64,000 nucleotides of DNA, from the NCBI GenBank assembly GCA_027068075.1, contig JAMOUJ010000005.1, positions 310,001-374,000 of the forward strand, read 5' to 3'. The stretch is from Candidatus Aminicenantota bacterium (GTDB lineage Bacteria; Acidobacteriota; Aminicenantia; S016-38). Each line of letters begins with the position of its first letter. Position 1 is the stretch's first letter. Below are positions 1 through 64,000 of the stretch, piece by piece. A model generated the notes under the pieces. The model worked only from the letters and a program-made list of their open reading frames with translations, did not search any database and had not been told where the DNA came from. The position numbers and the translations under genes are program-made.

Positions 1-1
1 G

Positions 2-1084
2 AGAAACATCCTGGGGGTCATCGGAAAGGTGGGCCTTGAAATAGCAAAGGACCTTATCGCCACCAGAAGGGCCGTGAGAGAACTCATGACTGAAATAGGT
101 GGCAAGGTAATTCACCCGGTTTTCGGGCTTCCGGGAGGTATTTCCAAATCCCCGAAAAAGGATACCCTGGAAAAACTCAAAACCGTAGCCCGGAAGGCCC
201 TGGATTTTGCCAGGTTTACCCTGAAGGCTTTTCACGAAATAGTCCTTGCCAATCCCCGCTATCTGGAACTTATAACCAGCCAACCCTATTACTTAAAAAC
301 CAATTACATGGGTCTTGTGGACGAAAAAAACCGGGTATCTTTCTACGATGGGGAAGTAAGGATCGTGGGGGTAGACGGGAAGGAAATAGGCAGATTTTCA
401 GGGATAGATTACCTGAATCATATAGCCGAGCATGTGGAGCCCTGGACTTACATTAAATTTCCTTACCTCAAGAAAATCGGGTGGAAAGGATTCGTGGACG
501 GAGATGGAACCTCCATCTACAGGGTGGCTCCCCTGGCAAGACTCAATGTCTCTGATGGCATGAAAACCCCCGAAGCCCAAGAGGAATACGAAAGATTTTA
601 CGAAACCCTGGGTGAAAAACCGGTCCACCATACCCTGGCTTACCACTGGGCAAGGGTTATAGAGGTGCTTCAATCTGCCGAAAGGATGGTGGAACTCTCC
701 TCAGACCCAGAAATAGGCTCTCCGGAGATTAGAAACCTGGATCTCAAAACCCCCCGGGAGGGTGTGGGCATAGTGGAGGCCCCCAGGGGAACCCTCATCC
801 ATCATTACAAAACCGACGAAAAGGGTATCATCCAGGAGGCAAACCTGATCGTGGCCACCGTGGCCAACGGAGCCTCCATGAACATAAACATAGACAGGGT
901 AGCCCGGGCCACCATAAAGGAAGGAAAGGTGGACGAGGGCATTTTAAATCTGGTGGAGATGGCCTTCAGGGCCTACGATCCCTGCTTCGCCTGCGCCACC
1001 CATTCCCTTCCCGGAGGCTTTCCAATAAAGATAAAGGTCTTTGACAAAAGCGGCCAAAAGGTAAAGGAGTTGAGCAACCTTTGA
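2..1084 (+). CDS. [NiFe]-hydrogenase large subunit, group 3-like (5' end outside window)
   Basis: This is the catalytic subunit of a cytoplasmic-type [NiFe] hydrogenase, which oxidises or produces H2 at a Ni-Fe centre. The reading frame is open to the window edge, so the N-terminus with the first CxxC nickel ligands is missing. The C-terminal DPCFACATH (977-1003) is the second nickel-binding motif. It is followed by 26 residues that family knowledge says are removed after the His during maturation. The VGIVEAPRGTLIHHY stretch is typical of MvhA/sulfhydrogenase-like group 3 enzymes. The specific maturation protease overlaps its stop codon. The electron partner and small subunit must lie upstream, so the exact subgroup is uncertain. 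Confidence 0.93.
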   Translation, partial: RNILGVIGKVGLEIAKDLIATRRAVRELMTEIGGKVIHPVFGLPGGISKSPKKDTLEKLKTVARKALDFARFTLKAFHEIVLANPRYLELITSQPYYLKTNYMGLVDEKNRVSFYDGEVRIVGVDGKEIGRFSGIDYLNHIAEHVEPWTYIKFPYLKKIGWKGFVDGDGTSIYRVAPLARLNVSDGMKTPEAQEEYERFYETLGEKPVHHTLAYHWARVIEVLQSAERMVELSSDPEIGSPEIRNLDLKTPREGVGIVEAPRGTLIHHYKTDEKGIIQEANLIVATVANGASMNINIDRVARATIKEGKVDEGILNLVEMAFRAYDPCFACATHSLPGGFPIKIKVFDKSGQKVKELSNL

Positions 1085-1509
1085 AAAGGCTGATCCTTTG
1101 TCTCGGCAACGAAATAGCCGGCGACGACGGAGTGGGCATCTACATCGGGAAAAAACTGAAGGGCTGGGTGAAGGGCTGGGAGGTAAAAATCAGCACCAAG
1201 GCGGGCTTTTATCTCCTGGAAGACATGGAAGGATACGAGGAAGTCATCCTGGTGGACAGCCTGATAAGCAGGGGCGGGAGGGTGGGAGAAATAGTGGAGG
1301 GTGAATTTTCCACAGACCGTCCAGGCACTTCTCCCCACCTTCTTTCCCTTCCCCAGGCCCTGGCCCTGGGGAAACAACTTGGCCTTTCCCTTCCCCACAA
1401 AATCCGCTTTTTAGCCATCACCATCCCTCCCCCCTCCTTCGGAGAGGGTCTTTCCAAACAGGTCAGGGAAGCGGCGGAAAGGGCTCTCAAAAAACTATCT
1501 TCCCTGTAG
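1081..1509 (+). CDS. [NiFe]-hydrogenase maturation endopeptidase (HycI/HyaD family)
   Basis: This 142-residue protein is the size of the family that trims the C-terminal tail of the hydrogenase large subunit after nickel insertion. It has the GNE...DDGVG N-terminal motif at residues 9-19. Candidate nickel-sensing ligands are Asp16, Asp59 and His86, matching the Glu/Asp, Asp, His trio of HybD-type proteases. It starts with TTG in a TTGA overlap with the stop of the large-subunit gene. A purine-rich AAAGGAG lies about 11 nt upstream. The adjacency makes the upstream large subunit the obvious substrate. It is the last gene of the hydrogenase operon. Confidence 0.9.
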   Translation: MKRLILCLGNEIAGDDGVGIYIGKKLKGWVKGWEVKISTKAGFYLLEDMEGYEEVILVDSLISRGGRVGEIVEGEFSTDRPGTSPHLLSLPQALALGKQLGLSLPHKIRFLAITIPPPSFGEGLSKQVREAAERALKKLSSL

Positions 1510-1537
1510 TCTTCTTTCCCTGGCAAAAAACCTATAT

Positions 1538-1543
1538 TATAAT
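1538..1543 (+). promoter_or_regulatory. Probable -10 box for the deacetylase-to-ArsA operon
   Basis: TATAAT lies 28 nt before the ATG at 1572, in the short gap after the hydrogenase protease gene. AAAGGAGGG sits in the leader just before the ATG, so this promoter gives a normal Shine-Dalgarno leader. No convincing -35 is seen. Confidence 0.5.
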
Positions 1544-1571
1544 TGGATGTACTTGAAAAAAGGAGGGCGGG

Positions 1572-3503
1572 ATGAAGTGGTTAAGGCTCTTGGCCGCACT
1601 GGGACTTTCCGTGGCACTGTGGGCAGGGGTGAGATATCGGATACTTCTGGTGGAGTCCGGATACCGGGACCTGGCGGCCTTTCAGGAACACCTCTACGAA
1701 TTCCTTGAGGCTTCCGCCTTCAAGTTTGATGTCCTGGAGCCAGGAGAAGAACTTACCGAAAACTTGCTCTTAAAGGGAGAGGACCTGAACTATTCCACAG
1801 TAATAATCCTCCGCAGGTCCTCGGAACTCCGCTATTGGGAGAAGGAGGCCCTCAAAAAATCCTCGGAGAAGGGAATCTCCCTGATAAGTTTTCCCGATGT
1901 GGTGGAAGAATCCTCGTTTTACATGGAGGTTTTCGGGCTTAAATCCGTTGGTCCCTGGGAAACGGCGGACAACATCCGGGTGAAGGCCACAGGCGGTTTT
2001 ATAACCCGGGAGGCGGAAAAGGAGAAAATTAAGGAATCCAGGATAAAAAACATAAAATTAAACGGACACTGCATGGTATATGCAGCCTCGGGGGCAGGGA
2101 TTCCGGTAATTACCGGATGCAAATTCGGCAAGGCCACCAACTATTTCTTCAACCTTGACAAGGACTCCCTCCACTGGTGGTGGTCAGAATACGACAGATC
2201 CCTCAAGGATCCCAGGGTTTTGCTTCTCAGGCGAGCCATCGTAGAAAATTCAGGCTTGGGCTTCGTTTACTACGATCTCTCCCACACCGTGATCCTCCGG
2301 GTGGACGACCTGCTCATGCACAGGCACATATGGGGAGAACCCATAAAGCAGGACTGGTTTCCCCTGGTGGAACGGAGGCTTTCCAGAGACGAACTCAAGG
2401 AACTGGGGGATGTATATGAAAAATACGGGGCTCATGTAACCTTTCTGGTTGTTCCGGGCTTCGTGGATCCGGGCCCCCAGAAGGGAACCCTTCTCATCCA
2501 CGGCAGACCGCCGGCGGCAAGGGCCTGCGGCATGGTTTTTGACGCCAGGGATGTGGTTTTCCAGGTTTCCTCGGGCTGGAACGCCGGGGACACCTACAAT
2601 TATCCACCGGAATACCGGGGATTGCTTGACCTTATAAAACGGGGCATCGTGGACATCCAGGAGCACGGATACACCCACATAAATTGGCGGCGGGACCTGT
2701 GGTGTGCAGACTCCAACAGGGGCTACGAATTCATGAAGTGGGAAAGGGAATTCGTGGACCTGGTTAACAACCAGCCCGTTCCCCGGCAGGTTCAGGCCGA
2801 AATACTTTACAAGGGTTTCGCAAAATTAAAACAGTGGTTCGGACACGAACCCATAGCCCTGATCCCTCCGGGCCACGCCCACGACGAAACCACCCTGGAA
2901 GTCGCCCATGAGTTCGGGATCAAACTCTTCAGCGTGGGCTGGCTGGGGATATGGAAGGAATGGGGCTACGAAAAGAACAGACAGATTCCCTCCCTTTTTA
3001 TCAACTACCTTAACTGGGAACCTCCGGAAAGCCTCCGCTGGCACATAGCCGCCACCCCATACCTCGTCTACGGCCACGACTGGGACCTTATCCTGGGAGG
3101 AAAGGAGTGGCTGGATGAGTTTCTGGCCCGGTGGAAGAAGGATTTAAAGGTTAAACACTTCATCTCCCTGGCCCAGTTTGCCGGTTACTATTTCTCCGAA
3201 CTGGAGGGGGTTTACAACGGAAAGAATTTTTCCATACGGGTGAACATCAAAGGCACCGGGGGGCCCCACGACATACCGGAAGACCGATTCTTCTCCAACC
3301 ACGAACTCACCCTTTTCATACATCCCCCCAGGGGCTTGTGGAAAAAATACCGGGTGTTTCCGGGCATGGAAAGAGTTTACTCACCCTCCACCTCGGTGAA
3401 GAAGGTCTACATCAAGGACGGAGAAATCGTGGTAAGGCTTAAACCCTTCGGGTCCTCGTCCAAGGCCCGGGCGGATGTGTTCGTGGGCAACATAAGATGG
3501 TGA
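1572..3503 (+). CDS. Secreted NodB-like polysaccharide deacetylase-type protein
   Basis: The 643-residue protein begins with a signal peptide (MKWLRLLAALGLSVALWAG). Its central part resembles the polysaccharide deacetylase (CE4/NodB-like) fold: an RVDD motif near residue 243 supplies the two aspartates, and HGYTH near residue 363 supplies the HxxxH metal ligands. The N-terminal 220 residues look like a separate alpha/beta domain I do not recognise, and a beta-rich tail follows the catalytic part. AAAGGAGGG precedes the ATG. The gene overlaps the next one, a membrane glycosyltransferase, by 7 nt, so a role in modifying an exported glycan is plausible. The substrate is unknown. Confidence 0.7.
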   Translation: MKWLRLLAALGLSVALWAGVRYRILLVESGYRDLAAFQEHLYEFLEASAFKFDVLEPGEELTENLLLKGEDLNYSTVIILRRSSELRYWEKEALKKSSEKGISLISFPDVVEESSFYMEVFGLKSVGPWETADNIRVKATGGFITREAEKEKIKESRIKNIKLNGHCMVYAASGAGIPVITGCKFGKATNYFFNLDKDSLHWWWSEYDRSLKDPRVLLLRRAIVENSGLGFVYYDLSHTVILRVDDLLMHRHIWGEPIKQDWFPLVERRLSRDELKELGDVYEKYGAHVTFLVVPGFVDPGPQKGTLLIHGRPPAARACGMVFDARDVVFQVSSGWNAGDTYNYPPEYRGLLDLIKRGIVDIQEHGYTHINWRRDLWCADSNRGYEFMKWEREFVDLVNNQPVPRQVQAEILYKGFAKLKQWFGHEPIALIPPGHAHDETTLEVAHEFGIKLFSVGWLGIWKEWGYEKNRQIPSLFINYLNWEPPESLRWHIAATPYLVYGHDWDLILGGKEWLDEFLARWKKDLKVKHFISLAQFAGYYFSELEGVYNGKNFSIRVNIKGTGGPHDIPEDRFFSNHELTLFIHPPRGLWKKYRVFPGMERVYSPSTSVKKVYIKDGEIVVRLKPFGSSSKARADVFVGNIRW

Positions 3504-5431
3504 GAAGGGGAAAAGAGTATTCCCTTCTTCTATTTCTTCTTCTGGTCTTTTCTGTTTTTCAACTAAGAATTCTGGACGCTGACCCCCCCTACAACCTGAG
3601 CAAGGTCTCCATGGGGGAATTCGGAGACCCTGGAAGTTACGCCCTGAACGCCAGGAACAAGGTTGTCCTGGGCCACTGGGATGCCGACCGATGGAACCTC
3701 ATGTACACCAACCCCATTCCCCACCTGGTATCCTACGCGGTCTTCAAGGTATTCGGGGTTTCCTTTTTCACCCTCAATCTGGTTCCCCTGATCTTCGCCC
3801 TTCTTTCCATCTGGGTGGCCTTCCTACTCTTTCAGGAACTTCTACCTTCCCGAAAAACGGCCTTCCTCTTCACCGTGGCCCTTTCTCTTCACTACCTCTT
3901 TCTTTGTTATTCCAAAATAGCCAACCGCATAATGCCCATGGGTTTCTTCATACTGCTCTCCGTATACCTTCTGGAAAGGGCCAAAGGGAAAAAATCCGGC
4001 CTGATTTTCCTGGCGGGGATATCTCTCTTCGCCTCATTTTTGAGCAAGGGGAAAATGGCCTATCTCTTTCCCATATTTCCCCTGGCCCTTTTTCTCTACA
4101 AAAAAGACCCCCTGAAGGAAAAAATAAGGGAACTGGGATTTTTCTCACTGGGCATTTTAACGGCCTTTGTGCCCTGGTATCTTCTTCTCTACCTTCCACA
4201 CAAAGAAATCTACATCCTATTTGGCTCCCGGGCCACCTGGAGAATAATGAAGATCCACAGCCTGGCCAATGGAATTAGCAATTTTATACATCAACCCCTG
4301 GTTCTCTTCTACCCCTACATGCTCCTTCTTTCCGTCCTGGCCCTGGCAGGATTTTTAGTGGCTTCAACCCTTTTCCTCAGGGGAAACCTTCCCTTCTCCG
4401 TAGCCCTCTCCCTTCTATGGCTTCCCGCCCTTTACCTTTTCCTTTCCGCCTTCAGTCTGAGACCCATCCGTTATTATTTTGAAATAATTTATCCCATGTT
4501 CGTTCTGACCGCCTTCCTGCTACAGAAAAATTCCGGAAGGCTCTCGGGTTTCTTTCCCTTCTTCGCCAAATACTTTTTGTATCTGGAATTGTTCATTCTC
4601 GTGGTCAGGGTTTCCGGGGGTTATCGCCTTCTCTTAAAACCATCCTATTTCTTCCCATTCCTTCTTCTTCCTCTCCTGCCGGCGGCGGTTCCCTTTAATC
4701 TGAAGTTCCCACGCCCCCTGGTATACGCCCTGATTGCAGGAAACCTCCTCTGGGGTTTGAAAACATACTTCCCTTATTATTCCCACCCGAAACACAGGCT
4801 CAGGGACATTTCCAGAGACCTCAAGAAGGCCTTTCCTCCCTCGGATTTCGCGGGCCTCACCGCCCCGGTCCTTTCCATGGAAAACCGCCATATCCCCCAT
4901 GTATCCTGGCCCACCCACAAAATAAATTACGAAAGGGATTTTCCGTATAAAAAGCACATAAAATTCGTCGTTCTTCTCACATACAACGGGGAACTCAGTT
5001 ATTACCTGAACCGCTTTCCTGATTTTATGAAGGGCCTGAAAACTGTGGCCCGGTTTTACCTGTGGAAAACGGACCTATTGCTCATGGCCCCTGGAAAGGA
5101 TGGGCCTTACGCCGAGGCGGAAACCCTGAGGAGGAAGGGAGGGGAAGCCGTATACGAAGAGAAAGCCTCGGGAAACTGGACCCTCCATCTTTCGCCTGGG
5201 CTAAGAGGAAATTTCCTTGCCCTCAAAACCAGCGGAGAACACATCCTTCTGAGGACCAGGGGCGACGAAAGATGCGTTTTCGTCCGGGGGGATGGATTTC
5301 TCAAAATCCTGAAGGGGGGAAGAGAATACTCCCTTCAGAGGCTCTTAACTAAACCCCAGGGGGAAGCCGATTTTTATAAAAGGAAAAACTGCGAGTTCTG
5401 GATAGACTACATACAAGGAGGGATAAATTGA
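3497..5431 (+). CDS. GT39/ArnT-like membrane glycosyltransferase
   Basis: This 644-residue integral membrane protein has about ten or more hydrophobic segments in its first 430 residues, then a soluble C-terminal domain. The first periplasmic loop carries EFGDPGSYALNARN (Asp44), where GT39/GT83 enzymes that use polyprenyl-phosphate sugars keep their catalytic acidic residue. An inferred role is transfer of a sugar from an undecaprenyl carrier to lipid, glycan or protein on the periplasmic side. It lies between the secreted deacetylase-like gene (7-nt overlap) and cstA (TTGA overlap). The acceptor cannot be deduced. Confidence 0.7.
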   Translation: MVRRGKEYSLLLFLLLVFSVFQLRILDADPPYNLSKVSMGEFGDPGSYALNARNKVVLGHWDADRWNLMYTNPIPHLVSYAVFKVFGVSFFTLNLVPLIFALLSIWVAFLLFQELLPSRKTAFLFTVALSLHYLFLCYSKIANRIMPMGFFILLSVYLLERAKGKKSGLIFLAGISLFASFLSKGKMAYLFPIFPLALFLYKKDPLKEKIRELGFFSLGILTAFVPWYLLLYLPHKEIYILFGSRATWRIMKIHSLANGISNFIHQPLVLFYPYMLLLSVLALAGFLVASTLFLRGNLPFSVALSLLWLPALYLFLSAFSLRPIRYYFEIIYPMFVLTAFLLQKNSGRLSGFFPFFAKYFLYLELFILVVRVSGGYRLLLKPSYFFPFLLLPLLPAAVPFNLKFPRPLVYALIAGNLLWGLKTYFPYYSHPKHRLRDISRDLKKAFPPSDFAGLTAPVLSMENRHIPHVSWPTHKINYERDFPYKKHIKFVVLLTYNGELSYYLNRFPDFMKGLKTVARFYLWKTDLLLMAPGKDGPYAEAETLRRKGGEAVYEEKASGNWTLHLSPGLRGNFLALKTSGEHILLRTRGDERCVFVRGDGFLKILKGGREYSLQRLLTKPQGEADFYKRKNCEFWIDYIQGGIN

Positions 5432-7068
5432 ACGCCGCCTTGATTGCCGTGGCAGGGCTTCTTTGGTTCGCCCTGGCTTATTTTATCTACGGAAAATATC
5501 TGGATAAAAGGGTTATAAAACCAGATCCCCAGAGGTCTACCCCAGCCCACACGCTTTACGACGGGGTGGATTATGTTCCTGCCCATCCGGCGGTTCTCTT
5601 CGGACACCATTTTTCCTCCATAGCCGGGGCAGGTCCCATAGTAGGCCCAATTCTGGCCTACTCCCTCTTCGGATGGGGACCGGCCCTGCTGTGGGTTCTC
5701 CTGGGCACGGCCTTCATAGGTATGGTTCACGATTATTTCTCACTGATGACCTCTGTAAGAAATCGGGGAGTCAGCATAGCGGAAATTGCGGAAATGGTTA
5801 TCTCCAAAACCGCCAAGTGGCTTTTCTCCGTTTTCGTGTGGTTTACCCTGGTGCTGGTGGTGGCGGTCTTCTCTGTAATAACGGCAAAAACCCTGGAGGG
5901 GAAACCCCAGATAGCCATCCCCACCCTGGGCCTGATAGGGGTGGCCATCCTCTTCGGCATAGCCGTTTACCGATTGAAGATGAAGGTTCTCCCTGCCACC
6001 TTCATATCCTGGGCCCTTATTTTCGCCCTGGTATGGCTGGGCTATAAATATCCCATAAGGGCGGGGTTTAATACCTGGTTTTACATATTCCTCATCTACG
6101 CCTTCGTGGCCTCAGGACTACCCGTGTGGTTCCTTCTCCAGCCCAGGGATTATCTCAGCATGACCATCTTGTTCGCCGGACTGTTTCTGGGCTATGCCGG
6201 CCTCTTCGCCCTCCACCCCGAAATTTCAGGGCCAACCTTCTCCTCCTTCTCCTCTCCCCAGGGCCCCCTGGTGCCCATGCTTTTCATCATCATAGCCTGC
6301 GGAGCCATATCGGGTTTCCACTCCCTGGTGGGCTCTGGAACCACCGCCAAACAACTGGACAGGGAAACCCACGGAAGGCCGGTGGGAAGCGGAGCCATGA
6401 TATTTGAAGGCATCCTGGCCCTTCTGGTCCTCCTCCTCATGGCCGGCGCCCTTCACTGGGGAAAGGGAGGGGGAGGGTTTTACCTCCACACCATCCTGGA
6501 GAAGGGAGGAGGCCCCATCGTGGCCTTCGGGGCAGGATTCGGAAGGGCAGTATCTTCCCTGGGAGTTTCCCTATCCGCCGCCACCGCCTTCGGAATCCTC
6601 ATGCTCAACGCCTTCGTGCTCACCTCCCTGGACACTTCGGTCAGGTTAAGCAGATTCGTTTTCCAGGAAGCCATAGTGAGGGGGAAGGGCCCTCTCTCCA
6701 ACCGCTGGGTGGCTTCGCTAATAGGCATCCTCCTGGCCTGGGCCTTTGCCGCCTCCAACTCCTGGAAAGTGATATGGCCGGCCTTCGGGGGAGCAAACCA
6801 ACTGGTGGCCGCCCTTTCCCTCTTCACCGTGACCGCTTATCTCGCCGGGGTTAAAAGGCCCACCACATACAGCCTCATCCCCGCCGTTTTTATGTGGCTC
6901 GTGACCGAATCTGCCCTTTCCTACCTTTTACTGTTTAAATTCCTCCCCCAGGTGGGCAGAAGCACCGGAAAAACACTTCTGGCCCTCATCACCCTTGTTC
7001 TTATAGCCCTGGGGGTCCTGGTGGGATACGAAGCCCTGGTGGCCATACGAAAAAAATGGAAAAAATAA
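5428..7068 (+). CDS. cstA: Carbon starvation protein CstA-type transporter
   Basis: This 546-residue polytopic inner-membrane protein belongs to the CstA family. In enterobacteria members import peptides or pyruvate during carbon limitation. Family hallmarks include the N-terminal YGKYLDKRVI stretch, GVDYVPAHPAVLFGHHFSSIAGAGP and the SGFHSLVGSGTTAKQL segment. It is shorter than E. coli CstA (about 700 residues) and matches the shorter bacterial branch. Translation starts at TTG in a TTGA overlap with the glycosyltransferase stop. The small gene downstream overlaps its end by 13 nt, and an ArsA-like ATPase follows. Confidence 0.92.
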   Translation: MNAALIAVAGLLWFALAYFIYGKYLDKRVIKPDPQRSTPAHTLYDGVDYVPAHPAVLFGHHFSSIAGAGPIVGPILAYSLFGWGPALLWVLLGTAFIGMVHDYFSLMTSVRNRGVSIAEIAEMVISKTAKWLFSVFVWFTLVLVVAVFSVITAKTLEGKPQIAIPTLGLIGVAILFGIAVYRLKMKVLPATFISWALIFALVWLGYKYPIRAGFNTWFYIFLIYAFVASGLPVWFLLQPRDYLSMTILFAGLFLGYAGLFALHPEISGPTFSSFSSPQGPLVPMLFIIIACGAISGFHSLVGSGTTAKQLDRETHGRPVGSGAMIFEGILALLVLLLMAGALHWGKGGGGFYLHTILEKGGGPIVAFGAGFGRAVSSLGVSLSAATAFGILMLNAFVLTSLDTSVRLSRFVFQEAIVRGKGPLSNRWVASLIGILLAWAFAASNSWKVIWPAFGGANQLVAALSLFTVTAYLAGVKRPTTYSLIPAVFMWLVTESALSYLLLFKFLPQVGRSTGKTLLALITLVLIALGVLVGYEALVAIRKKWKK

Positions 7069-7325
7069 AGAAGTGGCTCCTGGGTTTCTTCAAGGGGGCC
7101 TTCGGAGACATTCTCTTTGCAAACCTGGAAAGGGAGGCCAGGGAAACTGAGGAAGTCCTTTTAACCCTGCTACTCCTCCAGTTCTCCGGACTGGACAACC
7201 CCTTCGCCTTTTACACCATGGAGTTGCTCCCCTTTATGAGGATAACGGAAAACTCCCTGAAAAGGATTGTGGCCAAGGAGGAAAGGCTGGGCTACCTTCT
7301 TTCAAGATTTGAAGGTTGGGCATGA
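7056..7325 (+). CDS. Small CstA-linked protein of unknown function
   Basis: An 89-residue protein encoded between cstA (13-nt overlap) and the ArsA-like gene (ATGA overlap). It has an amphipathic, charged N-terminus, a central hydrophobic Leu-rich stretch (VLLTLLLLQFSGL), then NPFAFYTMELLPF and a basic/acidic C-terminal helix. Its size, position and LELLPF-like segment recall the small 'cory-CC-star' proteins that I remember next to cstA and ArsA-family genes, but it does not end in Cys-Cys. That assignment rests on memory and would need a profile search. The tight overlaps argue it is real and works with its neighbours. Confidence 0.65.
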   Translation: MEKIKKWLLGFFKGAFGDILFANLEREARETEEVLLTLLLLQFSGLDNPFAFYTMELLPFMRITENSLKRIVAKEERLGYLLSRFEGWA

Positions 7326-8155
7326 GATTAATCTTCGTGGCCGGAAAGGGGGGTGTGGGGAAAACCACCGTGGCGGGGACCCTATCTCACCTGCTTTCTC
7401 AAAGGGGAATGACCGCCCTCGTCTCCACGGACCTGGCCCACTCCCTTGGGGATTTCTTCTCAAGGGAGGGGGAAAGTTTTTCCGTGGATGGAATACGGGT
7501 TTTTCAGCCCGACGCCCGGGCCAGGCTCAAGGAAAGGGTGAGGGAATGGGAGGGCAATTTCTTTCAAAACATTTCTCCCACCCTCCGGGAGGATTTCATC
7601 CCCTTTTTCCGCTTTGCGGAGAGGGACCCTTCCAATCACGATCTCATAATGCTGGAGGAGGTGAAGAGAATTTTTCTGGAGGGAAGGGAAGATTTTCTGG
7701 TGGTGGACAGCGGGGCCACCGCCCAATTCCTTAAATTCCTTTACCTGGGGGAGAAACTTCACCAGTGGTATTCTCTACTTCTGAAGTGGAGGAAAAAATA
7801 TCTTCGGTTAAGAAAGATGGTCCGGGGAAAGGAGGAAGACGAGATGCTGGAATTCCTCCACAACCGCCGGGAAGAAAACCGGAAGTTTAAGGTGGCCATG
7901 GGCGAAGCCTTCGTCCTTTGGGTTATGGAGCCCAACCTCTTCTCCGTCCGGGAAACCCTGCGGTTTATATCCGAGGCGAGAAGGCCTGATTTTCTGGTGA
8001 CGAACAAGGCAAGAGAAAATTTTGAACTACCCCTTCCCCTGAGGGAAATTCCCGGGATTACACTCCCGCTTCTTCAAGAAGAGCCCCTTTTTAAATCCAG
8101 AGCCTGGGAAAAAATAAAGGATAAACTCCGGGAAATTTTGATATGGCTGAGATAG
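7322..8155 (+). CDS. ArsA/Get3-family ATPase
   Basis: This soluble P-loop ATPase of 277 residues carries the deviant Walker A GKGGVGKTT at its N-terminus. The switch I-like TDLAHSL resembles TDPAHS of ArsA/Get3, a switch II-like VVDSGATAQFL stands where DTAPTGH is usual, and MEPNLFSVRETLRF follows. It has no CxxC zinc motif and no second ATPase half, so it is neither a classical two-domain arsenite pump ATPase nor a typical Get3. I chose the ATG at 7322, which overlaps the previous stop, over the TTG at 7316. The linkage to cstA suggests a regulatory or assembly role for that transporter; this is inference. Confidence 0.8.
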   Translation: MRLIFVAGKGGVGKTTVAGTLSHLLSQRGMTALVSTDLAHSLGDFFSREGESFSVDGIRVFQPDARARLKERVREWEGNFFQNISPTLREDFIPFFRFAERDPSNHDLIMLEEVKRIFLEGREDFLVVDSGATAQFLKFLYLGEKLHQWYSLLLKWRKKYLRLRKMVRGKEEDEMLEFLHNRREENRKFKVAMGEAFVLWVMEPNLFSVRETLRFISEARRPDFLVTNKARENFELPLPLREIPGITLPLLQEEPLFKSRAWEKIKDKLREILIWLR

Positions 8156-8166
8156 AATCTTAAAAT
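8138..8166 (+). promoter_or_regulatory. Sigma70-type promoter of the tricorn gene
   Basis: TTGATA at 8138-8143 and TAAAAT at 8161-8166 are 17 nt apart. The promoter overlaps the end of the ArsA-like gene. The predicted start site near 8173 leaves an 18-nt leader containing AAGGAGG (8179-8185) before the ATG. Confidence 0.6.
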
Positions 8167-8190
8167 TTTCTTATCCCTAAGGAGGTTATC

Positions 8191-11100
8191 ATGAGAAAAC
8201 TCGCCGCTCTCCTGCTTTTCTTAATCCCAATTTCCCTCTGGGCCATCCAGGGGAAGGTCATGAGGTTCCCGGACATAAAAAACGGGAAGATAGTCTTCTC
8301 CTACGGTGGGGACCTCTGGATCGTGGACGAAAACGGAGGAACCGCCAGGCGACTCACTGCCCATCCCGGTCTTGAAATATTCCCCCGCTTCTCCCCCGAT
8401 GGCCGGTGGATCGCCTTCACCGGTCAATACGACGGGCACTTTGAGGTCTACATTATGCCCAGCCAAGGGGGAGAACCCAGAAGGTTAACCCACCTGGGAG
8501 AGATAACCACGCCGGAGAGGTTCGGGCCGGACAACCTGGTTATGGGATGGACCCCGGACGGCAAAAACATTCTTTTCCGCTCCCGCTACGGGGTCTTTGA
8601 TACATGGCTGGGTAAACTCTACCTGGTTTCCACGGAAGGCACTCCTCCCAGACCCCTGCCCCTACCCTACGGCGGACTGGCCAGTTTTTCTCCTGACGGC
8701 GAAAAAATAGCCTACAACAGAATTTTCCGGGATTTCAGGACCTGGAAAAAATACAAGGGGGGAATGGCCCAGGATGTGTGGATTTACGACCTCAAAACCC
8801 TGGCCCTGCGCAGGATAACCGAATACGAAGGCTCCGACCGTTTCCCCATGTGGGCAGAAGATAAAATTTACTTCGTCTCGGACAGGAGCCACTGGAGACT
8901 CAATCTGTTTTCCTACGATCTATCCACCGGGAAGATGACCCAACTCACCGATTTTACCGATTACGACATCATGTGGCCCAGTTACGGAGATGGGAAGATA
9001 GTGTTTGAAAAGGGCGGAGGTCTTTTCGTCTACGACACCAGGACGGGAAAAACCAGGGAAGTTAAGGTTGAAATCCCCACCGACCGCCTCTGGGCACGGG
9101 CCCATTGGGTTTCCCTCAAGGACAAAGTGGAAGAATTTGACATTTCTCCTCACGGTAAAAGGCTGGTGGTGGTAGCCAGGGGGGACATCTTCACGGTGCC
9201 CGCCAGAGAAGGGGATATTCTTCCCATTACTTCCTCGTCCAACTCCAGGGAAAGATACGCCACCTGGTCTCCCGACGGCCGGTGGATCGCCTTCGTTTCC
9301 GACATGGAAGGCGAAGACGAAATCTACATCGTGAAAAAAGACGGAGGAAAACCCATAAAAATAGCCTCCGGGGAAAAGGGATTCAAGTATTCTCTGGTCT
9401 GGTCCCCGGACAGCAAGAAAATAGCCTGGGCCGATAAAAACCTTACCCTATGGTATGCGGACATAGACGAAAAGAAGCCCCACAGGGTGGACAAGGCGAA
9501 GGTATGGGAGATCCGGGAATATACCTGGTCTCCGGATAGCCAGTGGATCGCCTACGCAAAGCCCGAGGACAACCAGTTCTCCTCTATTTTTCTATATTCC
9601 CTCAAGGAAAACAAGATCTACAGGGCAACCTCCCGGATGACCGACGATAAAAGCCCGGCCTTTGATCCCCGGGGAAGGTATCTCTTTTTCATATCCTCCA
9701 GGGATTACCATCCCACCCTGGGGCATTTTGAACTCAATTACACCTACAACAACATGGATAGGATATACGCTCTGCTTCTCCGCAGCGATGTTAAAAACCC
9801 CATGGAACCCAGGGACGACGAAGAAGGGGAAGAAAAGAAGGAGAAGGAGAAGACCAAAGGAAAAGCCCCAAAGAAGTTCTCCATAGAAGTATCGGGACTT
9901 CTTAAGAGGGTGGTGGCCTTTAAAATGAAGTCTGGAAATTACTACGGCCTATCCAGCAACGGGGATAGGGTGTTTTTCCTCTCCTCCGGAAACATGGGAC
10001 AGGGAGGAAGCCTCATGGCCTATTCCCTCAAGGACAGGAAGGCGGAGGTGCTGGTGGAAGGGGCCCGTTCTTATGCCCTATCTACCGACGGCAAGAAGAT
10101 AGCCTACAGGTCGGGGAAAACCCTGGGCATAGTGGATGCCAACTCCAGGGGGTTGAAACCCGGCGCAGGAAGGGTCAACCTTCAGAACCTCAAAACCAGG
10201 GTAAATCCCCTTCAGGAATGGAAGGAAATTTTCATGGAGGCATGGAGGCTGGAAAGGGACTTTTTCTACCTCCCCAACATGAACGGGGTGGATTGGAAGG
10301 GCATGATAAAAAGATGGGGGGTTTTAATTCCTTACATTTCCCATCGCTTTGATCTCAACTACATCATCGGGGAGATGCAGTCGGAACTGGGAACATCCCA
10401 TGCCTATGTGGGAGGAGGAGATTATCCCGAGTTCCAGAAAACCTCCACGGGATATCTGGGTGCGGACTTCGCCAAGGGGAAAAACGGGTATTACCGCATA
10501 GAAAAAATCCTGGAAGGGGCCAACTGGGAAAGCAAGTACCGCAGTCCCCTGAAGGAGCCAGGCCTGAAGGTCAAGGAGGGCGATTACCTCATAGCGATTG
10601 AAGGCCGGGAAGTAAAGTGGCCCCACAGCGTAGGGGAATTTCTGGAGGAGAGGGCCGGAAAACTTACCCGTCTTCTCATCAATTCCAGGCCTGCCAGGGA
10701 AGGGGCCTGGGAAATCAAGGTGGTACCCATAGCGGACGAAATGCCCCTGAGATATTACAACTGGGTCCTCAACAACCGGCGAAGGGTTGAGGAACTCTCC
10801 CATGGAAAACTCGGCTACCTCCACATTCCGGACATGAGTCTGGAAGGACTTAACGAATTCGTAAAGGCCTACTATGCCCAGTTTGACAAGCAGGGGATCA
10901 TCATTGATGTGAGGTTTAACGGGGGAGGGTTCGTCTCGGGCATGATCCTGGAAAGGCTCCGGCGGGTGGTGGCCGCCATGGCAGCCCCCAGAAACGCTGC
11001 CCCGGAGACCTATCCCGCCGCTGCTTACCACGGCTACTTGGCCTGCCTGGTGAACCACTACTCCGCCTCCGACGGAGACATATTCCCCTATTTCTTTAAG

Positions 11101-11397
11101 TACTACAAATTGGGGCCGGTCATAGGAACCAGAAGTTGGGGGGGCGTGGTTGGAATCCGGGGATACCGGAAACTTCTGGACGGAGGCTATATCACCACCC
11201 CGGAATTTGGCCACTACGGTCTCAGTGGAAAATGGATAATAGAAAACCACGGGGTGGATCCAGACATAGTGGTGGATAACCCTCCGGGCGACCTCGTGAA
11301 GGGAAAAGATCCTCAACTGGAAAAGGCCGTGGAAATCCTAATGGAAAAAATCAAGAAATCGCCCCCGAAACTTCCTCCCAAGCCCTACGAGAAATAA
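8191..11397 (+). CDS. Secreted tricorn protease homologue
   Basis: This 1068-residue protein has the full tricorn layout behind a signal peptide (MRKLAALLLFLIPISLWA): WD40/TolB-type propeller repeats (SPDGRWIAF and similar), a charged Lys/Glu-rich linker near residues 545-565, a helical domain, a PDZ-like domain and a C-terminal S41-type catalytic domain. The expected catalytic set is present: Ser736-His737 in GTSHA, the nucleophile Ser960 in SASDGD with Asp961 for the oxyanion hole, and Glu1018 in IIENHGVDPD. The signal peptide places this oligopeptide-processing enzyme outside the cytoplasm. It faces a TonB receptor and lies near a peptide-binding protein gene, suggesting use of external peptides. 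Confidence 0.93.
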   Translation: MRKLAALLLFLIPISLWAIQGKVMRFPDIKNGKIVFSYGGDLWIVDENGGTARRLTAHPGLEIFPRFSPDGRWIAFTGQYDGHFEVYIMPSQGGEPRRLTHLGEITTPERFGPDNLVMGWTPDGKNILFRSRYGVFDTWLGKLYLVSTEGTPPRPLPLPYGGLASFSPDGEKIAYNRIFRDFRTWKKYKGGMAQDVWIYDLKTLALRRITEYEGSDRFPMWAEDKIYFVSDRSHWRLNLFSYDLSTGKMTQLTDFTDYDIMWPSYGDGKIVFEKGGGLFVYDTRTGKTREVKVEIPTDRLWARAHWVSLKDKVEEFDISPHGKRLVVVARGDIFTVPAREGDILPITSSSNSRERYATWSPDGRWIAFVSDMEGEDEIYIVKKDGGKPIKIASGEKGFKYSLVWSPDSKKIAWADKNLTLWYADIDEKKPHRVDKAKVWEIREYTWSPDSQWIAYAKPEDNQFSSIFLYSLKENKIYRATSRMTDDKSPAFDPRGRYLFFISSRDYHPTLGHFELNYTYNNMDRIYALLLRSDVKNPMEPRDDEEGEEKKEKEKTKGKAPKKFSIEVSGLLKRVVAFKMKSGNYYGLSSNGDRVFFLSSGNMGQGGSLMAYSLKDRKAEVLVEGARSYALSTDGKKIAYRSGKTLGIVDANSRGLKPGAGRVNLQNLKTRVNPLQEWKEIFMEAWRLERDFFYLPNMNGVDWKGMIKRWGVLIPYISHRFDLNYIIGEMQSELGTSHAYVGGGDYPEFQKTSTGYLGADFAKGKNGYYRIEKILEGANWESKYRSPLKEPGLKVKEGDYLIAIEGREVKWPHSVGEFLEERAGKLTRLLINSRPAREGAWEIKVVPIADEMPLRYYNWVLNNRRRVEELSHGKLGYLHIPDMSLEGLNEFVKAYYAQFDKQGIIIDVRFNGGGFVSGMILERLRRVVAAMAAPRNAAPETYPAAAYHGYLACLVNHYSASDGDIFPYFFKYYKLGPVIGTRSWGGVVGIRGYRKLLDGGYITTPEFGHYGLSGKWIIENHGVDPDIVVDNPPGDLVKGKDPQLEKAVEILMEKIKKSPPKLPPKPYEK

Positions 11398-11405
11398 GAA
11401 AATTT

Positions 11406-11428
11406 GGTGGAGGGGGGCCCCCTCCACC
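11406..11428. terminator. Strong hairpin between convergent genes
   Basis: Two perfect 11-nt arms (GGTGGAGGGGG and CCCCCTCCACC) flank one base in the 35-nt gap between the tricorn gene and the convergent TonB receptor gene. Read on the minus strand the stem is followed by AAATTTTCTTATT, so it best serves as a terminator of the TonB operon. On the plus strand the following sequence is not T-rich, but the stem could still stop read-through or protect the 3' end. Confidence 0.6.
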
Positions 11429-11432
11429 GCCC

Positions 11433-13991
11433 TCAATAATTAAACCTTATACCCAGCACCACTTCCCGTCCTCCCCGGCGGACAAGGGGGGTCAGGAAGG
11501 AGGAAGAAGGATAAAAATGACCGTCCTCGGTGAGGAGCCCCTGATATCCCCTTAACTCCACCTCATGGGACCAGTTAAGGGCGTTGTTCAGCCTGAGGTA
11601 AACGGTGAGCCCCTTCCATCTATAGGAGGCGGAAAGGTTAAGGGTTCTGTAGGGGCTGGAGGTCTCGTAACCCCGGGGGGAAAGAACTATCTTTTGTAAA
11701 TTAAAGGGAGGGGTCCTGTGGGTCAGCAGATAAACCCATCGGCCGTAGGGTCTTGCTTCTCCCTGGCTGTAGAGCGCAGTGAAGGAAAAATTCCGGAAGG
11801 GAACCACGGTTACCCCTCCCAGAAGGGAAAGGGTGGAAAAACTTGACTTCAGGTTTGTAGCCTGATTGGGCGAATATATAAAGGGGTAGGAAGGTCCCCA
11901 GTATCCTGTTTTTTTGGAGTAAACCGCTTCCATGAAGAAGGAATACCCTCCCCGGAGATAACGGCGCAGGTGGAAGCGTATGTTGCGGGAAAGGGCGGAC
12001 AGGTCCTTCAATTGAAACGGGGAAAAGGCCCAGGAGAACTCCTTAACATCCTCGGTGGGAAGGAAGTAGTAAAAGGGAAATTCCCCGTCGTCTGCCGTGC
12101 CCATGATCCCATCGGGCCCGGGCTCCCTGAGCATTTCCTCGGCCCACCATGCGGATTCTTTTTGATAACTCAATTTAGAATTCAAAATGCCCGCCCGGTT
12201 GCTGTAATTTTCTATCCAGAGGCTGATGCCGTAAAAAAGTCCACCGGTCTCCCCTTGGAAACCGAGGAGGATAACATCGGTAAATTCGGTGGGGAAGGAG
12301 GAAGAAGGCGAAACCGGAGGGAAAATCACCCTTTCAAGGACCTCTTCAGGGGCCATGTTCCCATCCCCGTTGGAATCCCTCCAGAAGACATCGGCCCACC
12401 CCTGAAAATAGGGGTAAAACATGGTCATTTCCTTCACATCCAGAGGTTTTGCGAACCTGGAAATTCCACCCTCAAGATACAGGCCCTCCTGGATTCTGTA
12501 AGAAAACCCCAACCTGATTCCAAAGCCCTCGGTGGAAACCCCAGGGAAGGAATAGATCAACCGCCGTGAAAAAATATCCTGGTTCCTTTCTCCGTTCAGG
12601 AAGGTCCAGGCGGCAAGACCCTCCTTAACCCCGGCTCCGTAACGGCTGTGATAATTGTCGTACCTTATACCGGTAAAGAGGTTAAGTCTTCCAAAATTCC
12701 AGGTATCCTGAACGAACAGGGATATGTGGTGAAAACGGCTGGAATGCCCTTCGTTTCCATAGGGATAAATCCTCCACCATAGAAAATCGGCCCCGGGGTA
12801 AGCGCCATCTCCTCCGTAGGAAAACTTAAGGACGGGTTCCGGGCTCCACCTTCTCTGCCACAGGGTCATGTACTCAAACCCCGCGCCGAAATATATGGAA
12901 TGCTGGGCCGAGGCCAGGCGGTCAAAGAAGAGTTTCCCTTCCAAGGCCAGGTGGTATCTCCTAAGCCGGGTCCTGTAGTTTAAAAACGGGCGGAAGGGAA
13001 AACGGGAAAGATCTATCTCCGGACGGGTCCCAGGAACCTCCTCCCGACTCTCCTTGGTCTCCACCCCGGCGGAAAAGAGAAGAGGGGAATTCATGCCTTC
13101 CCCCAGGGTGAGACCAAAATCCCTCTGGTCAAAAACCAGGGAAGGCAATTCCTCTGGGATAAAATACGGCCTTTTCCACTTCCACTCCTGCGGCTCTTCC
13201 CTGCGGGAGACCATGGCATAAAAACCAAGTTTTTTGAAGCCAGCCCTGGAGAAAAACGACTTCACCTCTCTGGAGAATCCCTCCCTATCCTCCGAAAGAA
13301 CCAGGGCGGTGAAAGCCCCGTGGAATCCGGAATAGCCTCCGGACCCGCTGAGGGAAAGGTCGTGGAACTCATGGGAAGGCCCGGAGGTCTTAAAGGAGGG
13401 GGAAAGCACCTGGTAGTTTAAAGAAAAGGATGGTGGAGAAAAGAAATAAGCGTGCTTTCCTGGACGCTCCTCCTCCACATGGGCCCGGTTCCTTGAAAGG
13501 GACAGGAAACTGCCCAGGGCAGGAACTGGCTCCGCCAGGGGCTCCAGAAAATGCCCCCGGGATAATTCCCTGCCGTTCACATAAAATCTATCCTCATCCT
13601 CTAAAATGGTTCTGGAGACTGTGATGCTCTGAAGGGGATCTAGGGTAAGAACCGGCCAGAACTCCCTGCCGGGGAGCCGCTGTATTCCCCTGGGGCAGGT
13701 TTTCGCCCCGAGTTTTAAACCCATCCTGTAGGAATTAACCTCTCCGGGAAGAACCTCCACTTCCCCTTCCCTGAAACAGAATCCCTTTAACCGGGCTTCT
13801 ATCCTGTAATTTCCCGGGGGAAGTTCCACCTCTATGATTCCACTCTCCCCGGCGAAGAAGGAAAGGATCTTCTTGCCCTTAATTTTCGCCCGGACTCCGG
13901 GGAGGGGATTGGAAAATTCGTCCACAAAACTTATCCTCAAGGTGGCGGGAAAAAGAAAAACAGGAAGCAATAGCAAAATCAGTTTCTTCAT
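11433..13991 (-). CDS. TonB-dependent receptor-like outer-membrane protein with carboxypeptidase-like N-domain
   Basis: This 852-residue protein starts with a signal peptide (MKKLILLLLPVFLFPA), then a small beta-sandwich of the carboxypeptidase-regulatory type (residues about 18-100, with NPLPGVRAKIKG and PPGNYRIEARLKGF). A reduced plug-like region and many amphipathic beta-strands rich in Tyr/Phe/Arg follow. It ends VVLGIRFNY, as outer-membrane barrels do with a terminal aromatic. The frame extends to a TTG at 14027 directly after the previous stop. I prefer the ATG at 13991 because the signal peptide then starts at residue 1. Neither start has a Shine-Dalgarno sequence. The ligand is unknown; the adjacent peptide-binding protein suggests peptides. 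Confidence 0.82.
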   Translation of the reverse strand: MKKLILLLLPVFLFPATLRISFVDEFSNPLPGVRAKIKGKKILSFFAGESGIIEVELPPGNYRIEARLKGFCFREGEVEVLPGEVNSYRMGLKLGAKTCPRGIQRLPGREFWPVLTLDPLQSITVSRTILEDEDRFYVNGRELSRGHFLEPLAEPVPALGSFLSLSRNRAHVEEERPGKHAYFFSPPSFSLNYQVLSPSFKTSGPSHEFHDLSLSGSGGYSGFHGAFTALVLSEDREGFSREVKSFFSRAGFKKLGFYAMVSRREEPQEWKWKRPYFIPEELPSLVFDQRDFGLTLGEGMNSPLLFSAGVETKESREEVPGTRPEIDLSRFPFRPFLNYRTRLRRYHLALEGKLFFDRLASAQHSIYFGAGFEYMTLWQRRWSPEPVLKFSYGGDGAYPGADFLWWRIYPYGNEGHSSRFHHISLFVQDTWNFGRLNLFTGIRYDNYHSRYGAGVKEGLAAWTFLNGERNQDIFSRRLIYSFPGVSTEGFGIRLGFSYRIQEGLYLEGGISRFAKPLDVKEMTMFYPYFQGWADVFWRDSNGDGNMAPEEVLERVIFPPVSPSSSFPTEFTDVILLGFQGETGGLFYGISLWIENYSNRAGILNSKLSYQKESAWWAEEMLREPGPDGIMGTADDGEFPFYYFLPTEDVKEFSWAFSPFQLKDLSALSRNIRFHLRRYLRGGYSFFMEAVYSKKTGYWGPSYPFIYSPNQATNLKSSFSTLSLLGGVTVVPFRNFSFTALYSQGEARPYGRWVYLLTHRTPPFNLQKIVLSPRGYETSSPYRTLNLSASYRWKGLTVYLRLNNALNWSHEVELRGYQGLLTEDGHFYPSSSFLTPLVRRGGREVVLGIRFNY

Positions 13992-14027
13992 GGGGGAAAG
14001 GATAGAAAAATGAGAGGCAAAAATCAA

Positions 14028-15314
14028 CTATTGAACGATGGATCGGAAGGGGGAGGCGGAGGAGAAGGAGGTCTCAAAGGGTGCCCATCCGAGTCCTCTT
14101 CTCACCGCTATGGGATAAAGGCTCACATAAAGTGGCAGGAAGGGGAGGTCCCGGAGAAAGATTTCATGCCCCCTTTTCCAGTCTCCCTTGGATAGGGCTC
14201 TGTCCATTTCCCGGGAGCAATAACCGAAATAATTAACCGCTCCTCCACATCCCAAAACCTCCTTGAGATCCGAAGGAAAGTCCAGGGAAAACCCTGAGAG
14301 GGCCAGGGAAAAATTCCCTGCCCTCAGCCTTTTTATAAAAATTCCCCTTTCCAGGCTCAGAACACGAACCCTCAGGGGAGCCAGGGCCGATTGTATTAAC
14401 TGGGCCAGAAGGAGCCTCTCCCTCATGGCCGGAACCATAAGGGTAAGATGACGGGTAGGGATTTTTCCTTTGCATTCCAGACGAATGTCCGGGAAGGGAA
14501 ACCAGACCTGGAAGGGCGAAGTAATGGGCCTTGCAAACCCCGAAGAGAGGGAAGAGAAGTCAACCCCCCTGAGCCTTTCCGCCACCCAGCACCTCTGGGA
14601 AGGAGAGAGACCCCGAAAACCCAGGTAGAGAAAGGCTGGCCTGGATATTTTGTATATCTTAAAACCCCTCCCCGGGAGGTTTCCCCGGGAGCACAAGCAA
14701 ACATCGCCCTGGCCGGCCTCCATCATCATCCGACGGGTTACAGGATCTGGAACCTCCAGGAGAACTATTTTCTGAAAACTGGTTTTCAGGGGAAAGGACT
14801 TTCTCCTTTCCAGAACTATCTTGGCCGGGGAAGTTTTCACAACCCTGTAGGGACCGGAAAAGGGCAATCGTTTGAGTTCCTCCGGGGGACTCCTCCTCAG
14901 AATTCTCTCGGGCAACACCGGGGTTAAAAAATGATATTTCTCCGGTGGGGATGGAAAGAAAATCACCACCCTTTTTCCCCGGGCATAGGCCTTTATTCCC
15001 TTCCAGTAAGGATGCGTGGGGTTTTTCCTGTAGTGGGCCAGGAAATTATAGGTAAAGGCGATGTCCCCGGCGGAAAGGGGTTCCCCTCCTTCCCAGGTAA
15101 AACCCTCAAGAACCTCCAGCACCGCCCTTTGTCCTTGGAGACTCACCAGGCGGGCGGCGTAGTTCTTAACCTCTCCCCGGGAGCCCAGCCTCAGGGGAGA
15201 AACATAAAGCATCTCCACCACGGCGGTGTGCCCTTCTTGATTCAGAAAAAGGGGGTTCAAACCCGGAGGCAGGGAGGGCAGAAGAATTACCGCCGACAAA
15301 ATCAAGCCCTTCAT
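14028..15314 (-). CDS. Family 5 (oligopeptide/dipeptide-type) ABC substrate-binding protein
   Basis: A 428-residue exported binding protein of the SBP_bac_5 family, which captures peptides, nickel or sugars for DppBC/OppBC-type permeases. Recognisable elements are the N-terminal secretion signal, FTWEGGEPLSAGDIAFTYNF (the family 'W.dG.plta.Dv.ft' pattern) and a C-terminal NYFGYCSREMD segment. It is short for the family (about 500 residues) and has no lipobox. AAGGAGGGT precedes the ATG. It lies in an operon with tsaB, rimI and the TonB receptor, while the only dppB/dppC genes in the window are about 47 kb away. Whether they work together is unknown. Confidence 0.82.
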   Translation of the reverse strand: MKGLILSAVILLPSLPPGLNPLFLNQEGHTAVVEMLYVSPLRLGSRGEVKNYAARLVSLQGQRAVLEVLEGFTWEGGEPLSAGDIAFTYNFLAHYRKNPTHPYWKGIKAYARGKRVVIFFPSPPEKYHFLTPVLPERILRRSPPEELKRLPFSGPYRVVKTSPAKIVLERRKSFPLKTSFQKIVLLEVPDPVTRRMMMEAGQGDVCLCSRGNLPGRGFKIYKISRPAFLYLGFRGLSPSQRCWVAERLRGVDFSSLSSGFARPITSPFQVWFPFPDIRLECKGKIPTRHLTLMVPAMRERLLLAQLIQSALAPLRVRVLSLERGIFIKRLRAGNFSLALSGFSLDFPSDLKEVLGCGGAVNYFGYCSREMDRALSKGDWKRGHEIFLRDLPFLPLYVSLYPIAVRRGLGWAPFETSFSSASPFRSIVQ

Positions 15315-15316
15315 TT

Positions 15317-15751
15317 TTACCCTCCTTGTTTGGCCATTATCAGGGCATCTTCCCTGGGAAAACTGTAATAATCCTTTTTTTCTCCCAGGATCCGAAAACC
15401 GTGTTTTTCGTAAAGTCTCACGGCGGCCTGGTTGGATTTCCTCACTTCCAGGATAAAATAGGAGGCCCGACCTTCCACTTCAAAACACCTCCGGAGCAGG
15501 GCCGAGGCGATCCCCCTTTTGCGGTGCTCCCTGGCCACCGCCAGGTTCAAAATGTGAACTTCCCCGAGAATGTTCCTCCAGATAATGTATCCCTTAACCG
15601 CCCCGGCCTCCTCCCACACCAGAACCCTGGAATACCGATTTTCCAACTCGGAAAGAAAGGCCTGGGAACTCCAGGGATTTGAAAAGGAGGCCTTCTCTAT
15701 GGCCATCACCTCCTCCAGGTCCTCCTTTTTCATCTCCCTTATTTTCCCCAT
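15317..15751 (-). CDS. rimI: Ribosomal-protein-alanine N-acetyltransferase
   Basis: A 144-residue GNAT acetyltransferase. It has IREMKKEDLEEVMAIEKASFSNPW at the N-terminus, the acetyl-CoA binding pattern REHRKRGIASALL (R/QxxGxG/A) and the RimI-typical ILEVRKSNQAAVRLYEKHGF. RimI acetylates the N-terminal alanine of ribosomal protein S18 using acetyl-CoA in the cytoplasm. It overlaps the end of tsaB by 13 nt, a very common bacterial pairing. Confidence 0.92.
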   Translation of the reverse strand: MGKIREMKKEDLEEVMAIEKASFSNPWSSQAFLSELENRYSRVLVWEEAGAVKGYIIWRNILGEVHILNLAVAREHRKRGIASALLRRCFEVEGRASYFILEVRKSNQAAVRLYEKHGFRILGEKKDYYSFPREDALIMAKQGG

Positions 15752-16392
15752 TTTTTTATCTCAGCATCCGAAGCCCGGAGGTAAAGGGGATAAATGTCCC
15801 TGGGATCTCTGATAACCTTCCCCTCGTCCCCCAGGGCGTATCCGATAAGGCCCACCTCGTAGGCCACGAAAAGGCTCCTTCCGGAAATCCTTGCCCCGGG
15901 TCGCCTCTCCTGAATTTTTTCCCGAAACCTCAGGGCCGCATCCCCTATGAAAACCTCCGCCTCCAGGGAAACGAACTCCTCCACCGGAAGGGCCCTGGGG
16001 CCATCAAGCCTCCTTCCATCCCGGTAAAGGGCGGAGTAAACCTCTCCCTTCTTGGCGTCTATCCCCACCGCCACCACACCCTCCTCCTTCAACGCCAGGG
16101 CGTCCAGGGAAACCACCGGGGCAAAGGGTTTTTTCAGGGAAAAACAAAGGGCCTTGGCGGTGGACAATCCCACCCTGATCCCGGTAAAGGAACCTGGTCC
16201 CACGGTGGCCGCCACCAGATCCAGGTCCTCCTTTCCGAGACCGAGAAAATCTAACAGGGCTTCCACCGCCGGCAGAAGGACCGAGGAATGAAGAAGGCCT
16301 ACATTAAGGTTCACCTCCCCCAGAAGTCGCCGGTCCTCCAGGACCGCCACCGAAGGATAGGGAGTGGATGTGTCCCATGCCAGAATTTTCAT
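15739..16392 (-). CDS. tsaB: tRNA t6A biosynthesis protein TsaB
   Basis: This 217-residue ASKHA-fold protein partners TsaD and TsaE in making N6-threonylcarbamoyladenosine at position 37 of ANN-decoding tRNAs. Signatures are AWDTSTPYPSVAVL at the N-terminus and VGPGSFTGIRVGLSTAKAL in the middle. It heads a minus-strand operon tsaB-rimI-binding protein-TonB receptor. The ATG at 16392 has no Shine-Dalgarno sequence, and a perfect TATAAT ends only 6 nt upstream, so translation is probably leaderless. It is divergent from uppS across a 30-bp gap. Confidence 0.95.
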   Translation of the reverse strand: MKILAWDTSTPYPSVAVLEDRRLLGEVNLNVGLLHSSVLLPAVEALLDFLGLGKEDLDLVAATVGPGSFTGIRVGLSTAKALCFSLKKPFAPVVSLDALALKEEGVVAVGIDAKKGEVYSALYRDGRRLDGPRALPVEEFVSLEAEVFIGDAALRFREKIQERRPGARISGRSLFVAYEVGLIGYALGDEGKVIRDPRDIYPLYLRASDAEIKKWGK

Positions 16393-16401
16393 GTGAAAAT
16401 T
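16384..16401. repeat. 18-bp palindrome over the tsaB start
   Basis: Perfect 8-nt arms AATTTTCA and TGAAAATT flank a TG centre. The palindrome covers the tsaB start codon and touches its -10 box, and sits at the -35 distance of the uppS promoter. It could be an operator acting on both genes, or a chance result of the AT-rich gap. Confidence 0.35.
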
Positions 16402-16404
16402 ATA
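16399..16404 (-). promoter_or_regulatory. tsaB -10 box, leaderless spacing
   Basis: On the minus strand TATAAT is followed by TTTCAC and then the tsaB ATG. Six nt separate the box from the ATG, so the predicted transcription start is at the initiation codon. Confidence 0.7.
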
Positions 16405-16409
16405 CTTTG

Positions 16410-16415
16410 TATAAT
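16410..16415 (+). promoter_or_regulatory. uppS -10 box, leaderless spacing
   Basis: TATAAT is followed by 7 nt (AGGGATT) and the uppS ATG at 16423. The predicted start site falls on or next to the ATG, leaving no room for a ribosome-binding site. The -35 is not obvious (TTTCAT at 17-nt spacing). Confidence 0.7.
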
Positions 16416-16422
16416 AGGGATT

Positions 16423-17154
16423 ATGGAAATTAAGGGCTTAAAGGGCAAGGCGGCGGAACTGGCAAAAAAACTTGACCCGGAAAAACTCCCCGTTCATGTG
16501 GCGGTCATAATGGATGGGAACGGAAGGTGGGCAAAAAAAAGAGGGCTCCCCAGGGTAAAGGGCCACGAAAGGGGTGCGAAAACCCTCCGAAGAACCGTGG
16601 AGACGGCCGCCAGGCTGGGAATAAAATACCTCACGGCCTTCGCCTTCAGCAAGGAAAACTGGAATAGGCCCCGGGAGGAAATAGAGTTCCTTATGAACCT
16701 CCTCCGGAGATACTTAAAAAACGAAATCCCCACCCTGGTGAAAAACGAGATAAAACTCCAGGTGGCGGGAGACCTGGAGGAACTTCCCGTTGACATAAGA
16801 GAGAAGATAAGGGAAGCCGAGGAAAAAACCGGTTCCGGAACAAGGCTAACCCTCGTTCTGGCCATAAATTACGGCGGCAGGGCAGAGATTCTAAGGGCCG
16901 CCAGGGGTATGGCCAAGGAGGGGGATTTTTCTCCGGAATCCTTCCGCCGCCACCTCTACCTGCCCCATGTCCCGGACCCCGACCTGCTCATCAGAACCAG
17001 CGGTGAGCAAAGGATAAGCAATTTCCTCCTCTGGCAGATAGCCTATACGGAACTCTACTTCACCCCTGTTCTATGGCCCGATTTTTCCGAGGAGGAGTTC
17101 ATAAAAGCCCTCGTAGATTATCAGGGAAGGGAAAGGAGGTTCGGGAAAATATGA
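16423..17154 (+). CDS. uppS: Isoprenyl transferase (undecaprenyl diphosphate synthase)
   Basis: A 243-residue cis-prenyltransferase that elongates farnesyl diphosphate with isopentenyl diphosphate to the C55 lipid carrier for peptidoglycan and other envelope glycans. The catalytic motif MDGNGRWA is at residues 30-37 (Asp31), and RTSGEQRISNFLLWQ plus the TELYF segment complete the family pattern. The frame stays open upstream to 16288, but that extension overlaps tsaB. The ATG at 16423 gives the normal protein length and sits right behind a TATAAT box. It is the first gene of an ATGA-coupled operon with cdsA, dxr, rseP, ispG and a metallophosphatase gene. Confidence 0.95.
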   Translation: MEIKGLKGKAAELAKKLDPEKLPVHVAVIMDGNGRWAKKRGLPRVKGHERGAKTLRRTVETAARLGIKYLTAFAFSKENWNRPREEIEFLMNLLRRYLKNEIPTLVKNEIKLQVAGDLEELPVDIREKIREAEEKTGSGTRLTLVLAINYGGRAEILRAARGMAKEGDFSPESFRRHLYLPHVPDPDLLIRTSGEQRISNFLLWQIAYTELYFTPVLWPDFSEEEFIKALVDYQGRERRFGKI

Positions 17155-17927
17155 AGGAATTTATCCTGAGAACTGCTTCGGCCATTATATTGATCCTGGT
17201 GGTGGTGGGTGTAAGCCTTCTCCCCCCCCTTCCCTTTCTTCTTTTCCTGGCCCTCTTCGTGGCCCTGGCAGGCTACGAAATGGGTAAACTCCTGGGGGCC
17301 TCCCCGGGGTATTCCTTCCTGGGCTCCCTTAACCTCTTTTTAGTATTCCTTGCCCTTTATTTTTACCTTCCCTTGGAAACCCTGACCGCCCTGGTCGTCG
17401 TAACCGGAATCGTATCCCTCTTCTCCACTTCCCGGGAAAACCTCAAAAACTTCACCGCCAATGTGGCCTCGGCCCTCCTTCCGTCCCTGGTTCTTGGCTT
17501 CCCTCTCTTTCATCTATTCCTCGTATGGGAGCGGGGGGTTAAATTTCTCTATTTTCTGATAATTTTAATTTCCCTGGCGGACACCGCCGCCTACCTGGTG
17601 GGAACCAGATTCGGAAGGCATAAAATCTATCCCGTGGCCTCCCCCAAGAAGTCCTGGGAAGGCTTCCTGGCCGCCCTGGCCCTGGGGGTCATTGCCGGGG
17701 CGGTGGGGGGGAGGGTTCTGGGCTTCAGGTGGGGATGGGTGGTGGGTCTTCTTACTGCCCTGGCCGCTCAACTCTCCGATCCCTTTGAGAGCCTCTTCAA
17801 AAGGGCCGCCGGAGTTAAGGACTCCTCACATCTCATACCGGGCCACGGAGGAGCCCTGGACAGGATAGACAGTTACATCTTCGCTGCCCCCGTGTTTTAC
17901 TACTTAATTCACTGGATAGGTTTATGA
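17151..17927 (+). CDS. cdsA: Phosphatidate cytidylyltransferase
   Basis: This 258-residue multispanning inner-membrane enzyme makes CDP-diacylglycerol from phosphatidate and CTP, the precursor of bacterial phospholipids. The C-terminal family signature runs LSDPFESLFKRAAGVKDSS...PGHGGALDRIDS, with the metal-binding Asp residues, and KKSWEGF precedes it. The ATG at 17151 overlaps the uppS stop (ATGA) and has AAAGGAGG about 11 nt upstream. The longer in-frame start inside uppS is less likely. The order uppS-cdsA-dxr-rseP is the standard bacterial one. Confidence 0.95.
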   Translation: MKEFILRTASAIILILVVVGVSLLPPLPFLLFLALFVALAGYEMGKLLGASPGYSFLGSLNLFLVFLALYFYLPLETLTALVVVTGIVSLFSTSRENLKNFTANVASALLPSLVLGFPLFHLFLVWERGVKFLYFLIILISLADTAAYLVGTRFGRHKIYPVASPKKSWEGFLAALALGVIAGAVGGRVLGFRWGWVVGLLTALAAQLSDPFESLFKRAAGVKDSSHLIPGHGGALDRIDSYIFAAPVFYYLIHWIGL

Positions 17928-19036
17928 GAATCTCAGTTTTGGGAAGCACCGGGGTTATAGGAACCTTAACCCTGGAAATAGCAGAGAAGTACTCGGTGGA
18001 GGTGGTGGGGTTAGCCGCAGGACGGAACCTGGGAAAATTAAGGGAACAGGTTAAAAAATTCAAGCCCAGATATGTGGCGGTGGAACGGAGGGAGGATGCG
18101 GAAAGGCTGGGAGGCGGGGTTCTCTGGGGAAGGGATGGGCTGCTCAGACTGGCCTCCCTGGAAGAAGCGGACCTGGTGGTCATGGGAATTTCCGGCGTTG
18201 CCGGGATAGAACCCACCTACATGGCCGCCTCTTCAGGAAAAAGAATCGCCCTGGCCAACAAGGAATCCCTGGTGAGCGGAGGACGGGTCATCGGAGAAAC
18301 GGCCAGGGAAAACTCCGCCTTTATAATCCCCGTGGACAGCGAGCACAACAGCCTTTTCCAACTTCTCCTCTTTCCGGAAAAGCCCAGGGAGATAATCCTT
18401 ACGGCCTCGGGAGGTCCCTTCTTTCGGCAAAAGCCCTCGGTGGTGAAAATTGAGGATGTGCTTTCCCATCCCACCTGGAGGATGGGGAAAAAAATAACCG
18501 TGGACTCCGCCACCCTGATGAACAAGGCCTTTGAAATGGTGGAAGCCCGATGGCTCTTTGACTTCGGGGCAGAAAACATAAAGGTTCTAATCCATCCCCA
18601 ATCGGTGGTCCACGCCCTGGTGAGAATGAGGGATGGAACCCTATTCGCCCATCTGGGCCCCGCCGACATGAGGATTCCCATCCAATATTCTATTTTTTAT
18701 CCCGAGAGGAAACCTCCTCCCTCCCCGCCCCTGGACCTGTCCACCCTCCGGGGATTGGAGTTTTACCCGGCCCCCCCGGAAAAATACCCGGCCATAGAAT
18801 TGGGATACAGGATGATTGAAGAACCCTGTTCCCTGGCCGCCGTCATAAACGGGGCCAACGATTTTGCGGTGGAGAGTTTTTTGGACGGGAAAATTCCCTT
18901 TGAAAAAATTCTGGATGTTATAATTGGGGTTTCCAGGGTCCACAAACCCCACCCCCTGAGCAGCATAGAGGAGGTTCTGGAGGCAGTAGGGGAGGGCAGG
19001 GAAAGGGCAAGGAAAATGATAGAAGGGGAAAAATGA
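17924..19036 (+). CDS. dxr: 1-deoxy-D-xylulose 5-phosphate reductoisomerase
   Basis: This 370-residue cytoplasmic enzyme converts DXP to MEP with NADPH and a divalent metal, the committed step of the MEP isoprenoid pathway. It shows the NADPH fold GSTGVIGTLTLEI at the N-terminus, ANKESLV, VDSEHNSLFQ (metal-site Asp and Glu), a TASGGPF loop and WRMGKKITVDSATLMNKAFEMVEA. It overlaps cdsA and rseP by four bases each. IspG, the sixth enzyme of the same pathway, is two genes downstream, and uppS at the operon head uses the pathway product. Confidence 0.96.
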   Translation: MRISVLGSTGVIGTLTLEIAEKYSVEVVGLAAGRNLGKLREQVKKFKPRYVAVERREDAERLGGGVLWGRDGLLRLASLEEADLVVMGISGVAGIEPTYMAASSGKRIALANKESLVSGGRVIGETARENSAFIIPVDSEHNSLFQLLLFPEKPREIILTASGGPFFRQKPSVVKIEDVLSHPTWRMGKKITVDSATLMNKAFEMVEARWLFDFGAENIKVLIHPQSVVHALVRMRDGTLFAHLGPADMRIPIQYSIFYPERKPPPSPPLDLSTLRGLEFYPAPPEKYPAIELGYRMIEEPCSLAAVINGANDFAVESFLDGKIPFEKILDVIIGVSRVHKPHPLSSIEEVLEAVGEGRERARKMIEGEK

Positions 19037-20325
19037 GCGGAATTTTATCCAACATATTCTGGTTTCTGGTTCTCTTTACCGTAATCGTTCTGGTCCACGA
19101 ATTCGGCCACTTCGCCACCGCCAAACTCCTGGGAATCTGGGTTGAGGTGTTTTCCCTGGGCTTTGGCCCCAAACTTTTTTCCTTTAAGAAAAAGGAAACG
19201 GAATACCGCTTCAGCCTTATCCCCCTGGGGGGTTATGTAAAACTATACGGAGAAGAAAAGGCCACCGGGGATCCCAGGGAGTTTCTTTCCCGTCCGAAGT
19301 GGCAGAAACTCCTGGTGCTTTTCATGGGTCCCTTCATGAACATAGTTCTGGCCGTGGGGGTCATGACCTGGGTCTACATGGCGGGTCTTCAAGAACCGGC
19401 CCTATTTTCCCAGCCGGTGGTGGTAGGATGGGTGGATCCCTCCTCCCCGGCGGCCAGGGCAGGAATTGCGCCCGGCGACAGGATAATCCGCATAGGGGAT
19501 AAGGAAAATCCCACCTGGCGGGACCTCCGGGTGATTACCTCCACCAGCGCCGGTCATCCCCTGGAGGTATGGGTAAAACGAAAGGATAAACTCCTGAGGT
19601 TGAAGATAGTACCGGAGAGGGTGGGAAGATACGACCTGGGATACTCCGGCATTTATCCACCCCTTCCCCCCGTTATAGGGGCGGTGGTGCCGGGTAAACC
19701 CGCCGCCAGGGCTGGGTTGAAAGCAGGGGATAAGTTTCTACAGGTCAACGGGGTAAGGGTCCGGGATTTTTACCACCTGAGGGATCTGATACAACAAAGC
19801 CAGGGCAAAGAACTGAAGATAACAATAGAGAGGCAGGGCCGGGTTCTTACCTTCAGGATAAGGCCGGAAAAACAGGGGGACAGGTGGGTTCTGGGCTTTT
19901 TGCCTTACCAGCCCCTGGTGAAGAAAAAATATCCTCCTGTCAAAGCCCTGTGGGCCAGCATAAAGGACAACGCCTATTACGCCACCATGACCTTCCATGT
20001 CCTGGGGAAACTCATCGCCGGAAAACTCTCTCCAAGAACCCTATCGGGACCCCTGGATATTGCCCAGTTTTCTTCCGCCACGGCCCAGGCCGGGGTCATT
20101 CCCTTCCTGTCCTTCCTGGCCTTCGTCTCGTTGCAACTGGCCATAATAAACATCCTCCCCATTCCGGGGCTGGACGGCGGCCAGATGCTCATCCTAATAA
20201 TAGAGGCCATCATAGGAAGGGACCTCAGCGAAAAAGCCAAGGATTGGATTTTGAAGATAGGATTTGCCCTTATAATACTCCTTTCCGCCTTTGCCATCCT
20301 GAACGACATCCTTAAGAGGATATGA
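19033..20325 (+). CDS. rseP: RIP zinc metalloprotease RseP
   Basis: This 430-residue site-2 protease cleaves membrane-embedded anti-sigma factors or signal peptides. The zinc motif HEFGH is at residues 22-26 in the first membrane helix. Two PDZ-like domains follow (PSSPAARAGIAPGDRI and GKPAARAGLKAGDKFL). The second active-site motif PIPGLDGGQM, supplying the third ligand Asp, is near residue 378. Two tandem PDZ domains match the E. coli RseP layout. It is coupled by ATGA overlaps to dxr and ispG. Confidence 0.95.
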   Translation: MSGILSNIFWFLVLFTVIVLVHEFGHFATAKLLGIWVEVFSLGFGPKLFSFKKKETEYRFSLIPLGGYVKLYGEEKATGDPREFLSRPKWQKLLVLFMGPFMNIVLAVGVMTWVYMAGLQEPALFSQPVVVGWVDPSSPAARAGIAPGDRIIRIGDKENPTWRDLRVITSTSAGHPLEVWVKRKDKLLRLKIVPERVGRYDLGYSGIYPPLPPVIGAVVPGKPAARAGLKAGDKFLQVNGVRVRDFYHLRDLIQQSQGKELKITIERQGRVLTFRIRPEKQGDRWVLGFLPYQPLVKKKYPPVKALWASIKDNAYYATMTFHVLGKLIAGKLSPRTLSGPLDIAQFSSATAQAGVIPFLSFLAFVSLQLAIINILPIPGLDGGQMLILIIEAIIGRDLSEKAKDWILKIGFALIILLSAFAILNDILKRI

Positions 20326-21398
20326 GGAAAAGCCTTCAGATAAAGGTTGGGAAAGTAACCATCGGCGGGGGAGCCCCCATAAGAATCCAGTCTATGACGA
20401 AAACGGATACCGAGGACTGGCGGGCCACCCTGGATCAGATAAAGGAACTGGAGGAAGCGGGCTGTGAAATAATAAGGGTGGCGCTTCCCCACCGCAGGGC
20501 CCTGCCCTCCTTTGAAAAAATCGTGGGCCTCTCCCCACTCCCCGTCATCGCTGACATACATTTTGATTGGCGCCTGGCGGTGGAGGCCGCCGGGGCAGGA
20601 GCCTCCGGCCTTCGCATAAATCCTGGAAACATAGGGGAAGCCTGGAAACTTGAAAAAATAATAGAGGCCGCCGCCGGGGCCGGAATCCCCATAAGAATAG
20701 GTGTAAACGCCGGCTCTCTTCCCCAAAAACTCCTGGAAAAACACGGAGGACCCACCGCCAGGGCCATGGTGGAGGCCGCCATGGCCCACATAAAATTCTT
20801 TGAGGACAGGGGCTTCAAAAACCTCAAGGTATCCCTGAAGGCCTCGGATGTGAGAAGAACCGTGGAGGCCTATCGCAGGATAGCAGAACTCGTCCCTTAC
20901 CCCCTCCATGTGGGGATTACCGAGGCTGGAACCTTCCTCACCGGAACGGTCAAGTCCTCCATAGGTATTGGAATTCTTCTGGCAGAAGGCATAGGGGATA
21001 CAATTAGAGTCTCCCTGGCTGCTCCCCCCATATACGAAGTTAAGGTGGGATGGGAAATACTGAAGGCCCTGGGCCTCAGGAAAAGGGGGGTGGAACTCAT
21101 CGCCTGTCCCACCTGTGGCAGGCTGGAGGTGGACCTCCTCCCCATCGTGGACGAAATTGAGCGCAGGCTGGAGAAACTGGACTATCCCCTGAAGGTAGCG
21201 GTCATGGGCTGCGTGGTAAACGGCCCCGGGGAAGCCCGGGAGGCGGATATCGGTCTGGCCTGCGGCCGGGGAGTGGGCATCATTTTTGAAAGGGGAAAAC
21301 TGGTGGAAAGGGTGGAGGAAAAGGACATGGTAGAGAGATTCGTGAAAAGGGTTTTTGCCCTGGCGGAAAAACTCAAAAATGAAAGGGCTTCTGGATAG
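20322..21398 (+). CDS. ispG: 4-hydroxy-3-methylbut-2-enyl diphosphate synthase
   Basis: IspG/GcpE reduces MEcPP to HMBPP with a [4Fe-4S] cluster, late in the MEP pathway. The 358-residue length matches the two-domain bacterial form. The TIM-barrel part begins GGGAPIRIQSMTKTDT. The three cluster cysteines are Cys262 and Cys265 (CPTCGR) and Cys297 (MGCVVNGPGEA), with a conserved Glu in NGPGE as the fourth ligand. It overlaps the rseP stop by ATGA and the start of the metallophosphatase gene by about 20 nt. Confidence 0.96.
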   Translation: MRKSLQIKVGKVTIGGGAPIRIQSMTKTDTEDWRATLDQIKELEEAGCEIIRVALPHRRALPSFEKIVGLSPLPVIADIHFDWRLAVEAAGAGASGLRINPGNIGEAWKLEKIIEAAAGAGIPIRIGVNAGSLPQKLLEKHGGPTARAMVEAAMAHIKFFEDRGFKNLKVSLKASDVRRTVEAYRRIAELVPYPLHVGITEAGTFLTGTVKSSIGIGILLAEGIGDTIRVSLAAPPIYEVKVGWEILKALGLRKRGVELIACPTCGRLEVDLLPIVDEIERRLEKLDYPLKVAVMGCVVNGPGEAREADIGLACGRGVGIIFERGKLVERVEEKDMVERFVKRVFALAEKLKNERASG

Positions 21399-22290
21399 GC
21401 TTTACGAAAGATCTCCGGTTCACAAGATGGCTCCGGAGGAAAAAATCCTCATATTCAGCGACCTTCACATAGGGGCAGGGGGAAGGAGCGACGACTTCAA
21501 GAGGAATTCGCTCCTTTACCTGAAGATCCTGGAAGAAGCCTATTCCCCGGGATATCACCTGATCCTCCTGGGGGACATTGAGGAACTGTGGGAGGACGAC
21601 CTGGTGGATATCCTTGCCACCTACCCGGAAGTATTCCGCTGGCACAGGGAATATTACCGGGCAGGCAGGCTCCACCGGGTGGTGGGAAACCACGACATTT
21701 TCATTGAAGAAAATCGCTTCCTACAGAGAACCGAGGACAAACTCAGGGAACTCGGCCGGGAGGACCTGGTTCCCCTTCTTCCACCTCCATCCCTGCCCTC
21801 CCTGAGGTTAGAGTTGCCCCAGGGCGAGATTTTCCTGTTTCACGGTCATCAACTGGATTTTTTAAATAACTCCCTGTGGAAGATAAGCAGGTTCTTCGTG
21901 CGCTACCTCTGGAAATCCCTTCAGGCCCTCTTCCGCATAACCACCTCCAGCCCGGCCAGGGCATGGAAGAAAAGAGCCTCCCTGGAGGGGAAATACTATC
22001 GCTGGGCAGAAAGCAGAAGAAAGGTCATAGTCTGCGCCCACACCCATCGGGCCGCCTTTGCTTCCCGGATGGGAAAAAGCGAGGGAAACGGAGAAAAAAT
22101 AGCCGAGATGCCCCTTCCCCTTTACTTCAACTCCGGATGCGGAATTTACACCGACGGTAGGATAACGGCCATAGAAATCCGTTCCGGCGAAATAGCCCTC
22201 CTGGCCTTCCATCTGGAGGGCCGCCACCTGAAAACAGAGGTCCTGGGAAGGGAGAGGTTGAAAAACATATTTTCACGCGTCCTTCCTTAA
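21379..22290 (+). CDS. Calcineurin-like metallophosphatase
   Basis: This 303-residue protein has all metallophosphoesterase motifs in order: FSDLHIG, LGDIEELW, GNHDIF, FHGHQ and CAHTHRAAF. The family hydrolyses phosphomonoesters or phosphodiesters at a dinuclear metal site. The position at the end of an isoprenoid/envelope operon and the LpxH-like DLH...GD...GNHD spacing make a UDP-diacylglucosamine pyrophosphatase or other envelope-lipid role possible, but LpxH is usually about 240 residues. The chosen ATG at 21379 overlaps ispG by 20 nt. An in-frame ATG at 21427 would give a shorter protein. Its end overlaps the convergent sirtuin gene by 18 nt. Confidence 0.8.
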   Translation: MKGLLDRLYERSPVHKMAPEEKILIFSDLHIGAGGRSDDFKRNSLLYLKILEEAYSPGYHLILLGDIEELWEDDLVDILATYPEVFRWHREYYRAGRLHRVVGNHDIFIEENRFLQRTEDKLRELGREDLVPLLPPPSLPSLRLELPQGEIFLFHGHQLDFLNNSLWKISRFFVRYLWKSLQALFRITTSSPARAWKKRASLEGKYYRWAESRRKVIVCAHTHRAAFASRMGKSEGNGEKIAEMPLPLYFNSGCGIYTDGRITAIEIRSGEIALLAFHLEGRHLKTEVLGRERLKNIFSRVLP

Positions 22291-23016
22291 AAGGGAAAGG
22301 GCCTCTGAGGATATGGTCTCCACGGGAACCTGAAATTTTCTGTGGGCGTGGGAGTCCAGGGTGGTTTCCCCCAGGTTGATTATAACCAGCCTCCCTCCGT
22401 GCGATAGCGTATACTGGGGCAGGGAGGAGGCGGGGGAAACCGTCAGAGAGGAACCCATCACCAGACAGAGATCCGCCCGGGAAGCGGCATCCACGGCCTT
22501 ATGAAAAGCCCCCAGGGGTAATTCTTCCCCGAAAAAGACCACATCGGGCTTTATGGGGCCGCCGCAGGAGCACCGGGGAACCCTGCCTTCCAGGGCCGCC
22601 CCGGCGTAATCTTCCCTTCCGTATTCCCTTCCGCAATCCAGGCAATGGGCCCTCTCCAGGGTCCCGTGTAGTTCCACCACCCGGCGGCTTCCCGCCTTCT
22701 GGTGTAAACCGTCTATATTCTGGGTGGCCACCAGAATGAGTTTTCCCATTTTCTCCAGTTCCGAAAGGAAATAATGGGCGGCATTGGGCCGGGCTTCCAG
22801 GATGGTCTTCAGCATGGGGCCCACATGACGATAGAAAAAGGAAGGATCCTCCCTGAACCTTCCGATGTCAAACACCTGGGGACTTATGCGCTGGTAAAGA
22901 CCTCCCTGACCCCGGAAGTCCGGGATACCGCTGGGGGTGCTTATGCCGGCCCCTGTAAGGGCAAAAATGCTCCGGGCCTCCCCCACTATCTCCAAAAGTT
23001 CCCGGGCTTCCTTCAT
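22273..23016 (-). CDS. cobB: NAD-dependent protein deacylase, sirtuin family
   Basis: A 247-residue Sir2 enzyme that removes acyl groups from lysines using NAD+. It has GAGIS at residues 22-26, [13 protein letters not shown], the catalytic His in VELHGT, and MGSSLTVSP. The zinc module is CLDC followed by CSC rather than the usual second CxxC, one residue shorter than expected. No Shine-Dalgarno sequence precedes the ATG (GTTTCC), unlike the two genes upstream in the same direction. It lies 25 nt after the GDSL hydrolase gene. Confidence 0.92.
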
Positions 23017-23041
23017 GGAAACAGGGCTTTAAAACAGCACC

Positions 23042-24271
23042 TCAGCGCCGGCTCAAGGCTCTGATCATGCTCTTTACCGCAAAGCGCCCCGCCTTACCTC
23101 CGGAAGAAGTTCTGGGACTTGACCAGAGAAACTGAGAAACATCTATGAGAGGAATTTCCCAGTTGAACTCTTCGTTCATGAGTTTAATAATTTCGTTGGC
23201 CACCAGGGCGTAGCCCAGGGTGGAAGGATGAACCCCATCCAGGGAGAATATGCCGCCGGTAAGATAGCGGGTGGTCAGTTTAACGCCCCCCACCACGATC
23301 CCTTCCGAGGAGGCCTTCTCCATGAGTTCGTTTATGTCCAGAACCGGGATATCAAAATGGGAGGCCACCTGGGCGATTACGGTGTTGAACTGAGCGATTC
23401 TTCCCCCTATCACCGCCTGCTCGTGGGCGTCCAGGATCACCTCGTCGGGCAGGGGCTGACCGTTTCCGCCCAGTTGCCTGGGTATTCCGTATCCCTGGCT
23501 CAGGAATTCCTGGGCGGTCAAAAGGACCTTGTCCCGGTCGGAAAGGGGACCCCTGGGGCCTATGAGGTAAACCTTGTGTCCCTGAACTTCAATGTAGGGT
23601 TTTATGTAGGTGGTAAAGGGAATGAGATCTGCCCTGGGAAGGTTGATCATCACTATTTTGGCCTGGGTATAGGAGCGAAGAGCCCCTACGATGGCCGTAA
23701 TATTGGCCCTGAACTCCTTGACGGGGGTAATGGTAACCCCCTCTATAACCCTTCCGCGAAGAACTGCCCCCAGGACATCGTTGTTTCCTATCCACAGGGT
23801 TATCAACTTGGGCTTGGCAGCGATGCCCAGTTGCAACTGGGTTCCCAGGCCCCGAAGGATTATATCGTGGAAGCCCCCATCGCTCACCGTGTTGAGCATA
23901 TCGTTGGTATCGGCCCCGGGCACTGCGAGGTTGTTGTAAATTCCCCTGTAGTAAAGGTTTTCCGGGACCCCGTATTTATCGGAAACGGGAGCCACATAGA
24001 CATTACCCGAAGGACTCACGAAAAGTTGGAGTAGGGGAGGAATCCCCGGCGGAGAAATAAGGGGAAGGGCAAAGTCCTCCACTCCGGCGGACCGGGCTAT
24101 TAGGGCGGGGATGCTGTTTTTCTGGTAGAAATCCACCAGACCGCCGTCCTGATACCCTGCCGTCAGGCTATCCCCCAGGGCATAATACCCCTGAAAATAG
24201 GACTTGTAATCCTGAGAAAAGGCCATTCCCAGGAAAAACAGAATGGCCAGCAACGATAAAAATCTTCTCAT
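23042..24271 (-). CDS. Secreted SGNH/GDSL-family hydrolase
   Basis: A 409-residue exported esterase/lipase-type protein. After the signal peptide (MRRFLSLLAILFFLGMAFS), block I is ALGDSLTAG with Ser35. WIGNNDV supplies the block III Asn. DGVHPSTLGYALVANEI near residue 350 supplies the catalytic Asp and His of block V. AAGGAGGAG precedes the ATG. It is 15 nt downstream of the FadL-like gene in the same direction, a sensible pairing of lipid hydrolysis with fatty-acid uptake. No autotransporter barrel is attached. The substrate is unknown. Confidence 0.85.
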   Translation of the reverse strand: MRRFLSLLAILFFLGMAFSQDYKSYFQGYYALGDSLTAGYQDGGLVDFYQKNSIPALIARSAGVEDFALPLISPPGIPPLLQLFVSPSGNVYVAPVSDKYGVPENLYYRGIYNNLAVPGADTNDMLNTVSDGGFHDIILRGLGTQLQLGIAAKPKLITLWIGNNDVLGAVLRGRVIEGVTITPVKEFRANITAIVGALRSYTQAKIVMINLPRADLIPFTTYIKPYIEVQGHKVYLIGPRGPLSDRDKVLLTAQEFLSQGYGIPRQLGGNGQPLPDEVILDAHEQAVIGGRIAQFNTVIAQVASHFDIPVLDINELMEKASSEGIVVGGVKLTTRYLTGGIFSLDGVHPSTLGYALVANEIIKLMNEEFNWEIPLIDVSQFLWSSPRTSSGGKAGRFAVKSMIRALSRR

Positions 24272-24286
24272 TTTTCTCCTCCTTGC

Positions 24287-25567
24287 CTAAAATTTATAGC
24301 CAAAATTGACCCCAAAGAGGAAGGAACTCACCCGGTAGGTCCCTTCGTAGCCGTATTTGCTCTTTCCCTCGGTGCTCCTGGGTTCTCCTATCAAATACAT
24401 GGCCGAAAGGTCCACATACAGGTTCTCGTTGAGGTCCTTTCCAAGGCCAACGCTTACCAGATGGCGGGTGGTATCCGGCAGGATGGGGGTCACGGATTCG
24501 GGATCAGCCGCCGCACCGTCGTATACATACCCCGCCCTGAGATAAAGTCCTTCCTTCATCTCATACTCCAGGCCCAACCTCACCGCCAGGGTGTCGTGGA
24601 AGTATTCCCTGGTTTCCTCCTCGGCCGGGGTAAGTTCCGGATGCTGGGGGAAACTTATGGGCATGCTTTTGTACTGGCTCCAGAATCCGTATTCAAGGTC
24701 CACTTCCAGGCTGAGTCTGGAAGTGGGGAAGAACGCGATGCCCAGAACTGCCGAAGAGGGATAGGTAAGGGAGGCGGCAACATCCACATCCTGGTCAAAG
24801 GGAAGGGCCCTGTGGACCAGGGCGTCAAAGATCACATTCCCCGTGGGAATCTGCGAAAAAATGGCCTTTCCGGTGTAATCCACCACCTGCTTGTTCCTGT
24901 ATGTGAATCCGAGGCTGAGTTTCTCCATGGGTTTGAAGATTATCCCCAGGTTGAAACTCAGACTTCCCTTCCAGTTGGCATCCATGGTGACGGTCCCAAC
25001 ATCCTCCACCCGATAGGTAAAAGGGCTGTAAAGTGGAATGTATCTTTTCACGTGAAGTTTGGAGAAGGAATACTGAAGGCCCACCGCCAGTGCTAATTTT
25101 GGACTTATCCTGTAGGCGAGGACGGGGTTTAGGGTTATCATCTTGGTGTAACTGTCCGTGGAAATGTATCTTCCGGTAAACTTCTCCTCGTTCTGCCACC
25201 GGGTTCCCAGGCCGAAGGGAGAATAGACTCCGAACCCGAAGGTGAGCCTGGGGGAAAGGGGTCTGACGAAATACAGATTGGGCACCGGAAAGTATTGGGC
25301 TTCCAGGCTCTCCTTCACTCCTTCTCCTGGAAAGGGATTATCCCCCTCAAAGTCTCCGTGGGGGGCGATAAGGGTTCCCCCGATGTAAATCCAGGTCTTT
25401 CCCAAAAAGGCCAGCCCGGCAGGGTTGTAGAACACCGCGGAAGGGTCGCCCGCCCTGGCCACGAAGGCGGAACCCATGGCCGTGGCCCTGGTGCCGTGTT
25501 CCGAGATGTTAAAACCTGAGGCCATAAGAACCCCTGCCAAAGCAAGGGCAAGACCGATTTTTTTCAT
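24287..25567 (-). CDS. FadL/OmpP1-family outer-membrane hydrophobic-compound transporter
   Basis: This 426-residue protein has a signal peptide (MKKIGLALALAGVLMASG) followed directly by the family N-terminal hatch pattern FNISEHGTRATAMGSAFVARAGDPSAVFYNPAGLA. The rest is alternating amphipathic strands of a barrel, ending in Phe (FLFGVNFGYKF). FadL proteins carry long-chain fatty acids or other hydrophobic molecules across the outer membrane. AGGAGGG precedes the ATG, and a good promoter lies 30-60 nt upstream. The GDSL hydrolase is the next gene. Confidence 0.92.
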   Translation of the reverse strand: MKKIGLALALAGVLMASGFNISEHGTRATAMGSAFVARAGDPSAVFYNPAGLAFLGKTWIYIGGTLIAPHGDFEGDNPFPGEGVKESLEAQYFPVPNLYFVRPLSPRLTFGFGVYSPFGLGTRWQNEEKFTGRYISTDSYTKMITLNPVLAYRISPKLALAVGLQYSFSKLHVKRYIPLYSPFTYRVEDVGTVTMDANWKGSLSFNLGIIFKPMEKLSLGFTYRNKQVVDYTGKAIFSQIPTGNVIFDALVHRALPFDQDVDVAASLTYPSSAVLGIAFFPTSRLSLEVDLEYGFWSQYKSMPISFPQHPELTPAEEETREYFHDTLAVRLGLEYEMKEGLYLRAGYVYDGAAADPESVTPILPDTTRHLVSVGLGKDLNENLYVDLSAMYLIGEPRSTEGKSKYGYEGTYRVSSFLFGVNFGYKF

Positions 25568-25595
25568 TTTTCCCTCCTGTTTAAGGCTTTCATAA

Positions 25596-25624
25596 AGGAT
25601 AGATTAATTATTTATGCGGGTCAA
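25596..25624 (-). promoter_or_regulatory. Promoter of the fadL-like/GDSL/sirtuin genes
   Basis: On the minus strand TTGACC (25619-25624) and TATCCT (25596-25601) are exactly 17 nt apart. The -35 overlaps the stop of the upstream ATPase gene. The leader contains AGGAGGG before the ATG at 25567. Confidence 0.6.
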
Positions 25625-27282
25625 ATAAGGACCTTCAGCCTTCTCATGCGGTTCATCGCCATGGCCAGTTCCTGGCGCCTTATCATAAAAAGGCCCGGCG
25701 AAACCCTGGAAAGGGCCTCAAGCCCCCTCTCTTCCAGGGTCCTTTCCCACTCCTCAAGAAGCGACCTCAGGGGACGAATTTCCCGCCTCTGCAGTTCAAA
25801 GAGAAGCCTCAGGCCGTGGGCGATGGAGGAGAGTTGGGACGAAGTTTTTATCTGTTCAAAGGAATGGGTATCTATTTCTTCGGCTCCGTATAGCACCGTC
25901 TCACCCTTAACCTTTATTCTTTCCCGACCCCTGAAATATGGGGCCATACTCTCCGGTAAAGGGGTCCGGGGCCTGGGAGGCTTGAGAGGGGGAAATTCCC
26001 CCCTGAACTTGGCGGGGTATCTTGAGACTATCCGCCTGGCCTCCGCCGTGGCGTCCGAAGGAAGGTACTCTTCCATCACAATAACCAGGTCCGCCACCGA
26101 TAGGTATTCTCCGGCTCCTCCGGCCACGAGAACCGTGGAAACCCCATGCTCCTTGAGTTCTTTAACCCTTTCCACAAAGGGGATGATAGGTTCCTTTCTT
26201 ATGAGTTCCGCCATCCTTTCGTCCTTTATCATAAAATTGGTGGCGGTGGTATCCTCGTCTATGAGAAGAAGGGAGGTCCCTATTTCCAGGGCTTCGGAAA
26301 TGGAAGCCGCCATGGATGTGGAGCCGGAGGCGTCCTCGGTGGAAAAATCCTCGGTATCCAATCCGCTGGGAAGGTCCCGGATAAAATTGGAAATATCCAC
26401 CCTCTTTACGGAGCGGCCGTCTTCCGCCCTTATCTTCACGGCATCCTTCAGGGTGATGACCCATTCTCTGCCGTCACCGTTTATGTGGTTGTATATTCCG
26501 TTCTGAAGGGCCTCCAGAAGGGTGGTTTTTCCGTGATAACCCCCTCCGGATATCAGGGTAATCCCCCGGGGAATGCCCATTCCCACCACCTTCTTCCCGC
26601 AGGAAAGACTTACCTCCACCCGCAGGTTTCTGGGGGAAATGAAAAACTTGGCCCCCTTCATGGGAAGGTCTGATATCCCACTCTGGCGCGGGAGAACCGA
26701 TCCATCTCCCACAAAGGCCACCAGCCCCAGGTCTTTTAGGCGGGACCTCAGTTCGTTCTGACAACGGAAGAGATCGCAGTGCTCCTTAAGTCGGTCCTCC
26801 TGAAGGGAGGAAAAGAGCAGGGCCTCCCCTATCCGGGGAATTTTTTTCATGAAAATCTCCTCCGCCTCCCTTCCCAGAATTCGTCTTCCTGCCGCGGGAA
26901 GCCCTACATAAAACTTCACGAAAAGAACGCCATCGCGGAAGAAAACCGCCGAACGGGGGAAAACCGCCTGACCGGGTTCAGGGACATGAAGCCTTCCGCT
27001 TCCACCGCTGCCCTCCTTTTCGCTGAATTCCCTGCATTTCAAATAAAGCCTGCGGTAAATAAAGTCCTCGGTGGCGGTTCTAACATCTTCCTTCAGGTAA
27101 TCCTCCGGATAACCGTGCCTCCGAAAGGTGAGAAGAACCACCGATGGGGTGGCAAAGGGATCGCCCTGAATCTTTAAAAATTCCAGGTCAAAAAATTTGT
27201 ATTTATATTTTCCCTTCAGGCTCTTGTAAGCCTTATAGCCTCTACCGTTGATTTCCCTTATCTTCCTTCTCAGGTTTTCCAT
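25621..27282 (-). CDS. Predicted ATPase of the ABC class (PF09818 type)
   Basis: A 553-residue soluble ATPase of the poorly understood 'ABC-ATPase' family, whose trypanosome homologue MRB1590 takes part in mitochondrial RNA editing. The Walker A is SGGGYHGKTTLLEAL, and LLIDEDTTATNFMIKDERM is the Walker B region. The ABC signature is unusual, as in other members. I chose the ATG at 27282, which has GGAGG five bases upstream; a GTG at 27288 is also in frame. It overlaps the end of tatD by about 40 nt. It closes the operon that begins with the PASTA gene. The cellular function in bacteria is not known. Confidence 0.88.
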   Translation of the reverse strand: MENLRRKIREINGRGYKAYKSLKGKYKYKFFDLEFLKIQGDPFATPSVVLLTFRRHGYPEDYLKEDVRTATEDFIYRRLYLKCREFSEKEGSGGSGRLHVPEPGQAVFPRSAVFFRDGVLFVKFYVGLPAAGRRILGREAEEIFMKKIPRIGEALLFSSLQEDRLKEHCDLFRCQNELRSRLKDLGLVAFVGDGSVLPRQSGISDLPMKGAKFFISPRNLRVEVSLSCGKKVVGMGIPRGITLISGGGYHGKTTLLEALQNGIYNHINGDGREWVITLKDAVKIRAEDGRSVKRVDISNFIRDLPSGLDTEDFSTEDASGSTSMAASISEALEIGTSLLLIDEDTTATNFMIKDERMAELIRKEPIIPFVERVKELKEHGVSTVLVAGGAGEYLSVADLVIVMEEYLPSDATAEARRIVSRYPAKFRGEFPPLKPPRPRTPLPESMAPYFRGRERIKVKGETVLYGAEEIDTHSFEQIKTSSQLSSIAHGLRLLFELQRREIRPLRSLLEEWERTLEERGLEALSRVSPGLFMIRRQELAMAMNRMRRLKVLI

Positions 27283-28039
27283 CTTCACCTCCGAAAAGTT
27301 TTTCGTAATTCTCTAAAAGAACGGGTGCCAGGGCTTGAAGGGTTACACCCTTTACTTCGGCCAGTTTTTCCGCCACCTTGAGGACAAAGGCTGGCTCGTT
27401 TCTCCTGCCCCGGAAGGGAACGGGAGCCAGATAGGGGGAATCGGTCTCCACCAGAACCCTGTCCAGGGGAGCCCTCCTGGCCACTTCCCTTATCCTTTCT
27501 CCCCATTTGAAGGTGAGCATTCCGGAAAAGGATAGGTAGTATCCCAGAGAAAGGGCCTCCTCTGCCAGAAAGAACTCCTCGGAGAAACTGTGTAAAACCC
27601 CCTTCACATCGTACTGGGATATAATCCTGGCCACATCCTCCGCCGATTCCCTGCTGTGGATTATCACCGGCAGGGAATGCTTCTCTGCCATTTCCATCTG
27701 CCTCTTGAAAGCATCCCTCTGCCTTTCCCTGGGGGAAAAATCGTAATGATAGTCAAGACCTATCTCCCCTATAGCCTTTACGAACCCTCCGTGGATTGCC
27801 TTCACCAGGGCCTCCTCTGCCCTCCGGTCCCAGGTACGGGCCTCGTGGGGATGGACCCCCAGGGAAAGATGAAGAAAGGGGTATTTTTCGGCAAGATCCA
27901 GACCTATCCCGAATTCCTCCATGGAACAGGGCACCATTACGGGGGAAACTCCGGCCTTTATGGCTCTTTCTACCACCTCCTGGCGGTCCTTTTCAAATTT
28001 CCTGTCGGCGAGATGGGCGTGGGAGTCGGGAACTTTCAT
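27242..28039 (-). CDS. tatD: TatD-family metal-dependent deoxyribonuclease
   Basis: This 265-residue TIM-barrel hydrolase carries DSHAHLADRKF at the N-terminus (HxH metal ligands), GEIGLDYH with the bridging Glu, PVIIHSRES, VLHSFS and VETDSPYLAP. Family members are 3'-5' DNA exonucleases linked to DNA repair. It sits between the MIP18-type gene (6-nt gap, weak GAGGGTGG ribosome-binding site) and the ABC-class ATPase gene. The pairing with that ATPase by overlap is notable because both may act on nucleic acids, but this is only inference. Confidence 0.9.
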   Translation of the reverse strand: MKVPDSHAHLADRKFEKDRQEVVERAIKAGVSPVMVPCSMEEFGIGLDLAEKYPFLHLSLGVHPHEARTWDRRAEEALVKAIHGGFVKAIGEIGLDYHYDFSPRERQRDAFKRQMEMAEKHSLPVIIHSRESAEDVARIISQYDVKGVLHSFSEEFFLAEEALSLGYYLSFSGMLTFKWGERIREVARRAPLDRVLVETDSPYLAPVPFRGRRNEPAFVLKVAEKLAEVKGVTLQALAPVLLENYEKLFGGEDGKPEKEDKGNQR

Positions 28040-28045
28040 CCACCC

Positions 28046-28354
28046 TCAGGTTATTCCAAAGCGTTTTTTGGCTTCCTCGCTCATCATAGAAGGGTTCCAG
28101 GGCGGGTCAAAAACTAACTCCACATTAACGGATTTAACCCCCTCCACCCGGGAAACCTTCTCCCTTACCTCGTCCACGAACCTCTGTTGAAGGGGACATC
28201 CCACGGCGGTAAGGGTCATTTTTATGTCCACCCTTCCCTCTTCGTCCACATCTATGGAATAAAACAGGCCCAGATCGTAAAGGCTTATGCCCACCTCCGG
28301 GTCAATTATCCCCTTGAGTTCCTCAATTATCCTATTTAGAAGTTCTTCCTTCAT
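28046..28354 (-). CDS. MIP18/DUF59-family iron-sulfur assembly protein
   Basis: A 102-residue single-domain protein of the PaaD/SufT/MIP18 type, which help insert iron-sulfur clusters. Recognisable elements are the IIDPEVGISLYDLGL start, IKMTLTAVGCPLQQRF with the conserved Cys, and VELVFDPPWNPSMMSEEAKKRFGI at the C-terminus. AAGGAGGG precedes the ATG, which overlaps the end of bamD. The DPPWNP tail is the common form in bacterial SufT-like proteins. The client is unknown; the window contains IspG and a hydrogenase, both Fe-S-dependent enzymes or systems. Confidence 0.9.
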   Translation of the reverse strand: MKEELLNRIIEELKGIIDPEVGISLYDLGLFYSIDVDEEGRVDIKMTLTAVGCPLQQRFVDEVREKVSRVEGVKSVNVELVFDPPWNPSMMSEEAKKRFGIT

Positions 28355-29123
28355 GCTTGCCCTCCTTTTCCAGGAATTTCCGGGCCTTCCTGGCCCATTT
28401 TGTTCTGGGGAAATCAGTAATGACCTTGGAAAGATAGGCCCTCCCCTCCCCTTTCTTTCCCAGATTGTAAAGGCTTACCCCGTATTTGTAGTAAACCTCA
28501 TCCATGCCTTTAAAATCAGGGTATTTCTTTATTATGTCCTCCAGCCTCCAGGAGGCTCCCAGCCATTTCTTTATGTGAAAATAAAACCTGGCAATATGTA
28601 GAAGGTGGGCCGCATAAACCTGTCTGCATTTTTTTATCTTTTCCCTGGCCTCCTGGGCCTCCTTGGTCTGGGGATATTTTTCCACCACCTTTTTAAACTC
28701 CTGAAGGGCCAGAAGGGTGTTGGTTTGATCCCTGCCGGGCTTGTGCATCTGTTTGTAATAACACATTCCCATCATGTACTGGGCGTAGGCGGCCTTGGGA
28801 TGGTAGGGATAAAGGGAAATAAATTCCCTGTATTCGTTGTAGGCCAGGGTAAGGGAAGCGATATCTCCCTTTTTGAAATAGGAATCCGCTATTCCCAGTT
28901 TGGCCCGGGCGGCATATTTGCTCTTGGGATAAACCCTTATAATCGTGGAAAAGACCTTCCGGGCTTCCTCGTATTTCTTTTTGTTCAAATAGTCCTTCCC
29001 AATTTTGTAAAGTTGAGAAGCGGTGGCCTTTTCGGGAAAAAGTTCCACCTTCTTCCCGCTGCACCCCGCCAGTATTAAACTAACCGCTATAAAGAGACTT
29101 AATCCAATACCACTCCTGCTCAA
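28332..29123 (-). CDS. bamD: Outer-membrane assembly lipoprotein BamD
   Basis: A 263-residue lipoprotein with a lipobox LILAGC near residue 21 and TPR-type repeats throughout (KIGKDYLNKKKYEEARKVF; YRVYP-like 'VYPKSKYAARAKLGIADSYF'). The five-TPR layout and length match BamD/YfiO, the essential partner of BamA in outer-membrane protein insertion. The start is TTG, the only one giving an intact signal peptide, and it overlaps the sugar epimerase gene by 44 nt. BamA itself is not in the window, although a protein with an Omp85-like barrel is at 51489-54269. Confidence 0.85.
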   Translation of the reverse strand: MSRSGIGLSLFIAVSLILAGCSGKKVELFPEKATASQLYKIGKDYLNKKKYEEARKVFSTIIRVYPKSKYAARAKLGIADSYFKKGDIASLTLAYNEYREFISLYPYHPKAAYAQYMMGMCYYKQMHKPGRDQTNTLLALQEFKKVVEKYPQTKEAQEAREKIKKCRQVYAAHLLHIARFYFHIKKWLGASWRLEDIIKKYPDFKGMDEVYYKYGVSLYNLGKKGEGRAYLSKVITDFPRTKWARKARKFLEKEGKHEGRTSK

Positions 29124-30021
29124 TTCCTTCCTCCAGTGTTTTTCTTGGGCGATAACCGAAATCCTTCCTGGCCCTGGTTATGTCCGCCAGGGTTTTTCTC
29201 ACATCTCCCTTGGCCGCCTCCACGAATTTAAGTTTCAGAGGTCGGCCCGTGACCCTCTCCATTATACTCAGGGCATCCCTCAGGCTCACCTCCCGACCGC
29301 TGCCCAGGTTGTAAACTTCCCCGGCCCTGGCCCCCTCCACCGCACCGATGACCCCATCCACTATGTCCTCCACATGAGTAAAATCCCTGATCTGACTACC
29401 GTCTCCATAGACGGTAAACTCCTCCCCGGTCAGGATGGCCTTTAACGCCCTGTGAAAGGCCATGTCCGGGCGTTGCCTTGGGCCGAAGACAGTAAAAAAC
29501 CTGAGGCTAACCGATGGCAGGGAAAAGTTTTCGTAATACAGACGGAGAAGGTTCTCCGCTGCCAGTTTAGTTACTCCGTAAGGGGAAAAGGGCAGTGGAC
29601 GGGAATCCTCCCTCAGGGGAAAATTGGGGGAGTTCCCGTAAACGGAAGAACTGGAGGCAAATACGAAGAAGGAGATGCCCTTTTCCAGGGATGCCTCCAG
29701 CAATCTCTGGGTTGCCAGGATGTTGTCCTGAAGGTAGTAATTGAATTCCTTCCCCCAACTCTTTCGCACCCCGGGCTGAGCCGCCAGGTGAAAAACATAG
29801 TCGCCCCCCTTCAGAAAACTGAAATTGGATGCCACCAGATCTTCGCCTATAAGGGAAAAGGAGGGGTGTGAAAGACATGTCCGAAGGTTTTTCCTCTTTA
29901 TTTCGGGGCTGTAATAATCCCTGAAGCAATCCACCCCCACCACCTCCCAGCCCATGGAAAGGAGGCGCTGACATAAATGGGAACCGATAAAACCCGCCGC
30001 TCCGGTAACTACGGCCCTCAT
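29080..30021 (-). CDS. NAD-dependent nucleotide-sugar 4-epimerase (UDP-glucuronate/GalE-like)
   Basis: A 313-residue extended short-chain dehydrogenase. It has the NAD-binding VTGAAGFIGSHL at the N-terminus, the catalytic region FASSSSVYG with the YGVTK Tyr/Lys pair, and FTVFGPRQRPDMAFHRA, which resembles UDP-glucuronate 4-epimerases. It would supply an epimerised nucleotide sugar for envelope glycans. The ATG at 30021 overlaps the rpe stop (ATGA), so I reject the longer in-frame start at 30114. Substrate specificity cannot be read from the sequence. Confidence 0.85.
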   Translation of the reverse strand: MRAVVTGAAGFIGSHLCQRLLSMGWEVVGVDCFRDYYSPEIKRKNLRTCLSHPSFSLIGEDLVASNFSFLKGGDYVFHLAAQPGVRKSWGKEFNYYLQDNILATQRLLEASLEKGISFFVFASSSSVYGNSPNFPLREDSRPLPFSPYGVTKLAAENLLRLYYENFSLPSVSLRFFTVFGPRQRPDMAFHRALKAILTGEEFTVYGDGSQIRDFTHVEDIVDGVIGAVEGARAGEVYNLGSGREVSLRDALSIMERVTGRPLKLKFVEAAKGDVRKTLADITRARKDFGYRPRKTLEEGIEQEWYWIKSLYSG

Positions 30022-30668
30022 CTTAACCTCTCCTTCAGGTCCAGAAGGTTCTTCAGGGGATCGCCGGAGAAGACCGCGCTCCCTGCCACCAGGACATCCG
30101 CCCCGGCCTCCCATATTCTCCGAATGTTTTCTCCCTTTACTCCTCCGTCCACCTCTATAAGGAAGTTATACCCTCCCTTCTCCCTCATCTCCCTGAGCCG
30201 GGCGATTTTCTCCAGGCCCTCTTCAATGAAAGATTGTCCCCCAAAGCCAGGGTTTACGGTGAGAAGGAGAACAAAATCCACATAGGGTAGGGAAGGCTCC
30301 AGAAGGCAGAGGGAGGTGGAGGGATTCAGGGCAAGTCCAGCCTTGAGCCCCCCTTCCTTTATGCTCATAATCAGGCGATGATGGTGAACGGAAGCCTCCA
30401 GGTGAAAGGATATCCAGTCGGCTCCGGCCTTAATAAACCAGGGGATAACCTCCTGGGGCCTGGAAACCATAAGGTGAACATCCAGGGTAAGTTCGGGAAA
30501 CTCCTCCTTAATGGCCCCGGCGAACATGGGGCCAAAGGTCAGATTGGGAACGAAGTGACCGTCCATAACATCAAGGTGAAGTATTCGGATGTGGTCCTTC
30601 ACCTTTTCTATGGATGAGCGGAGCCCCAGGGGCTCAGCGGAAAGAAGGGAAGGTGCTATTTCCTTCAT
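30018..30668 (-). CDS. rpe: Ribulose-phosphate 3-epimerase
   Basis: This 216-residue TIM-barrel enzyme interconverts ribulose 5-phosphate and xylulose 5-phosphate. Signatures are LSAEPLGLRSSIEKVKD, LHLDVMDGHFVPNLTFGP, DVHLMVS, VNPGFGGQSF and the C-terminal VDGGV plus AGADVLVAGSAVF. It overlaps both neighbours by ATGA. Its upstream partner is a PASTA protein, recalling the prkC-rsgA-rpe order of Firmicutes, where the PASTA protein is a kinase. Confidence 0.95.
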   Translation of the reverse strand: MKEIAPSLLSAEPLGLRSSIEKVKDHIRILHLDVMDGHFVPNLTFGPMFAGAIKEEFPELTLDVHLMVSRPQEVIPWFIKAGADWISFHLEASVHHHRLIMSIKEGGLKAGLALNPSTSLCLLEPSLPYVDFVLLLTVNPGFGGQSFIEEGLEKIARLREMREKGGYNFLIEVDGGVKGENIRRIWEAGADVLVAGSAVFSGDPLKNLLDLKERLR

Positions 30669-31375
30669 TTGGTCACCTTAAATGTTATTTCCTGTCCCCT
30701 CGTAATCTTGTAACCGGGAAAGGGGAGTTGTTGGATTATTATACCGGGTTCCCATCCCGGATACTCCATAAACTTGGGAGGGGCTACCCTGAAGCCCAGG
30801 GAAAGCAATCTGGCCTGTACCAGTTCAAAGGAACGCCCGATGAAGTCCGGCATCACGAAGGCTTCCTCCATGGGAAGCCCCACCAGAAGGTCCACATACC
30901 CTCCCCGGGATACCTCTTCACCGGCCTTGGGGAACTGGGCTATGATGGAGGGGGTCTCCAGTCCAGGGTAAAACACCCGGGTTATGCTTCCTATCTCAAG
31001 GCCCAGATCCTCCAGTTCCATTCTGACCTCTTCCACCTTCTTCCCCCGGAAGTCCGGAACGCTCACCTTCCGGGTGCCGTGGGAAACCGCCACCTGGATT
31101 TCTCCTCCCCTTTTTATTTCCATCCCCGGAAAGGGATCTTGGGAAAGGATTATCCCGGGCTCTATCCCCTCCTCCTGCCGGCGGGCCACCACCTTGACCT
31201 CCAGCCCAAGCCCTTCCGCCTGACGGCGAGCATCCTCCAGTTTCATCCCCGTAAGTTTGGGGACATAAACCTTTCCTCCCCGAATGGCCAGGGAAAAGGT
31301 AAGAATAGCGGCAAGGGCCGCCGAGACCAGGAACACCCCGGCGTAGAGAAGAAAACTCGTTATCTTTTTCCCCAT
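30665..31375 (-). CDS. Membrane-anchored PASTA-repeat protein without kinase domain
   Basis: A 236-residue protein with a short cytoplasmic start (MGKK), one membrane helix (residues about 5-30) and three PASTA repeats beginning near residues 36, 104 and 171 (VPKLTGMKLEDARRQAEGLG, VPDFRGKKVEEVRMELEDLG, MPDFIGRSFELVQARLLSLG). PASTA domains bind peptidoglycan fragments in PrkC-type kinases and PBPs, but no catalytic domain is fused here. It heads the seven-gene operon to the ABC-class ATPase. A TAGAAT box ends 9 nt before the ATG and there is no Shine-Dalgarno sequence, so the mRNA should have almost no leader. Confidence 0.88.
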   Translation of the reverse strand: MGKKITSFLLYAGVFLVSAALAAILTFSLAIRGGKVYVPKLTGMKLEDARRQAEGLGLEVKVVARRQEEGIEPGIILSQDPFPGMEIKRGGEIQVAVSHGTRKVSVPDFRGKKVEEVRMELEDLGLEIGSITRVFYPGLETPSIIAQFPKAGEEVSRGGYVDLLVGLPMEEAFVMPDFIGRSFELVQARLLSLGFRVAPPKFMEYPGWEPGIIIQQLPFPGYKITRGQEITFKVTK

Positions 31376-31384
31376 AGGGTTTAT

Positions 31385-31390
31385 ATTCTA
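31385..31390 (-). promoter_or_regulatory. PASTA operon -10 box, near-leaderless spacing
   Basis: TAGAAT on the minus strand is 9 nt from the ATG at 31375, predicting a leader of 0-3 nt. TATAAA (31380-31385) is an alternative hexamer still closer to the ATG. Confidence 0.5.
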
Positions 31391-31406
31391 ACAGTTTTTC
31401 CTGTTA
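31389..31406. repeat. Inverted repeat between divergent promoters
   Basis: TAACAG (31389-31394) and CTGTTA (31401-31406) are perfect 6-nt arms six bases apart. They overlap the inner edge of the -10 boxes of the PASTA and RDD genes, a position suited to a repressor site acting on both. The arms are short, so chance is possible. Confidence 0.35.
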
Positions 31407-31410
31407 AAAT
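31405..31410 (+). promoter_or_regulatory. RDD gene -10 box, near-leaderless spacing
   Basis: TAAAAT is 9 nt before the ATG at 31420, the mirror image of the PASTA side, and no Shine-Dalgarno sequence fits between. The upstream in-frame ATG at 31414 is only 3 nt from the box and would lie before the expected transcription start. Confidence 0.5.
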
Positions 31411-31419
31411 AGAATGCGC

Positions 31420-31854
31420 ATGGAAAAGTTTAACACTGCTCCCCTTTTTGAGCCCCCGGAATCCGAAGTCAGTTTTTCAAGGGCTCCCCTGGTAAGAAGG
31501 GCCCTGGCTTCCCTGGTGGACCTCATCCTCGTTCTCCTTTTCGTCGCCTTCCCCCTTTCGCTCATAAAACCCTCCCCCTCACCATCCTTCTTCCTGTCCC
31601 TGTTAATTTTTAGCGGAACCGTTCTCTTTTCCTATTATTTTCTCGGCTATTTTTTCCTGGACAAAACCCTGGGCGACGGTTTCTTCGGCATAAAGATTTA
31701 TCCGGAAGGGTTCTCCCTTTCCCAGGCGGTGCTTTTTTCCCTGGTAAAAACCATTTTCACCCTGGTGCCCCTTAATCTTATTCTGGTGTTTATGCTGGAG
31801 GACAACCTCACCGGCGAACAATTCCTCTTCAACAGAGCCTATTCCCTCATTTAG
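31420..31854 (+). CDS. RDD-family small membrane protein
   Basis: A 144-residue protein with three or four hydrophobic segments. It has the family-type RRALASLVDLILVLLF (Arg...Asp at the start of the first helix) and GDGFFGIKIY before a second hydrophobic pair. RDD proteins are small membrane proteins, some implicated in ion transport, with function mostly unknown. The start at 31420 fits the promoter better than the ATG at 31414. It is a single gene divergent from the PASTA operon, and its end overlaps the convergent CcdA-thioredoxin gene by 8 nt. Confidence 0.7.
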   Translation: MEKFNTAPLFEPPESEVSFSRAPLVRRALASLVDLILVLLFVAFPLSLIKPSPSPSFFLSLLIFSGTVLFSYYFLGYFFLDKTLGDGFFGIKIYPEGFSLSQAVLFSLVKTIFTLVPLNLILVFMLEDNLTGEQFLFNRAYSLI

Positions 31855-32980
31855 AAAATTCGGTAAAATACCGGCACTGGCCGTTGGGGACTATGGCCCT
31901 GAGGGTTTGAACCATAGCGTTCAGGTCCTGATATCCCAGCAATCTGGCCGCTTCCTTTCCATCCTCCTTTAGGAATACAAAGGTGGGGGTGCCAAAAATT
32001 CCAAATCGCTTAACCAGGGACTGGGCTTCCGGCGAGGTAACATCTATTTTCAAAAAGACAAAGTCCTTTCCCTCGCATTCCTTCCGCAGGGCGTTGATTA
32101 CGGGAACCATTTTCATGCACACGGTACACTTGGGGCTGTAAAATTCTATAACCACCGGAACACCCTGGGGAATTTTTATTTCCCCGGAGGTGGGAAGGGA
32201 GGGAGGAAGGGAAGGCGGTGGAGCCTCACAAACCCCCTGGGTGGTACAAACCGCACTTTCCTGTGGAGCCTTACCGGGTATCTTCAGATTCACCTCCAGC
32301 CACGAGGCCTTGTTGATCACCAGCAAAACCCCCATGGCCACCAGGATGACCCCCATCGTTTTTTCTATCCTGGGAATCCACCCCCTGGCCTTTTTAAGGA
32401 ACCTGAGGAAGGGTTCCACGAAGAGGGCCAAACCTATCATGGGAAGGGAAAACCCCAGGGAATAGACCGCAAGGTAAAGGGCTCCCATGGCAGGATGGGT
32501 GGTGGAAACCGCCGTATAGGTCAATATGGAACCCAGGACCGGCCCCAGACAGGGTGACCACCCAAAGGCGAAGAAAAATCCAATTAAAAAGGAATTCAAC
32601 AGCCCTATTCCAGTGTTGAGGCTTCCCGCACTAAACCTTTTTTCGTAGTCCAGGAAATCAATGTTCAAATAACCCAGGAATTTAAGGCCGAAAAGGAAGA
32701 TGAGCAATCCCCCCAGGCCCCGAAGAACATCCCGGTTCTTCAGGAGGAAGGCCCCCAGGGCCGTGGCCGACATCCCCATGAGGATGAAGACCAGAGAAAG
32801 CCCCAGAACGAAGGAAAAACTGTTAAGAAGAAGGGAAAGTTTTTTCCGACGATTCCTGGCTATTTCCTCCACCTCCTCCCCCACCAGAAGGGATATGTAA
32901 ACGGGCAGGAGAGGCAGAATGCAGGGGGTGAAAAAGGTTAAAATTCCGGCAACGAAAATTACGCCTAAAGAAACTTCCAT
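31847..32980 (-). CDS. CcdA-thioredoxin fusion (DsbD-like thiol reductant exporter)
   Basis: This 377-residue protein joins a CcdA-type membrane domain (residues about 1-235) to a C-terminal thioredoxin domain. The membrane part has FFTPCILPLLP and SPCLGPVLG, the two redox cysteines that pass electrons across the membrane. A Pro-rich linker (PPPSLPPSLP) leads to the thioredoxin domain with KCTVC and the cis-Pro in GTPTF. It lacks the N-terminal domain of classical DsbD. It would carry electrons from cytoplasmic thioredoxin to periplasmic disulfides. No ribosome-binding site precedes the ATG, and a TAGAAT box ends 7 nt upstream. Confidence 0.9.
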   Translation of the reverse strand: MEVSLGVIFVAGILTFFTPCILPLLPVYISLLVGEEVEEIARNRRKKLSLLLNSFSFVLGLSLVFILMGMSATALGAFLLKNRDVLRGLGGLLIFLFGLKFLGYLNIDFLDYEKRFSAGSLNTGIGLLNSFLIGFFFAFGWSPCLGPVLGSILTYTAVSTTHPAMGALYLAVYSLGFSLPMIGLALFVEPFLRFLKKARGWIPRIEKTMGVILVAMGVLLVINKASWLEVNLKIPGKAPQESAVCTTQGVCEAPPPSLPPSLPTSGEIKIPQGVPVVIEFYSPKCTVCMKMVPVINALRKECEGKDFVFLKIDVTSPEAQSLVKRFGIFGTPTFVFLKEDGKEAARLLGYQDLNAMVQTLRAIVPNGQCRYFTEFSK

Positions 32981-32987
32981 GGGGAGT

Positions 32988-32993
32988 ATTCTA
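32988..32993 (-). promoter_or_regulatory. -10 box of the CcdA-thioredoxin gene, leaderless spacing
   Basis: TAGAAT on the minus strand is followed by 7 nt (ACTCCCC) and the ATG at 32980. It lies directly after the tolC stop, so this gene has its own leaderless promoter although it follows tolC closely. Confidence 0.6.
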
Positions 32994-34496
32994 TCAGAAA
33001 TTTATCCCGAAACCATCAAGAAGAAGGCCCGCCTCCTTTTTTAGCCTGAAGAGGGCTATATTGTAATCCAGGATGGATTTAAGTTCGTTTATTTTGGCCC
33101 TGGCCAGATCCCTCTGATAGGTTAAAACCATGTAGTTGGTGGATGCTCCCTGGGAGAACTTCACCTGCTCCGCCTCCAATTTCTTTTCCGCCAGTTCCCT
33201 GGCCTTTCTGGTGGCCTTCATACGCTGAAAAGCCGCCATGGCATCCCGCCAGGCGGAGCGGATAGCAAACTCCACCTCCTCCAGGGCCTTGCGGTAGGCT
33301 TCCCTGGCCCGGTAATATTCGGCCACCGCCGCCCTGTACTCTCCCACCTCCTGGAGCCTTTTAATGGGCATGGAATATTGAACCTGTATGCTTATGCTGT
33401 TGTAAGCCCCCCTGAGGGCTTCGTTCACGGAATCGTAGGGACTCCCGGTGACCTTTCCTACCACCACCCCAGAAAAGGGGTTGTTGTCCTTATACAGGAT
33501 CCTGTCCCCAGCCCTTCCAATGGTGGACATGACCAGTTGAAGATTGAGTTCGGGCTTCAGGCCGTTAGATTTTACCTTCATGTTGAACTCAGCCCTGTCC
33601 ACTTCCTTGCGGGCGGCCAGAATTTTAGGGTTGTGGGCCCTGGCGTGCTGAAGAAGACCTTGAAGATCCGGGACCTCCCGCTCCACCCTGGGGGCCTCCA
33701 AAAGGGACGGGTCCTCAGGAATTAAATCTATGCCGGTTTTAAGCCTGAGGTCCTCCCGGGCACCCTCCATCTGGTTTCTCGCCTCTATAAGTTCCGCCTT
33801 GCGGGTTTCCACTTCGGCCTCGGCTTCCACCAGGTCAATGGGGGATTTCTTCCCCACTTTAACCATTTCCCGGTTCTGGCGGTAAAGGTCCTGGGCAAGG
33901 CGCAGGGATTCTTCCTTCACCCTATAAGCCTCAAGATAATAAAGGTAGTTCCAGTAAGCCTCCACCACCCCAAGAATTACGGAACTAACCTGAGCCCTGA
34001 AGTCCAGAAGGCTTTTTTCGTAGTTGGCCCTGCTTAATATTATGTTCTGCTTGGTTACCGAAACTCCGGCATTCTTTAAAAGGGGATGGGAAAGGCTTAA
34101 TTGAAAGAAGGTGGTATAACTGGGATTCAACTGGTAAAAGAAATTGGTGGTGTAATTTCGGGACTGGTTTACCGAAAAGGTAACCCGGCCGCCGGTGGGA
34201 AGGTTCTGCACTATTTCCACATTCCCGGCCTCCCTGTCCGTGTCCACCCGGTCGGACCTGCCCTCAAAGATGGACGAAGGCTTCTGCTGATCCCGGGAAG
34301 CGGAAGCGGTTAAGTAAAACCTGGGCACGAAAAGGGACCTGGAGGCCTTCCAAAGATTCTCGGCGGAACGGGGACCATACCTGGCTATCAGTATGTCGGG
34401 GTTTTTCTCCACAGCCTGAAGCACCACCTGTTTCAGGCTCAACCTCTGGCCCCACAAAATTCCCAGACCCAGCAATAGAGGCAGTATTTTCCTCAT
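32994..34496 (-). CDS. TolC-family outer-membrane efflux protein
   Basis: A 500-residue protein with a signal peptide (MRKILPLLLGLGILWG), two long alpha-helical halves rich in Glu/Arg/Ala (for example VEAEAEVETRKAELIEAR), and short strands that would form the trimeric barrel (NQSRNYTTNFFYQ; ISIQVQYSMPI). TolC proteins provide the outer-membrane channel for type I secretion and RND/MacAB export. I chose the ATG at 34496, five bases after GAGGAGG, over the GTG at 34502. No pump gene is adjacent; a MacA-like adaptor and MacB-type ATPase are 26 kb away. Confidence 0.9.
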   Translation of the reverse strand: MRKILPLLLGLGILWGQRLSLKQVVLQAVEKNPDILIARYGPRSAENLWKASRSLFVPRFYLTASASRDQQKPSSIFEGRSDRVDTDREAGNVEIVQNLPTGGRVTFSVNQSRNYTTNFFYQLNPSYTTFFQLSLSHPLLKNAGVSVTKQNIILSRANYEKSLLDFRAQVSSVILGVVEAYWNYLYYLEAYRVKEESLRLAQDLYRQNREMVKVGKKSPIDLVEAEAEVETRKAELIEARNQMEGAREDLRLKTGIDLIPEDPSLLEAPRVEREVPDLQGLLQHARAHNPKILAARKEVDRAEFNMKVKSNGLKPELNLQLVMSTIGRAGDRILYKDNNPFSGVVVGKVTGSPYDSVNEALRGAYNSISIQVQYSMPIKRLQEVGEYRAAVAEYYRAREAYRKALEEVEFAIRSAWRDAMAAFQRMKATRKARELAEKKLEAEQVKFSQGASTNYMVLTYQRDLARAKINELKSILDYNIALFRLKKEAGLLLDGFGINF

Positions 34497-34541
34497 TTTC
34501 ACCTCCTCATATTATTAAATACGAAAGATGAACCCTTTAGT

Positions 34542-36164
34542 TCAAACTGCCTTCATTATGTCGGGATGGAGTCCGGGAAATTTCTTCATGTATTCCCTTC
34601 TTTCGGCCAGAAGTTCTTCTATAAGTTCTTCGGCCCTCTCCGGGGTGTAATAATTGGAGAGTTCAAAGGGAGAAAGGTCCAGGCCCGGAACCCTGGCCGG
34701 AACCAGAGTTTTGAAGTGGGGATCGGTCTTCCATTCAATGGTCCCCTTCAAGATGGCTCTTATGGCTGCGGCATTATCCCCTATCCTTATTTTATAGGGC
34801 TGGGTACCTTTATCGTTGCCCCTTTCCCCTATTTTGCCGGTGTTCATGAGGTAAGCCTGAACCCTTTCCCCGGGAAGTCCCAGAAGGAGTTTGTAAAAGA
34901 TGTTTCCCTCCTCCTCCTCCGGCCCCACTATAAAGGGATTGGTTCCCACCACCCTCACGGACTGGCCCGCCCGGGTGGGGTCTCCGGCGGAAGTCTCTAT
35001 GCTCTCTCCCAGCATGAAGGCTGCCGCCGCCTGGGCTGGGGTAAGTTTCTGAATCATGGGCAAAATGTCGCTTCTTCTGGTGATAAAGAGGAAGACCAAA
35101 CCGTCAATTTCCGACAGGGGCGGAAGGTTTATGTCCCTGGACCTCCATTCTCCCAGGTCCTTCCACTGAATTATTCCACGGCCGTTTCCGGTGAGGGTCA
35201 GATCCTGAAAATGAACCCTTCCCTTCCAATCCACCAGGACATTTTCCAGAAGGGCCGTGGGCCTGCGGGCAGAGGAGTATATAAGGGGCTGGCTCTCCGG
35301 CTCAAGGCCGTCGGTCTTAATAAAAAATCCCACCTCCGTTCCGTAGGCCGACCCGTCGGGCCTCAGGGCCACGAAGTCGTCCTGAACTATCCACACCCTT
35401 TCTCCCTCCTCCGTCTTTAACCCCCAGGGATGGACGGAGTGGGTGGTCTTACCCGTTCCGGACAAACCGAACAGAAGGATGGAATAGGTCTTAAGTTGGC
35501 CTTCCCGGTCCCTGACCCTGGCCAGTTTGGCCCCGGCGTGAAGTCCCAGGTATCCCTTGTCCACCTTGGCCCGATACATGGCCATCCGAAGAAATCCCTT
35601 TTTTATCTCCCCGTAGTAGTCGGTACCGAGGACCACCGTTAAGTTTATTTCCGGAAAAACGATTATTTGTCGGTCCTTCTCCTGCCATTCGGGGATGTTA
35701 ATCATGTAAAGGTCCGGCCCGGGCAAGGAAGGGTCAAAATCCGGGAGGGACTGGGTCCACATGTAAGGAAGCCTTATGGTATCCCTCCTTCCCAGGGAAA
35801 ACAACAGGTGCATGTGTGGATTAAAATCCGGATTTATTCCCATGTTCCTGTGATGCTGAAGGAGGGGGGCTTTTTTCAAGTATTCAAACACCATCTCCAT
35901 GGTTTTCGGAAGATCCTCCAAAAGTTTTTTCCGCTCCGGTGTCCATTCAATGGAATTCATCAACTTAGGATCCTCCGCGTATAAATAGGTGAGTTTAGCG
36001 CTCCTGTTCCTCACGGAGGTGTAAAAGGCCAGACTTCCATCCTCGGTGAGGGTGCCGTGCTTTACGGCCTCCTCCTTCATTTCCTCCACCGAAGGGGTCC
36101 TAACATTGGGGTAATTAAAGGCCTCCTTGACCCTTTCCAGTATTTCCTTCTGATTGATCTTCAT
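34542..36164 (-). CDS. Phosphoenolpyruvate carboxykinase (ATP)-like, divergent
   Basis: A 540-residue protein of the length of E. coli PckA, which converts oxaloacetate and ATP to PEP and CO2. GLSGTGKTTHS near residue 233 is the kinase-1a P-loop, and ALLENVLV, AYLMNTG and the RAILKG helix align with PckA landmarks. The kinase-2 motif reads QDDF rather than GDDE. SSARR stands where RRDALLENV-type segments occur, so it belongs to a divergent branch and activity is not certain. GAAGGAGG lies before the ATG, and a good promoter precedes it. It is transcribed divergently from the TPR gene next to rpmH. Confidence 0.8.
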   Translation of the reverse strand: MKINQKEILERVKEAFNYPNVRTPSVEEMKEEAVKHGTLTEDGSLAFYTSVRNRSAKLTYLYAEDPKLMNSIEWTPERKKLLEDLPKTMEMVFEYLKKAPLLQHHRNMGINPDFNPHMHLLFSLGRRDTIRLPYMWTQSLPDFDPSLPGPDLYMINIPEWQEKDRQIIVFPEINLTVVLGTDYYGEIKKGFLRMAMYRAKVDKGYLGLHAGAKLARVRDREGQLKTYSILLFGLSGTGKTTHSVHPWGLKTEEGERVWIVQDDFVALRPDGSAYGTEVGFFIKTDGLEPESQPLIYSSARRPTALLENVLVDWKGRVHFQDLTLTGNGRGIIQWKDLGEWRSRDINLPPLSEIDGLVFLFITRRSDILPMIQKLTPAQAAAAFMLGESIETSAGDPTRAGQSVRVVGTNPFIVGPEEEEGNIFYKLLLGLPGERVQAYLMNTGKIGERGNDKGTQPYKIRIGDNAAAIRAILKGTIEWKTDPHFKTLVPARVPGLDLSPFELSNYYTPERAEELIEELLAERREYMKKFPGLHPDIMKAV

Positions 36165-36193
36165 TCTCTTCCTCCTTCATTGGTTGAAAGCAT

Positions 36194-36222
36194 ATTTTAT
36201 TACTCTTTCACATTTCGGTAAA
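36194..36222 (-). promoter_or_regulatory. Sigma70-type promoter of the PEPCK gene
   Basis: On the minus strand TTTACC (36217-36222) and TAAAAT (36194-36199) are 17 nt apart. The leader of about 22 nt contains GAAGGAGGAA before the ATG at 36164. Confidence 0.6.
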
Positions 36223-36228
36223 GTTTTA

Positions 36229-36234
36229 TATAAT
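36229..36234 (+). promoter_or_regulatory. -10 box of the TPR gene, leaderless spacing
   Basis: TATAAT is followed by 7 nt (TTCTTTA) and the ATG at 36242, the same spacing as at uppS. There is no ribosome-binding site. Confidence 0.7.
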
Positions 36235-36241
36235 TTCTTTA

Positions 36242-36862
36242 ATGCCTATACTTGACTTTAATGAGGAGATGACCTTTGAGGAGTTGTGTGAGGCTTATAT
36301 AAAAAAGCTTCGCTCCATTGTGGAAAAGGCCAAGGAGAAAGGCTGGAAGGGGTTTCTCCGCCACGGCCCCTCCTTCAAAAAAATCACCGATGCCTTCATT
36401 CCGCTCTACGCCCGGAAAAAACCCAGACCCAGGACGGACGAAAACTTTGAACTGGCCGAAAGGGAATTCAAACTCGGGAAAAAACTTTACTACGAGGAAA
36501 ACTACAGGGAAGCCGCAGAGCGCTTCCAGAGGGCCGTTTCCCTGGTTCCCCAAAAGCACGCCTATCTGGGCTTTCTGGGTTTGGCTCTGAAAAAAATCGG
36601 TAGTTACGACGCCGCAGCCAAGGCCTTTGAAAAAGCCATAAACCTTTATCCCCTGAGCAAGGACTATTGGGTGAACCTGGGGGAGTGCCTCCAGGCGCTG
36701 GGGGCCCCCGGCAAGGCAGTAGAAGCCTTCGCCATCGCCTACCTGGTGGAACCCACCGACCTTAACCCCATAAGGAAGGCGGAGGCCCTTGATCCCAGAA
36801 TCAGCCTTTCGGGAAAGGGAGAAAAAAGGGGTTTTCTGAAAAAACTCTTCGGCATCAAATAA
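36242..36862 (+). CDS. TPR-repeat protein of unknown function
   Basis: A 206-residue soluble protein with a Lys-rich N-terminal helical part and two to three tetratricopeptide repeats in the middle (LAEREFKLGKKLYYEENYREAAERFQRAVSLVP; LGFLGLALKKIGSYDAAAKAFEKAINLYP; WVNLGECLQALGAPGKAVEAF, given here only as landmarks of residues about 75-175). TPRs mediate protein contacts; no catalytic domain is visible. Expression is probably leaderless. It lies just upstream of rpmH in the same direction, at the divergence point with the PEPCK gene. Confidence 0.75.
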   Translation: MPILDFNEEMTFEELCEAYIKKLRSIVEKAKEKGWKGFLRHGPSFKKITDAFIPLYARKKPRPRTDENFELAEREFKLGKKLYYEENYREAAERFQRAVSLVPQKHAYLGFLGLALKKIGSYDAAAKAFEKAINLYPLSKDYWVNLGECLQALGAPGKAVEAFAIAYLVEPTDLNPIRKAEALDPRISLSGKGEKRGFLKKLFGIK

Positions 36863-36882
36863 CTCCCCTTGACCGGACAGGT

Positions 36883-36888
36883 TATAAT
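36883..36888 (+). promoter_or_regulatory. rpmH operon -10 box
   Basis: TATAAT is 29 nt before the rpmH ATG, with GGAGGAAG (36907-36914) in the leader. No good -35 is seen at the proper distance; TTGACC at 36869 is too close. Confidence 0.45.
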
Positions 36889-36917
36889 TAGTATTATTTG
36901 GCCCTTGGAGGAAGAAG

Positions 36918-37055
36918 ATGAAGAGGACATTTCAACCAAATAGGAGAAGAAGAAGACGGACCCACGGCTTCCTGGTTAGGTCCAGAACCAAGGCAGGACG
37001 AACCGTTCTAAAAAGGAGGAGAAGGAAGGGAAGGTGGCGTCTTGCCCCGTCCTGA
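36918..37055 (+). CDS. rpmH: 50S ribosomal protein L34
   Basis: A 45-residue protein, [18 protein letters not shown] at its start, [19 protein letters not shown] near its end. It matches the very basic L34 of the large ribosomal subunit. It is the first gene of the classic origin-proximal cluster, with GGAGGAAG before the ATG. The last 14 nt overlap the rnpA start, a translational coupling typical of this gene pair. The C-terminal WRLAPS extends slightly past the usual LTV or LSA end. Confidence 0.96.
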
Positions 37056-37380
37056 CAGGACCCTTAGTGGGAAAAGAAGGATAAAAAAATCAAGGGAAAT
37101 TATAGAGGTTTTTAAACGGGGGAAAAGAAAGGAAACCCCCTATTTTTCCTTCCTCTATAGAAGAAATAATTTGGGATACGATAGATTGGCAGTGGTGGTT
37201 AACAGGAAGTTTGGAAACGCTGTGAAGCGTAACAGGGCAAAACGCAGGATAAGAGAAGTCTTCAGGCTTCTGCGCAGGGACAGGGGTTACGACATCGTAA
37301 TCTACCTCAAACCCCCTGCCAGGGATGTGGACTTTCAGGAACTCAAAAAGGCCTTCCTCTCCGTCTTAGAGGGACTATGA
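37042..37380 (+). CDS. rnpA: Ribonuclease P protein component
   Basis: A 112-residue basic protein that assists the RNase P ribozyme in removing tRNA 5' leaders. The RNR motif region is [17 protein letters not shown] near residues 55-71. [19 protein letters not shown] and the C-terminal [13 protein letters not shown] complete the fold. Translation starts at TTG inside the rpmH end, the first start codon in the frame. The stop overlaps yidD by ATGA. The RNase P RNA gene is not in the window. Confidence 0.95.
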
Positions 37381-37586
37381 GAAAACTCTTAATTCTCCTG
37401 ATCAAGGCCTACAGAGCCGTGGTTTCTCCCCTATTCCCCTCTTCCTGCCGCTTTACTCCCACATGTTCGGAGTATTCCATAGAAGCCATAAAAAAACACG
37501 GGGTTATAAAAGGGGGATGGCTTTCGGTAAAAAGGGTTTCCAGATGCCATCCGTGGCACCCCGGAGGTTATGACCCCGTTCCTTAG
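37377..37586 (+). CDS. yidD: Membrane protein insertion efficiency factor YidD
   Basis: A 69-residue protein that helps YidC-dependent membrane insertion. It has the N-terminal amphipathic helix [23 protein letters not shown], the [16 protein letters not shown] motif and [14 protein letters not shown], with the conserved cysteines of the family. It lies between rnpA (ATGA overlap) and yidC (9-nt gap), its standard place. Confidence 0.95.
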
Positions 37587-37595
37587 GAGATAAAG

Positions 37596-39131
37596 ATGAA
37601 AAACGAAGACATGAGACTCCTTTTGGCCATCGTGCTTTCAACACTGGTCATCATAGGATACCAGGTATTTTTTGCCCCAAAGAGATCCCTTTCCCATACA
37701 TCTCCGCCCCAGAGGGTGGAGAAACCCCGGAAGGATGTTCCCCCTCCCGCCCCCAGGGAAACGGCTCCTCCGGCGGGAGAATTATCCCTGGACCAACCTT
37801 CCCCCGGGGAGGAGACCGGAGTTATCGTGGGCGAAGAGGACCTGGTGCTTTACGCTTTTTCCCCCAGGGGCGCGGTCCTGACCTCATGGAAACTCAAGAA
37901 ATACAAGAGGGATGGCCAGTTGCTGGAAATGGTTCCCAGGGGTGCGCTGAAGCCCTTTTCCGTACTGACCGGGCACAGGGAGTTTGACCTCTGGGCCAAC
38001 ACCTCCGTTTACACGGTAAAAAAACAGGGACACACCCTGGAGTTTTCACTGAAAAAGGACGAGGAGAATTTCGTCGTAAAAAGGTTCACCTACGAAGCCC
38101 CCTACAAATTGCGGGTGGAGATAAAGGTGGTGAGGAAGGGAGAAAACCTCCCCTTCGTCCTCTGGGGACCGGGTCTGGCACCCATAAGCAACGATCCCAA
38201 GGGAGCCATGGAAAAACGGGAGATAAGTTTTCTGGCCAACGGCTCAGTGAAAACCATCAAGAAGGAAGAGCCCGCCACCTTTTCTACCCAGGAGTGGATC
38301 GCTTATCACAACCGATACTTTACCGCCCTGTTCTTCACGAACTCCGCCTCCCTGGTGAAAATAAACTCTTCCCCCTACCTCTCGGTGGCCTCACCGAAAC
38401 TTGTTTACATAGGGCCCAAGGACTACTTCATCCTCAAAAAACTGGGCACTAAAACGGAAAAGATAGTTCACCTTGGCCTTTTCTGGTTCATAGGGGTGCC
38501 CATCCTTATGGCCATGAAGTGGGTTTACATCCACCTCATCCCCAACTACGGGGTGGCCATAATCCTCATCACTATCCTGATAAAACTCCTCCTTTATCCC
38601 CTTACCCACAAGAGTTATGTGAGTATGTATAAAATGCAGAAACTCCAGCCCAAGATTAAGATAATCCAGCAGAAATACAAGGGGGCTTCCCCGGAGCAAA
38701 AACGGAAGATGAACGAAGAACTCATGGCCCTATACAAAAAGGAGGGGGTGAATCCTGCGTCGGGCTGCCTTCCCATACTCCTCCAGTTGCCCATTTTGTG
38801 GGCCTTCTTCAGCCTTCTTACCGCGGCGGTGGAATTATGGCAACAACCCTTTATTTTGTGGATAAAGGACCTCTCCGCCAAAGATCCATATTACATTCTG
38901 CCGGTGCTCATGGGAATTTCCCAGTTGGTCCTCCAACTGATGACCCCCTCGGGGAATCCAACCCAGCAAAGGGTAACCGCCGTGTTGATGGCTGGGTTCT
39001 TTACCTTCCTCTTCTCCACCTTCCCCTCGGGGCTGGTTCTCTACTGGCTCACCTACAACCTGCTTTCTATAGGACAACAGTTTTTCATAAATAAATACTT
39101 GAAATCCTTAGAGGTTTCACATGAAACATAA
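37596..39131 (+). CDS. yidC: Membrane protein insertase YidC
   Basis: A 511-residue inner-membrane insertase of the Gram-negative type: one N-terminal helix (MRLLLAIVLSTLVIIGYQVFF), a Pro-rich linker, a large periplasmic beta-sandwich domain (residues about 75-320) and five C-terminal helices starting near residue 325. The conserved Arg in the inner groove is not assigned here. The QKLQPKIKIIQQKYKG segment forms the cytoplasmic helical hairpin. GGAGATAAAG precedes the ATG. Its last codons overlap the jag start, and that overlap contains a parS-like 16-mer. Confidence 0.96.
   Translation: MKNEDMRLLLAIVLSTLVIIGYQVFFAPKRSLSHTSPPQRVEKPRKDVPPPAPRETAPPAGELSLDQPSPGEETGVIVGEEDLVLYAFSPRGAVLTSWKLKKYKRDGQLLEMVPRGALKPFSVLTGHREFDLWANTSVYTVKKQGHTLEFSLKKDEENFVVKRFTYEAPYKLRVEIKVVRKGENLPFVLWGPGLAPISNDPKGAMEKREISFLANGSVKTIKKEEPATFSTQEWIAYHNRYFTALFFTNSASLVKINSSPYLSVASPKLVYIGPKDYFILKKLGTKTEKIVHLGLFWFIGVPILMAMKWVYIHLIPNYGVAIILITILIKLLLYPLTHKSYVSMYKMQKLQPKIKIIQQKYKGASPEQKRKMNEELMALYKKEGVNPASGCLPILLQLPILWAFFSLLTAAVELWQQPFILWIKDLSAKDPYYILPVLMGISQLVLQLMTPSGNPTQQRVTAVLMAGFFTFLFSTFPSGLVLYWLTYNLLSIGQQFFINKYLKSLEVSHET
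39113..39128. promoter_or_regulatory. parS-like site (14 of 16 matches)
   Basis: GGTTTCACATGAAACA differs from the parS consensus TGTTTCACGTGAAACA at two positions. It lies in the 11-nt overlap region of yidC and jag, 4.3 kb from parA, and in yidC encodes VSHET. It may be a weaker secondary ParB site or a chance match. Confidence 0.45.
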
Positions 39132-39744
39132 CGAAAAAAAGGAATTTGAAGGAAAGGAACTGGAGATCGCCCTTCAGGAAGCCGAGGATTATTTCGGCCT
39201 TCCCAGGGAGAAACTGGCCTACCGGATAGTGAAGGAAAAATCCTCCCTCTTCGGAAGGCAGAGAAAAATCGTGATTGAGGCCTGGGCCAGGGACGAAACC
39301 CAGGAGGAAGACCTGAAGAGGTTCCTGGAAGCCCTCAGGGAAAAACTGGAACTCCAGGGAGAATTCAGGTGCCGGGACCTGCGGACAGGCATGTTGGAAG
39401 TGGACTACACGGGCGAAGATTACTATGTTTTTACAGAAAACCACGGGGAACTTCTGAACGCCCTTCAGTACCTCCTCAACAAAATTTTCCCTTACATAGG
39501 CAAAAAGATCATCACAGACACCCACCACTACCGCAGGCACCGGGAGAACTACTTAAGGCGCCTGGCCAGGAAAGTGGCCGAAAGGGTGAGGGAAACCGGG
39601 GAAGAAGAATTGCTTTTCCCCATGGAGCCCAACGAAAGAAGAATAGTTCACACGGTGGTTAACTCCATGGAAGGGGTGGCCTCCGAAAGTCAGGGAGAAG
39701 GGCCCATCAAGAGAATTCGCGTCTATAAACTCAGGGATGACTGA
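39121..39744 (+). CDS. jag: RNA-binding protein Jag/KhpB
   Basis: A 207-residue protein with the three domains of Jag/KhpB/EloR in order: Jag_N (FEGKELEIALQEAEDYFGL, residues about 8-60), a KH-II domain around residues 65-140 (DYTGEDYYVF, LLNALQYLLNKIF) and an R3H domain (MEPNERRIVHTVVNSMEGVASESQG) at the C-terminus. In Gram-positives it binds RNA and affects cell elongation. It follows yidC with an 11-nt overlap and overlaps mnmE by 8 nt. The start codon lies inside a parS-like palindrome. Confidence 0.93.
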   Translation: MKHNEKKEFEGKELEIALQEAEDYFGLPREKLAYRIVKEKSSLFGRQRKIVIEAWARDETQEEDLKRFLEALREKLELQGEFRCRDLRTGMLEVDYTGEDYYVFTENHGELLNALQYLLNKIFPYIGKKIITDTHHYRRHRENYLRRLARKVAERVRETGEEELLFPMEPNERRIVHTVVNSMEGVASESQGEGPIKRIRVYKLRDD

Positions 39745-41080
39745 GGAAACCATAGTGGCTCCCGCCACCCCCCAGGGAAGGGGGGCCATCTCCATGGTCC
39801 GCCTCTCCGGTCCGGAGGCCTTCCAGATAGCCCGAAAGATTTTTAAGCCCTCCGGAAAAATAACCCCCCGGAAAGCCCTTTACGGAAGGTTCTATGACTT
39901 CTTGGAAAAGGCCTTTTTTGATGAGGGCCTGGGCATTTTCTACCGGGAGCCCCACTCCTACACCGGGGAAGACATGGTGGAGTTCACGCCCCATGGAAAT
40001 CCCGTCATAGTGTGGAGGCTGGTGGAACTGGCGGTGACGGCGGGGGCAAGGCTGGCCAGGCCAGGAGAATTCACCTACAGGGCCTTCATCAACGGCAAAA
40101 TGGACCTTATCAGGGCAGAGGCCGTAGAAGAACTGGTGGAAGCCCAGTCGTTGGAAGGGGTAAAACTCTCCTTTTCCCAGTTACAGGGCAGTCTCTCCAG
40201 GAAAATAGAGGAGTTGAGGGAAAGCCTCCTTTCGGCGGCGGTCCTCCTGGAGACGGGCATGGAGTTTCCGGACCAGGGAATAGAAATAGAGGAGACCAGG
40301 CTCAAGGAAGCCCTGGAGACGGCCCTGAAAAAAATAAAGGAGATGCTCGCCCTCTTTGAAACCGGTAAGCAACTCCTGGAAGGGATAACCCTGGTACTGG
40401 TGGGAAAGCCCAACGCCGGCAAGAGTTCTATCTTCAACGCCCTTCTGGAGGAAGAGAGGGCCATCGTAACGGAGGTGCCTGGAACCACCCGGGATTTTCT
40501 GAGGGAAAAACTCATCGTGGAGGGGGTAGCCTTCATCGTAATAGATACGGCTGGCATGAACCCTGAGCCCAGGGACGAGATAGAGCGGGAGGGAATGAGG
40601 AGGGCCGAACTCCTCATAGAAGAGGCAGACGGAGTTATCCTGGTGCTGGACGGAACCACCCCCCTGGAGGCGGCGGACCGGAAATTGATAGACATGACCC
40701 GGAACAAAAAGAGGATCGTCCTCCTCAACAAGGCGGACCTTCCCCTGATTTTGGACCCGGGGAAAGTTCGGGAATTAACGGGGCAACCCCCCTTAGTGGT
40801 TTCGGCCACGGCCAGAAGGGGCCTGGAAAAACTGAGGGAAACCCTCAGGGATGTTTTCCTCAAAAACATCTCTCCCCAGAAACTGTATGTGAATTCAAGG
40901 CAAAGGGCCTCCCTCCAGGAGGCAGCCCGTTATCTCAAGGAAGCCCTGGACCTGCGGGACGAGGAACTGGTAGCCGAGCAACTGAGAGGCGCCATCGCCG
41001 CCCTGGATCAACTTTTGGGGAAAATAACCTCTGGGGATGTGCTTAACACCATTTTTTCAAGGTTCTGCATAGGGAAATGA
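39737..41080 (+). CDS. mnmE: tRNA uridine-5-carboxymethylaminomethyl modification GTPase MnmE
   Basis: A 447-residue GTPase that with MnmG modifies wobble U34 of several tRNAs. The N-terminal tetrahydrofolate-binding domain starts EETIVAPATPQGRGAISMVRLSG. The G domain near residue 220 contains GKPNAGKSS, PGTTRD, DTAG and NKAD. The C-terminus is CIGK, the conserved motif with the catalytic Cys. It overlaps jag by 8 nt and mnmG by ATGA. Confidence 0.96.
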   Translation: MTEETIVAPATPQGRGAISMVRLSGPEAFQIARKIFKPSGKITPRKALYGRFYDFLEKAFFDEGLGIFYREPHSYTGEDMVEFTPHGNPVIVWRLVELAVTAGARLARPGEFTYRAFINGKMDLIRAEAVEELVEAQSLEGVKLSFSQLQGSLSRKIEELRESLLSAAVLLETGMEFPDQGIEIEETRLKEALETALKKIKEMLALFETGKQLLEGITLVLVGKPNAGKSSIFNALLEEERAIVTEVPGTTRDFLREKLIVEGVAFIVIDTAGMNPEPRDEIEREGMRRAELLIEEADGVILVLDGTTPLEAADRKLIDMTRNKKRIVLLNKADLPLILDPGKVRELTGQPPLVVSATARRGLEKLRETLRDVFLKNISPQKLYVNSRQRASLQEAARYLKEALDLRDEELVAEQLRGAIAALDQLLGKITSGDVLNTIFSRFCIGK

Positions 41081-42900
41081 TGGACACGGATGTGGTGGTA
41101 GTGGGCGCAGGCCACGCGGGAATAGAGGCCGCCTACGCTTCGGCGAAGATGGGAATGCAGACCCTCCTGGTGACCATCCACCTGGAGACGGTGGGGCAGA
41201 TGTCCTGCAACCCCTCCATAGGAGGAACCGCCAAGGGGCAGTTGGTGAGGGAAATAGACGCCATGGGCGGTGTCATGGGGAGGATCGGGGACAGGTGCGG
41301 AATCCACTACAAACTCTTGAACAGAAGAAAGGGACCGGCCATCCAGGCCCCCAGGGCCCAGGAGGACAAGGCTTGTTACCGCCTTGCCATGAAGCATTTT
41401 TTAGAGGGGGTGAAAAACCTCGTCCTCTACCAGGGAATAGTAACCTCCATCATGGTCCAGGGAGGCAAAACGGTGGGGGTAGAAACCCTGGAGGGGATAA
41501 AAATCCGGGCCGGGGTGGTGGTCCTGGCCACCGGAACCTTCCTCAACGGCCTGATCCACATAGGGGAAAACCACTATCCCTCCGGCAGGGCCAACGAACC
41601 CGCCGCCATAGAACTTTCCCGTAGCCTGAAATCCCTGGGCTTTAAAATGGGAAGGCTCAAGACCGGCACTCCCATGAGAATTCACGCCGACACCATAGAT
41701 TATTCCAAGTTTGAAGTTCAGGAGGGGGACAAGGAGCCCGTTCCTCTGAGTTTCTGGACCGAAAGGGTGGAGAACAGAATAGTTTGCTATCTGGGCCACA
41801 CCAACGAAAGGGTCCACGAAATCATACGGAAAAACCTCCATCGCTCGGCCCTCTACAGCGGCAAAATCGTGGGGATCGGCCCCAGGTATTGTCCTTCCAT
41901 AGAGGACAAGATCGTTAAATTTCCCCAACACAAGAGGCACCACATTTTTCTGGAGCCCGAAGGCCTTGAAACCAAAGAGGTTTACGCCAACGGACTCTCC
42001 TCATCCCTCCCCTACGAAGTTCAGGAGGAGTTTATGCGGGCCATACCGGGGCTGGAAAACGCCGTAATGATGAGGCCGGGCTACGCCATAGAATACGATT
42101 TCATCCATCCCACCCAGTTAAGGCCCACCCTGGAAACCCTATCCGTGGAGAACCTGTTTCTGGCCGGTCAGATAAACGGCACCTCCGGATACGAAGAAGC
42201 GGCGGGTCAGGGCCTTTTAGCCGGAATAAACGCCGCCCTGAAACTCAAGGGAAAGCCCTCTTTTACCCTCCCCCGGGAGATTTCCTACATTGGAGTTATG
42301 GTGGAGGACCTGATCACCCAGGGGGTGGACGAACCCTACAGACTGTTTACCTCCAGGGCGGAAAGAAGGCTTTACCTTCGGGCCGATAATGCGGACCTGA
42401 GGCTGACCCCCCTGGCCTGGGAATTGGGACTTATCGGCCAGGAGGATTACGAGGAGTTCTTGAAGAGGAAGGAAAGAAGGGAAAGGGCCAGGGCCTATCT
42501 TTTCACCAGGAAGATAGGGGAAACCACCGTCGCCCAGGCCTTTTCCTCTAAAAAGATCTCCCTGGAGAAGGCCCTATCCTTCCTCCCCGAAGAACTGAAG
42601 CCCAGAAACCAGGACGAGGCCAGATTTCTGGATGCGGAGATGCGCTACAGCGGATATTTGGAAAAGGAGGTCCGGGTGGCCCAGCGGCTGAAAAGGGAAG
42701 AGGCCCTGGAAATACCCCCGGACCTGGATCCATATTCCGTGGAGGGGCTCTCCAACGAACTGAAGGAAAAAATGGTCAGATACAAACCCACCAACATAAG
42801 GGAAGCCAGAAAAATCCCCGGCATGACCCCGGCGGCCCTTACCCTTCTAATAGGGAAAATAAAGGAATGGAAAAAAGGGAAAGATTTGAAAAAATCCTGA
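41077..42900 (+). CDS. mnmG: tRNA uridine-5-carboxymethylaminomethyl modification enzyme MnmG
   Basis: A 607-residue FAD enzyme that forms the MnmEG complex. It has the Rossmann motif VVVGAGHAGIEAAYASAKMG, CNPSIGG, GRLKTGTP, the LAGQINGTSGYEEAAGQG block and a helical C-terminal domain that contacts MnmE and tRNA. Two adjacent ATG codons are available (41077 and 41080); the first forms an ATGA overlap with the mnmE stop. It overlaps rsmG by 34 nt. Confidence 0.96.
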   Translation: MMDTDVVVVGAGHAGIEAAYASAKMGMQTLLVTIHLETVGQMSCNPSIGGTAKGQLVREIDAMGGVMGRIGDRCGIHYKLLNRRKGPAIQAPRAQEDKACYRLAMKHFLEGVKNLVLYQGIVTSIMVQGGKTVGVETLEGIKIRAGVVVLATGTFLNGLIHIGENHYPSGRANEPAAIELSRSLKSLGFKMGRLKTGTPMRIHADTIDYSKFEVQEGDKEPVPLSFWTERVENRIVCYLGHTNERVHEIIRKNLHRSALYSGKIVGIGPRYCPSIEDKIVKFPQHKRHHIFLEPEGLETKEVYANGLSSSLPYEVQEEFMRAIPGLENAVMMRPGYAIEYDFIHPTQLRPTLETLSVENLFLAGQINGTSGYEEAAGQGLLAGINAALKLKGKPSFTLPREISYIGVMVEDLITQGVDEPYRLFTSRAERRLYLRADNADLRLTPLAWELGLIGQEDYEEFLKRKERRERARAYLFTRKIGETTVAQAFSSKKISLEKALSFLPEELKPRNQDEARFLDAEMRYSGYLEKEVRVAQRLKREEALEIPPDLDPYSVEGLSNELKEKMVRYKPTNIREARKIPGMTPAALTLLIGKIKEWKKGKDLKKS

Positions 42901-43436
42901 GGGAAGAGAACCAGAAAACAAATCTCATTTCCCGGAGGAGTTTTGAATCCACCCTGAACTATCTCTGGGCTCTCTCGGAGTTCATCCTGAAAACTCTGGA
43001 ACCCTTTTCTTCCTTGGTGGACATAGGAAGCGGAGCGGGCTTTCCGGGCCTGGCCATAAAAATTATGGCCCCGGAAAAAAGAGTTATCCTGGTGGAGCCC
43101 CGGCGCAAAAAGGCCGAATTTCTCCGGAGGGTTCAACGGGAACTGAACCTGGAAAACCTGGAAATTCTGGAGGGAGATTTTCTTTTATTTCACAAAAAAT
43201 ACTGCCATGAGCGGATAGATTTTCTGGTCTCCATGGGGGTGAAAAAAAAGGAAAGTTTTATAAGGGAAGATTGCGGAAACATAGTAAAGGGCTACTGCTT
43301 CGTCACGGGAAAGGAGGAGGTGGAAAGACTCCTTAACCACAGGAAGGTAAAAAAGTATAATACAGAGGTAAAAAAGATTCCTGGAAGGGATCGGCTTTTT
43401 CTGCTTATAATTAGAAAACCATGGGAAAAATTTTAG
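42867..43436 (+). CDS. rsmG: 16S rRNA (guanine527-N7)-methyltransferase
   Basis: A 189-residue SAM-dependent methyltransferase of the RsmG/GidB family. It shows ENQKTNLISRR at the N-terminus, VDIGSGAGFPGLAIKI for SAM binding, and VEPRRKKAEFLRRVQREL. The start overlaps mnmG by 34 nt and the end overlaps parA by 16 nt, keeping the standard mnmG-rsmG-parA-parB order. It is slightly shorter than the E. coli protein (207 residues). Confidence 0.94.
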   Translation: MEKRERFEKILREENQKTNLISRRSFESTLNYLWALSEFILKTLEPFSSLVDIGSGAGFPGLAIKIMAPEKRVILVEPRRKKAEFLRRVQRELNLENLEILEGDFLLFHKKYCHERIDFLVSMGVKKKESFIREDCGNIVKGYCFVTGKEEVERLLNHRKVKKYNTEVKKIPGRDRLFLLIIRKPWEKF

Positions 43437-44179
43437 CCATAGCCAATCAGAAGGGTGGAGTAGGAAAAACCACCACCGCCGTCAACCTGGGCGCTTCCCT
43501 GGCCCTGGCGGAAAAGAGGGTCCTCATAATTGACATGGACCCCCAGGGAAATGCCACCACCGCCGCCGGCCTCAACAAAAAGAAGGAGCCGGTTTCCGTG
43601 GCGGAGGTTCTGCTTCAAAACCTACCGTGGCAGGATGCCATCAGGGACACCGAAATAAAATTCTTGAAGATAGTCCCCTCCAACCCCTCCATGCACACTG
43701 CAGAACTGAGGATGATGGAAATGGAAAGAGGGGAATTGCTCCTTAAAAAAAGGGTGGAAGAGGTGGAGGAGGAGTTTGACTTCATAATTCTGGACTGCCC
43801 CCCTTCCATGGGCTACCTTACCCTGAACGCCCTGGTGGCGGCCCATTCGGTAATAATCCCCCTCCAAAGCGAGTACCTGGCCATGGAAGGACTCTCGGAA
43901 ATCCTTTCCCTGATAAAAAGGGTTAAAAACAAAATAAACCCTCGCCTGGAAATAGAGGGGATCCTGATAACCATGCACGACGAGAGAACCATCCTCGCAA
44001 GACAGGTAGAGGAGGAAGCCAGAAAATACTTTCCTAAAAAGGTTTTTCGCACGGTGATCCCCCGGAATATACGCCTCAGCGAGGCCCCCAGTTATGGAAA
44101 ACCCATAGTGCTTTATGATATAAAATCAAAGGGAGCCCAGGCTTACCTAAATTTAGCAAAGGAGATTTTAAGGAGATGA
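43421..44179 (+). CDS. parA: Chromosome-partitioning ATPase ParA (Soj)
   Basis: A 252-residue Walker-type ATPase: deviant Walker A KGGVGKTTT near residue 10, DMDPQGNAT, and DCPPSMGYLTLNAL. It lacks the N-terminal DNA-binding extension of plasmid ParA, as chromosomal Soj proteins do. ATP-bound dimers coat the nucleoid and move ParB-parS complexes. It is coupled to parB by ATGA. A perfect parS lies 5.7 kb downstream and a weaker site 4.3 kb upstream. Confidence 0.96.
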   Translation: MGKILAIANQKGGVGKTTTAVNLGASLALAEKRVLIIDMDPQGNATTAAGLNKKKEPVSVAEVLLQNLPWQDAIRDTEIKFLKIVPSNPSMHTAELRMMEMERGELLLKKRVEEVEEEFDFIILDCPPSMGYLTLNALVAAHSVIIPLQSEYLAMEGLSEILSLIKRVKNKINPRLEIEGILITMHDERTILARQVEEEARKYFPKKVFRTVIPRNIRLSEAPSYGKPIVLYDIKSKGAQAYLNLAKEILRR

Positions 44180-44967
44180 AACGGGGTTTAGGAAAGGGCT
44201 TAATGGACCTTCTGGAGGCTCCAGAAGGAGAATTTATCCACCTGAATGTTTCCCTGATAAAGCCCAATCCCTTTCAGCCCAGAAGGGAGTTTAAAAACCT
44301 GGACCAGTTGGCGGAATCCATAAAGAAGAACGGGGTTCTGCAGCCGGTGCTGGTCAGGAAGGTCAACGGGGAATACTATCTGGTGGCGGGGGAAAGGCGG
44401 TGGCGGGCGGCCATAAAGGCTGGATTGGAGAGGATTCCCGCCATTGTAAAGGATGTCTCCGACGAGCAGGCGGCAGCCATGGCCCTGATAGAAAACACCC
44501 TCAGGGAAGATCTTTCCCCTCTGGAGATCGCCGAAGACCTGGAAAAACTCAGGGAAAAATTCAACCTCTCCCACGAGGAGTTGGCCCAAATATCCGGAAT
44601 GGACAGGTCTTCTGTGACCAATTTCCTTCGCCTCCTGCGCCTGCCGGAAAAGATCAAAAAAGCCCTCCATCGCGGAGAGATAAGCATGGGACAGGCCCGG
44701 GCCCTCCTCTCCATTGAGGATCCGGAAAAACAAATGGAAGTCTTTGAGCGCATAAAGAGAAGGAACATGACGGTAAGGGAGGTGGAAGAACTGGTGAGAA
44801 GGGAGAAAAAACACAGGGAGCGAAAATTTTCGCAAATAGAGGAGGAAATTTCCAGGGCCCTGGGGACCAAGGTAACCATAGGGCGGAGGGTGCTGAAGAT
44901 ATACTTCAGAGATCAGGAGGAACTGGAAAGGATCCTTCTGACGCTCCAGGGAGGAAAAAATGCCTGA
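44176..44967 (+). CDS. parB: Chromosome-partitioning protein ParB (Spo0J)
   Basis: A 263-residue CTPase clamp that loads at parS. The N-terminal domain includes NPFQPRREF, LVAGERRWRAA (the GERRxR CTP-binding motif) and ALIENTLREDLSPLEIA. A helix-turn-helix follows (LAQISGMDRSSVTNFLRLLRLP), and a C-terminal dimerisation segment ends the protein. It overlaps parA by ATGA and the bactofilin gene by 8 nt. Confidence 0.96.
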   Translation: MKRGLGKGLMDLLEAPEGEFIHLNVSLIKPNPFQPRREFKNLDQLAESIKKNGVLQPVLVRKVNGEYYLVAGERRWRAAIKAGLERIPAIVKDVSDEQAAAMALIENTLREDLSPLEIAEDLEKLREKFNLSHEELAQISGMDRSSVTNFLRLLRLPEKIKKALHRGEISMGQARALLSIEDPEKQMEVFERIKRRNMTVREVEELVRREKKHRERKFSQIEEEISRALGTKVTIGRRVLKIYFRDQEELERILLTLQGGKNA

Positions 44968-45328
44968 GACACCCTTCAGGGCCTACATAGACGAAGGCAT
45001 GGAGATAACCGGGGACATAAGGGCCAGAAATCCCGTGAGGATTGACGGAAAGATAAAGGGAAATGTTTACAGTTCTTCCGATGTGATAATAGGCATCAAG
45101 GGAAGTGTGGAAGGAAAGGTTTTCGGAAAGGAGTTGATCATCAGCGGCCGGGTAAAGGGAAAGGTTCTGGCCAGGGAAAGGGTAAACCTGGAGGCCAGCG
45201 CCAGGCTGGAGGCCGAGATAATAACCCCTATTCTCTCCATCAAGGACGGCGCCATTATCCGGGGAGGGGCCAGGGTGCTTCCCAAGCCGGAGGTGGAAAA
45301 GGAGATTGACCGGGAATGGAAGTCTTAG
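44960..45328 (+). CDS. Bactofilin
   Basis: A 122-residue protein with the bactofilin beta-helix core of repeated short strands rich in Gly, Val and Ile (GDIRARNPVRIDGKIKGNV; GKELIISGRVKGKVLARERV). Bactofilins polymerise without nucleotide into filaments that position cell-wall, polar or chromosome-segregation factors. The gene overlaps parB by 8 nt and kdsB by 13 nt. Bactofilin-parAB linkage is known from Myxococcus (BacNOP with ParABC), so a role as scaffold for the ParABS system is a reasonable inference. Confidence 0.92.
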   Translation: MPETPFRAYIDEGMEITGDIRARNPVRIDGKIKGNVYSSSDVIIGIKGSVEGKVFGKELIISGRVKGKVLARERVNLEASARLEAEIITPILSIKDGAIIRGGARVLPKPEVEKEIDREWKS

Positions 45329-46023
45329 GGGTTATTCCTGCCCGGGAGGGTTCTACGAGACTAAAGGGAAAGCCCCTGGTGGACCTCTGCGGCAGACCTC
45401 TCATTCTATGGACCCTAAAAGGAGCCCGACAGGCGAAAAAATTAACCAGGGTGGTGGTGGCCACGGATTCGGAGAAAATAAAAGAGGTGGTGGAAGGGGC
45501 CGGAGGAGAAGCCATTATGACTTCCCCCCATCACAGAAGCGGGACGGAAAGGCTTGGGGAAGTGGCCCAAAATATCCACTACCAGGGGTACTTAAACATT
45601 CAGGCCGACGAACCCATGATAAAGGGGGAGGCCTTGGACCTGCTGGTGGAGGAACTGGAAAGGGGAGAGGACTTCGTAAGCCTTTACGGTGAACTCCATC
45701 CGGAGGAGGCGGAGGACCCCAACACCGTCAAGGTGGTTCTGGATGAGGAGGGGTATTCCCTCTATTTCTCCCGATCGCCCGTGCCCTTCCGGGGCCCCTA
45801 CCTCAAGCACATCGGCATTTACGGCTTCCGCAGAGAAGCCCTTATGTGGTTTCTCTCCAGGGATCCCTCGCCCCTGGAAGCGAGTGAAGGCCTTGAACAA
45901 ATGAGGATCCTTTATTACGGGAAAAAAATAAAAATGGTGCCCTGGAAGGAACCCACCGTATCCGTGGATACCCAGAAGGACCTTATAAAACTTCGGGAGG
46001 TGCTCTGTGGGAAAGCAGACTAA
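45316..46023 (+). CDS. kdsB: 3-deoxy-manno-octulosonate cytidylyltransferase
   Basis: A 235-residue nucleotidyltransferase that activates Kdo with CTP for lipopolysaccharide core synthesis. It has [41 protein letters not shown] and IQADEPMI. It overlaps the bactofilin and pyrG genes by 13 and 17 nt. The next gene makes its CTP, and kdsA, kdsD and kdsC follow, so the pathway from ribulose 5-phosphate to CMP-Kdo is contiguous here. Confidence 0.95.
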
Positions 46024-47620
46024 ATTTATCTTCGTAACAGGGGGGGTCCTTTCATCCCTCGGAAAGGGTGTGGCCGCCGCCAGTATAGGAGCCCTCATGG
46101 AAGCCCACGGACTCACCATCTCAATGCAGAAAATAGATCCCTATCTCAATGTGGACCCCGGAACCATGAGTCCCTTTCAGCACGGAGAAGTTTTCGTCAC
46201 CGAAGACGGAGCCGAAACGGACCTGGACCTGGGGCATTACGAGAGATTCACCACCATACAGACCACCAGGGACAGCAATTTCACCGCAGGAAAAATCTAC
46301 TGGTCCATAATAAACAAGGAAAGGAGGGGAGATTACCTGGGCAAAACCGTTCAGGTAATTCCCCATGTAACCGACGAAATAAAATCCGCCATTAGAAGGT
46401 TTTACGGGGAAGTGGACATATCCATAGTGGAAATCGGGGGAACCGTAGGGGACATAGAGAGCCTCCCCTTCCTGGAAGCCATAAGGCAAATTGGGCTGGA
46501 AGAGGGCCCGGAAAATGTGGTCTATGTGCACCTGACCCTGGTTCCCTTTATCCCCACCTCCGGAGAACTTAAGACCAAGCCCACCCAGCACTCGGTCAAG
46601 GAACTCCGGGCCATAGGTATTCAGCCGGATTTTCTCCTTTGCCGCAGCGACAGGGACCTCCCCCAGGAAATAAAGGCGAAGATCGCCCTTTTCTCCAATG
46701 TAAGGGAGGAAAATGTAATATCTGCCAGGGATGTCAGGACCATATACGAAATCCCCCTGAACTTCCACAAGGAAGGGCTGGACCAGAAGATCCTTGAAAA
46801 ACTACACCTCCCCCGCAGAGAACCGGACCTCAGGAAATGGGAGGACTTCATACGGAAGGTGAAAAACCTTAAGGAAGACCTGGAAATAACCATGGTGGGG
46901 AAGTATGTTAAATTGAAGGATTCCTACAAGAGTTTGAACGAAGCCCTCTTTCACGCAGGCGTAGCCAACGGCGTGAGGGTGGTCCAGAGATGGGTGGAGG
47001 CGGAGGACATCCTGGAGCAGGGCCCGGAAAAAATTCTGAAAGATTCCCTGGCGATTCTGGTTCCCGGGGGATTTGGGGAAAGGGGTATAGAGGGAATGAT
47101 AAGGGCGGTCCAATTCGCCCGGGAAAGAAAAATTCCTTACTTCGGCATATGCTTGGGAATGCAGGTGGCCACCATAGAATTTGCCAGGAATGTGGCGGGC
47201 CTTAAGCGGGCCAACAGCGAAGAATTTGACGAAACCTCCCCCCACAAGGTTTTAATAATGCTTCCTAACCTGAGAGGAGTGCGTCAGATGGGGGGGACCA
47301 TGAGGCTGGGGGCCTACAAGTGCAAAATCTCCAGGCCTTCCTTTGCATATTCGGCCTACGGAAAGGATGTGATATACGAAAGGCATCGCCACAGATACGA
47401 GTTCAACCCCGACTACAGGGAAAAACTTGAAAAAAGCGGCCTGAAAATAACCGGAACCCATCCCGAATCCGGCCTGGTGGAGATCATTGAGAACCACGAC
47501 CACCCCTGGTTTCTGGGATGCCAGTTCCATCCGGAGTTTAAATCTACCCCCTTTAACCCCCATCCCCTCTTCGTCTCATTTGTAAGGGCCGCTCTGAGGA
47601 GAAAGAAGGGTGAGATTTAG
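46007..47620 (+). CDS. pyrG: CTP synthase
   Basis: A 537-residue enzyme that aminates UTP to CTP with glutamine and ATP. The synthase domain begins [27 protein letters not shown]. The C-terminal glutaminase domain has the nucleophile Cys in FGICLGMQ, and His/Glu in the [10 protein letters not shown] region. The start codon is GTG at 46007 inside kdsB. The overlap with kdsA is 11 nt. pyrG next to kds genes is a common Gram-negative arrangement. Confidence 0.96.
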
Positions 47621-48419
47621 AATAGGAAACATCCAGGTTCCTTCGGACCCCTTCTTCCTCATAGCCGGTCCCTGCGTTCTGGAAGACCTTTCCCTGGCCA
47701 TGGATGTGGCCCTTTTTATGAAGGAACTTACCGAAAGACTCGCCATACCTTACATCTTCAAGGCCTCCTTTGATAAGGCCAACAGGACTTCCCTTTCCTC
47801 CTTCCGCGGTCCGGGCCTGGAAAAGGGTCTGGAAATGCTGGGCAGGATAAAGGAAGAGGCAGGGGTGCCTATAACCACCGACTTCCACGAGCCATGGCAG
47901 GCGGAGAAGGTGGCGGAGGTGGTGGACCTGCTTCAGGTGCCCGCATTTCTTTCCCGCCAGACGGACATGCTCCTGGCCGCAGGAAGGACGGGGAAACCGG
48001 TAAGCGTGAAGAAGGGCCAGTTTTTGGCCCCCTGGGACATGAAAAGGGTGGTGGAAAAAATAGAGAGCACCGGCAACAAAAAAATAGTCCTCATTGAAAG
48101 AGGGACCTTTTTCGGCTACGGAAACCTGGTGGTGGACTTTCGTTCCATCCCCATAATGAAGGAGACGGGCTACCCGGTGGTGATTGACGCCACCCATTCA
48201 GTCCAGAAACCCTCCGCCCGGGGCAATGCCTCCGGAGGAGAGGCCCGGTTCATAGAGACCATGGCCAGGGCCGGATTGGCCGCCGGGGCCCAGGGAGTTT
48301 TCATGGAAGTTCATCCGGCCCCGGATAAGGCTCTTTCCGACGGCCCCAATTCTCTGCCCCTTTCCCGGGTTGAGGAACTTCTCCAGGAACTTCTAAGACT
48401 CTGGGAGGCGCTGAAATGA
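47610..48419 (+). CDS. kdsA: 3-deoxy-8-phosphooctulonate synthase
   Basis: A 269-residue aldolase-type enzyme that condenses PEP with arabinose 5-phosphate to Kdo 8-phosphate. Landmarks are [51 protein letters not shown] and DATHSVQKP. The DKANRTS loop lacks an obvious metal Cys, so its metal dependence is not assigned. Translation starts at GTG and overlaps pyrG. The ATGA overlap with kdsD continues the chain of coupled genes. Confidence 0.95.
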
Positions 48420-49375
48420 ATTTGCTGGAAGAGGCAAAAAGGGTTCTTTCCACAGAGGAGGAAGCCCTAAAGTTCGTCAGGGAAAACCTGGGAGAGGAGT
48501 TTTGCCGGGCGGTGGAGGAAATTTTCAGGTGCCAGGGGAAGGTAGTCCTTACCGGAATAGGAAAATCGGGCCTGGTGGCCCGGAAGATTTCCGCCACCCT
48601 TTCCTCCACAGGCACACCCTCCATCTTCATTCACGCCGCCGAGGCGGTTCACGGAGACCTGGGAACGCTATCCCCCCAGGACATAATCCTGGCGGTTTCC
48701 TACAGCGGAGAGAGTGAGGAAATAAAGAGGCTGGTTTACTTCGTTAAAAGACTGGGTTTTAAACTCATTTCCATAACAGGAAATCCGAACTCCACCCTAG
48801 GTAGAAATTCGGACATCGTGATCAACGCCAGGGTTCCCAGGGAAGCATCTCCCTTCGGCATGGTTCCCACATCCTCCACCACCGCCGCCATGGCCCTGGG
48901 GGATGCCCTGGCGGTAGCCCTCATGATAAAAAGGAATTTCGGCCAGGACGATTTTGCCAGGTTTCATCCCGGCGGGGCCCTGGGGAAAAAACTCCTTAAA
49001 GTGGGGGATCTCATGCACCGGGGAGAAGAACTGCCGGTGGTTCACGAAGATGCCCTCCTCCAGGAGGTGGTGGAGGAGATAAGCCGCAAGGGTTTTGGAA
49101 CCACCGCCGTGGTGGACAGGGACGGAAGACTGGTGGGCATTATCACCGACGGGGACCTTCGGAGGGCTCTACTCAGGGACGGGAAGATATTTGAAAAAAG
49201 GGCTCATCAGATAATGACCCGCAATCCCATTACCATAGGAAGGGAAGAACTGGCCTCCCGGGCCCTGAAGATAATGGAAGACAAAAAAATAACTTGCCTT
49301 CTGGTCCCGGACGAAGAGGGAAAACTGGAGGGCCTCCTTCACCTCCACGACCTATGGAGAACGGAGTTGTTCTGA
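48416..49375 (+). CDS. kdsD: Arabinose-5-phosphate isomerase (KdsD/KpsF)
   Basis: A 319-residue enzyme that converts ribulose 5-phosphate to arabinose 5-phosphate. The N-terminal SIS domain has TGIGKSGLVARKISATLSST and HAAEAVHGDLG. Two CBS domains follow from residue about 205 (LMHRGEELPVV; ITDGDLRRAL; IMTRNPITI). Length and layout are those of full KdsD rather than truncated SIS-only forms. It links to kdsC through a TGATG overlap. rpe at 30 kb interconverts its substrate. Confidence 0.94.
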   Translation: MNLLEEAKRVLSTEEEALKFVRENLGEEFCRAVEEIFRCQGKVVLTGIGKSGLVARKISATLSSTGTPSIFIHAAEAVHGDLGTLSPQDIILAVSYSGESEEIKRLVYFVKRLGFKLISITGNPNSTLGRNSDIVINARVPREASPFGMVPTSSTTAAMALGDALAVALMIKRNFGQDDFARFHPGGALGKKLLKVGDLMHRGEELPVVHEDALLQEVVEEISRKGFGTTAVVDRDGRLVGIITDGDLRRALLRDGKIFEKRAHQIMTRNPITIGREELASRALKIMEDKKITCLLVPDEEGKLEGLLHLHDLWRTELF

Positions 49376-49854
49376 TGAAGATAAAATTGATAGCCGTGGA
49401 TGTGGACGGGACCCTTACCGACGGAAAACTTTATTTCTTTGAAGGCTCCCGGGAACCCGCCAAGGCCTTCAATGTGAAGGACGGCATGGCGGTGCACCTG
49501 GCCCGCCAGGCAGGAATACGAATTGCAATTATTTCCGGCCTTGCTTCCAGGGCAGCGGAGGAAAGGGCCCGAAAACTCGGAATAGAGGAGGCCCACTTCG
49601 GCGTCCGGGACAAAAGGGGGGTCATGGAAAAGATAATGAAAAAATACGGGATAAAAAAGGGTGAAGCGGTCTTTCTGGGGGACGACATTCAGGACATCCC
49701 TGCCATGGAAGCCGCCGGCCTGGGGGTGGCCGTAGGGGATGCCGTGGAAGAGGTAAAGAAAAAGGCCGACCTCATCCTCAGTTCCCGGGGAGGGGAGGGG
49801 GCCCTGAGGGAACTGGTGGAAAAGATTTTGACCAACCATGGATGTTTCACGTGA
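49375..49854 (+). CDS. kdsC: 3-deoxy-manno-octulosonate-8-phosphatase
   Basis: A 159-residue HAD phosphatase that releases Kdo from Kdo 8-phosphate. Motif I is DVDGTLTDG, motif II IISG, and motif IV GDDIQDIPAM. It has no cap domain, as expected for the tetrameric C0-type KdsC. The ATG at 49375 overlaps the kdsD stop and is preferred to in-frame starts further upstream inside kdsD. Its last codons overlap the acyltransferase start, and the shared segment carries a perfect parS palindrome. Confidence 0.94.
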   Translation: MKIKLIAVDVDGTLTDGKLYFFEGSREPAKAFNVKDGMAVHLARQAGIRIAIISGLASRAAEERARKLGIEEAHFGVRDKRGVMEKIMKKYGIKKGEAVFLGDDIQDIPAMEAAGLGVAVGDAVEEVKKKADLILSSRGGEGALRELVEKILTNHGCFT

Positions 49855-50593
49855 AACACCGCCGGACACCCGGTACGTTCTGAGAAGGGAGGGGTCTGCC
49901 CTGAAAAAATACAGGAGGCTGGCCCCCGGGGATGTGGGCCTTCTCCGCTTCCTGTATTACGAGGCGGTTATAACCCTGTTTGCCAACATACCGGGGGCCC
50001 TGGGCTACCTACTCAGGAAACTCTTTTTCCCTCCCCTCTTCAAGAGGTGCGGGAAGGGGGTCGTTTTCGGCCGGGGCATGACCATAAGGAATCCGGCAAA
50101 TATTGAAATAGGCCACGGGGTGGTCTTTGACGATTATGTTCTCCTGGACGGCAAGGGAGGGATCCTAAAAATCGGAGATCGGTGCCTGGTTGCCCGGGGG
50201 GCCACCCTTTCGTGTAAATACGGCGACATAATCCTGGGAAACGATGTAAACATATCAAACAATGTGACCATATACTCCAATCACCGGGTGGAAATAGGAG
50301 ATAAGACCTTTATCGCCGGCCATTGTTATATAGTAGCAGGCGGGGAACATTATTTTGAGGACACAACCATCCCCATCCTTGACCAGGGAATAAAGGAGGG
50401 AAGGGGGGTTAAAATAGAGGGGGATTGCTGGATAGGTGCCGCCACCACCGTTCTGGACGGTACCCACCTGGCCCACGGATGCGTGGTGGGGGCCAGCGCC
50501 CTTTTAAAGGGGGCCTTTGAGCCCTACAGCATAATAGTGGGGATTCCGGGCCGGGTTATCAGGAAAAGGGGGGAAGCATCCACCAATAAGTGA
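49838..50593 (+). CDS. Left-handed beta-helix acyltransferase (hexapeptide repeat)
   Basis: A 251-residue protein with a helical N-terminal part (residues about 20-75) and a C-terminal hexapeptide-repeat domain (IRNPANIEIGHGVVFDDYV; ISNNVTIYSNHRVEIGDKTFI; CWIGAATTVLDGTHLAHGCVVGASALLKG). It resembles O-acetyltransferases of the WbbJ/WcaF/maa type that modify envelope sugars. The first codons are contained in the parS site. It overlaps kdsC by 17 nt, so a role in lipopolysaccharide or exopolysaccharide modification is a reasonable inference. Confidence 0.82.
   Translation: MDVSRETPPDTRYVLRREGSALKKYRRLAPGDVGLLRFLYYEAVITLFANIPGALGYLLRKLFFPPLFKRCGKGVVFGRGMTIRNPANIEIGHGVVFDDYVLLDGKGGILKIGDRCLVARGATLSCKYGDIILGNDVNISNNVTIYSNHRVEIGDKTFIAGHCYIVAGGEHYFEDTTIPILDQGIKEGRGVKIEGDCWIGAATTVLDGTHLAHGCVVGASALLKGAFEPYSIIVGIPGRVIRKRGEASTNK
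49843..49858. promoter_or_regulatory. Perfect parS centromere site
   Basis: TGTTTCACGTGAAACA is an exact 16-bp palindrome identical to the bacterial parS consensus bound by Spo0J/ParB. It lies 5.7 kb downstream of the parA start, in the overlap of kdsC and the acyltransferase gene, and encodes VSRET at residues 3-7 of the latter. Confidence 0.95.
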
Positions 50594-50599
50594 TATAAT
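50594..50599 (+). promoter_or_regulatory. -10 box before the TPR lipoprotein gene, near-leaderless
   Basis: TATAAT begins immediately after the stop of the acyltransferase gene and ends 10 nt before the ATG at 50610. TAAAAT (50599-50604) overlaps it, 5 nt from the ATG. No ribosome-binding site is present. Confidence 0.5.
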
Positions 50600-50609
50600 A
50601 AAATTAGAA

Positions 50610-50939
50610 ATGAAAAAACTGCTTTTGATGGCCCTTCTTCTGCTTCCAGCATGTAGTTTCAACCTCTACCAGGAAAACCTCAAACTGGGAATAACGGCGG
50701 CACGGATGCGCTTGTGGAAGGAAGCCCTTTACAGGTTTAAAAGGGCGGCGGAACTCCGGGAAACTGCCCAGGCCTACAACAACCTGGCCGTGGCCTACGA
50801 AGCCGTGGGAGATTTTGAGAGGGCGGAGGAGTGCTATAAAAAAGCCCTGAACCTGGACCCCAACAACCGGCACATAAGGGCCAACTACGCCATCTTCCTG
50901 GAACTTAAACGGAAGGAAAGACCGGGGAGGAAGCAGTGA
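50610..50939 (+). CDS. Small TPR lipoprotein
   Basis: A 109-residue protein with a lipoprotein signal (MKKLLLMALLLLPAC, lipobox LLPAC) and about two TPR repeats (MRLWKEALYRFKRAAEL; AYNNLAVAYEAVGDFERAEECYKKALNLDP). It should be anchored in the envelope on the periplasmic side. It probably begins its own transcript. The stop overlaps the next lipoprotein gene, and the two may form a complex with the large metallopeptidase-barrel protein downstream. No function can be named. Confidence 0.78.
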   Translation: MKKLLLMALLLLPACSFNLYQENLKLGITAARMRLWKEALYRFKRAAELRETAQAYNNLAVAYEAVGDFERAEECYKKALNLDPNNRHIRANYAIFLELKRKERPGRKQ

Positions 50940-51484
50940 AGAGGGCGATCCTTTTTTTCCTGGCGGTATTCCTTCTGGCCCACTGCACCCCGGTTTACCG
51001 GGTAAGGGTAGAAGTGGAAAGGCCCCCTGCCATAGACCAAAAAATCACCAAATTATACCTGAAGGTGGAAGAGAAATCCCTGGAAAACGACTTCGTGGAA
51101 TTAAGGGATGTGAAATCCGAAGTAGAAAAATTCCTGAAGAACGAATTGGAAACCTCCGGCAACATAAAGATTCTCCCGGGGGAGGGTCATCCCCTTCTCT
51201 TGGTGACCTACGAAACCTCCCTGAAAAGGGCCTACACCTATTATTCTCCCCAGGAGGATGCCATCGCCCCCCCCTCCCTGGTGGCGGTTAAAATCATAAG
51301 GATGAACATGTGCTTCTCCATAAGGGAATACGGATACAGGAAATGCCTGAAGGAGAGGATGAAATTCATGGAGTCCGAATCATCCCTTTTCGCCCTCTAC
51401 GCCGTCCTCCAGAGAATGACTTCGGCCTTGCTTTCGGACATCGCTTACCAGAAGAAGGAAATAATGCATTATCTTTTGAGGTGA
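50936..51484 (+). CDS. Lipoprotein of unknown function
   Basis: A 182-residue protein starting at GTG in a GTGA overlap with the TPR lipoprotein gene. The signal sequence (MKRAILFFLAVFLLAHC) ends in a lipobox-like LAHC. The mature part alternates helices and strands (ITKLYLKVEEKSLENDFVEL; LLLVTYETSLKRAYTYY), and has two further Cys. I do not recognise the family. Its context is TPR lipoprotein - this gene - metallopeptidase/barrel protein - dnaA. The weak secondary-structure resemblance to DUF4136-type lipoproteins is not enough to assign it. Confidence 0.7.
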   Translation: MKRAILFFLAVFLLAHCTPVYRVRVEVERPPAIDQKITKLYLKVEEKSLENDFVELRDVKSEVEKFLKNELETSGNIKILPGEGHPLLLVTYETSLKRAYTYYSPQEDAIAPPSLVAVKIIRMNMCFSIREYGYRKCLKERMKFMESESSLFALYAVLQRMTSALLSDIAYQKKEIMHYLLR

Positions 51485-51488
51485 GGCC

Positions 51489-54269
51489 ATGAGGAAATTT
51501 TTCCTTTTAATATTGGTTTCCGGGCTTCTATTTCCCCAACTGATCCCCTATTACGGGAAAAACAAAGTCATCTACAACGATTTCAGATGGATGGAATACG
51601 ACACCCCTCACTTTCGCTTCCTTTTCTACGACAAGGGCAGGCTCAGGGAGGTGGTGACCTATGCCCAGATGAGTTACAAGAAACTTTCCTTTCTCACCGG
51701 CGTGGACATACGGAAAAAAATCCCCATAATTTTCTACAGAAATCATTTTGACTTTGAACAAACCAATTTATACGGCGGACTGATTCCCGAAGAGGTCCTG
51801 GGATTTTCCGAGCCCTTTAGAAGAAGGGTGGTTATCCCGGCGGACCTTCCGCCCTTCTACCTGAGGCGGCTCATAAACCACGAATTAACCCATACCTTTG
51901 AATTCTACATCCTCTACGAAGGCCTTAGCCCCTCCGCCATTTTTAGAATAAGGGTTCCCCTGTGGATGATGGAGGGTTTTGCCGAATACGCCACCGGCGA
52001 CTGGGAGCCCTTCCCCCTGGTGACCCTGGTGGACGCCGTGGCCACAGACTCGGTGCCGGAGATTACCCGCTCTGGAAGCCTTCGGGGCGGCACGGGAAGG
52101 GTACCCTACGATTTCGGCCACGCCATCTTTGATTTTATAGAAAACGAGTACGGAATCACCGGGGTCAGGAAACTCTGGTGGATCATCAAAAAATTCAAAA
52201 TTATCCGATATTCCAACCCCATAAAGGAAACCTTCCACATAGAAAGGGAGGAGTTTAACAACAGATTTAAGGTCTACCTGAGAAGGCGCCTTAGAAACCG
52301 ATTGCTCCGCTCCCTTCCGGAAGATTACGGACCGGCGGTATCCCCCCGATTTCCCTTTTATCAGGTTTTTTCCTTCCAACTCTCCCCCAGCGGGGAGGTG
52401 GCGGCGGTTCTAACCATAAATTATTCCCAGGCCGACTACGATGTGGTCCTTATTTCCATGAGGGACGGAAAAAAATTGAAAAACCTGACCAGCGGCATAA
52501 CCCTGAAATACCAGAAAATTAAATTCGGCTACGATCCCTCCACCGGCCGGGGAATTGCCTGGGATAAGGCCGGAGAAAAAATCGCCTTCTTCGGAAAGAG
52601 GACCCGTTTTTACCGCCTCTTCATTATAGACTCCTTCAAGGGGAAAATTCTCAGGGAATACAAACTGAAAAACATTTACAACCCCTCGTCGCCGGTGTTT
52701 TACAAGGACCAGGTGGTTTTTGTGGGTTTTGAGGGGAAAAACTCCTATGTTTTTTCCCTGAACACGAAAACCGGAGCAATCCGCAAACTCTCGCCGGAGA
52801 ACATGTATATTAAGGAGGTGAGCCTTTCTCCTTCCGGGAAAAAGGCGGTTTTTTCCGTGGCCCAGGGGAAAAGCATAAACCTCTTCCTGGCGGATTTTCC
52901 CTCCTTTGAGGGTATAAAGCAACTCACCTTCACCCGGGCTCAGAACATAAACCCCTCCTTTGTGGACGAAGGCACCGTGGCCTTCTCCTCCGACAGGGAA
53001 GGAGGTTTTGACATATACACCCTGGATCTGAAGGACGGCCGCCTTAAGAGATACACCAAGGTTTCCACGGGATGCTTCTTCCCGGTTTTCAGGGACGGAA
53101 AACTTTACTTCTCCGGATTCCACAAAATGAGTTTTAAAATTTACAAGGCAGAAGCCAAAGAAATAGCAGAATCCCGGGAAAAGAGGGGTAGCCTAAAATT
53201 CACGGCCCCAAAACTGGTCAAAATAGACGAGAAGAAGATAAGGATACGGGAAGGAATTGGAAGGCTTTCCCCCGACTTCCTTTCCCCCATAAGCATCAGT
53301 TATTCCACGGACGGAAGGTTTTCCACCTCGGCCTTCCTCTCCTTTTCGGACATTTTCGCAGACCACAGGCTTTTCTTCTCTGCATCCAACGATTACCGGT
53401 ATCAATCCTACCTGTTCGGATACTTCAACCAGAAAAGAAGGCTGTGGTGGGGTTTAGCCGGTTATCAACTCAAATTTTATTATTTTTACGGGCCCTTCGC
53501 CGTATATCCCTCCACGGTCCTGAGAAGGTTTACGGGCCTCGGATTTTACGCCTATTATCCGCTGGACCTTTACCACAGGGTGGAGATGTCCCTGGGCGGC
53601 GAAGAAATCAAGGAAAACATTGGGGGCTTTTACCAGTATCCCGGACTGTTTTTCTCCGGAAAATTTCTCCATGTGGACTTCAATTTCGTCCGGGAAACCA
53701 CCAGGTTTAAGGCCTTCGGTCCCCTGAGCGGGGACACCCTCTCACTGAGGTTTACCAAAAGAATAGGCCTTGATAGCGCCAATATCAGCAATTTCACCGT
53801 TTCGGTGGATGCCAGAAAGTACTTCAACCTGGGAAGGGATTTCCTCCTGGCCTTCAGGCTGGACTACTACGGAAGTTTCGGCAAGACCCCCTTTTACAAT
53901 TACTTCGGGGGAAACAACGAAATAAGAAGCGTGGGTTACAGAAGGCTGGTAGGAACCAAAACCTTTTTCTTCAACGCAGAGTTCAGGTTTCCCATAACCT
54001 ACATTACCTTAACCCCGCTGGGAAATCTGGGACCCATAAGGGGTGTGATCTTCTTTGATATAGGTGGATTCTGGCTTCCTGGATACAAAATAAAGTTCTG
54101 GGAAGGAAGGTTTCCGGATGTGGTCCTAAGGGACGGCGTGGCCTCATACGGCTATGGGCTGGAAATATTCGCCTTCGGTCTTCCCCTCCACATAGAATAT
54201 GTAAAAAGAACCGATTTGCAAAGAACCATATTTTCCACCTATAATTTCTGGGTGGGATTTGATTTCTAA
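51489..54269 (+). CDS. Metallopeptidase, beta-propeller and outer-membrane barrel fusion protein
   Basis: A 926-residue exported protein with three parts. After the signal peptide (MRKFFLLILVSGLLFPQ) comes a gluzincin-like domain with HELTH at residues 131-135 and a likely third ligand Glu162 in WMMEGFAEY. Residues about 290-580 are WD40/TolB-type repeats (VSLSPSGKKAVFSV; FSSDREGGFDIYTLDLKDG). The C-terminal 310 residues are amphipathic strands of an Omp85/BamA-type barrel that end in Phe. A surface- or periplasm-facing protease anchored by its own barrel is inferred. Upstream are two lipoprotein genes and downstream is dnaA. Confidence 0.82.
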   Translation: MRKFFLLILVSGLLFPQLIPYYGKNKVIYNDFRWMEYDTPHFRFLFYDKGRLREVVTYAQMSYKKLSFLTGVDIRKKIPIIFYRNHFDFEQTNLYGGLIPEEVLGFSEPFRRRVVIPADLPPFYLRRLINHELTHTFEFYILYEGLSPSAIFRIRVPLWMMEGFAEYATGDWEPFPLVTLVDAVATDSVPEITRSGSLRGGTGRVPYDFGHAIFDFIENEYGITGVRKLWWIIKKFKIIRYSNPIKETFHIEREEFNNRFKVYLRRRLRNRLLRSLPEDYGPAVSPRFPFYQVFSFQLSPSGEVAAVLTINYSQADYDVVLISMRDGKKLKNLTSGITLKYQKIKFGYDPSTGRGIAWDKAGEKIAFFGKRTRFYRLFIIDSFKGKILREYKLKNIYNPSSPVFYKDQVVFVGFEGKNSYVFSLNTKTGAIRKLSPENMYIKEVSLSPSGKKAVFSVAQGKSINLFLADFPSFEGIKQLTFTRAQNINPSFVDEGTVAFSSDREGGFDIYTLDLKDGRLKRYTKVSTGCFFPVFRDGKLYFSGFHKMSFKIYKAEAKEIAESREKRGSLKFTAPKLVKIDEKKIRIREGIGRLSPDFLSPISISYSTDGRFSTSAFLSFSDIFADHRLFFSASNDYRYQSYLFGYFNQKRRLWWGLAGYQLKFYYFYGPFAVYPSTVLRRFTGLGFYAYYPLDLYHRVEMSLGGEEIKENIGGFYQYPGLFFSGKFLHVDFNFVRETTRFKAFGPLSGDTLSLRFTKRIGLDSANISNFTVSVDARKYFNLGRDFLLAFRLDYYGSFGKTPFYNYFGGNNEIRSVGYRRLVGTKTFFFNAEFRFPITYITLTPLGNLGPIRGVIFFDIGGFWLPGYKIKFWEGRFPDVVLRDGVASYGYGLEIFAFGLPLHIEYVKRTDLQRTIFSTYNFWVGFDF

Positions 54270-54270
54270 A

Positions 54271-54290
54271 TTTCCACACTTTGTGGATTT
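54271..54290. promoter_or_regulatory. DnaA-box-like pair upstream of dnaA
   Basis: TTTCCACA (54271-54278) and, in the opposite sense, TGTGGATTT (54282-54290; reverse AAATCCACA) face each other in the 24-nt gap before dnaA. The AAATCCACA form recurs twice after dnaA. They may serve dnaA autoregulation or belong to a bipartite origin. Confidence 0.55.
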
Positions 54291-54293
54291 TGT

Positions 54294-55601
54294 GTGAAAA
54301 TGAGGATTTGGGATCAGATTATCAAGGAAGTCCGTTCCAGGGTGGATGATTTCACCTTTAAAACATGGTTTGAACCCCTGGTCTATGTGGGCAAAGTGGG
54401 CAATGTTCTGTATGTGAGGGCCCCCAGTTCCACCTTTAAGAGGATGTTTCGGGAAAACTTCCCCGACATATTCAATAAAATCGTAAAGGATGTTCTCGGT
54501 AAAAACTACCAAGTGAGGTTGTTCCACGAAGAAGATGTGGAGGAAGAAGCGAAAAAGAAGGAAAGGGAAAGGCTATCAATAATGCTAAATCCCAAATACA
54601 CCTTTGAAAACTTCGTGGTGGCACCGGAAAATCAATTCGCCTATTCCGCTGCCCTGGCGGTGGCAAAATCCCCCAGCAAAAGTTACAACCCCTTGTTTAT
54701 TTACGGGGGAGTTGGCCTTGGAAAAACCCATCTTCTAAACGCCATTGGCCACTTCATACTTCAGAACAGACCCGAACTCATAGTGATATACAGAACCACA
54801 GAAGAATTTATGAACGAGATGGTCTATTATCTTCAGCACGACAAGATAATAGACTTCAAGGAAAAATACAGGAGCGTGGATGTTTTACTGATAGACGACA
54901 TACAGTTTCTCTCTGGGAAAGAACAGACCAAACAACAGATATTCCACCTTTTCAACTCCCTATACGAATCCCAGAGACAAATCGTTCTTTCAAGCGATAG
55001 GCCGCCAAAAAACATTTCTGGCTTGGAAGACCGATTGATGTCAAGGTTTGAATGGGGTCTTATAGCGGACATCCAGCCTCCCACCCTGGAGACCAGGATC
55101 GCCATACTTAAGAAAAAGGCGGAACTGATGAATTTTGATGTTCCCAACAATGTTCTGGAATTTATAGCCATGAAGATAAGGTCCAATGTTAGGAAATTGG
55201 AAGGAGCCCTAACAAGACTGGAGGGTCTGGCCATGCTCAAAAACCAGCCGGTATCCATACCCCTGGCCAAGGAGGCCTTGAAAATAATTGCAGAGGTGGA
55301 AACCGACGATTCATCCAAAATTACCGTTGACGACATCGTAGAAAGAACCGCAGAGGTTTTCGGGGTTCCTCCAGAAAAAATAAAGGGAAAAACCAGCGTA
55401 AGAAGCGTAACTCTGCCAAGACAGGTTTCCATGTATTTGGTGAGAAAAATACTGGGCATACCCCTCAAGGAAATAGGCGAACTCTTCGGAGGTAAACACC
55501 ACTCCACCGTGCTCCACTCCATAAACAAGGTGAAAGAACTGATTGAAAAGGATCCTGAACTTGCAAAAAAAGTTGAAGAAATAGAACTGTTTTTCAGATA
55601 A
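54294..55601 (+). CDS. dnaA: Chromosomal replication initiator protein DnaA
   Basis: A 435-residue initiator with all four domains: helical domain I (IWDQIIKEVRSRVDDFTFKTWFEPL), a short acidic/Lys linker, the AAA+ domain with GGVGLGKTHLLNAIGH and VLLIDDIQFLSGK, and the C-terminal DNA-binding domain with GGKHHSTVLHSINKV. The start is GTG at 54294, or ATG at 54300. Neither has a Shine-Dalgarno sequence. DnaA boxes flank the gene on both sides. It is not adjacent to rpmH, which is 17 kb upstream on the same strand. Confidence 0.97.
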   Translation: MKMRIWDQIIKEVRSRVDDFTFKTWFEPLVYVGKVGNVLYVRAPSSTFKRMFRENFPDIFNKIVKDVLGKNYQVRLFHEEDVEEEAKKKERERLSIMLNPKYTFENFVVAPENQFAYSAALAVAKSPSKSYNPLFIYGGVGLGKTHLLNAIGHFILQNRPELIVIYRTTEEFMNEMVYYLQHDKIIDFKEKYRSVDVLLIDDIQFLSGKEQTKQQIFHLFNSLYESQRQIVLSSDRPPKNISGLEDRLMSRFEWGLIADIQPPTLETRIAILKKKAELMNFDVPNNVLEFIAMKIRSNVRKLEGALTRLEGLAMLKNQPVSIPLAKEALKIIAEVETDDSSKITVDDIVERTAEVFGVPPEKIKGKTSVRSVTLPRQVSMYLVRKILGIPLKEIGELFGGKHHSTVLHSINKVKELIEKDPELAKKVEEIELFFR

Positions 55602-55731
55602 AATCCACATGGAAGACGGCACCGGAAGGGGTTTTCCACAAATCCACATCTCATTATTCTTTTTGAAAGAAAATTTATGTTCTATAATAAAACAAAAGAA
55701 GTTTAATAAAGGAGTGTGGATATGTGGATAA
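55601..55731. other. Putative replication origin (oriC) between dnaA and dnaN
   Basis: Five DnaA-box-like 9-mers lie here: AAATCCACA at 55601-55609 and 55640-55648, TTTTCCACA at 55632-55640, then on the opposite strand TATGTGGATA-type boxes at 55715-55723 (one mismatch) and 55723-55731 (perfect TTATCCACA). Between them 55649-55711 is strongly AT-rich and could be the unwinding element. The last two boxes overlap the dnaN start. Confidence 0.7.
55683..55688 (+). promoter_or_regulatory. dnaN -10 box
   Basis: TATAAT with a TTGAAA 14 nt upstream (too close for an ideal -35) lies inside the AT-rich origin segment. The leader carries AAAGGAG, 7 nt before the ATG at 55722. Confidence 0.5.
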
Positions 55732-56810
55732 AAACCGAGAGAAACGAACTTACAAAGGCACTTTCCTCACTTCAGGATGTTGTGGAAAGGAGGATAATAA
55801 ACCCGAAACTTTCCAATGTTCTTGTGATAGCCCGGGGAGATAATGTGGAGTTTCGGGCCACCAACCTTCAGATGGGGGTAAAGACCAGTATACCCGCCGA
55901 GGTTAAAGAAGAAGGAACCATTGCCATCAATGGAAAGAAGTTCTACGAGATATCCCGTTCCCTGTCCGGAGACACGGTGGAAGTCAAGACCATAACCCCT
56001 ACCCACTGTGAGATAAACGACGGCAGGTCTCCCTTTAAATTGGTCTATTCCGGTCCAGAGGGATTTCCAGAATTTCCGGAGCCCACCATACACCTGAAGG
56101 ATTTTCCAGCGGAGATAATGAAGGAATTTATAAGGAAAACCCTGTTCTCCATAAACCAGAGGGACAGTAGGTTCATAATAAACGGTGTCCTCTTTAAAAT
56201 CGGAGGAGGAAAGGCTTTAATGGTATCCACCGATGGGCATCGCTTATCTTTGGTGGAAAAGGAGATTGAGTACGACGGGGAGGAAAAGGAATACATTTTA
56301 CTCAAGAATTTACTGACCAAACTTCAGAGGGCAGAGGATGAGACCATATCCATGGGAGATGACGAAAGGAATATATTTTTTGAGTTTGATAAAAAAATCA
56401 TCAATGTATCCAAGGTTGAGGGCCGTTTCCCGAATTACGAAGTGGTTTTCCCCAAGGAAATTAACTACGAAGTGATAGTAAACAGAGAGAAACTTCACGA
56501 GGCCCTGAGGAGAGCGTCTATTATAATAGACGAGAAACAACGGGGCGTTAAATTTTCCGTGAGCGAAGGATTGATGGAAATAAACGCTCAGAATCCTGAT
56601 CTTGGGGAATTCAAGGAACAGATGGAGGCGGATTACAAGGGTGAGCCCTTCAACATAATTTTCAACCCAAGATACATAACGGAATTTCTTTCGGTGGTGG
56701 ATTCAGACCTCATAAAGATGTATTTTGACGAGGTGGGCAAGGCGGTGGTCTTTGAGCCCCTCCACGAGATCGTCAACTATAAATATGTGGTGATGCCCAT
56801 TAGGGAATAG
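55722..56810 (+). CDS. dnaN: DNA polymerase III beta subunit (sliding clamp)
   Basis: A 362-residue ring-forming clamp with three repeated domains. Typical segments are MWIKTERNELTKALSSLQDVVERR, LVYSGPEGFPEFPE, LFSINQRDSRFIINGVLF, STDGHRLSLVEKE and the C-terminal YKYVVMPIRE, near VMPMRL of other clamps. I chose the ATG at 55722, which has AAAGGAG seven bases upstream, over the GTG at 55716. tmk follows with no gap. The first codons coincide with two DnaA boxes. Confidence 0.96.
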   Translation: MWIKTERNELTKALSSLQDVVERRIINPKLSNVLVIARGDNVEFRATNLQMGVKTSIPAEVKEEGTIAINGKKFYEISRSLSGDTVEVKTITPTHCEINDGRSPFKLVYSGPEGFPEFPEPTIHLKDFPAEIMKEFIRKTLFSINQRDSRFIINGVLFKIGGGKALMVSTDGHRLSLVEKEIEYDGEEKEYILLKNLLTKLQRAEDETISMGDDERNIFFEFDKKIINVSKVEGRFPNYEVVFPKEINYEVIVNREKLHEALRRASIIIDEKQRGVKFSVSEGLMEINAQNPDLGEFKEQMEADYKGEPFNIIFNPRYITEFLSVVDSDLIKMYFDEVGKAVVFEPLHEIVNYKYVVMPIRE

Positions 56811-57395
56811 ATGAAGGGATTTTTTCTTGTGGTGGAGGGGATAGACGGGGCGGGAAAAACTACTTTATGTGAACTGCTGAAGAATAGCCTTCGGAGCAGG
56901 GGATACGATGTTTTGCTCACCCGGGAGCCCACCGAAGGAAAATACGGTAAAGAACTAAAAAGAAGGATAACGGAAGGAAAAATAACCCCGGAGGAGGAAC
57001 TTGAACTCTTTTTGAAGGACAGGGAGGAGCATGTAAAAAAGGTTCTGGAGCCCTCCCTTCGTTCAGGAAAACTTGTGATATCCGATAGATATTACTTTTC
57101 ATCCTGCGCTTATCAGGGTGCCCGGGGCCTGGATTACCAGAAAATATGCCAGGCCAACTCCTCCTTTCCCTCCCCGGACTTCGTCATCCTTCTTGACATT
57201 GACCCCTCCGTTGCCCTCCGGAGAAAAAAGGCCAGGGAAGAACATTTTGAGGAGGAGGTTTACCTCAAGAAGGTCAGGGAAATCTATATTAAAGTGGTAA
57301 AGCCCTTTCCCCACCTGATAATAGACGCCAGGCGAAGCCCTGAAGAAGCCCTGAGTGAGGCCTTGAAGGCACTGGATAAATGTTTGAAAAAATAA
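56811..57395 (+). CDS. tmk: Thymidylate kinase
   Basis: A 194-residue kinase that phosphorylates dTMP. It has the P-loop VEGIDGAGKTTLCELL, the DR(Y) motif SDRYYFSSCAYQGARG and a lid with RRKKAREEHFEEEVYL. The ATG directly follows the dnaN stop (TAGATG) without a ribosome-binding site, so translation is probably coupled to dnaN. It overlaps the glycerate kinase gene by 16 nt. Confidence 0.94.
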   Translation: MKGFFLVVEGIDGAGKTTLCELLKNSLRSRGYDVLLTREPTEGKYGKELKRRITEGKITPEEELELFLKDREEHVKKVLEPSLRSGKLVISDRYYFSSCAYQGARGLDYQKICQANSSFPSPDFVILLDIDPSVALRRKKAREEHFEEEVYLKKVREIYIKVVKPFPHLIIDARRSPEEALSEALKALDKCLKK

Positions 57396-58642
57396 AGAGG
57401 TGGGTCCGGGAAGCCGTTGACGAAAATTCCGGCTACCGCTTGGTTCTTGAACATCTTTCCAGGGAAATCCCAGGCGGCGATAATGTAGTTCTCGTGGCCC
57501 TGGGAAAGGCCTCCCTGTCCATGGCCAGGGCGGCCCAGGATGCCCTGGGAAAAAGGATAAGGCGGGGGCTTGTAATCTCAAACAAAGAGGGTCCACTGGA
57601 GGGCCTGGATCTTTACCTGGGTTCCCATCCGTATCCAGACGAGAAAAGCCTGAGGGCAGGGCAGGTCCTAAGGCATTTGGCCGTGGACTGCGGCGAAGAT
57701 GACACCGTTCTGTTTTTTATTTCCGGTGGGGCTTCCTCCCTGGCGGTTTTGCCTCATCCTCCCTTTAACCTGGAGGACCTGGCTTTTATTTACAAAAAAC
57801 TCTTGCTCCAGGGTGCCAATATTCACGAAATCAACACCGTAAGGAGGCATATTTCCCTAATTAAAGGGGGAAGACTGGCCACTGACTTTTACCCGGCAAG
57901 GGTCATCACCCTGGCCATTTCCGATGTCAAGGGGGATGTGCCCGAGGACATCGGTTCCGGTCCCACGGTTCCGGACCGAACCACCCGAGAAGAGGCCGTG
58001 GAGGTAATGAAAAGGTACGGACTTGAGGAATACATAAAGAAATTAAGGGAAGTCCCGGAAACCCCCAAGCCCTCCCACCCTGCCTTCAAAAAAACGAGTT
58101 TCGTGCTCCTTGCCAACACCCTGAAACTTCTCAGGGATGTGGAAAAGAAGGCCAGGGCAGAGGGTATAAGGACGCTTATCCTTACGGGCGAAGACGAGGG
58201 CGAGGCCAGGGAAGTAAGCAAACTTTACGCAGGAATAATCCTGGAGGTCCTGAGGAGTGGGAATCCCCTGCCCCCTCCTCTTTTGATCCTCAGCGGCGGC
58301 GAACTCACCGTCACCGTAAAGGGAAGCGGAAAGGGTGGTAGAAACACGGAGTTTATTCTCTCCCTTCTGCTTCAGACCCGGGGCCTGGAAGGAGGGTTTT
58401 GTGCGCTGAGCATGGGAACCGACGGGATAGACGGCCCCACCGATGCGGCGGGGGCGTTTTTCTGTGGGGATGCGTTTAATAGGCTCCGGGGAGTTGATCC
58501 CCGGGAGTATCTGGATAACAACGATTCCTACACCTTTTTTGAAAAATTAGGTCTTCTCCTCAAGACCGGGCCCACGGATACCAATTTAAGGGACATCAGG
58601 GTTTTCTGGATTGAAAAAGGAAAGGGCGTTGAGGAGGCATAG
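57380..58642 (+). CDS. Glycerate 2-kinase (GckA/MOFRL family)
   Basis: A 420-residue type II glycerate kinase that makes 2-phosphoglycerate from D-glycerate. The N-terminal DUF4147 domain has ALGKASLSMARAAQ, FISGGASSLAVLP and VSDVKGD-type ISDVKGDVPEDIGSGPT. The C-terminal MOFRL domain has GGRNTEFIL and CALSMGTDGIDGPTDAAGAF. It overlaps tmk by 16 nt, and its last 57 nt overlap the convergent nagA gene. It would feed glycerate into lower glycolysis. Confidence 0.92.
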   Translation: MFEKIKRWVREAVDENSGYRLVLEHLSREIPGGDNVVLVALGKASLSMARAAQDALGKRIRRGLVISNKEGPLEGLDLYLGSHPYPDEKSLRAGQVLRHLAVDCGEDDTVLFFISGGASSLAVLPHPPFNLEDLAFIYKKLLLQGANIHEINTVRRHISLIKGGRLATDFYPARVITLAISDVKGDVPEDIGSGPTVPDRTTREEAVEVMKRYGLEEYIKKLREVPETPKPSHPAFKKTSFVLLANTLKLLRDVEKKARAEGIRTLILTGEDEGEAREVSKLYAGIILEVLRSGNPLPPPLLILSGGELTVTVKGSGKGGRNTEFILSLLLQTRGLEGGFCALSMGTDGIDGPTDAAGAFFCGDAFNRLRGVDPREYLDNNDSYTFFEKLGLLLKTGPTDTNLRDIRVFWIEKGKGVEEA

Positions 58643-59422
58643 TTTTTTCAGCGCATCCTCCCCCAGGCCGGAGGACCTTAGTTTTTCCGCCTGATGGGGC
58701 ACTGTAAGCCCTCCCCCCATCAGCATTCCCTTCCCGTCCCTTATGGGCTCCGGACTGGGTCCCCGGGGAAGCATGTCCGAGACCAGGGAGAAGGAGGGGC
58801 CCTTTATTTTTAAAAGCAGTTTGATAAAATCCAGCGAGGTGTGAACAAGATCTCCTATTACCTCCAGGTGGACTCCCTCCAGGAGAAGTCCGGCTCCCAC
58901 GGCCCCTATTTCCCGGTGATGCAGCCCCCTGAGGGCGTTGGGAAAATGGGTGAAGTGCCTCACCCCCATCCGGTAGGCCCTCAATACATCGCCGTAGGTG
59001 GCGTTGCTGTGGCCCACCGAGGGAATTTTTCCGGCCTCCGTGGCCATGGATACCAAGAGGGTTGCTCCTTCCACTTCCGGGGCGAAGGTAAACATTTTTA
59101 TGCCGGGAAGGGAAAGGAAGAGGCGTATGTTTTCCCTCTCCGGGGTTAATATGTATTCCTTTTCCTGGGCTCCGGCCCTCCCGGGGCTTATAAAGGGGCC
59201 CTCTACCCGGAGGAAAGGAAAGATGGAATCGGGGTTTTTATCCCTGTAGGCCAGAAATTTTTTCCCTATTTTTTCCAGGTTTTCAAAGGAATCGTTCATG
59301 AGGGTGGGTATGGCGAAAACGATCCCCTGGGACCTCAGTTTTTCCTCCAGGGGGGCGAACTCGGCCTTCTGGAAACTATATCCCCAACCTCCGTGAATGT
59401 GAGGATCAGCGAACTTCTTCAT
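58586..59422 (-). CDS. nagA: Minimal N-acetylglucosamine-6-phosphate deacetylase-like protein
   Basis: A 278-residue amidohydrolase, about 100 residues shorter than usual NagA. It begins directly at the first metal motif (FADPHIHGG), so the N-terminal beta-sandwich strands are absent. The catalytic landmarks remain: EGPFISPGRAGAQ (metal Glu), VGHSNATYGDVL and THFPNAL (metal His residues), and LVSDMLP with the catalytic Asp. The ATG is the first possible start and is separated from the tRNA-Lys 3' end by only eight Ts, with no ribosome-binding site. Its 3' end overlaps the glycerate kinase gene by 57 nt antiparallel. Confidence 0.83.
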   Translation of the reverse strand: MKKFADPHIHGGWGYSFQKAEFAPLEEKLRSQGIVFAIPTLMNDSFENLEKIGKKFLAYRDKNPDSIFPFLRVEGPFISPGRAGAQEKEYILTPERENIRLFLSLPGIKMFTFAPEVEGATLLVSMATEAGKIPSVGHSNATYGDVLRAYRMGVRHFTHFPNALRGLHHREIGAVGAGLLLEGVHLEVIGDLVHTSLDFIKLLLKIKGPSFSLVSDMLPRGPSPEPIRDGKGMLMGGGLTVPHQAEKLRSSGLGEDALKKLCLLNALSFFNPENPDVP

Positions 59423-59430
59423 AAAAAAAA

Positions 59431-59503
59431 TGACCCGCCGGGGACTCGAACCCCGAACCCACGGATTAAGAGTCCGTTGCTCTACCTGTTGAGCTAGCGG
59501 GCC
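59431..59503 (-). tRNA. tRNA-Lys (anticodon CUU)
   Basis: 73 nt fold into a full cloverleaf: acceptor GGCCCGC pairing with GCGGGTC (one G-U), D arm GCTC/GAGC, anticodon stem ACGGA/TCCGT with loop CTCTTAA (anticodon CTT), and T arm CGGGG/CCCCG around TTCGAGT. The discriminator base is A. CCA is not encoded; eight Ts follow and then the nagA ATG. A TAAAAT box ends 6 nt before the mature 5' end. Confidence 0.96.
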
Positions 59504-59509
59504 AGGGTT

Positions 59510-59515
59510 ATTTTA
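59510..59515 (-). promoter_or_regulatory. tRNA-Lys -10 box
   Basis: TAAAAT on the minus strand is followed by six bases (AACCCT) and the mature tRNA 5' end. The predicted start is at or within one base of nucleotide 1 of the tRNA, leaving almost no 5' leader. Confidence 0.55.
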
Positions 59516-59530
59516 CCACAAAAACAGGGT

Positions 59531-60208
59531 TCAAAAAAGGAGGGAAAGTCCTCCCACCAGCAGGGCCTTCAACAGCCAGACTCCCAGAGCCACGGAGAGC
59601 CCATCCTTTTTTCTGAGGTTAAAGGCCCCGGCCAGGGCCAGACCGCATGCCACGGCAGCCCAGAGACCGATAAGGTCAAAGGCCTGGAGAAACCTTCCTA
59701 CTTTGGAAAAACTGGAAACGGGAAGAAGAAGGGCCAGGGAGGTGGAAACTCCGATGGTAGTTCCCTTTAAAAATATGATGAGACTCTTGACGAGGGAACC
59801 CAGGGAATAACTTATAAAGGTGGAATGAGTGTATACCGATAGGACTCGGACGAAATTTCCTTCGGGGGTGAAAAAGCGAAGGCCCAGAAGGAGAAGGAGG
59901 GAGGTCACAAAAAGGGAAAAGGCATAGGCGAAGGCAATTCCCAAGGAGGTTCTCATTAAAATGGTTTTATTGGGGGCATTTATCATGCTTTCCCACCTTC
60001 CCGCCTCCTTTAACCTCTGGACCACCTCCGGTTTTTCCACCTTTAATTTCTCCATGGATTCGTGGAAGGCCTTGGGGGCATAGGGAAGGGTAAAGGCCAG
60101 GGTAAGGGCGAGGATCAAAAAAGCCGGAAGAAGCCAGGAGGGTTTTTCCCGGAGGCGTTTTCCCAGGGACGAGGGATCTGTTACGATCAGAATAAGGTTA
60201 CGAATCAT
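59531..60208 (-). CDS. Yip1-family integral membrane protein
   Basis: A 225-residue protein with about five hydrophobic segments and the family-type start ([29 protein letters not shown]). A charged periplasmic or cytoplasmic loop near residues 45-75 and a [29 protein letters not shown] segment follow. Bacterial Yip1 proteins have no firm function. It overlaps the MacB-type ATPase gene by 11 nt and occupies the place where an FtsX/MacB-type permease gene would be expected. Confidence 0.75.
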
Positions 60209-60875
60209 TTATTATCTCTCCGTCCTTTAATTTTACTATCCTTCGGGTTCTGGAGGCAATCTGAGGGTCGTGGGTTACCACTATGATGGTGTTCCCAGCC
60301 CGGTGTAGATCCTCAAAGATCTTCATGATTTCTTCTCCGGAGCGGGAGTCCAGGTTCCCCGTGGGTTCGTCGGCCAGGAGTATGGAGGGGTTGTTGACAA
60401 TGGCCCTGGCTATGGCCACCCTCTGGCGCTCTCCCCCGGAAAGTTCGTTGGGTTTGTGCCACATCCTCTTTTTGAGACCCACCCTTTCCAGGGCTTCCTC
60501 TGCCCGCCTTCTCCTCTCCTTCTTTCCCAGGCCCGCATAGATCAGGGGTAGTTCCACATTGTGGATGGCCGGGGTCCTCGGAAGCAGGTGAAAACTCTGG
60601 AAAACGAAACCGATTTTCTGATTTCTCAGCAGGGAGAGTTCGTCGTCGCTCAGGTGGGAAACATCCCTTCCCTCAAGATAATATTTGCCCCGGGTGGGGG
60701 TATCCAGGCATCCCAAGATGTTCATGAGAGTGGACTTTCCGGACCCAGAGGGTCCCATTATGGCCAGGTATTCCCCCCTCTCTACCTCCAGGCTCACCCC
60801 CCGGAGGGCCTCCACCTTGACCTTCCCCATGTTGTAGACCTTCCAGAGATTTTCCGTTTTTATCAAGACCTTCAT
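60198..60875 (-). CDS. ABC transporter ATPase, MacB/LolD type
   Basis: A 225-residue ABC ATPase with Walker [16 protein letters not shown], signature [14 protein letters not shown] and Walker [17 protein letters not shown]. The [27 protein letters not shown] context and length are typical of ATPases for MacB/LolC/FtsX-type permeases. It overlaps the adaptor gene by ATGA. No FtsX-type permease gene is next to it, so its membrane partner is either elsewhere or unusual. Confidence 0.93.
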
Positions 60876-62065
60876 TTTTTCTCCCGGTTCCTTTCCCTGC
60901 GGGAGACCTCCACCCTCTGCCCGTCCTGAAGGACCCTTAGAACCTTGAAGGGGCCCACTATAACCAAATCCCCTTCCTTCAAGCCCGATTTTATCTCCAC
61001 CTCCATTTCGCCCATGATTCCCTTCTCCACCGGACGAAAACGGGCTACCCCCTTCTCCACCACAAACACGCCCTCCCTTTCCTTTTCCTTAATTTTTCGG
61101 ACCACCAGAGAGGAGATGGGCACCGCCAGAACATTCTCTGCCCGGGCCACTTCAATGGTGGCGGTGGCGGTAAGTCCTGGTTTAAGGCGAGTTACATCGC
61201 CCTTCAGCACGATGACCACCTTGTACTCCTTGGCCTGTTCCTGGGAGGAAGTGAGGGTGTTGGATTGCTGGGGGGAACTGCCCACTTCGGTGACGGTTCC
61301 ATGAAATTTTTCCTCCGGAAAGGCGTCTACCTCCACGGTGGCCTTTTGCCCTTCCCTGACTTTTACGATGTCCGTTTCGTCCACCCACACCTCTGCCTGC
61401 ATCCGGGATAGGTCCGCCACCGTAAGAAGAATGGTTCCCGGGTTGTTCATGGTTCCTATTATGGCCACCTCCCCCTCCTCCACATTCAGGCTGGTTACCA
61501 CTCCGTTTACCGGGGAGACGATGGTGGTTTTCTTGAGTTTTTCCCGGGCGGATTTCACCTGAGCCTGGTTTTGCTTTATTCGGAACCTCAGGGCCTTCAG
61601 GGCGGAAAGGGAGGACTTGAAGTCCGCTTCTGCTTTGAGGAGTTCCTCCTGGGAAATTATCCCCCGGGAAAAAAGTATTTTGGCCCTTTCGTAGTTCTTT
61701 TTAGAAATTTCGTAGGCGGTCTCGCTTTGAATCAATTGGGCTTCCGTGGCCTTCAGGGAGGCCAGGGCAGATTCCAGTTCCGCCTTGTACATGGAGGGGT
61801 CTATTTGTAAAAGAAACTGTCCCCTTTTCACCCTGTCCCCTTCCTTTACCCCGATCCTCACGATTTTTCCGGAGATATCCGAGGAAATTTCCACATTTTT
61901 GGTGGGTTTTATCTCCCCGGTGCCCTCTACCACCGAAACCAGGGAGGTCTTTTTTACCTTCTTTGTCCGAACCTTTATCCCCGATTCGGATTTTTTCACA
62001 TTTAACAGGATGACGAGGATTACAAGACCCAGGGCCGCGGCTAACCAAATGATTTTCTTCATCAT
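60872..62065 (-). CDS. MacA/HlyD-family periplasmic adaptor
   Basis: A 397-residue membrane-fusion protein: an N-terminal anchor helix ([17 protein letters not shown]), a split lipoyl half-motif ([31 protein letters not shown]), a long coiled-coil hairpin (residues about 85-170), the second lipoyl half ([21 protein letters not shown]) and beta-barrel and membrane-proximal domains. Such proteins connect an inner-membrane ABC exporter to TolC. AGGAGGAG precedes the ATG. It is coupled to the MacB-type ATPase by ATGA; a TolC gene is at 33-34.5 kb. Confidence 0.93.
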
Positions 62066-62071
62066 CTCCTC

Positions 62072-62872
62072 CTAAGAAGGTTTTACGAAAAAAAGGTCTC
62101 TTGGTTTTTTTTCCTCGGCCATCATGAGAAGCCCCATGATCATGAAAAACAGGAAAAGGCCCGGGAAGAGGCTCAGCCATGGGGCCTGAAGAAGGAAGCC
62201 CCGCCCGGCATCTATCATTCCCCCCAGGGAGGGCGTGGGGGGCTGAAGGCCCAGTCCAAGGAAACTCAGGGAGGACTCCGCCAGGATAACCCCCGCCATG
62301 GAAACGGTGGCCTGAACCCTTATCACCGGAAGCACATGAGGAAGGGTGTGGTGGAGGAAGATCCAGGGGTAGGAGGCCCCCAGGGCCAGGGAGGATGTTA
62401 TAAAATCCTCTTCCCTTAACTTGATGGCAATTCCCCGGGAAAGACGGCAGTAGGAGGTCCAGCCCGAAAAGGAAAGGGCGAGGATCAGGTTCCAGAAACC
62501 ACCTCCCAGGAGGGCCACGAAGGTAAGGGCCAGCAGAAAACCGGGAAAGGCCAGAAGGAGGTCCACCGCCCTCATAAGAACTTCATCCAGAACTCCCCCC
62601 ACCATTCCGGAAAGGGAACCCAGGGCGGTGCCCAGGAGGGAGGTAATGGCCACCACCATGAAGGAGAGGGCCAGGGATATGAAAACTCCCAGGGCCACCC
62701 TTTTGGCCACATCCCTGCCCAGGAAGTCCGTTCCCATGGGATGGTTCCAGGATGGGGGCATGAGCCTCTCCTGCATGTTTACCTCCGTGGCGCTGCCGGG
62801 CAGAAGAAGTAGAAGGCCGGAGATTATCACGGGAAGGAGAAAGAGAGATAGCCCGGTTTTATTTAGCCTCAA
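62072..62872 (-). CDS. dppC: DppC/OppC-type ABC permease
   Basis: A 266-residue permease with about six membrane helices. PSWNHPMGTDFLGRDVAKRVALGVFISL is the family N-terminal pattern, and LGASYPWIFLHHTLPHVLPVI is the EAA loop that contacts the ATPase. LGLGLQPPTPSLGGMI is another hallmark. It overlaps dppB by 14 nt. The ATPase (DppD/F) and substrate-binding genes are not adjacent; the next gene downstream is the adaptor of a different exporter. Confidence 0.92.
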   Translation of the reverse strand: MRLNKTGLSLFLLPVIISGLLLLLPGSATEVNMQERLMPPSWNHPMGTDFLGRDVAKRVALGVFISLALSFMVVAITSLLGTALGSLSGMVGGVLDEVLMRAVDLLLAFPGFLLALTFVALLGGGFWNLILALSFSGWTSYCRLSRGIAIKLREEDFITSSLALGASYPWIFLHHTLPHVLPVIRVQATVSMAGVILAESSLSFLGLGLQPPTPSLGGMIDAGRGFLLQAPWLSLFPGLFLFFMIMGLLMMAEEKKPRDLFFVKPS

Positions 62873-63788
62873 GGTGCCTCCCGAGTCTGATCTTGGGGTC
62901 TATGAGGGGATAGGAAAGGTCCACCGCCAGATTAACCAGAACATACACCCCGGAAATGAAGATGACCAGTCCCTGGACCAGGGGGTAATCCCTTTCCCCA
63001 ATGGCCCTTATGAGAAGGGTTCCTATTCCCGGGATGGAAAATACCCTCTCGGTGATGATGGTTCCCGTCAGAAGGGCGCCGGCCTCAAGTCCCATCACCG
63101 TGATGATGGGCACCAGGGCGTTGGGGAGAATGTGACGAAACAGGATTCTTTTTCTGGAAAGTCCCCTGGCCCACAGGGCCAAAACATAGGGCTTTTCCGA
63201 TTCCTGGTGTAGGGATTTTCTTATGATTTTTACCAGATAGGCTGAGAGGCCGGTGGCCAGGGTTACGGCGGGCAGGACGAAGTGGACCAGGGAGTCCGCC
63301 CCTGAAACGGGAAAAAGTTTGAGCCTGACGGAGAACAGAAGAATGAGGATGGGGCCCAACCAGAAGTTGGGGATGGCCAGACCCCAGGTGGACAGGAGAA
63401 ACACGGGCAGGTCCAGACCGGGCTTCAGGGAGGCTATAATGCCCAGGGGGAAGGAGAAGACCACGGTAAGGAGAAGGGCAAAGAAGGCCAGTTTCAGCGT
63501 GTAGGGCAGGTGGGAGCGTATTGTTTCGGAAACCCTCTGGCCTGAAATGAGGGACCTTCCCAGGTCTGCCCGCACCAATCCCCGGAGAAAGGAAATGTAT
63601 TGAGCCCACAGGGGCCTATCCAGGCCCAATTCCCTTCTCAGGGATTCAACCTGGGAGGGCCTGGCGTTTTCCCCCAGTATTATTTCCACGGGATCCGAAG
63701 GAAGGAGCCTCATTAAAAAAAAGACCAGTGAGGCAGCGGCCCACAATATCAGGACTCCTGAAGCCAACCTTTTAGCCAGATAACTCAT
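62859..63788 (-). CDS. dppB: DppB/OppB-type ABC permease
   Basis: A 309-residue permease with the DppB N-terminus (LAKRLASGVLILWAAASLVFFLMRLLPSDPV), RRELGLDRPLWAQYISFL, and the EAA loop ALWARGLSRKRILFRHILPNALVP. The C-terminal VFSIPGIGTLLIRAIGERDYPLVQG is highly typical. Its ATG overlaps the stop of the upstream regulator gene, which suggests that the regulator and the importer are co-expressed. Peptides are the usual substrate, but nickel and sugars also occur in this family. Confidence 0.94.
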   Translation of the reverse strand: MSYLAKRLASGVLILWAAASLVFFLMRLLPSDPVEIILGENARPSQVESLRRELGLDRPLWAQYISFLRGLVRADLGRSLISGQRVSETIRSHLPYTLKLAFFALLLTVVFSFPLGIIASLKPGLDLPVFLLSTWGLAIPNFWLGPILILLFSVRLKLFPVSGADSLVHFVLPAVTLATGLSAYLVKIIRKSLHQESEKPYVLALWARGLSRKRILFRHILPNALVPIITVMGLEAGALLTGTIITERVFSIPGIGTLLIRAIGERDYPLVQGLVIFISGVYVLVNLAVDLSYPLIDPKIRLGRHLEAK

Positions 63789-64000
63789 TTTAGGCCGTAT
63801 TTCCTTAAAAGATTATAAAGGTGCTGGCGGGAAATCCCCAGGAGAGAGGAAGCCCTGGAGACATCCCCCTCGGTGGCAAGGAGGGCCCTTTTTATGTAAT
63901 CCCGCTCCCACAGGGCCCTGGCCTCTTCCAGGGTTTTGAAGGCCCTGGAAGCCTGGAGTTCCGGCGGAAGGTGCTGGGGCAGAATGATGTTTTCTCCCTC
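63785..64000 (-). CDS. C-terminal end of a sigma54-type response regulator/enhancer-binding protein (truncated by window)
   Basis: Only the last 71 codons are inside the window, and the rest lies beyond base 64000. The visible part has GENIILPQHLPPEL, typical of the end of an AAA+ sigma54-interaction domain, then a Fis-type helix-turn-helix (LWERDYIKRALLATEGDVSRASSLLGISRQHLYNLLRKYGL). Such proteins activate sigma54 promoters, often under a sensor kinase. It overlaps dppB by ATGA. Confidence 0.85.
   Translation of the reverse strand, partial: EGENIILPQHLPPELQASRAFKTLEEARALWERDYIKRALLATEGDVSRASSLLGISRQHLYNLLRKYGLK

Follow-up and report, generated by a model that had tools for sequence, protein, structure and literature searches.

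A tRNA-Lys gene eight nucleotides ahead of a NagA-like gene, and recurrent tRNA-gene junctions lacking Shine-Dalgarno motifs, in a member of the Aminicenantia

Can a bacterial tRNA gene supply both the promoter and the processed 5′ end for the protein gene behind it? The question is raised by a locus in the window, by which we mean the whole stretch of 64,000 nucleotides of Candidatus Aminicenantota DNA analysed, where a tRNA-Lys(CUU) gene is followed, across a run of Ts, by the start codon of a gene for a NagA-like protein. Its features, all on the minus strand and in the order of transcription, are:

59531..60208 (-), Yip1 domain protein gene at the end of the preceding operon (ORF of 225 aa; Pfam Yip1, E 3e-13)
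59533..59555 (-), terminator-like hairpin and T run (T6) at the end of the Yip1 gene, from a terminator scan
59510..59518 (-), extended -10 box TGG-TAAAAT of the tRNA promoter (TAAAAT at 59515-59510)
59509-59504 (-), 6-nt spacer AACCCT between the -10 box and G1
59431..59503 (-), tRNA-Lys(CUU) from G1 to the discriminator A73, without encoded CCA, from its fold
59423..59430 (-), T8 tract of exactly eight Ts, the tRNA 3′ trailer, from the sequence
59420..59422 (-), ATG start codon of the NagA-like gene, invariant in four species
58586..59422 (-), short NagA-like gene of 278 aa, from ORF and homology

This anatomy agrees with a preliminary description of the locus, which had placed the mature 3′ end of the tRNA 8 nt from the ATG with only Ts between (exact to the base), had seen no ribosome-binding site (inspection of the sequence before the NagA-like ATG indeed finds no Shine-Dalgarno, SD, motif) and had located a -10 box 6 nt ahead of the tRNA 5′ end, leaving the tRNA almost no leader. 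The tRNA folds with a minimum free energy of -34.7 kcal/mol (z -3.4), and the ARAGORN call at 59504-59430 is one base too long at either end. Judging from the 6-nt spacer, transcription probably starts at G1 or within a base of it. A second promoter at the tRNA end, between tRNA-Lys and the gene, was sought and not found, nor is there room for one; no -10 box stands about 12 nt upstream of the NagA-like ATG. On the upstream side, the hairpin and T run probably separate the Yip1 operon from the tRNA promoter; congeners have a similar C/G-rich stretch with T6 at the end of the Yip1 gene, and the region has no more hairpin sites of this kind than are expected from shuffled sequence.

The arrangement, whose conservation the preliminary description had proposed to check, is kept throughout the genus: tRNA-Lys, T8 and ATG are invariant in 4/4 congeneric species while the protein is only 67-70% identical among them, and the junction is thus not due to chance. 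The promoter stretch TGGTAAAATA is likewise unchanged in the four species. Between two congeners, differences in the NagA-like gene fall on codon positions 1/2/3 in the proportion 65/47/138 over 278 codons, which points to purifying selection. The linkage of tRNA-Lys to the NagA-like gene is confined to this one genus, other sequence lying behind tRNA-Lys in the sister genus (genome G004).

The protein itself aligns with the NagA structure PDB 1o12 (E 2e-44), scores 133.8 bits against TIGR00221, below the curated equivalog cut-off of 225.65, and has no Pfam match at E<=0.001. An N-terminal segment present in orthologs from the sister genus and from other families, and amounting in the latter to some 30-50 residues, is absent here, so that tRNA-Lys now occupies the place where it was encoded. 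The earlier label nagA therefore stands as a statement of homology, not of a full NagA; we read the 278-aa product as a shortened, NagA-like protein with putative NagA activity. Its truncation relative to orthologs in other families, its score under the NagA cut-off and the genus-specific linkage would also fit an account, restricted to this locus, by which the ORF is a decaying remnant joined to tRNA-Lys by deletion and not expressed; we hold this very improbable, as the ORF is intact (about 275-278 codons) at 67-70% identity across four species, its changes are mostly at third positions and its ATG is invariant. The upstream frame, read by eye, stays open for 30 codons through tRNA-Lys and holds no ATG, GTG or TTG; translation through the tRNA was rejected on this ground, an ATT at -9 having been weighed and thought unlikely.

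The NagA-like junction does not stand alone, the genome having about 20 of the kind. Our survey covered all 43 tRNAs, 31 of which end their tRNA cluster (terminal tRNAs), and counted a junction where an ORF of 85 aa or more begins with an ATG on the same strand shortly downstream of a terminal tRNA. Such an ORF begins 8-17 nt downstream of 17/31 terminal tRNAs, and TTG starts lie 5-10 nt downstream of three more, giving a total of 20/31 with spacers of 5-17 nt; by comparison, 6.9% of random window points have such an ORF at most 20 nt away (P 2e-12 against 17/31). Most genes behind the tRNAs could be assigned by Pfam; they encode or correspond to 1) signal peptidase I, NTPase_1, YitT, tilS, secE, an NtrC-type regulator, thrS and surE, 2) acylphosphatase, folE2, a Zn-ribbon protein, a galU-like nucleotidyl transferase, an sppA-like peptidase, prs and trigger factor (tig), and 3) an SRP54-type GTPase, which on our own reading is ftsY. 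In folE2, trigger factor, NTPase_1, surE and prs the domain begins at residues 1-4, from which we conclude that the start codons are correct. An own TATAAT-like box lies within 24 nt upstream of 24/43 tRNAs. These boxes end 5-16 nt (mostly 7-12) ahead of the tRNA, a proximity that would leave 5′ leaders of only about 0-5 nt.

The starts behind tRNAs are set apart by their lack of SD motifs, found at 0/17 tRNA-proximal ATG starts in this genome and at 1/48 over three genomes. At ordinary starts, taken from gene calls made in sampled stretches by a simple codon-usage method, GGAG/GAGG-type motifs occur in 109/227 cases, with a peak 5-6 nt before the start. The 0/17 compares with 31/71 for first genes (P 4e-4), with 78/156 for operon-internal genes (P 3e-5) and, as a short spacer by itself gives an SD motif little room, with 13/21 for CDS-CDS junctions offering the same 6-20 nt (P 6e-5); when only spacers of 11-20 nt are considered, the counts are 1/20 for tRNA-proximal and 3/6 for CDS-CDS starts (P 0.03).

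The genome also has SD-less starts of another kind. A TANNNT hexamer lies 5-9 nt before the start of 18/71 first genes, where shifted controls give 3-5, and we read this class as the mark of promoter-made leaderless mRNAs. Examples in the window are the starts at 16392, 32980 and 36242, so that the leaderless starts reported earlier from elsewhere in the window find support and have counterparts in the rest of the genome. At the tRNA-proximal starts of the three genomes, a -10-like hexamer occupies the leaderless position in only 3/48 cases. Were the RNA cut at the tRNA 3′ end, the predicted leader would be 8 nt here and 8-17 nt at the other junctions; leaderless cut-offs in use set the 5′ leader at 8-10 nt at most (PMC4247193, PMC4681348), and mRNAs with 8-17 nt ahead of the start codon are not leaderless in the strict sense.

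Junctions of this type are most frequent in the family to which the genome belongs (f1). An ATG junction follows 16/30 terminal tRNAs in a genome of the same genus (G003) and 15/30 in one of another genus of f1 (G004), against 7/27 in the sister family f2 (G012), 3/26 in G037, 0/24 in G022 and 0/24 in another class of the phylum (G060). Judged by blastp, 18/20 of the genes lie behind the same tRNA in G003 and 16/20 in G004, such orthologous junctions being non-independent observations. In 142 genomes of the class, a pattern search for a T-arm, T-run and ATG gave 40 matches in seven f1 genomes, compared with 11 for a composition-matched control pattern ending in GTA. Single tRNA-T-run-ATG junctions were also seen in families f4 and f7 (e.g., G112:C87:8017-8052 and G114:C5:37533-37564), one of them, GTAGCGCTGCTTTTCTTATTTATG, being common to five genomes of one f4 genus; since these recur in several species, f1 is not the only family with the arrangement.

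Eight tRNA-gene pairs are common to f1 and G012, and at five of these orthologous junctions f2 has an SD motif that f1 lacks. In G012 it lies in a 17-28 nt spacer before surE, prs, tig, secE and the Zn-ribbon gene. The surE spacer illustrates the difference, reading ttttttattttaattccaaggaggactcTTG in f2 and tttttttattttATG in f1, with the T tract the same and the SD segment gone. The direction appears to have been loss of the SD motif in f1 and not gain in f2.

The T tract is not peculiar to junctions with genes. In the first six bases after f1 terminal tRNAs there are on average 3.9 Ts where a gene follows and 3.6 where none does (P 0.37), against 2.6 inside tRNA clusters (P 0.0025 and 0.008). 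Being strong with or without a following gene and weaker within clusters, the tract is a sign that a tRNA unit ends there; the idea that the spacer is adapted to the gene was rejected, as T content does not differ at terminal tRNAs with no gene behind them. It is probably an element of tRNA 3′-end formation or of termination, and as such would attenuate the gene. In the fold of tRNA-Lys, a pair between U(-1) and A73 brings the acceptor stem directly up to U8, in the geometry of an intrinsic terminator, and stem and U8 could act as one, but the arms are some 60 nt apart and a short-loop scan did not list the stem. At this locus, T8 is likely to be both a leaky termination element and the 8-nt leader of the mRNA.

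These observations bear on an explanation in which stem and U8 are simply the tRNA's own terminator, tRNA processing does not make a functional mRNA 5′ end, and the gene is close through genome compactness, living on low-level read-through or another promoter. The gene-independent T content and the pairing of U(-1) with A73 are what it would expect, and the genome is compact, with 128/187 co-directional CDS pairs overlapping or at most 5 nt apart; unlike these CDS-CDS neighbours, none of the 48 tRNA-to-ATG spacers in three genomes is shorter than 6 nt. The explanation has more difficulty with the presence, behind tRNAs, of essential genes such as ftsY, secE, prs and thrS with no other promoter in the 6-19 nt available, with the absence of SD motifs in a genome that uses them, and with the conservation of tRNA-gene pairs across genera. 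We consider it rather unlikely.

The reading we favour, and think probable, is that the tRNA and the gene are co-transcribed from the tRNA promoter and that tRNA 3′ processing frees a short-leader, SD-less mRNA, which is translated by leaderless-type initiation. In family f1, the tRNA gene would thus act as promoter and 5′ processing signal for the protein gene behind it. RNA polymerase would start at or beside G1 and transcribe the tRNA, and the fraction passing the U tract would continue into the gene, the U tract attenuating the tRNA promoter. A nuclease would then cut the tRNA out at its 3′ end, a step that we infer because all tRNAs require a 3′ end. The resulting mRNA would open with a short, U-rich, SD-less leader, here the 8 nt of UUUUUUUUAUG, on which ribosomes would initiate by a leaderless or short-leader route, as at genes with a -10 box 6-7 nt before the start. 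The earlier proposal that tRNA processing creates a nearly leaderless message gains, in its short-leader form, from the recurrence at about 20 tRNAs, from conservation and from the SD-led junctions found in their place in the sister family; the strict product would keep an 8-nt leader.

Alternatively, the joint RNA might stay uncut, the tRNA serving as a structured 5′ UTR beside which the ribosome enters, with the U-rich spacer binding ribosomal protein S1. The spacers are U-rich and unstructured in the fold, as this would require, but a tRNA would be sacrificed in every mRNA made, tRNA maturation is obligatory and the U-richness is not special to junctions with genes; we deem it improbable.

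As to the nuclease required by the favoured, processing-based reading, the RNase Z-type cleavage named in the preliminary description finds no backing: no protein reaches the RNase Z cut-off (TIGR02651) in this genome or in 30 relatives, the nearest candidates being metallo-beta-lactamase proteins of uncertain kind, among them two whose ORFs lie in loci L154 and L155. RNase J, a possible trimmer of U8, was not found with TIGR00649, and the RNA of RNase P is present in the genome. A divergent endonuclease may serve to make tRNA 3′ ends in this class. Encoded CCA is missing from 28/43 tRNAs.

In animal mitochondria, the mRNAs that tRNA excision leaves behind have a very short leader or none and lack an SD motif. 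The term 'tRNA punctuation' occurs in passages of PMC10941002 and PMC9361522. The junctions described here are alike in that tRNAs abut protein genes at many places (20/31 terminal tRNAs), but differ in that every unit possesses a tRNA promoter of its own and mostly a single junction, in the coexistence of SD-led genes, in the U-rich spacers of 5-19 nt, and in that cleavage is our proposal; with 24/43 tRNAs carrying a TATAAT-like box of their own, the genome-length polycistronic precursor of mitochondria is not matched. The mixed tRNA-mRNA operons known from E. coli are few and have longer leaders with SD motifs. A passage of PMC6511841 names metY-nusA as one of them. There, and by our reading here too, protein genes share a transcript that begins with a tRNA gene, whereas here we count about 20 junctions per genome, and these are SD-less.

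Leaderless genes are well known in bacteria (e.g., Deinococcus-Thermus and Actinobacteria). In Acidobacteria, they are predicted at about 13% (PMC3160421). Promoter-made leaderless genes, a class also found in this genome, resemble the present junctions in having a start without SD motif close to, or at, the actual or proposed 5′ end of the RNA, but in them a -10 box some 12 nt ahead of the start fixes this end, which here would be made by tRNA processing. In the archaeon Thermococcus kodakarensis, a tRNA-Lys lies in the 159-nt 5′ leader of TK0306 (PMC4247193), similarly co-transcribed ahead of a protein gene, as we suppose for the present junctions, but as a single described case with a far longer leader. 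The literature searched, in which most subscription papers are missing, so that absence from it is weak evidence of novelty, holds no description of tRNA-made SD-less mRNAs as a routine bacterial arrangement, nor of such junctions in the context of leaderless genes in Aminicenantes.

On a wider proposal we are evenly divided, namely that this bacterial lineage has placed a group of housekeeping genes under tRNA promoters and made tRNA 3′ processing a routine source of SD-less, short-leader mRNAs, a counterpart of mitochondrial punctuation that would couple genes with roles in secretion, protein folding and the modification of tRNAs to the synthesis and maturation of tRNAs. If it holds, a sizeable number of mRNAs for essential proteins owe their 5′ ends to tRNA maturation, as in mitochondria, and the expression of such genes is coupled to tRNA production. 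A further question is which nuclease forms the 3′ ends of tRNAs in a class seemingly without canonical RNase Z. Families f1 and f2 offer a natural comparison, the same tRNA-gene pairs often being SD-led in f2 and SD-less in f1, so that the presumed switch to leaderless-type initiation can be traced junction by junction.

A separate case is a gene for an Rrf2-type regulator (L003:1007-1390, minus strand) behind tRNA-Glu(UUC). A TATAAT belonging to the gene itself precedes its GTG start by six nt, and from this box it is predicted to be a promoter-made leaderless gene starting in the tRNA trailer; the arrangement is conserved in G000, G003 and G001.
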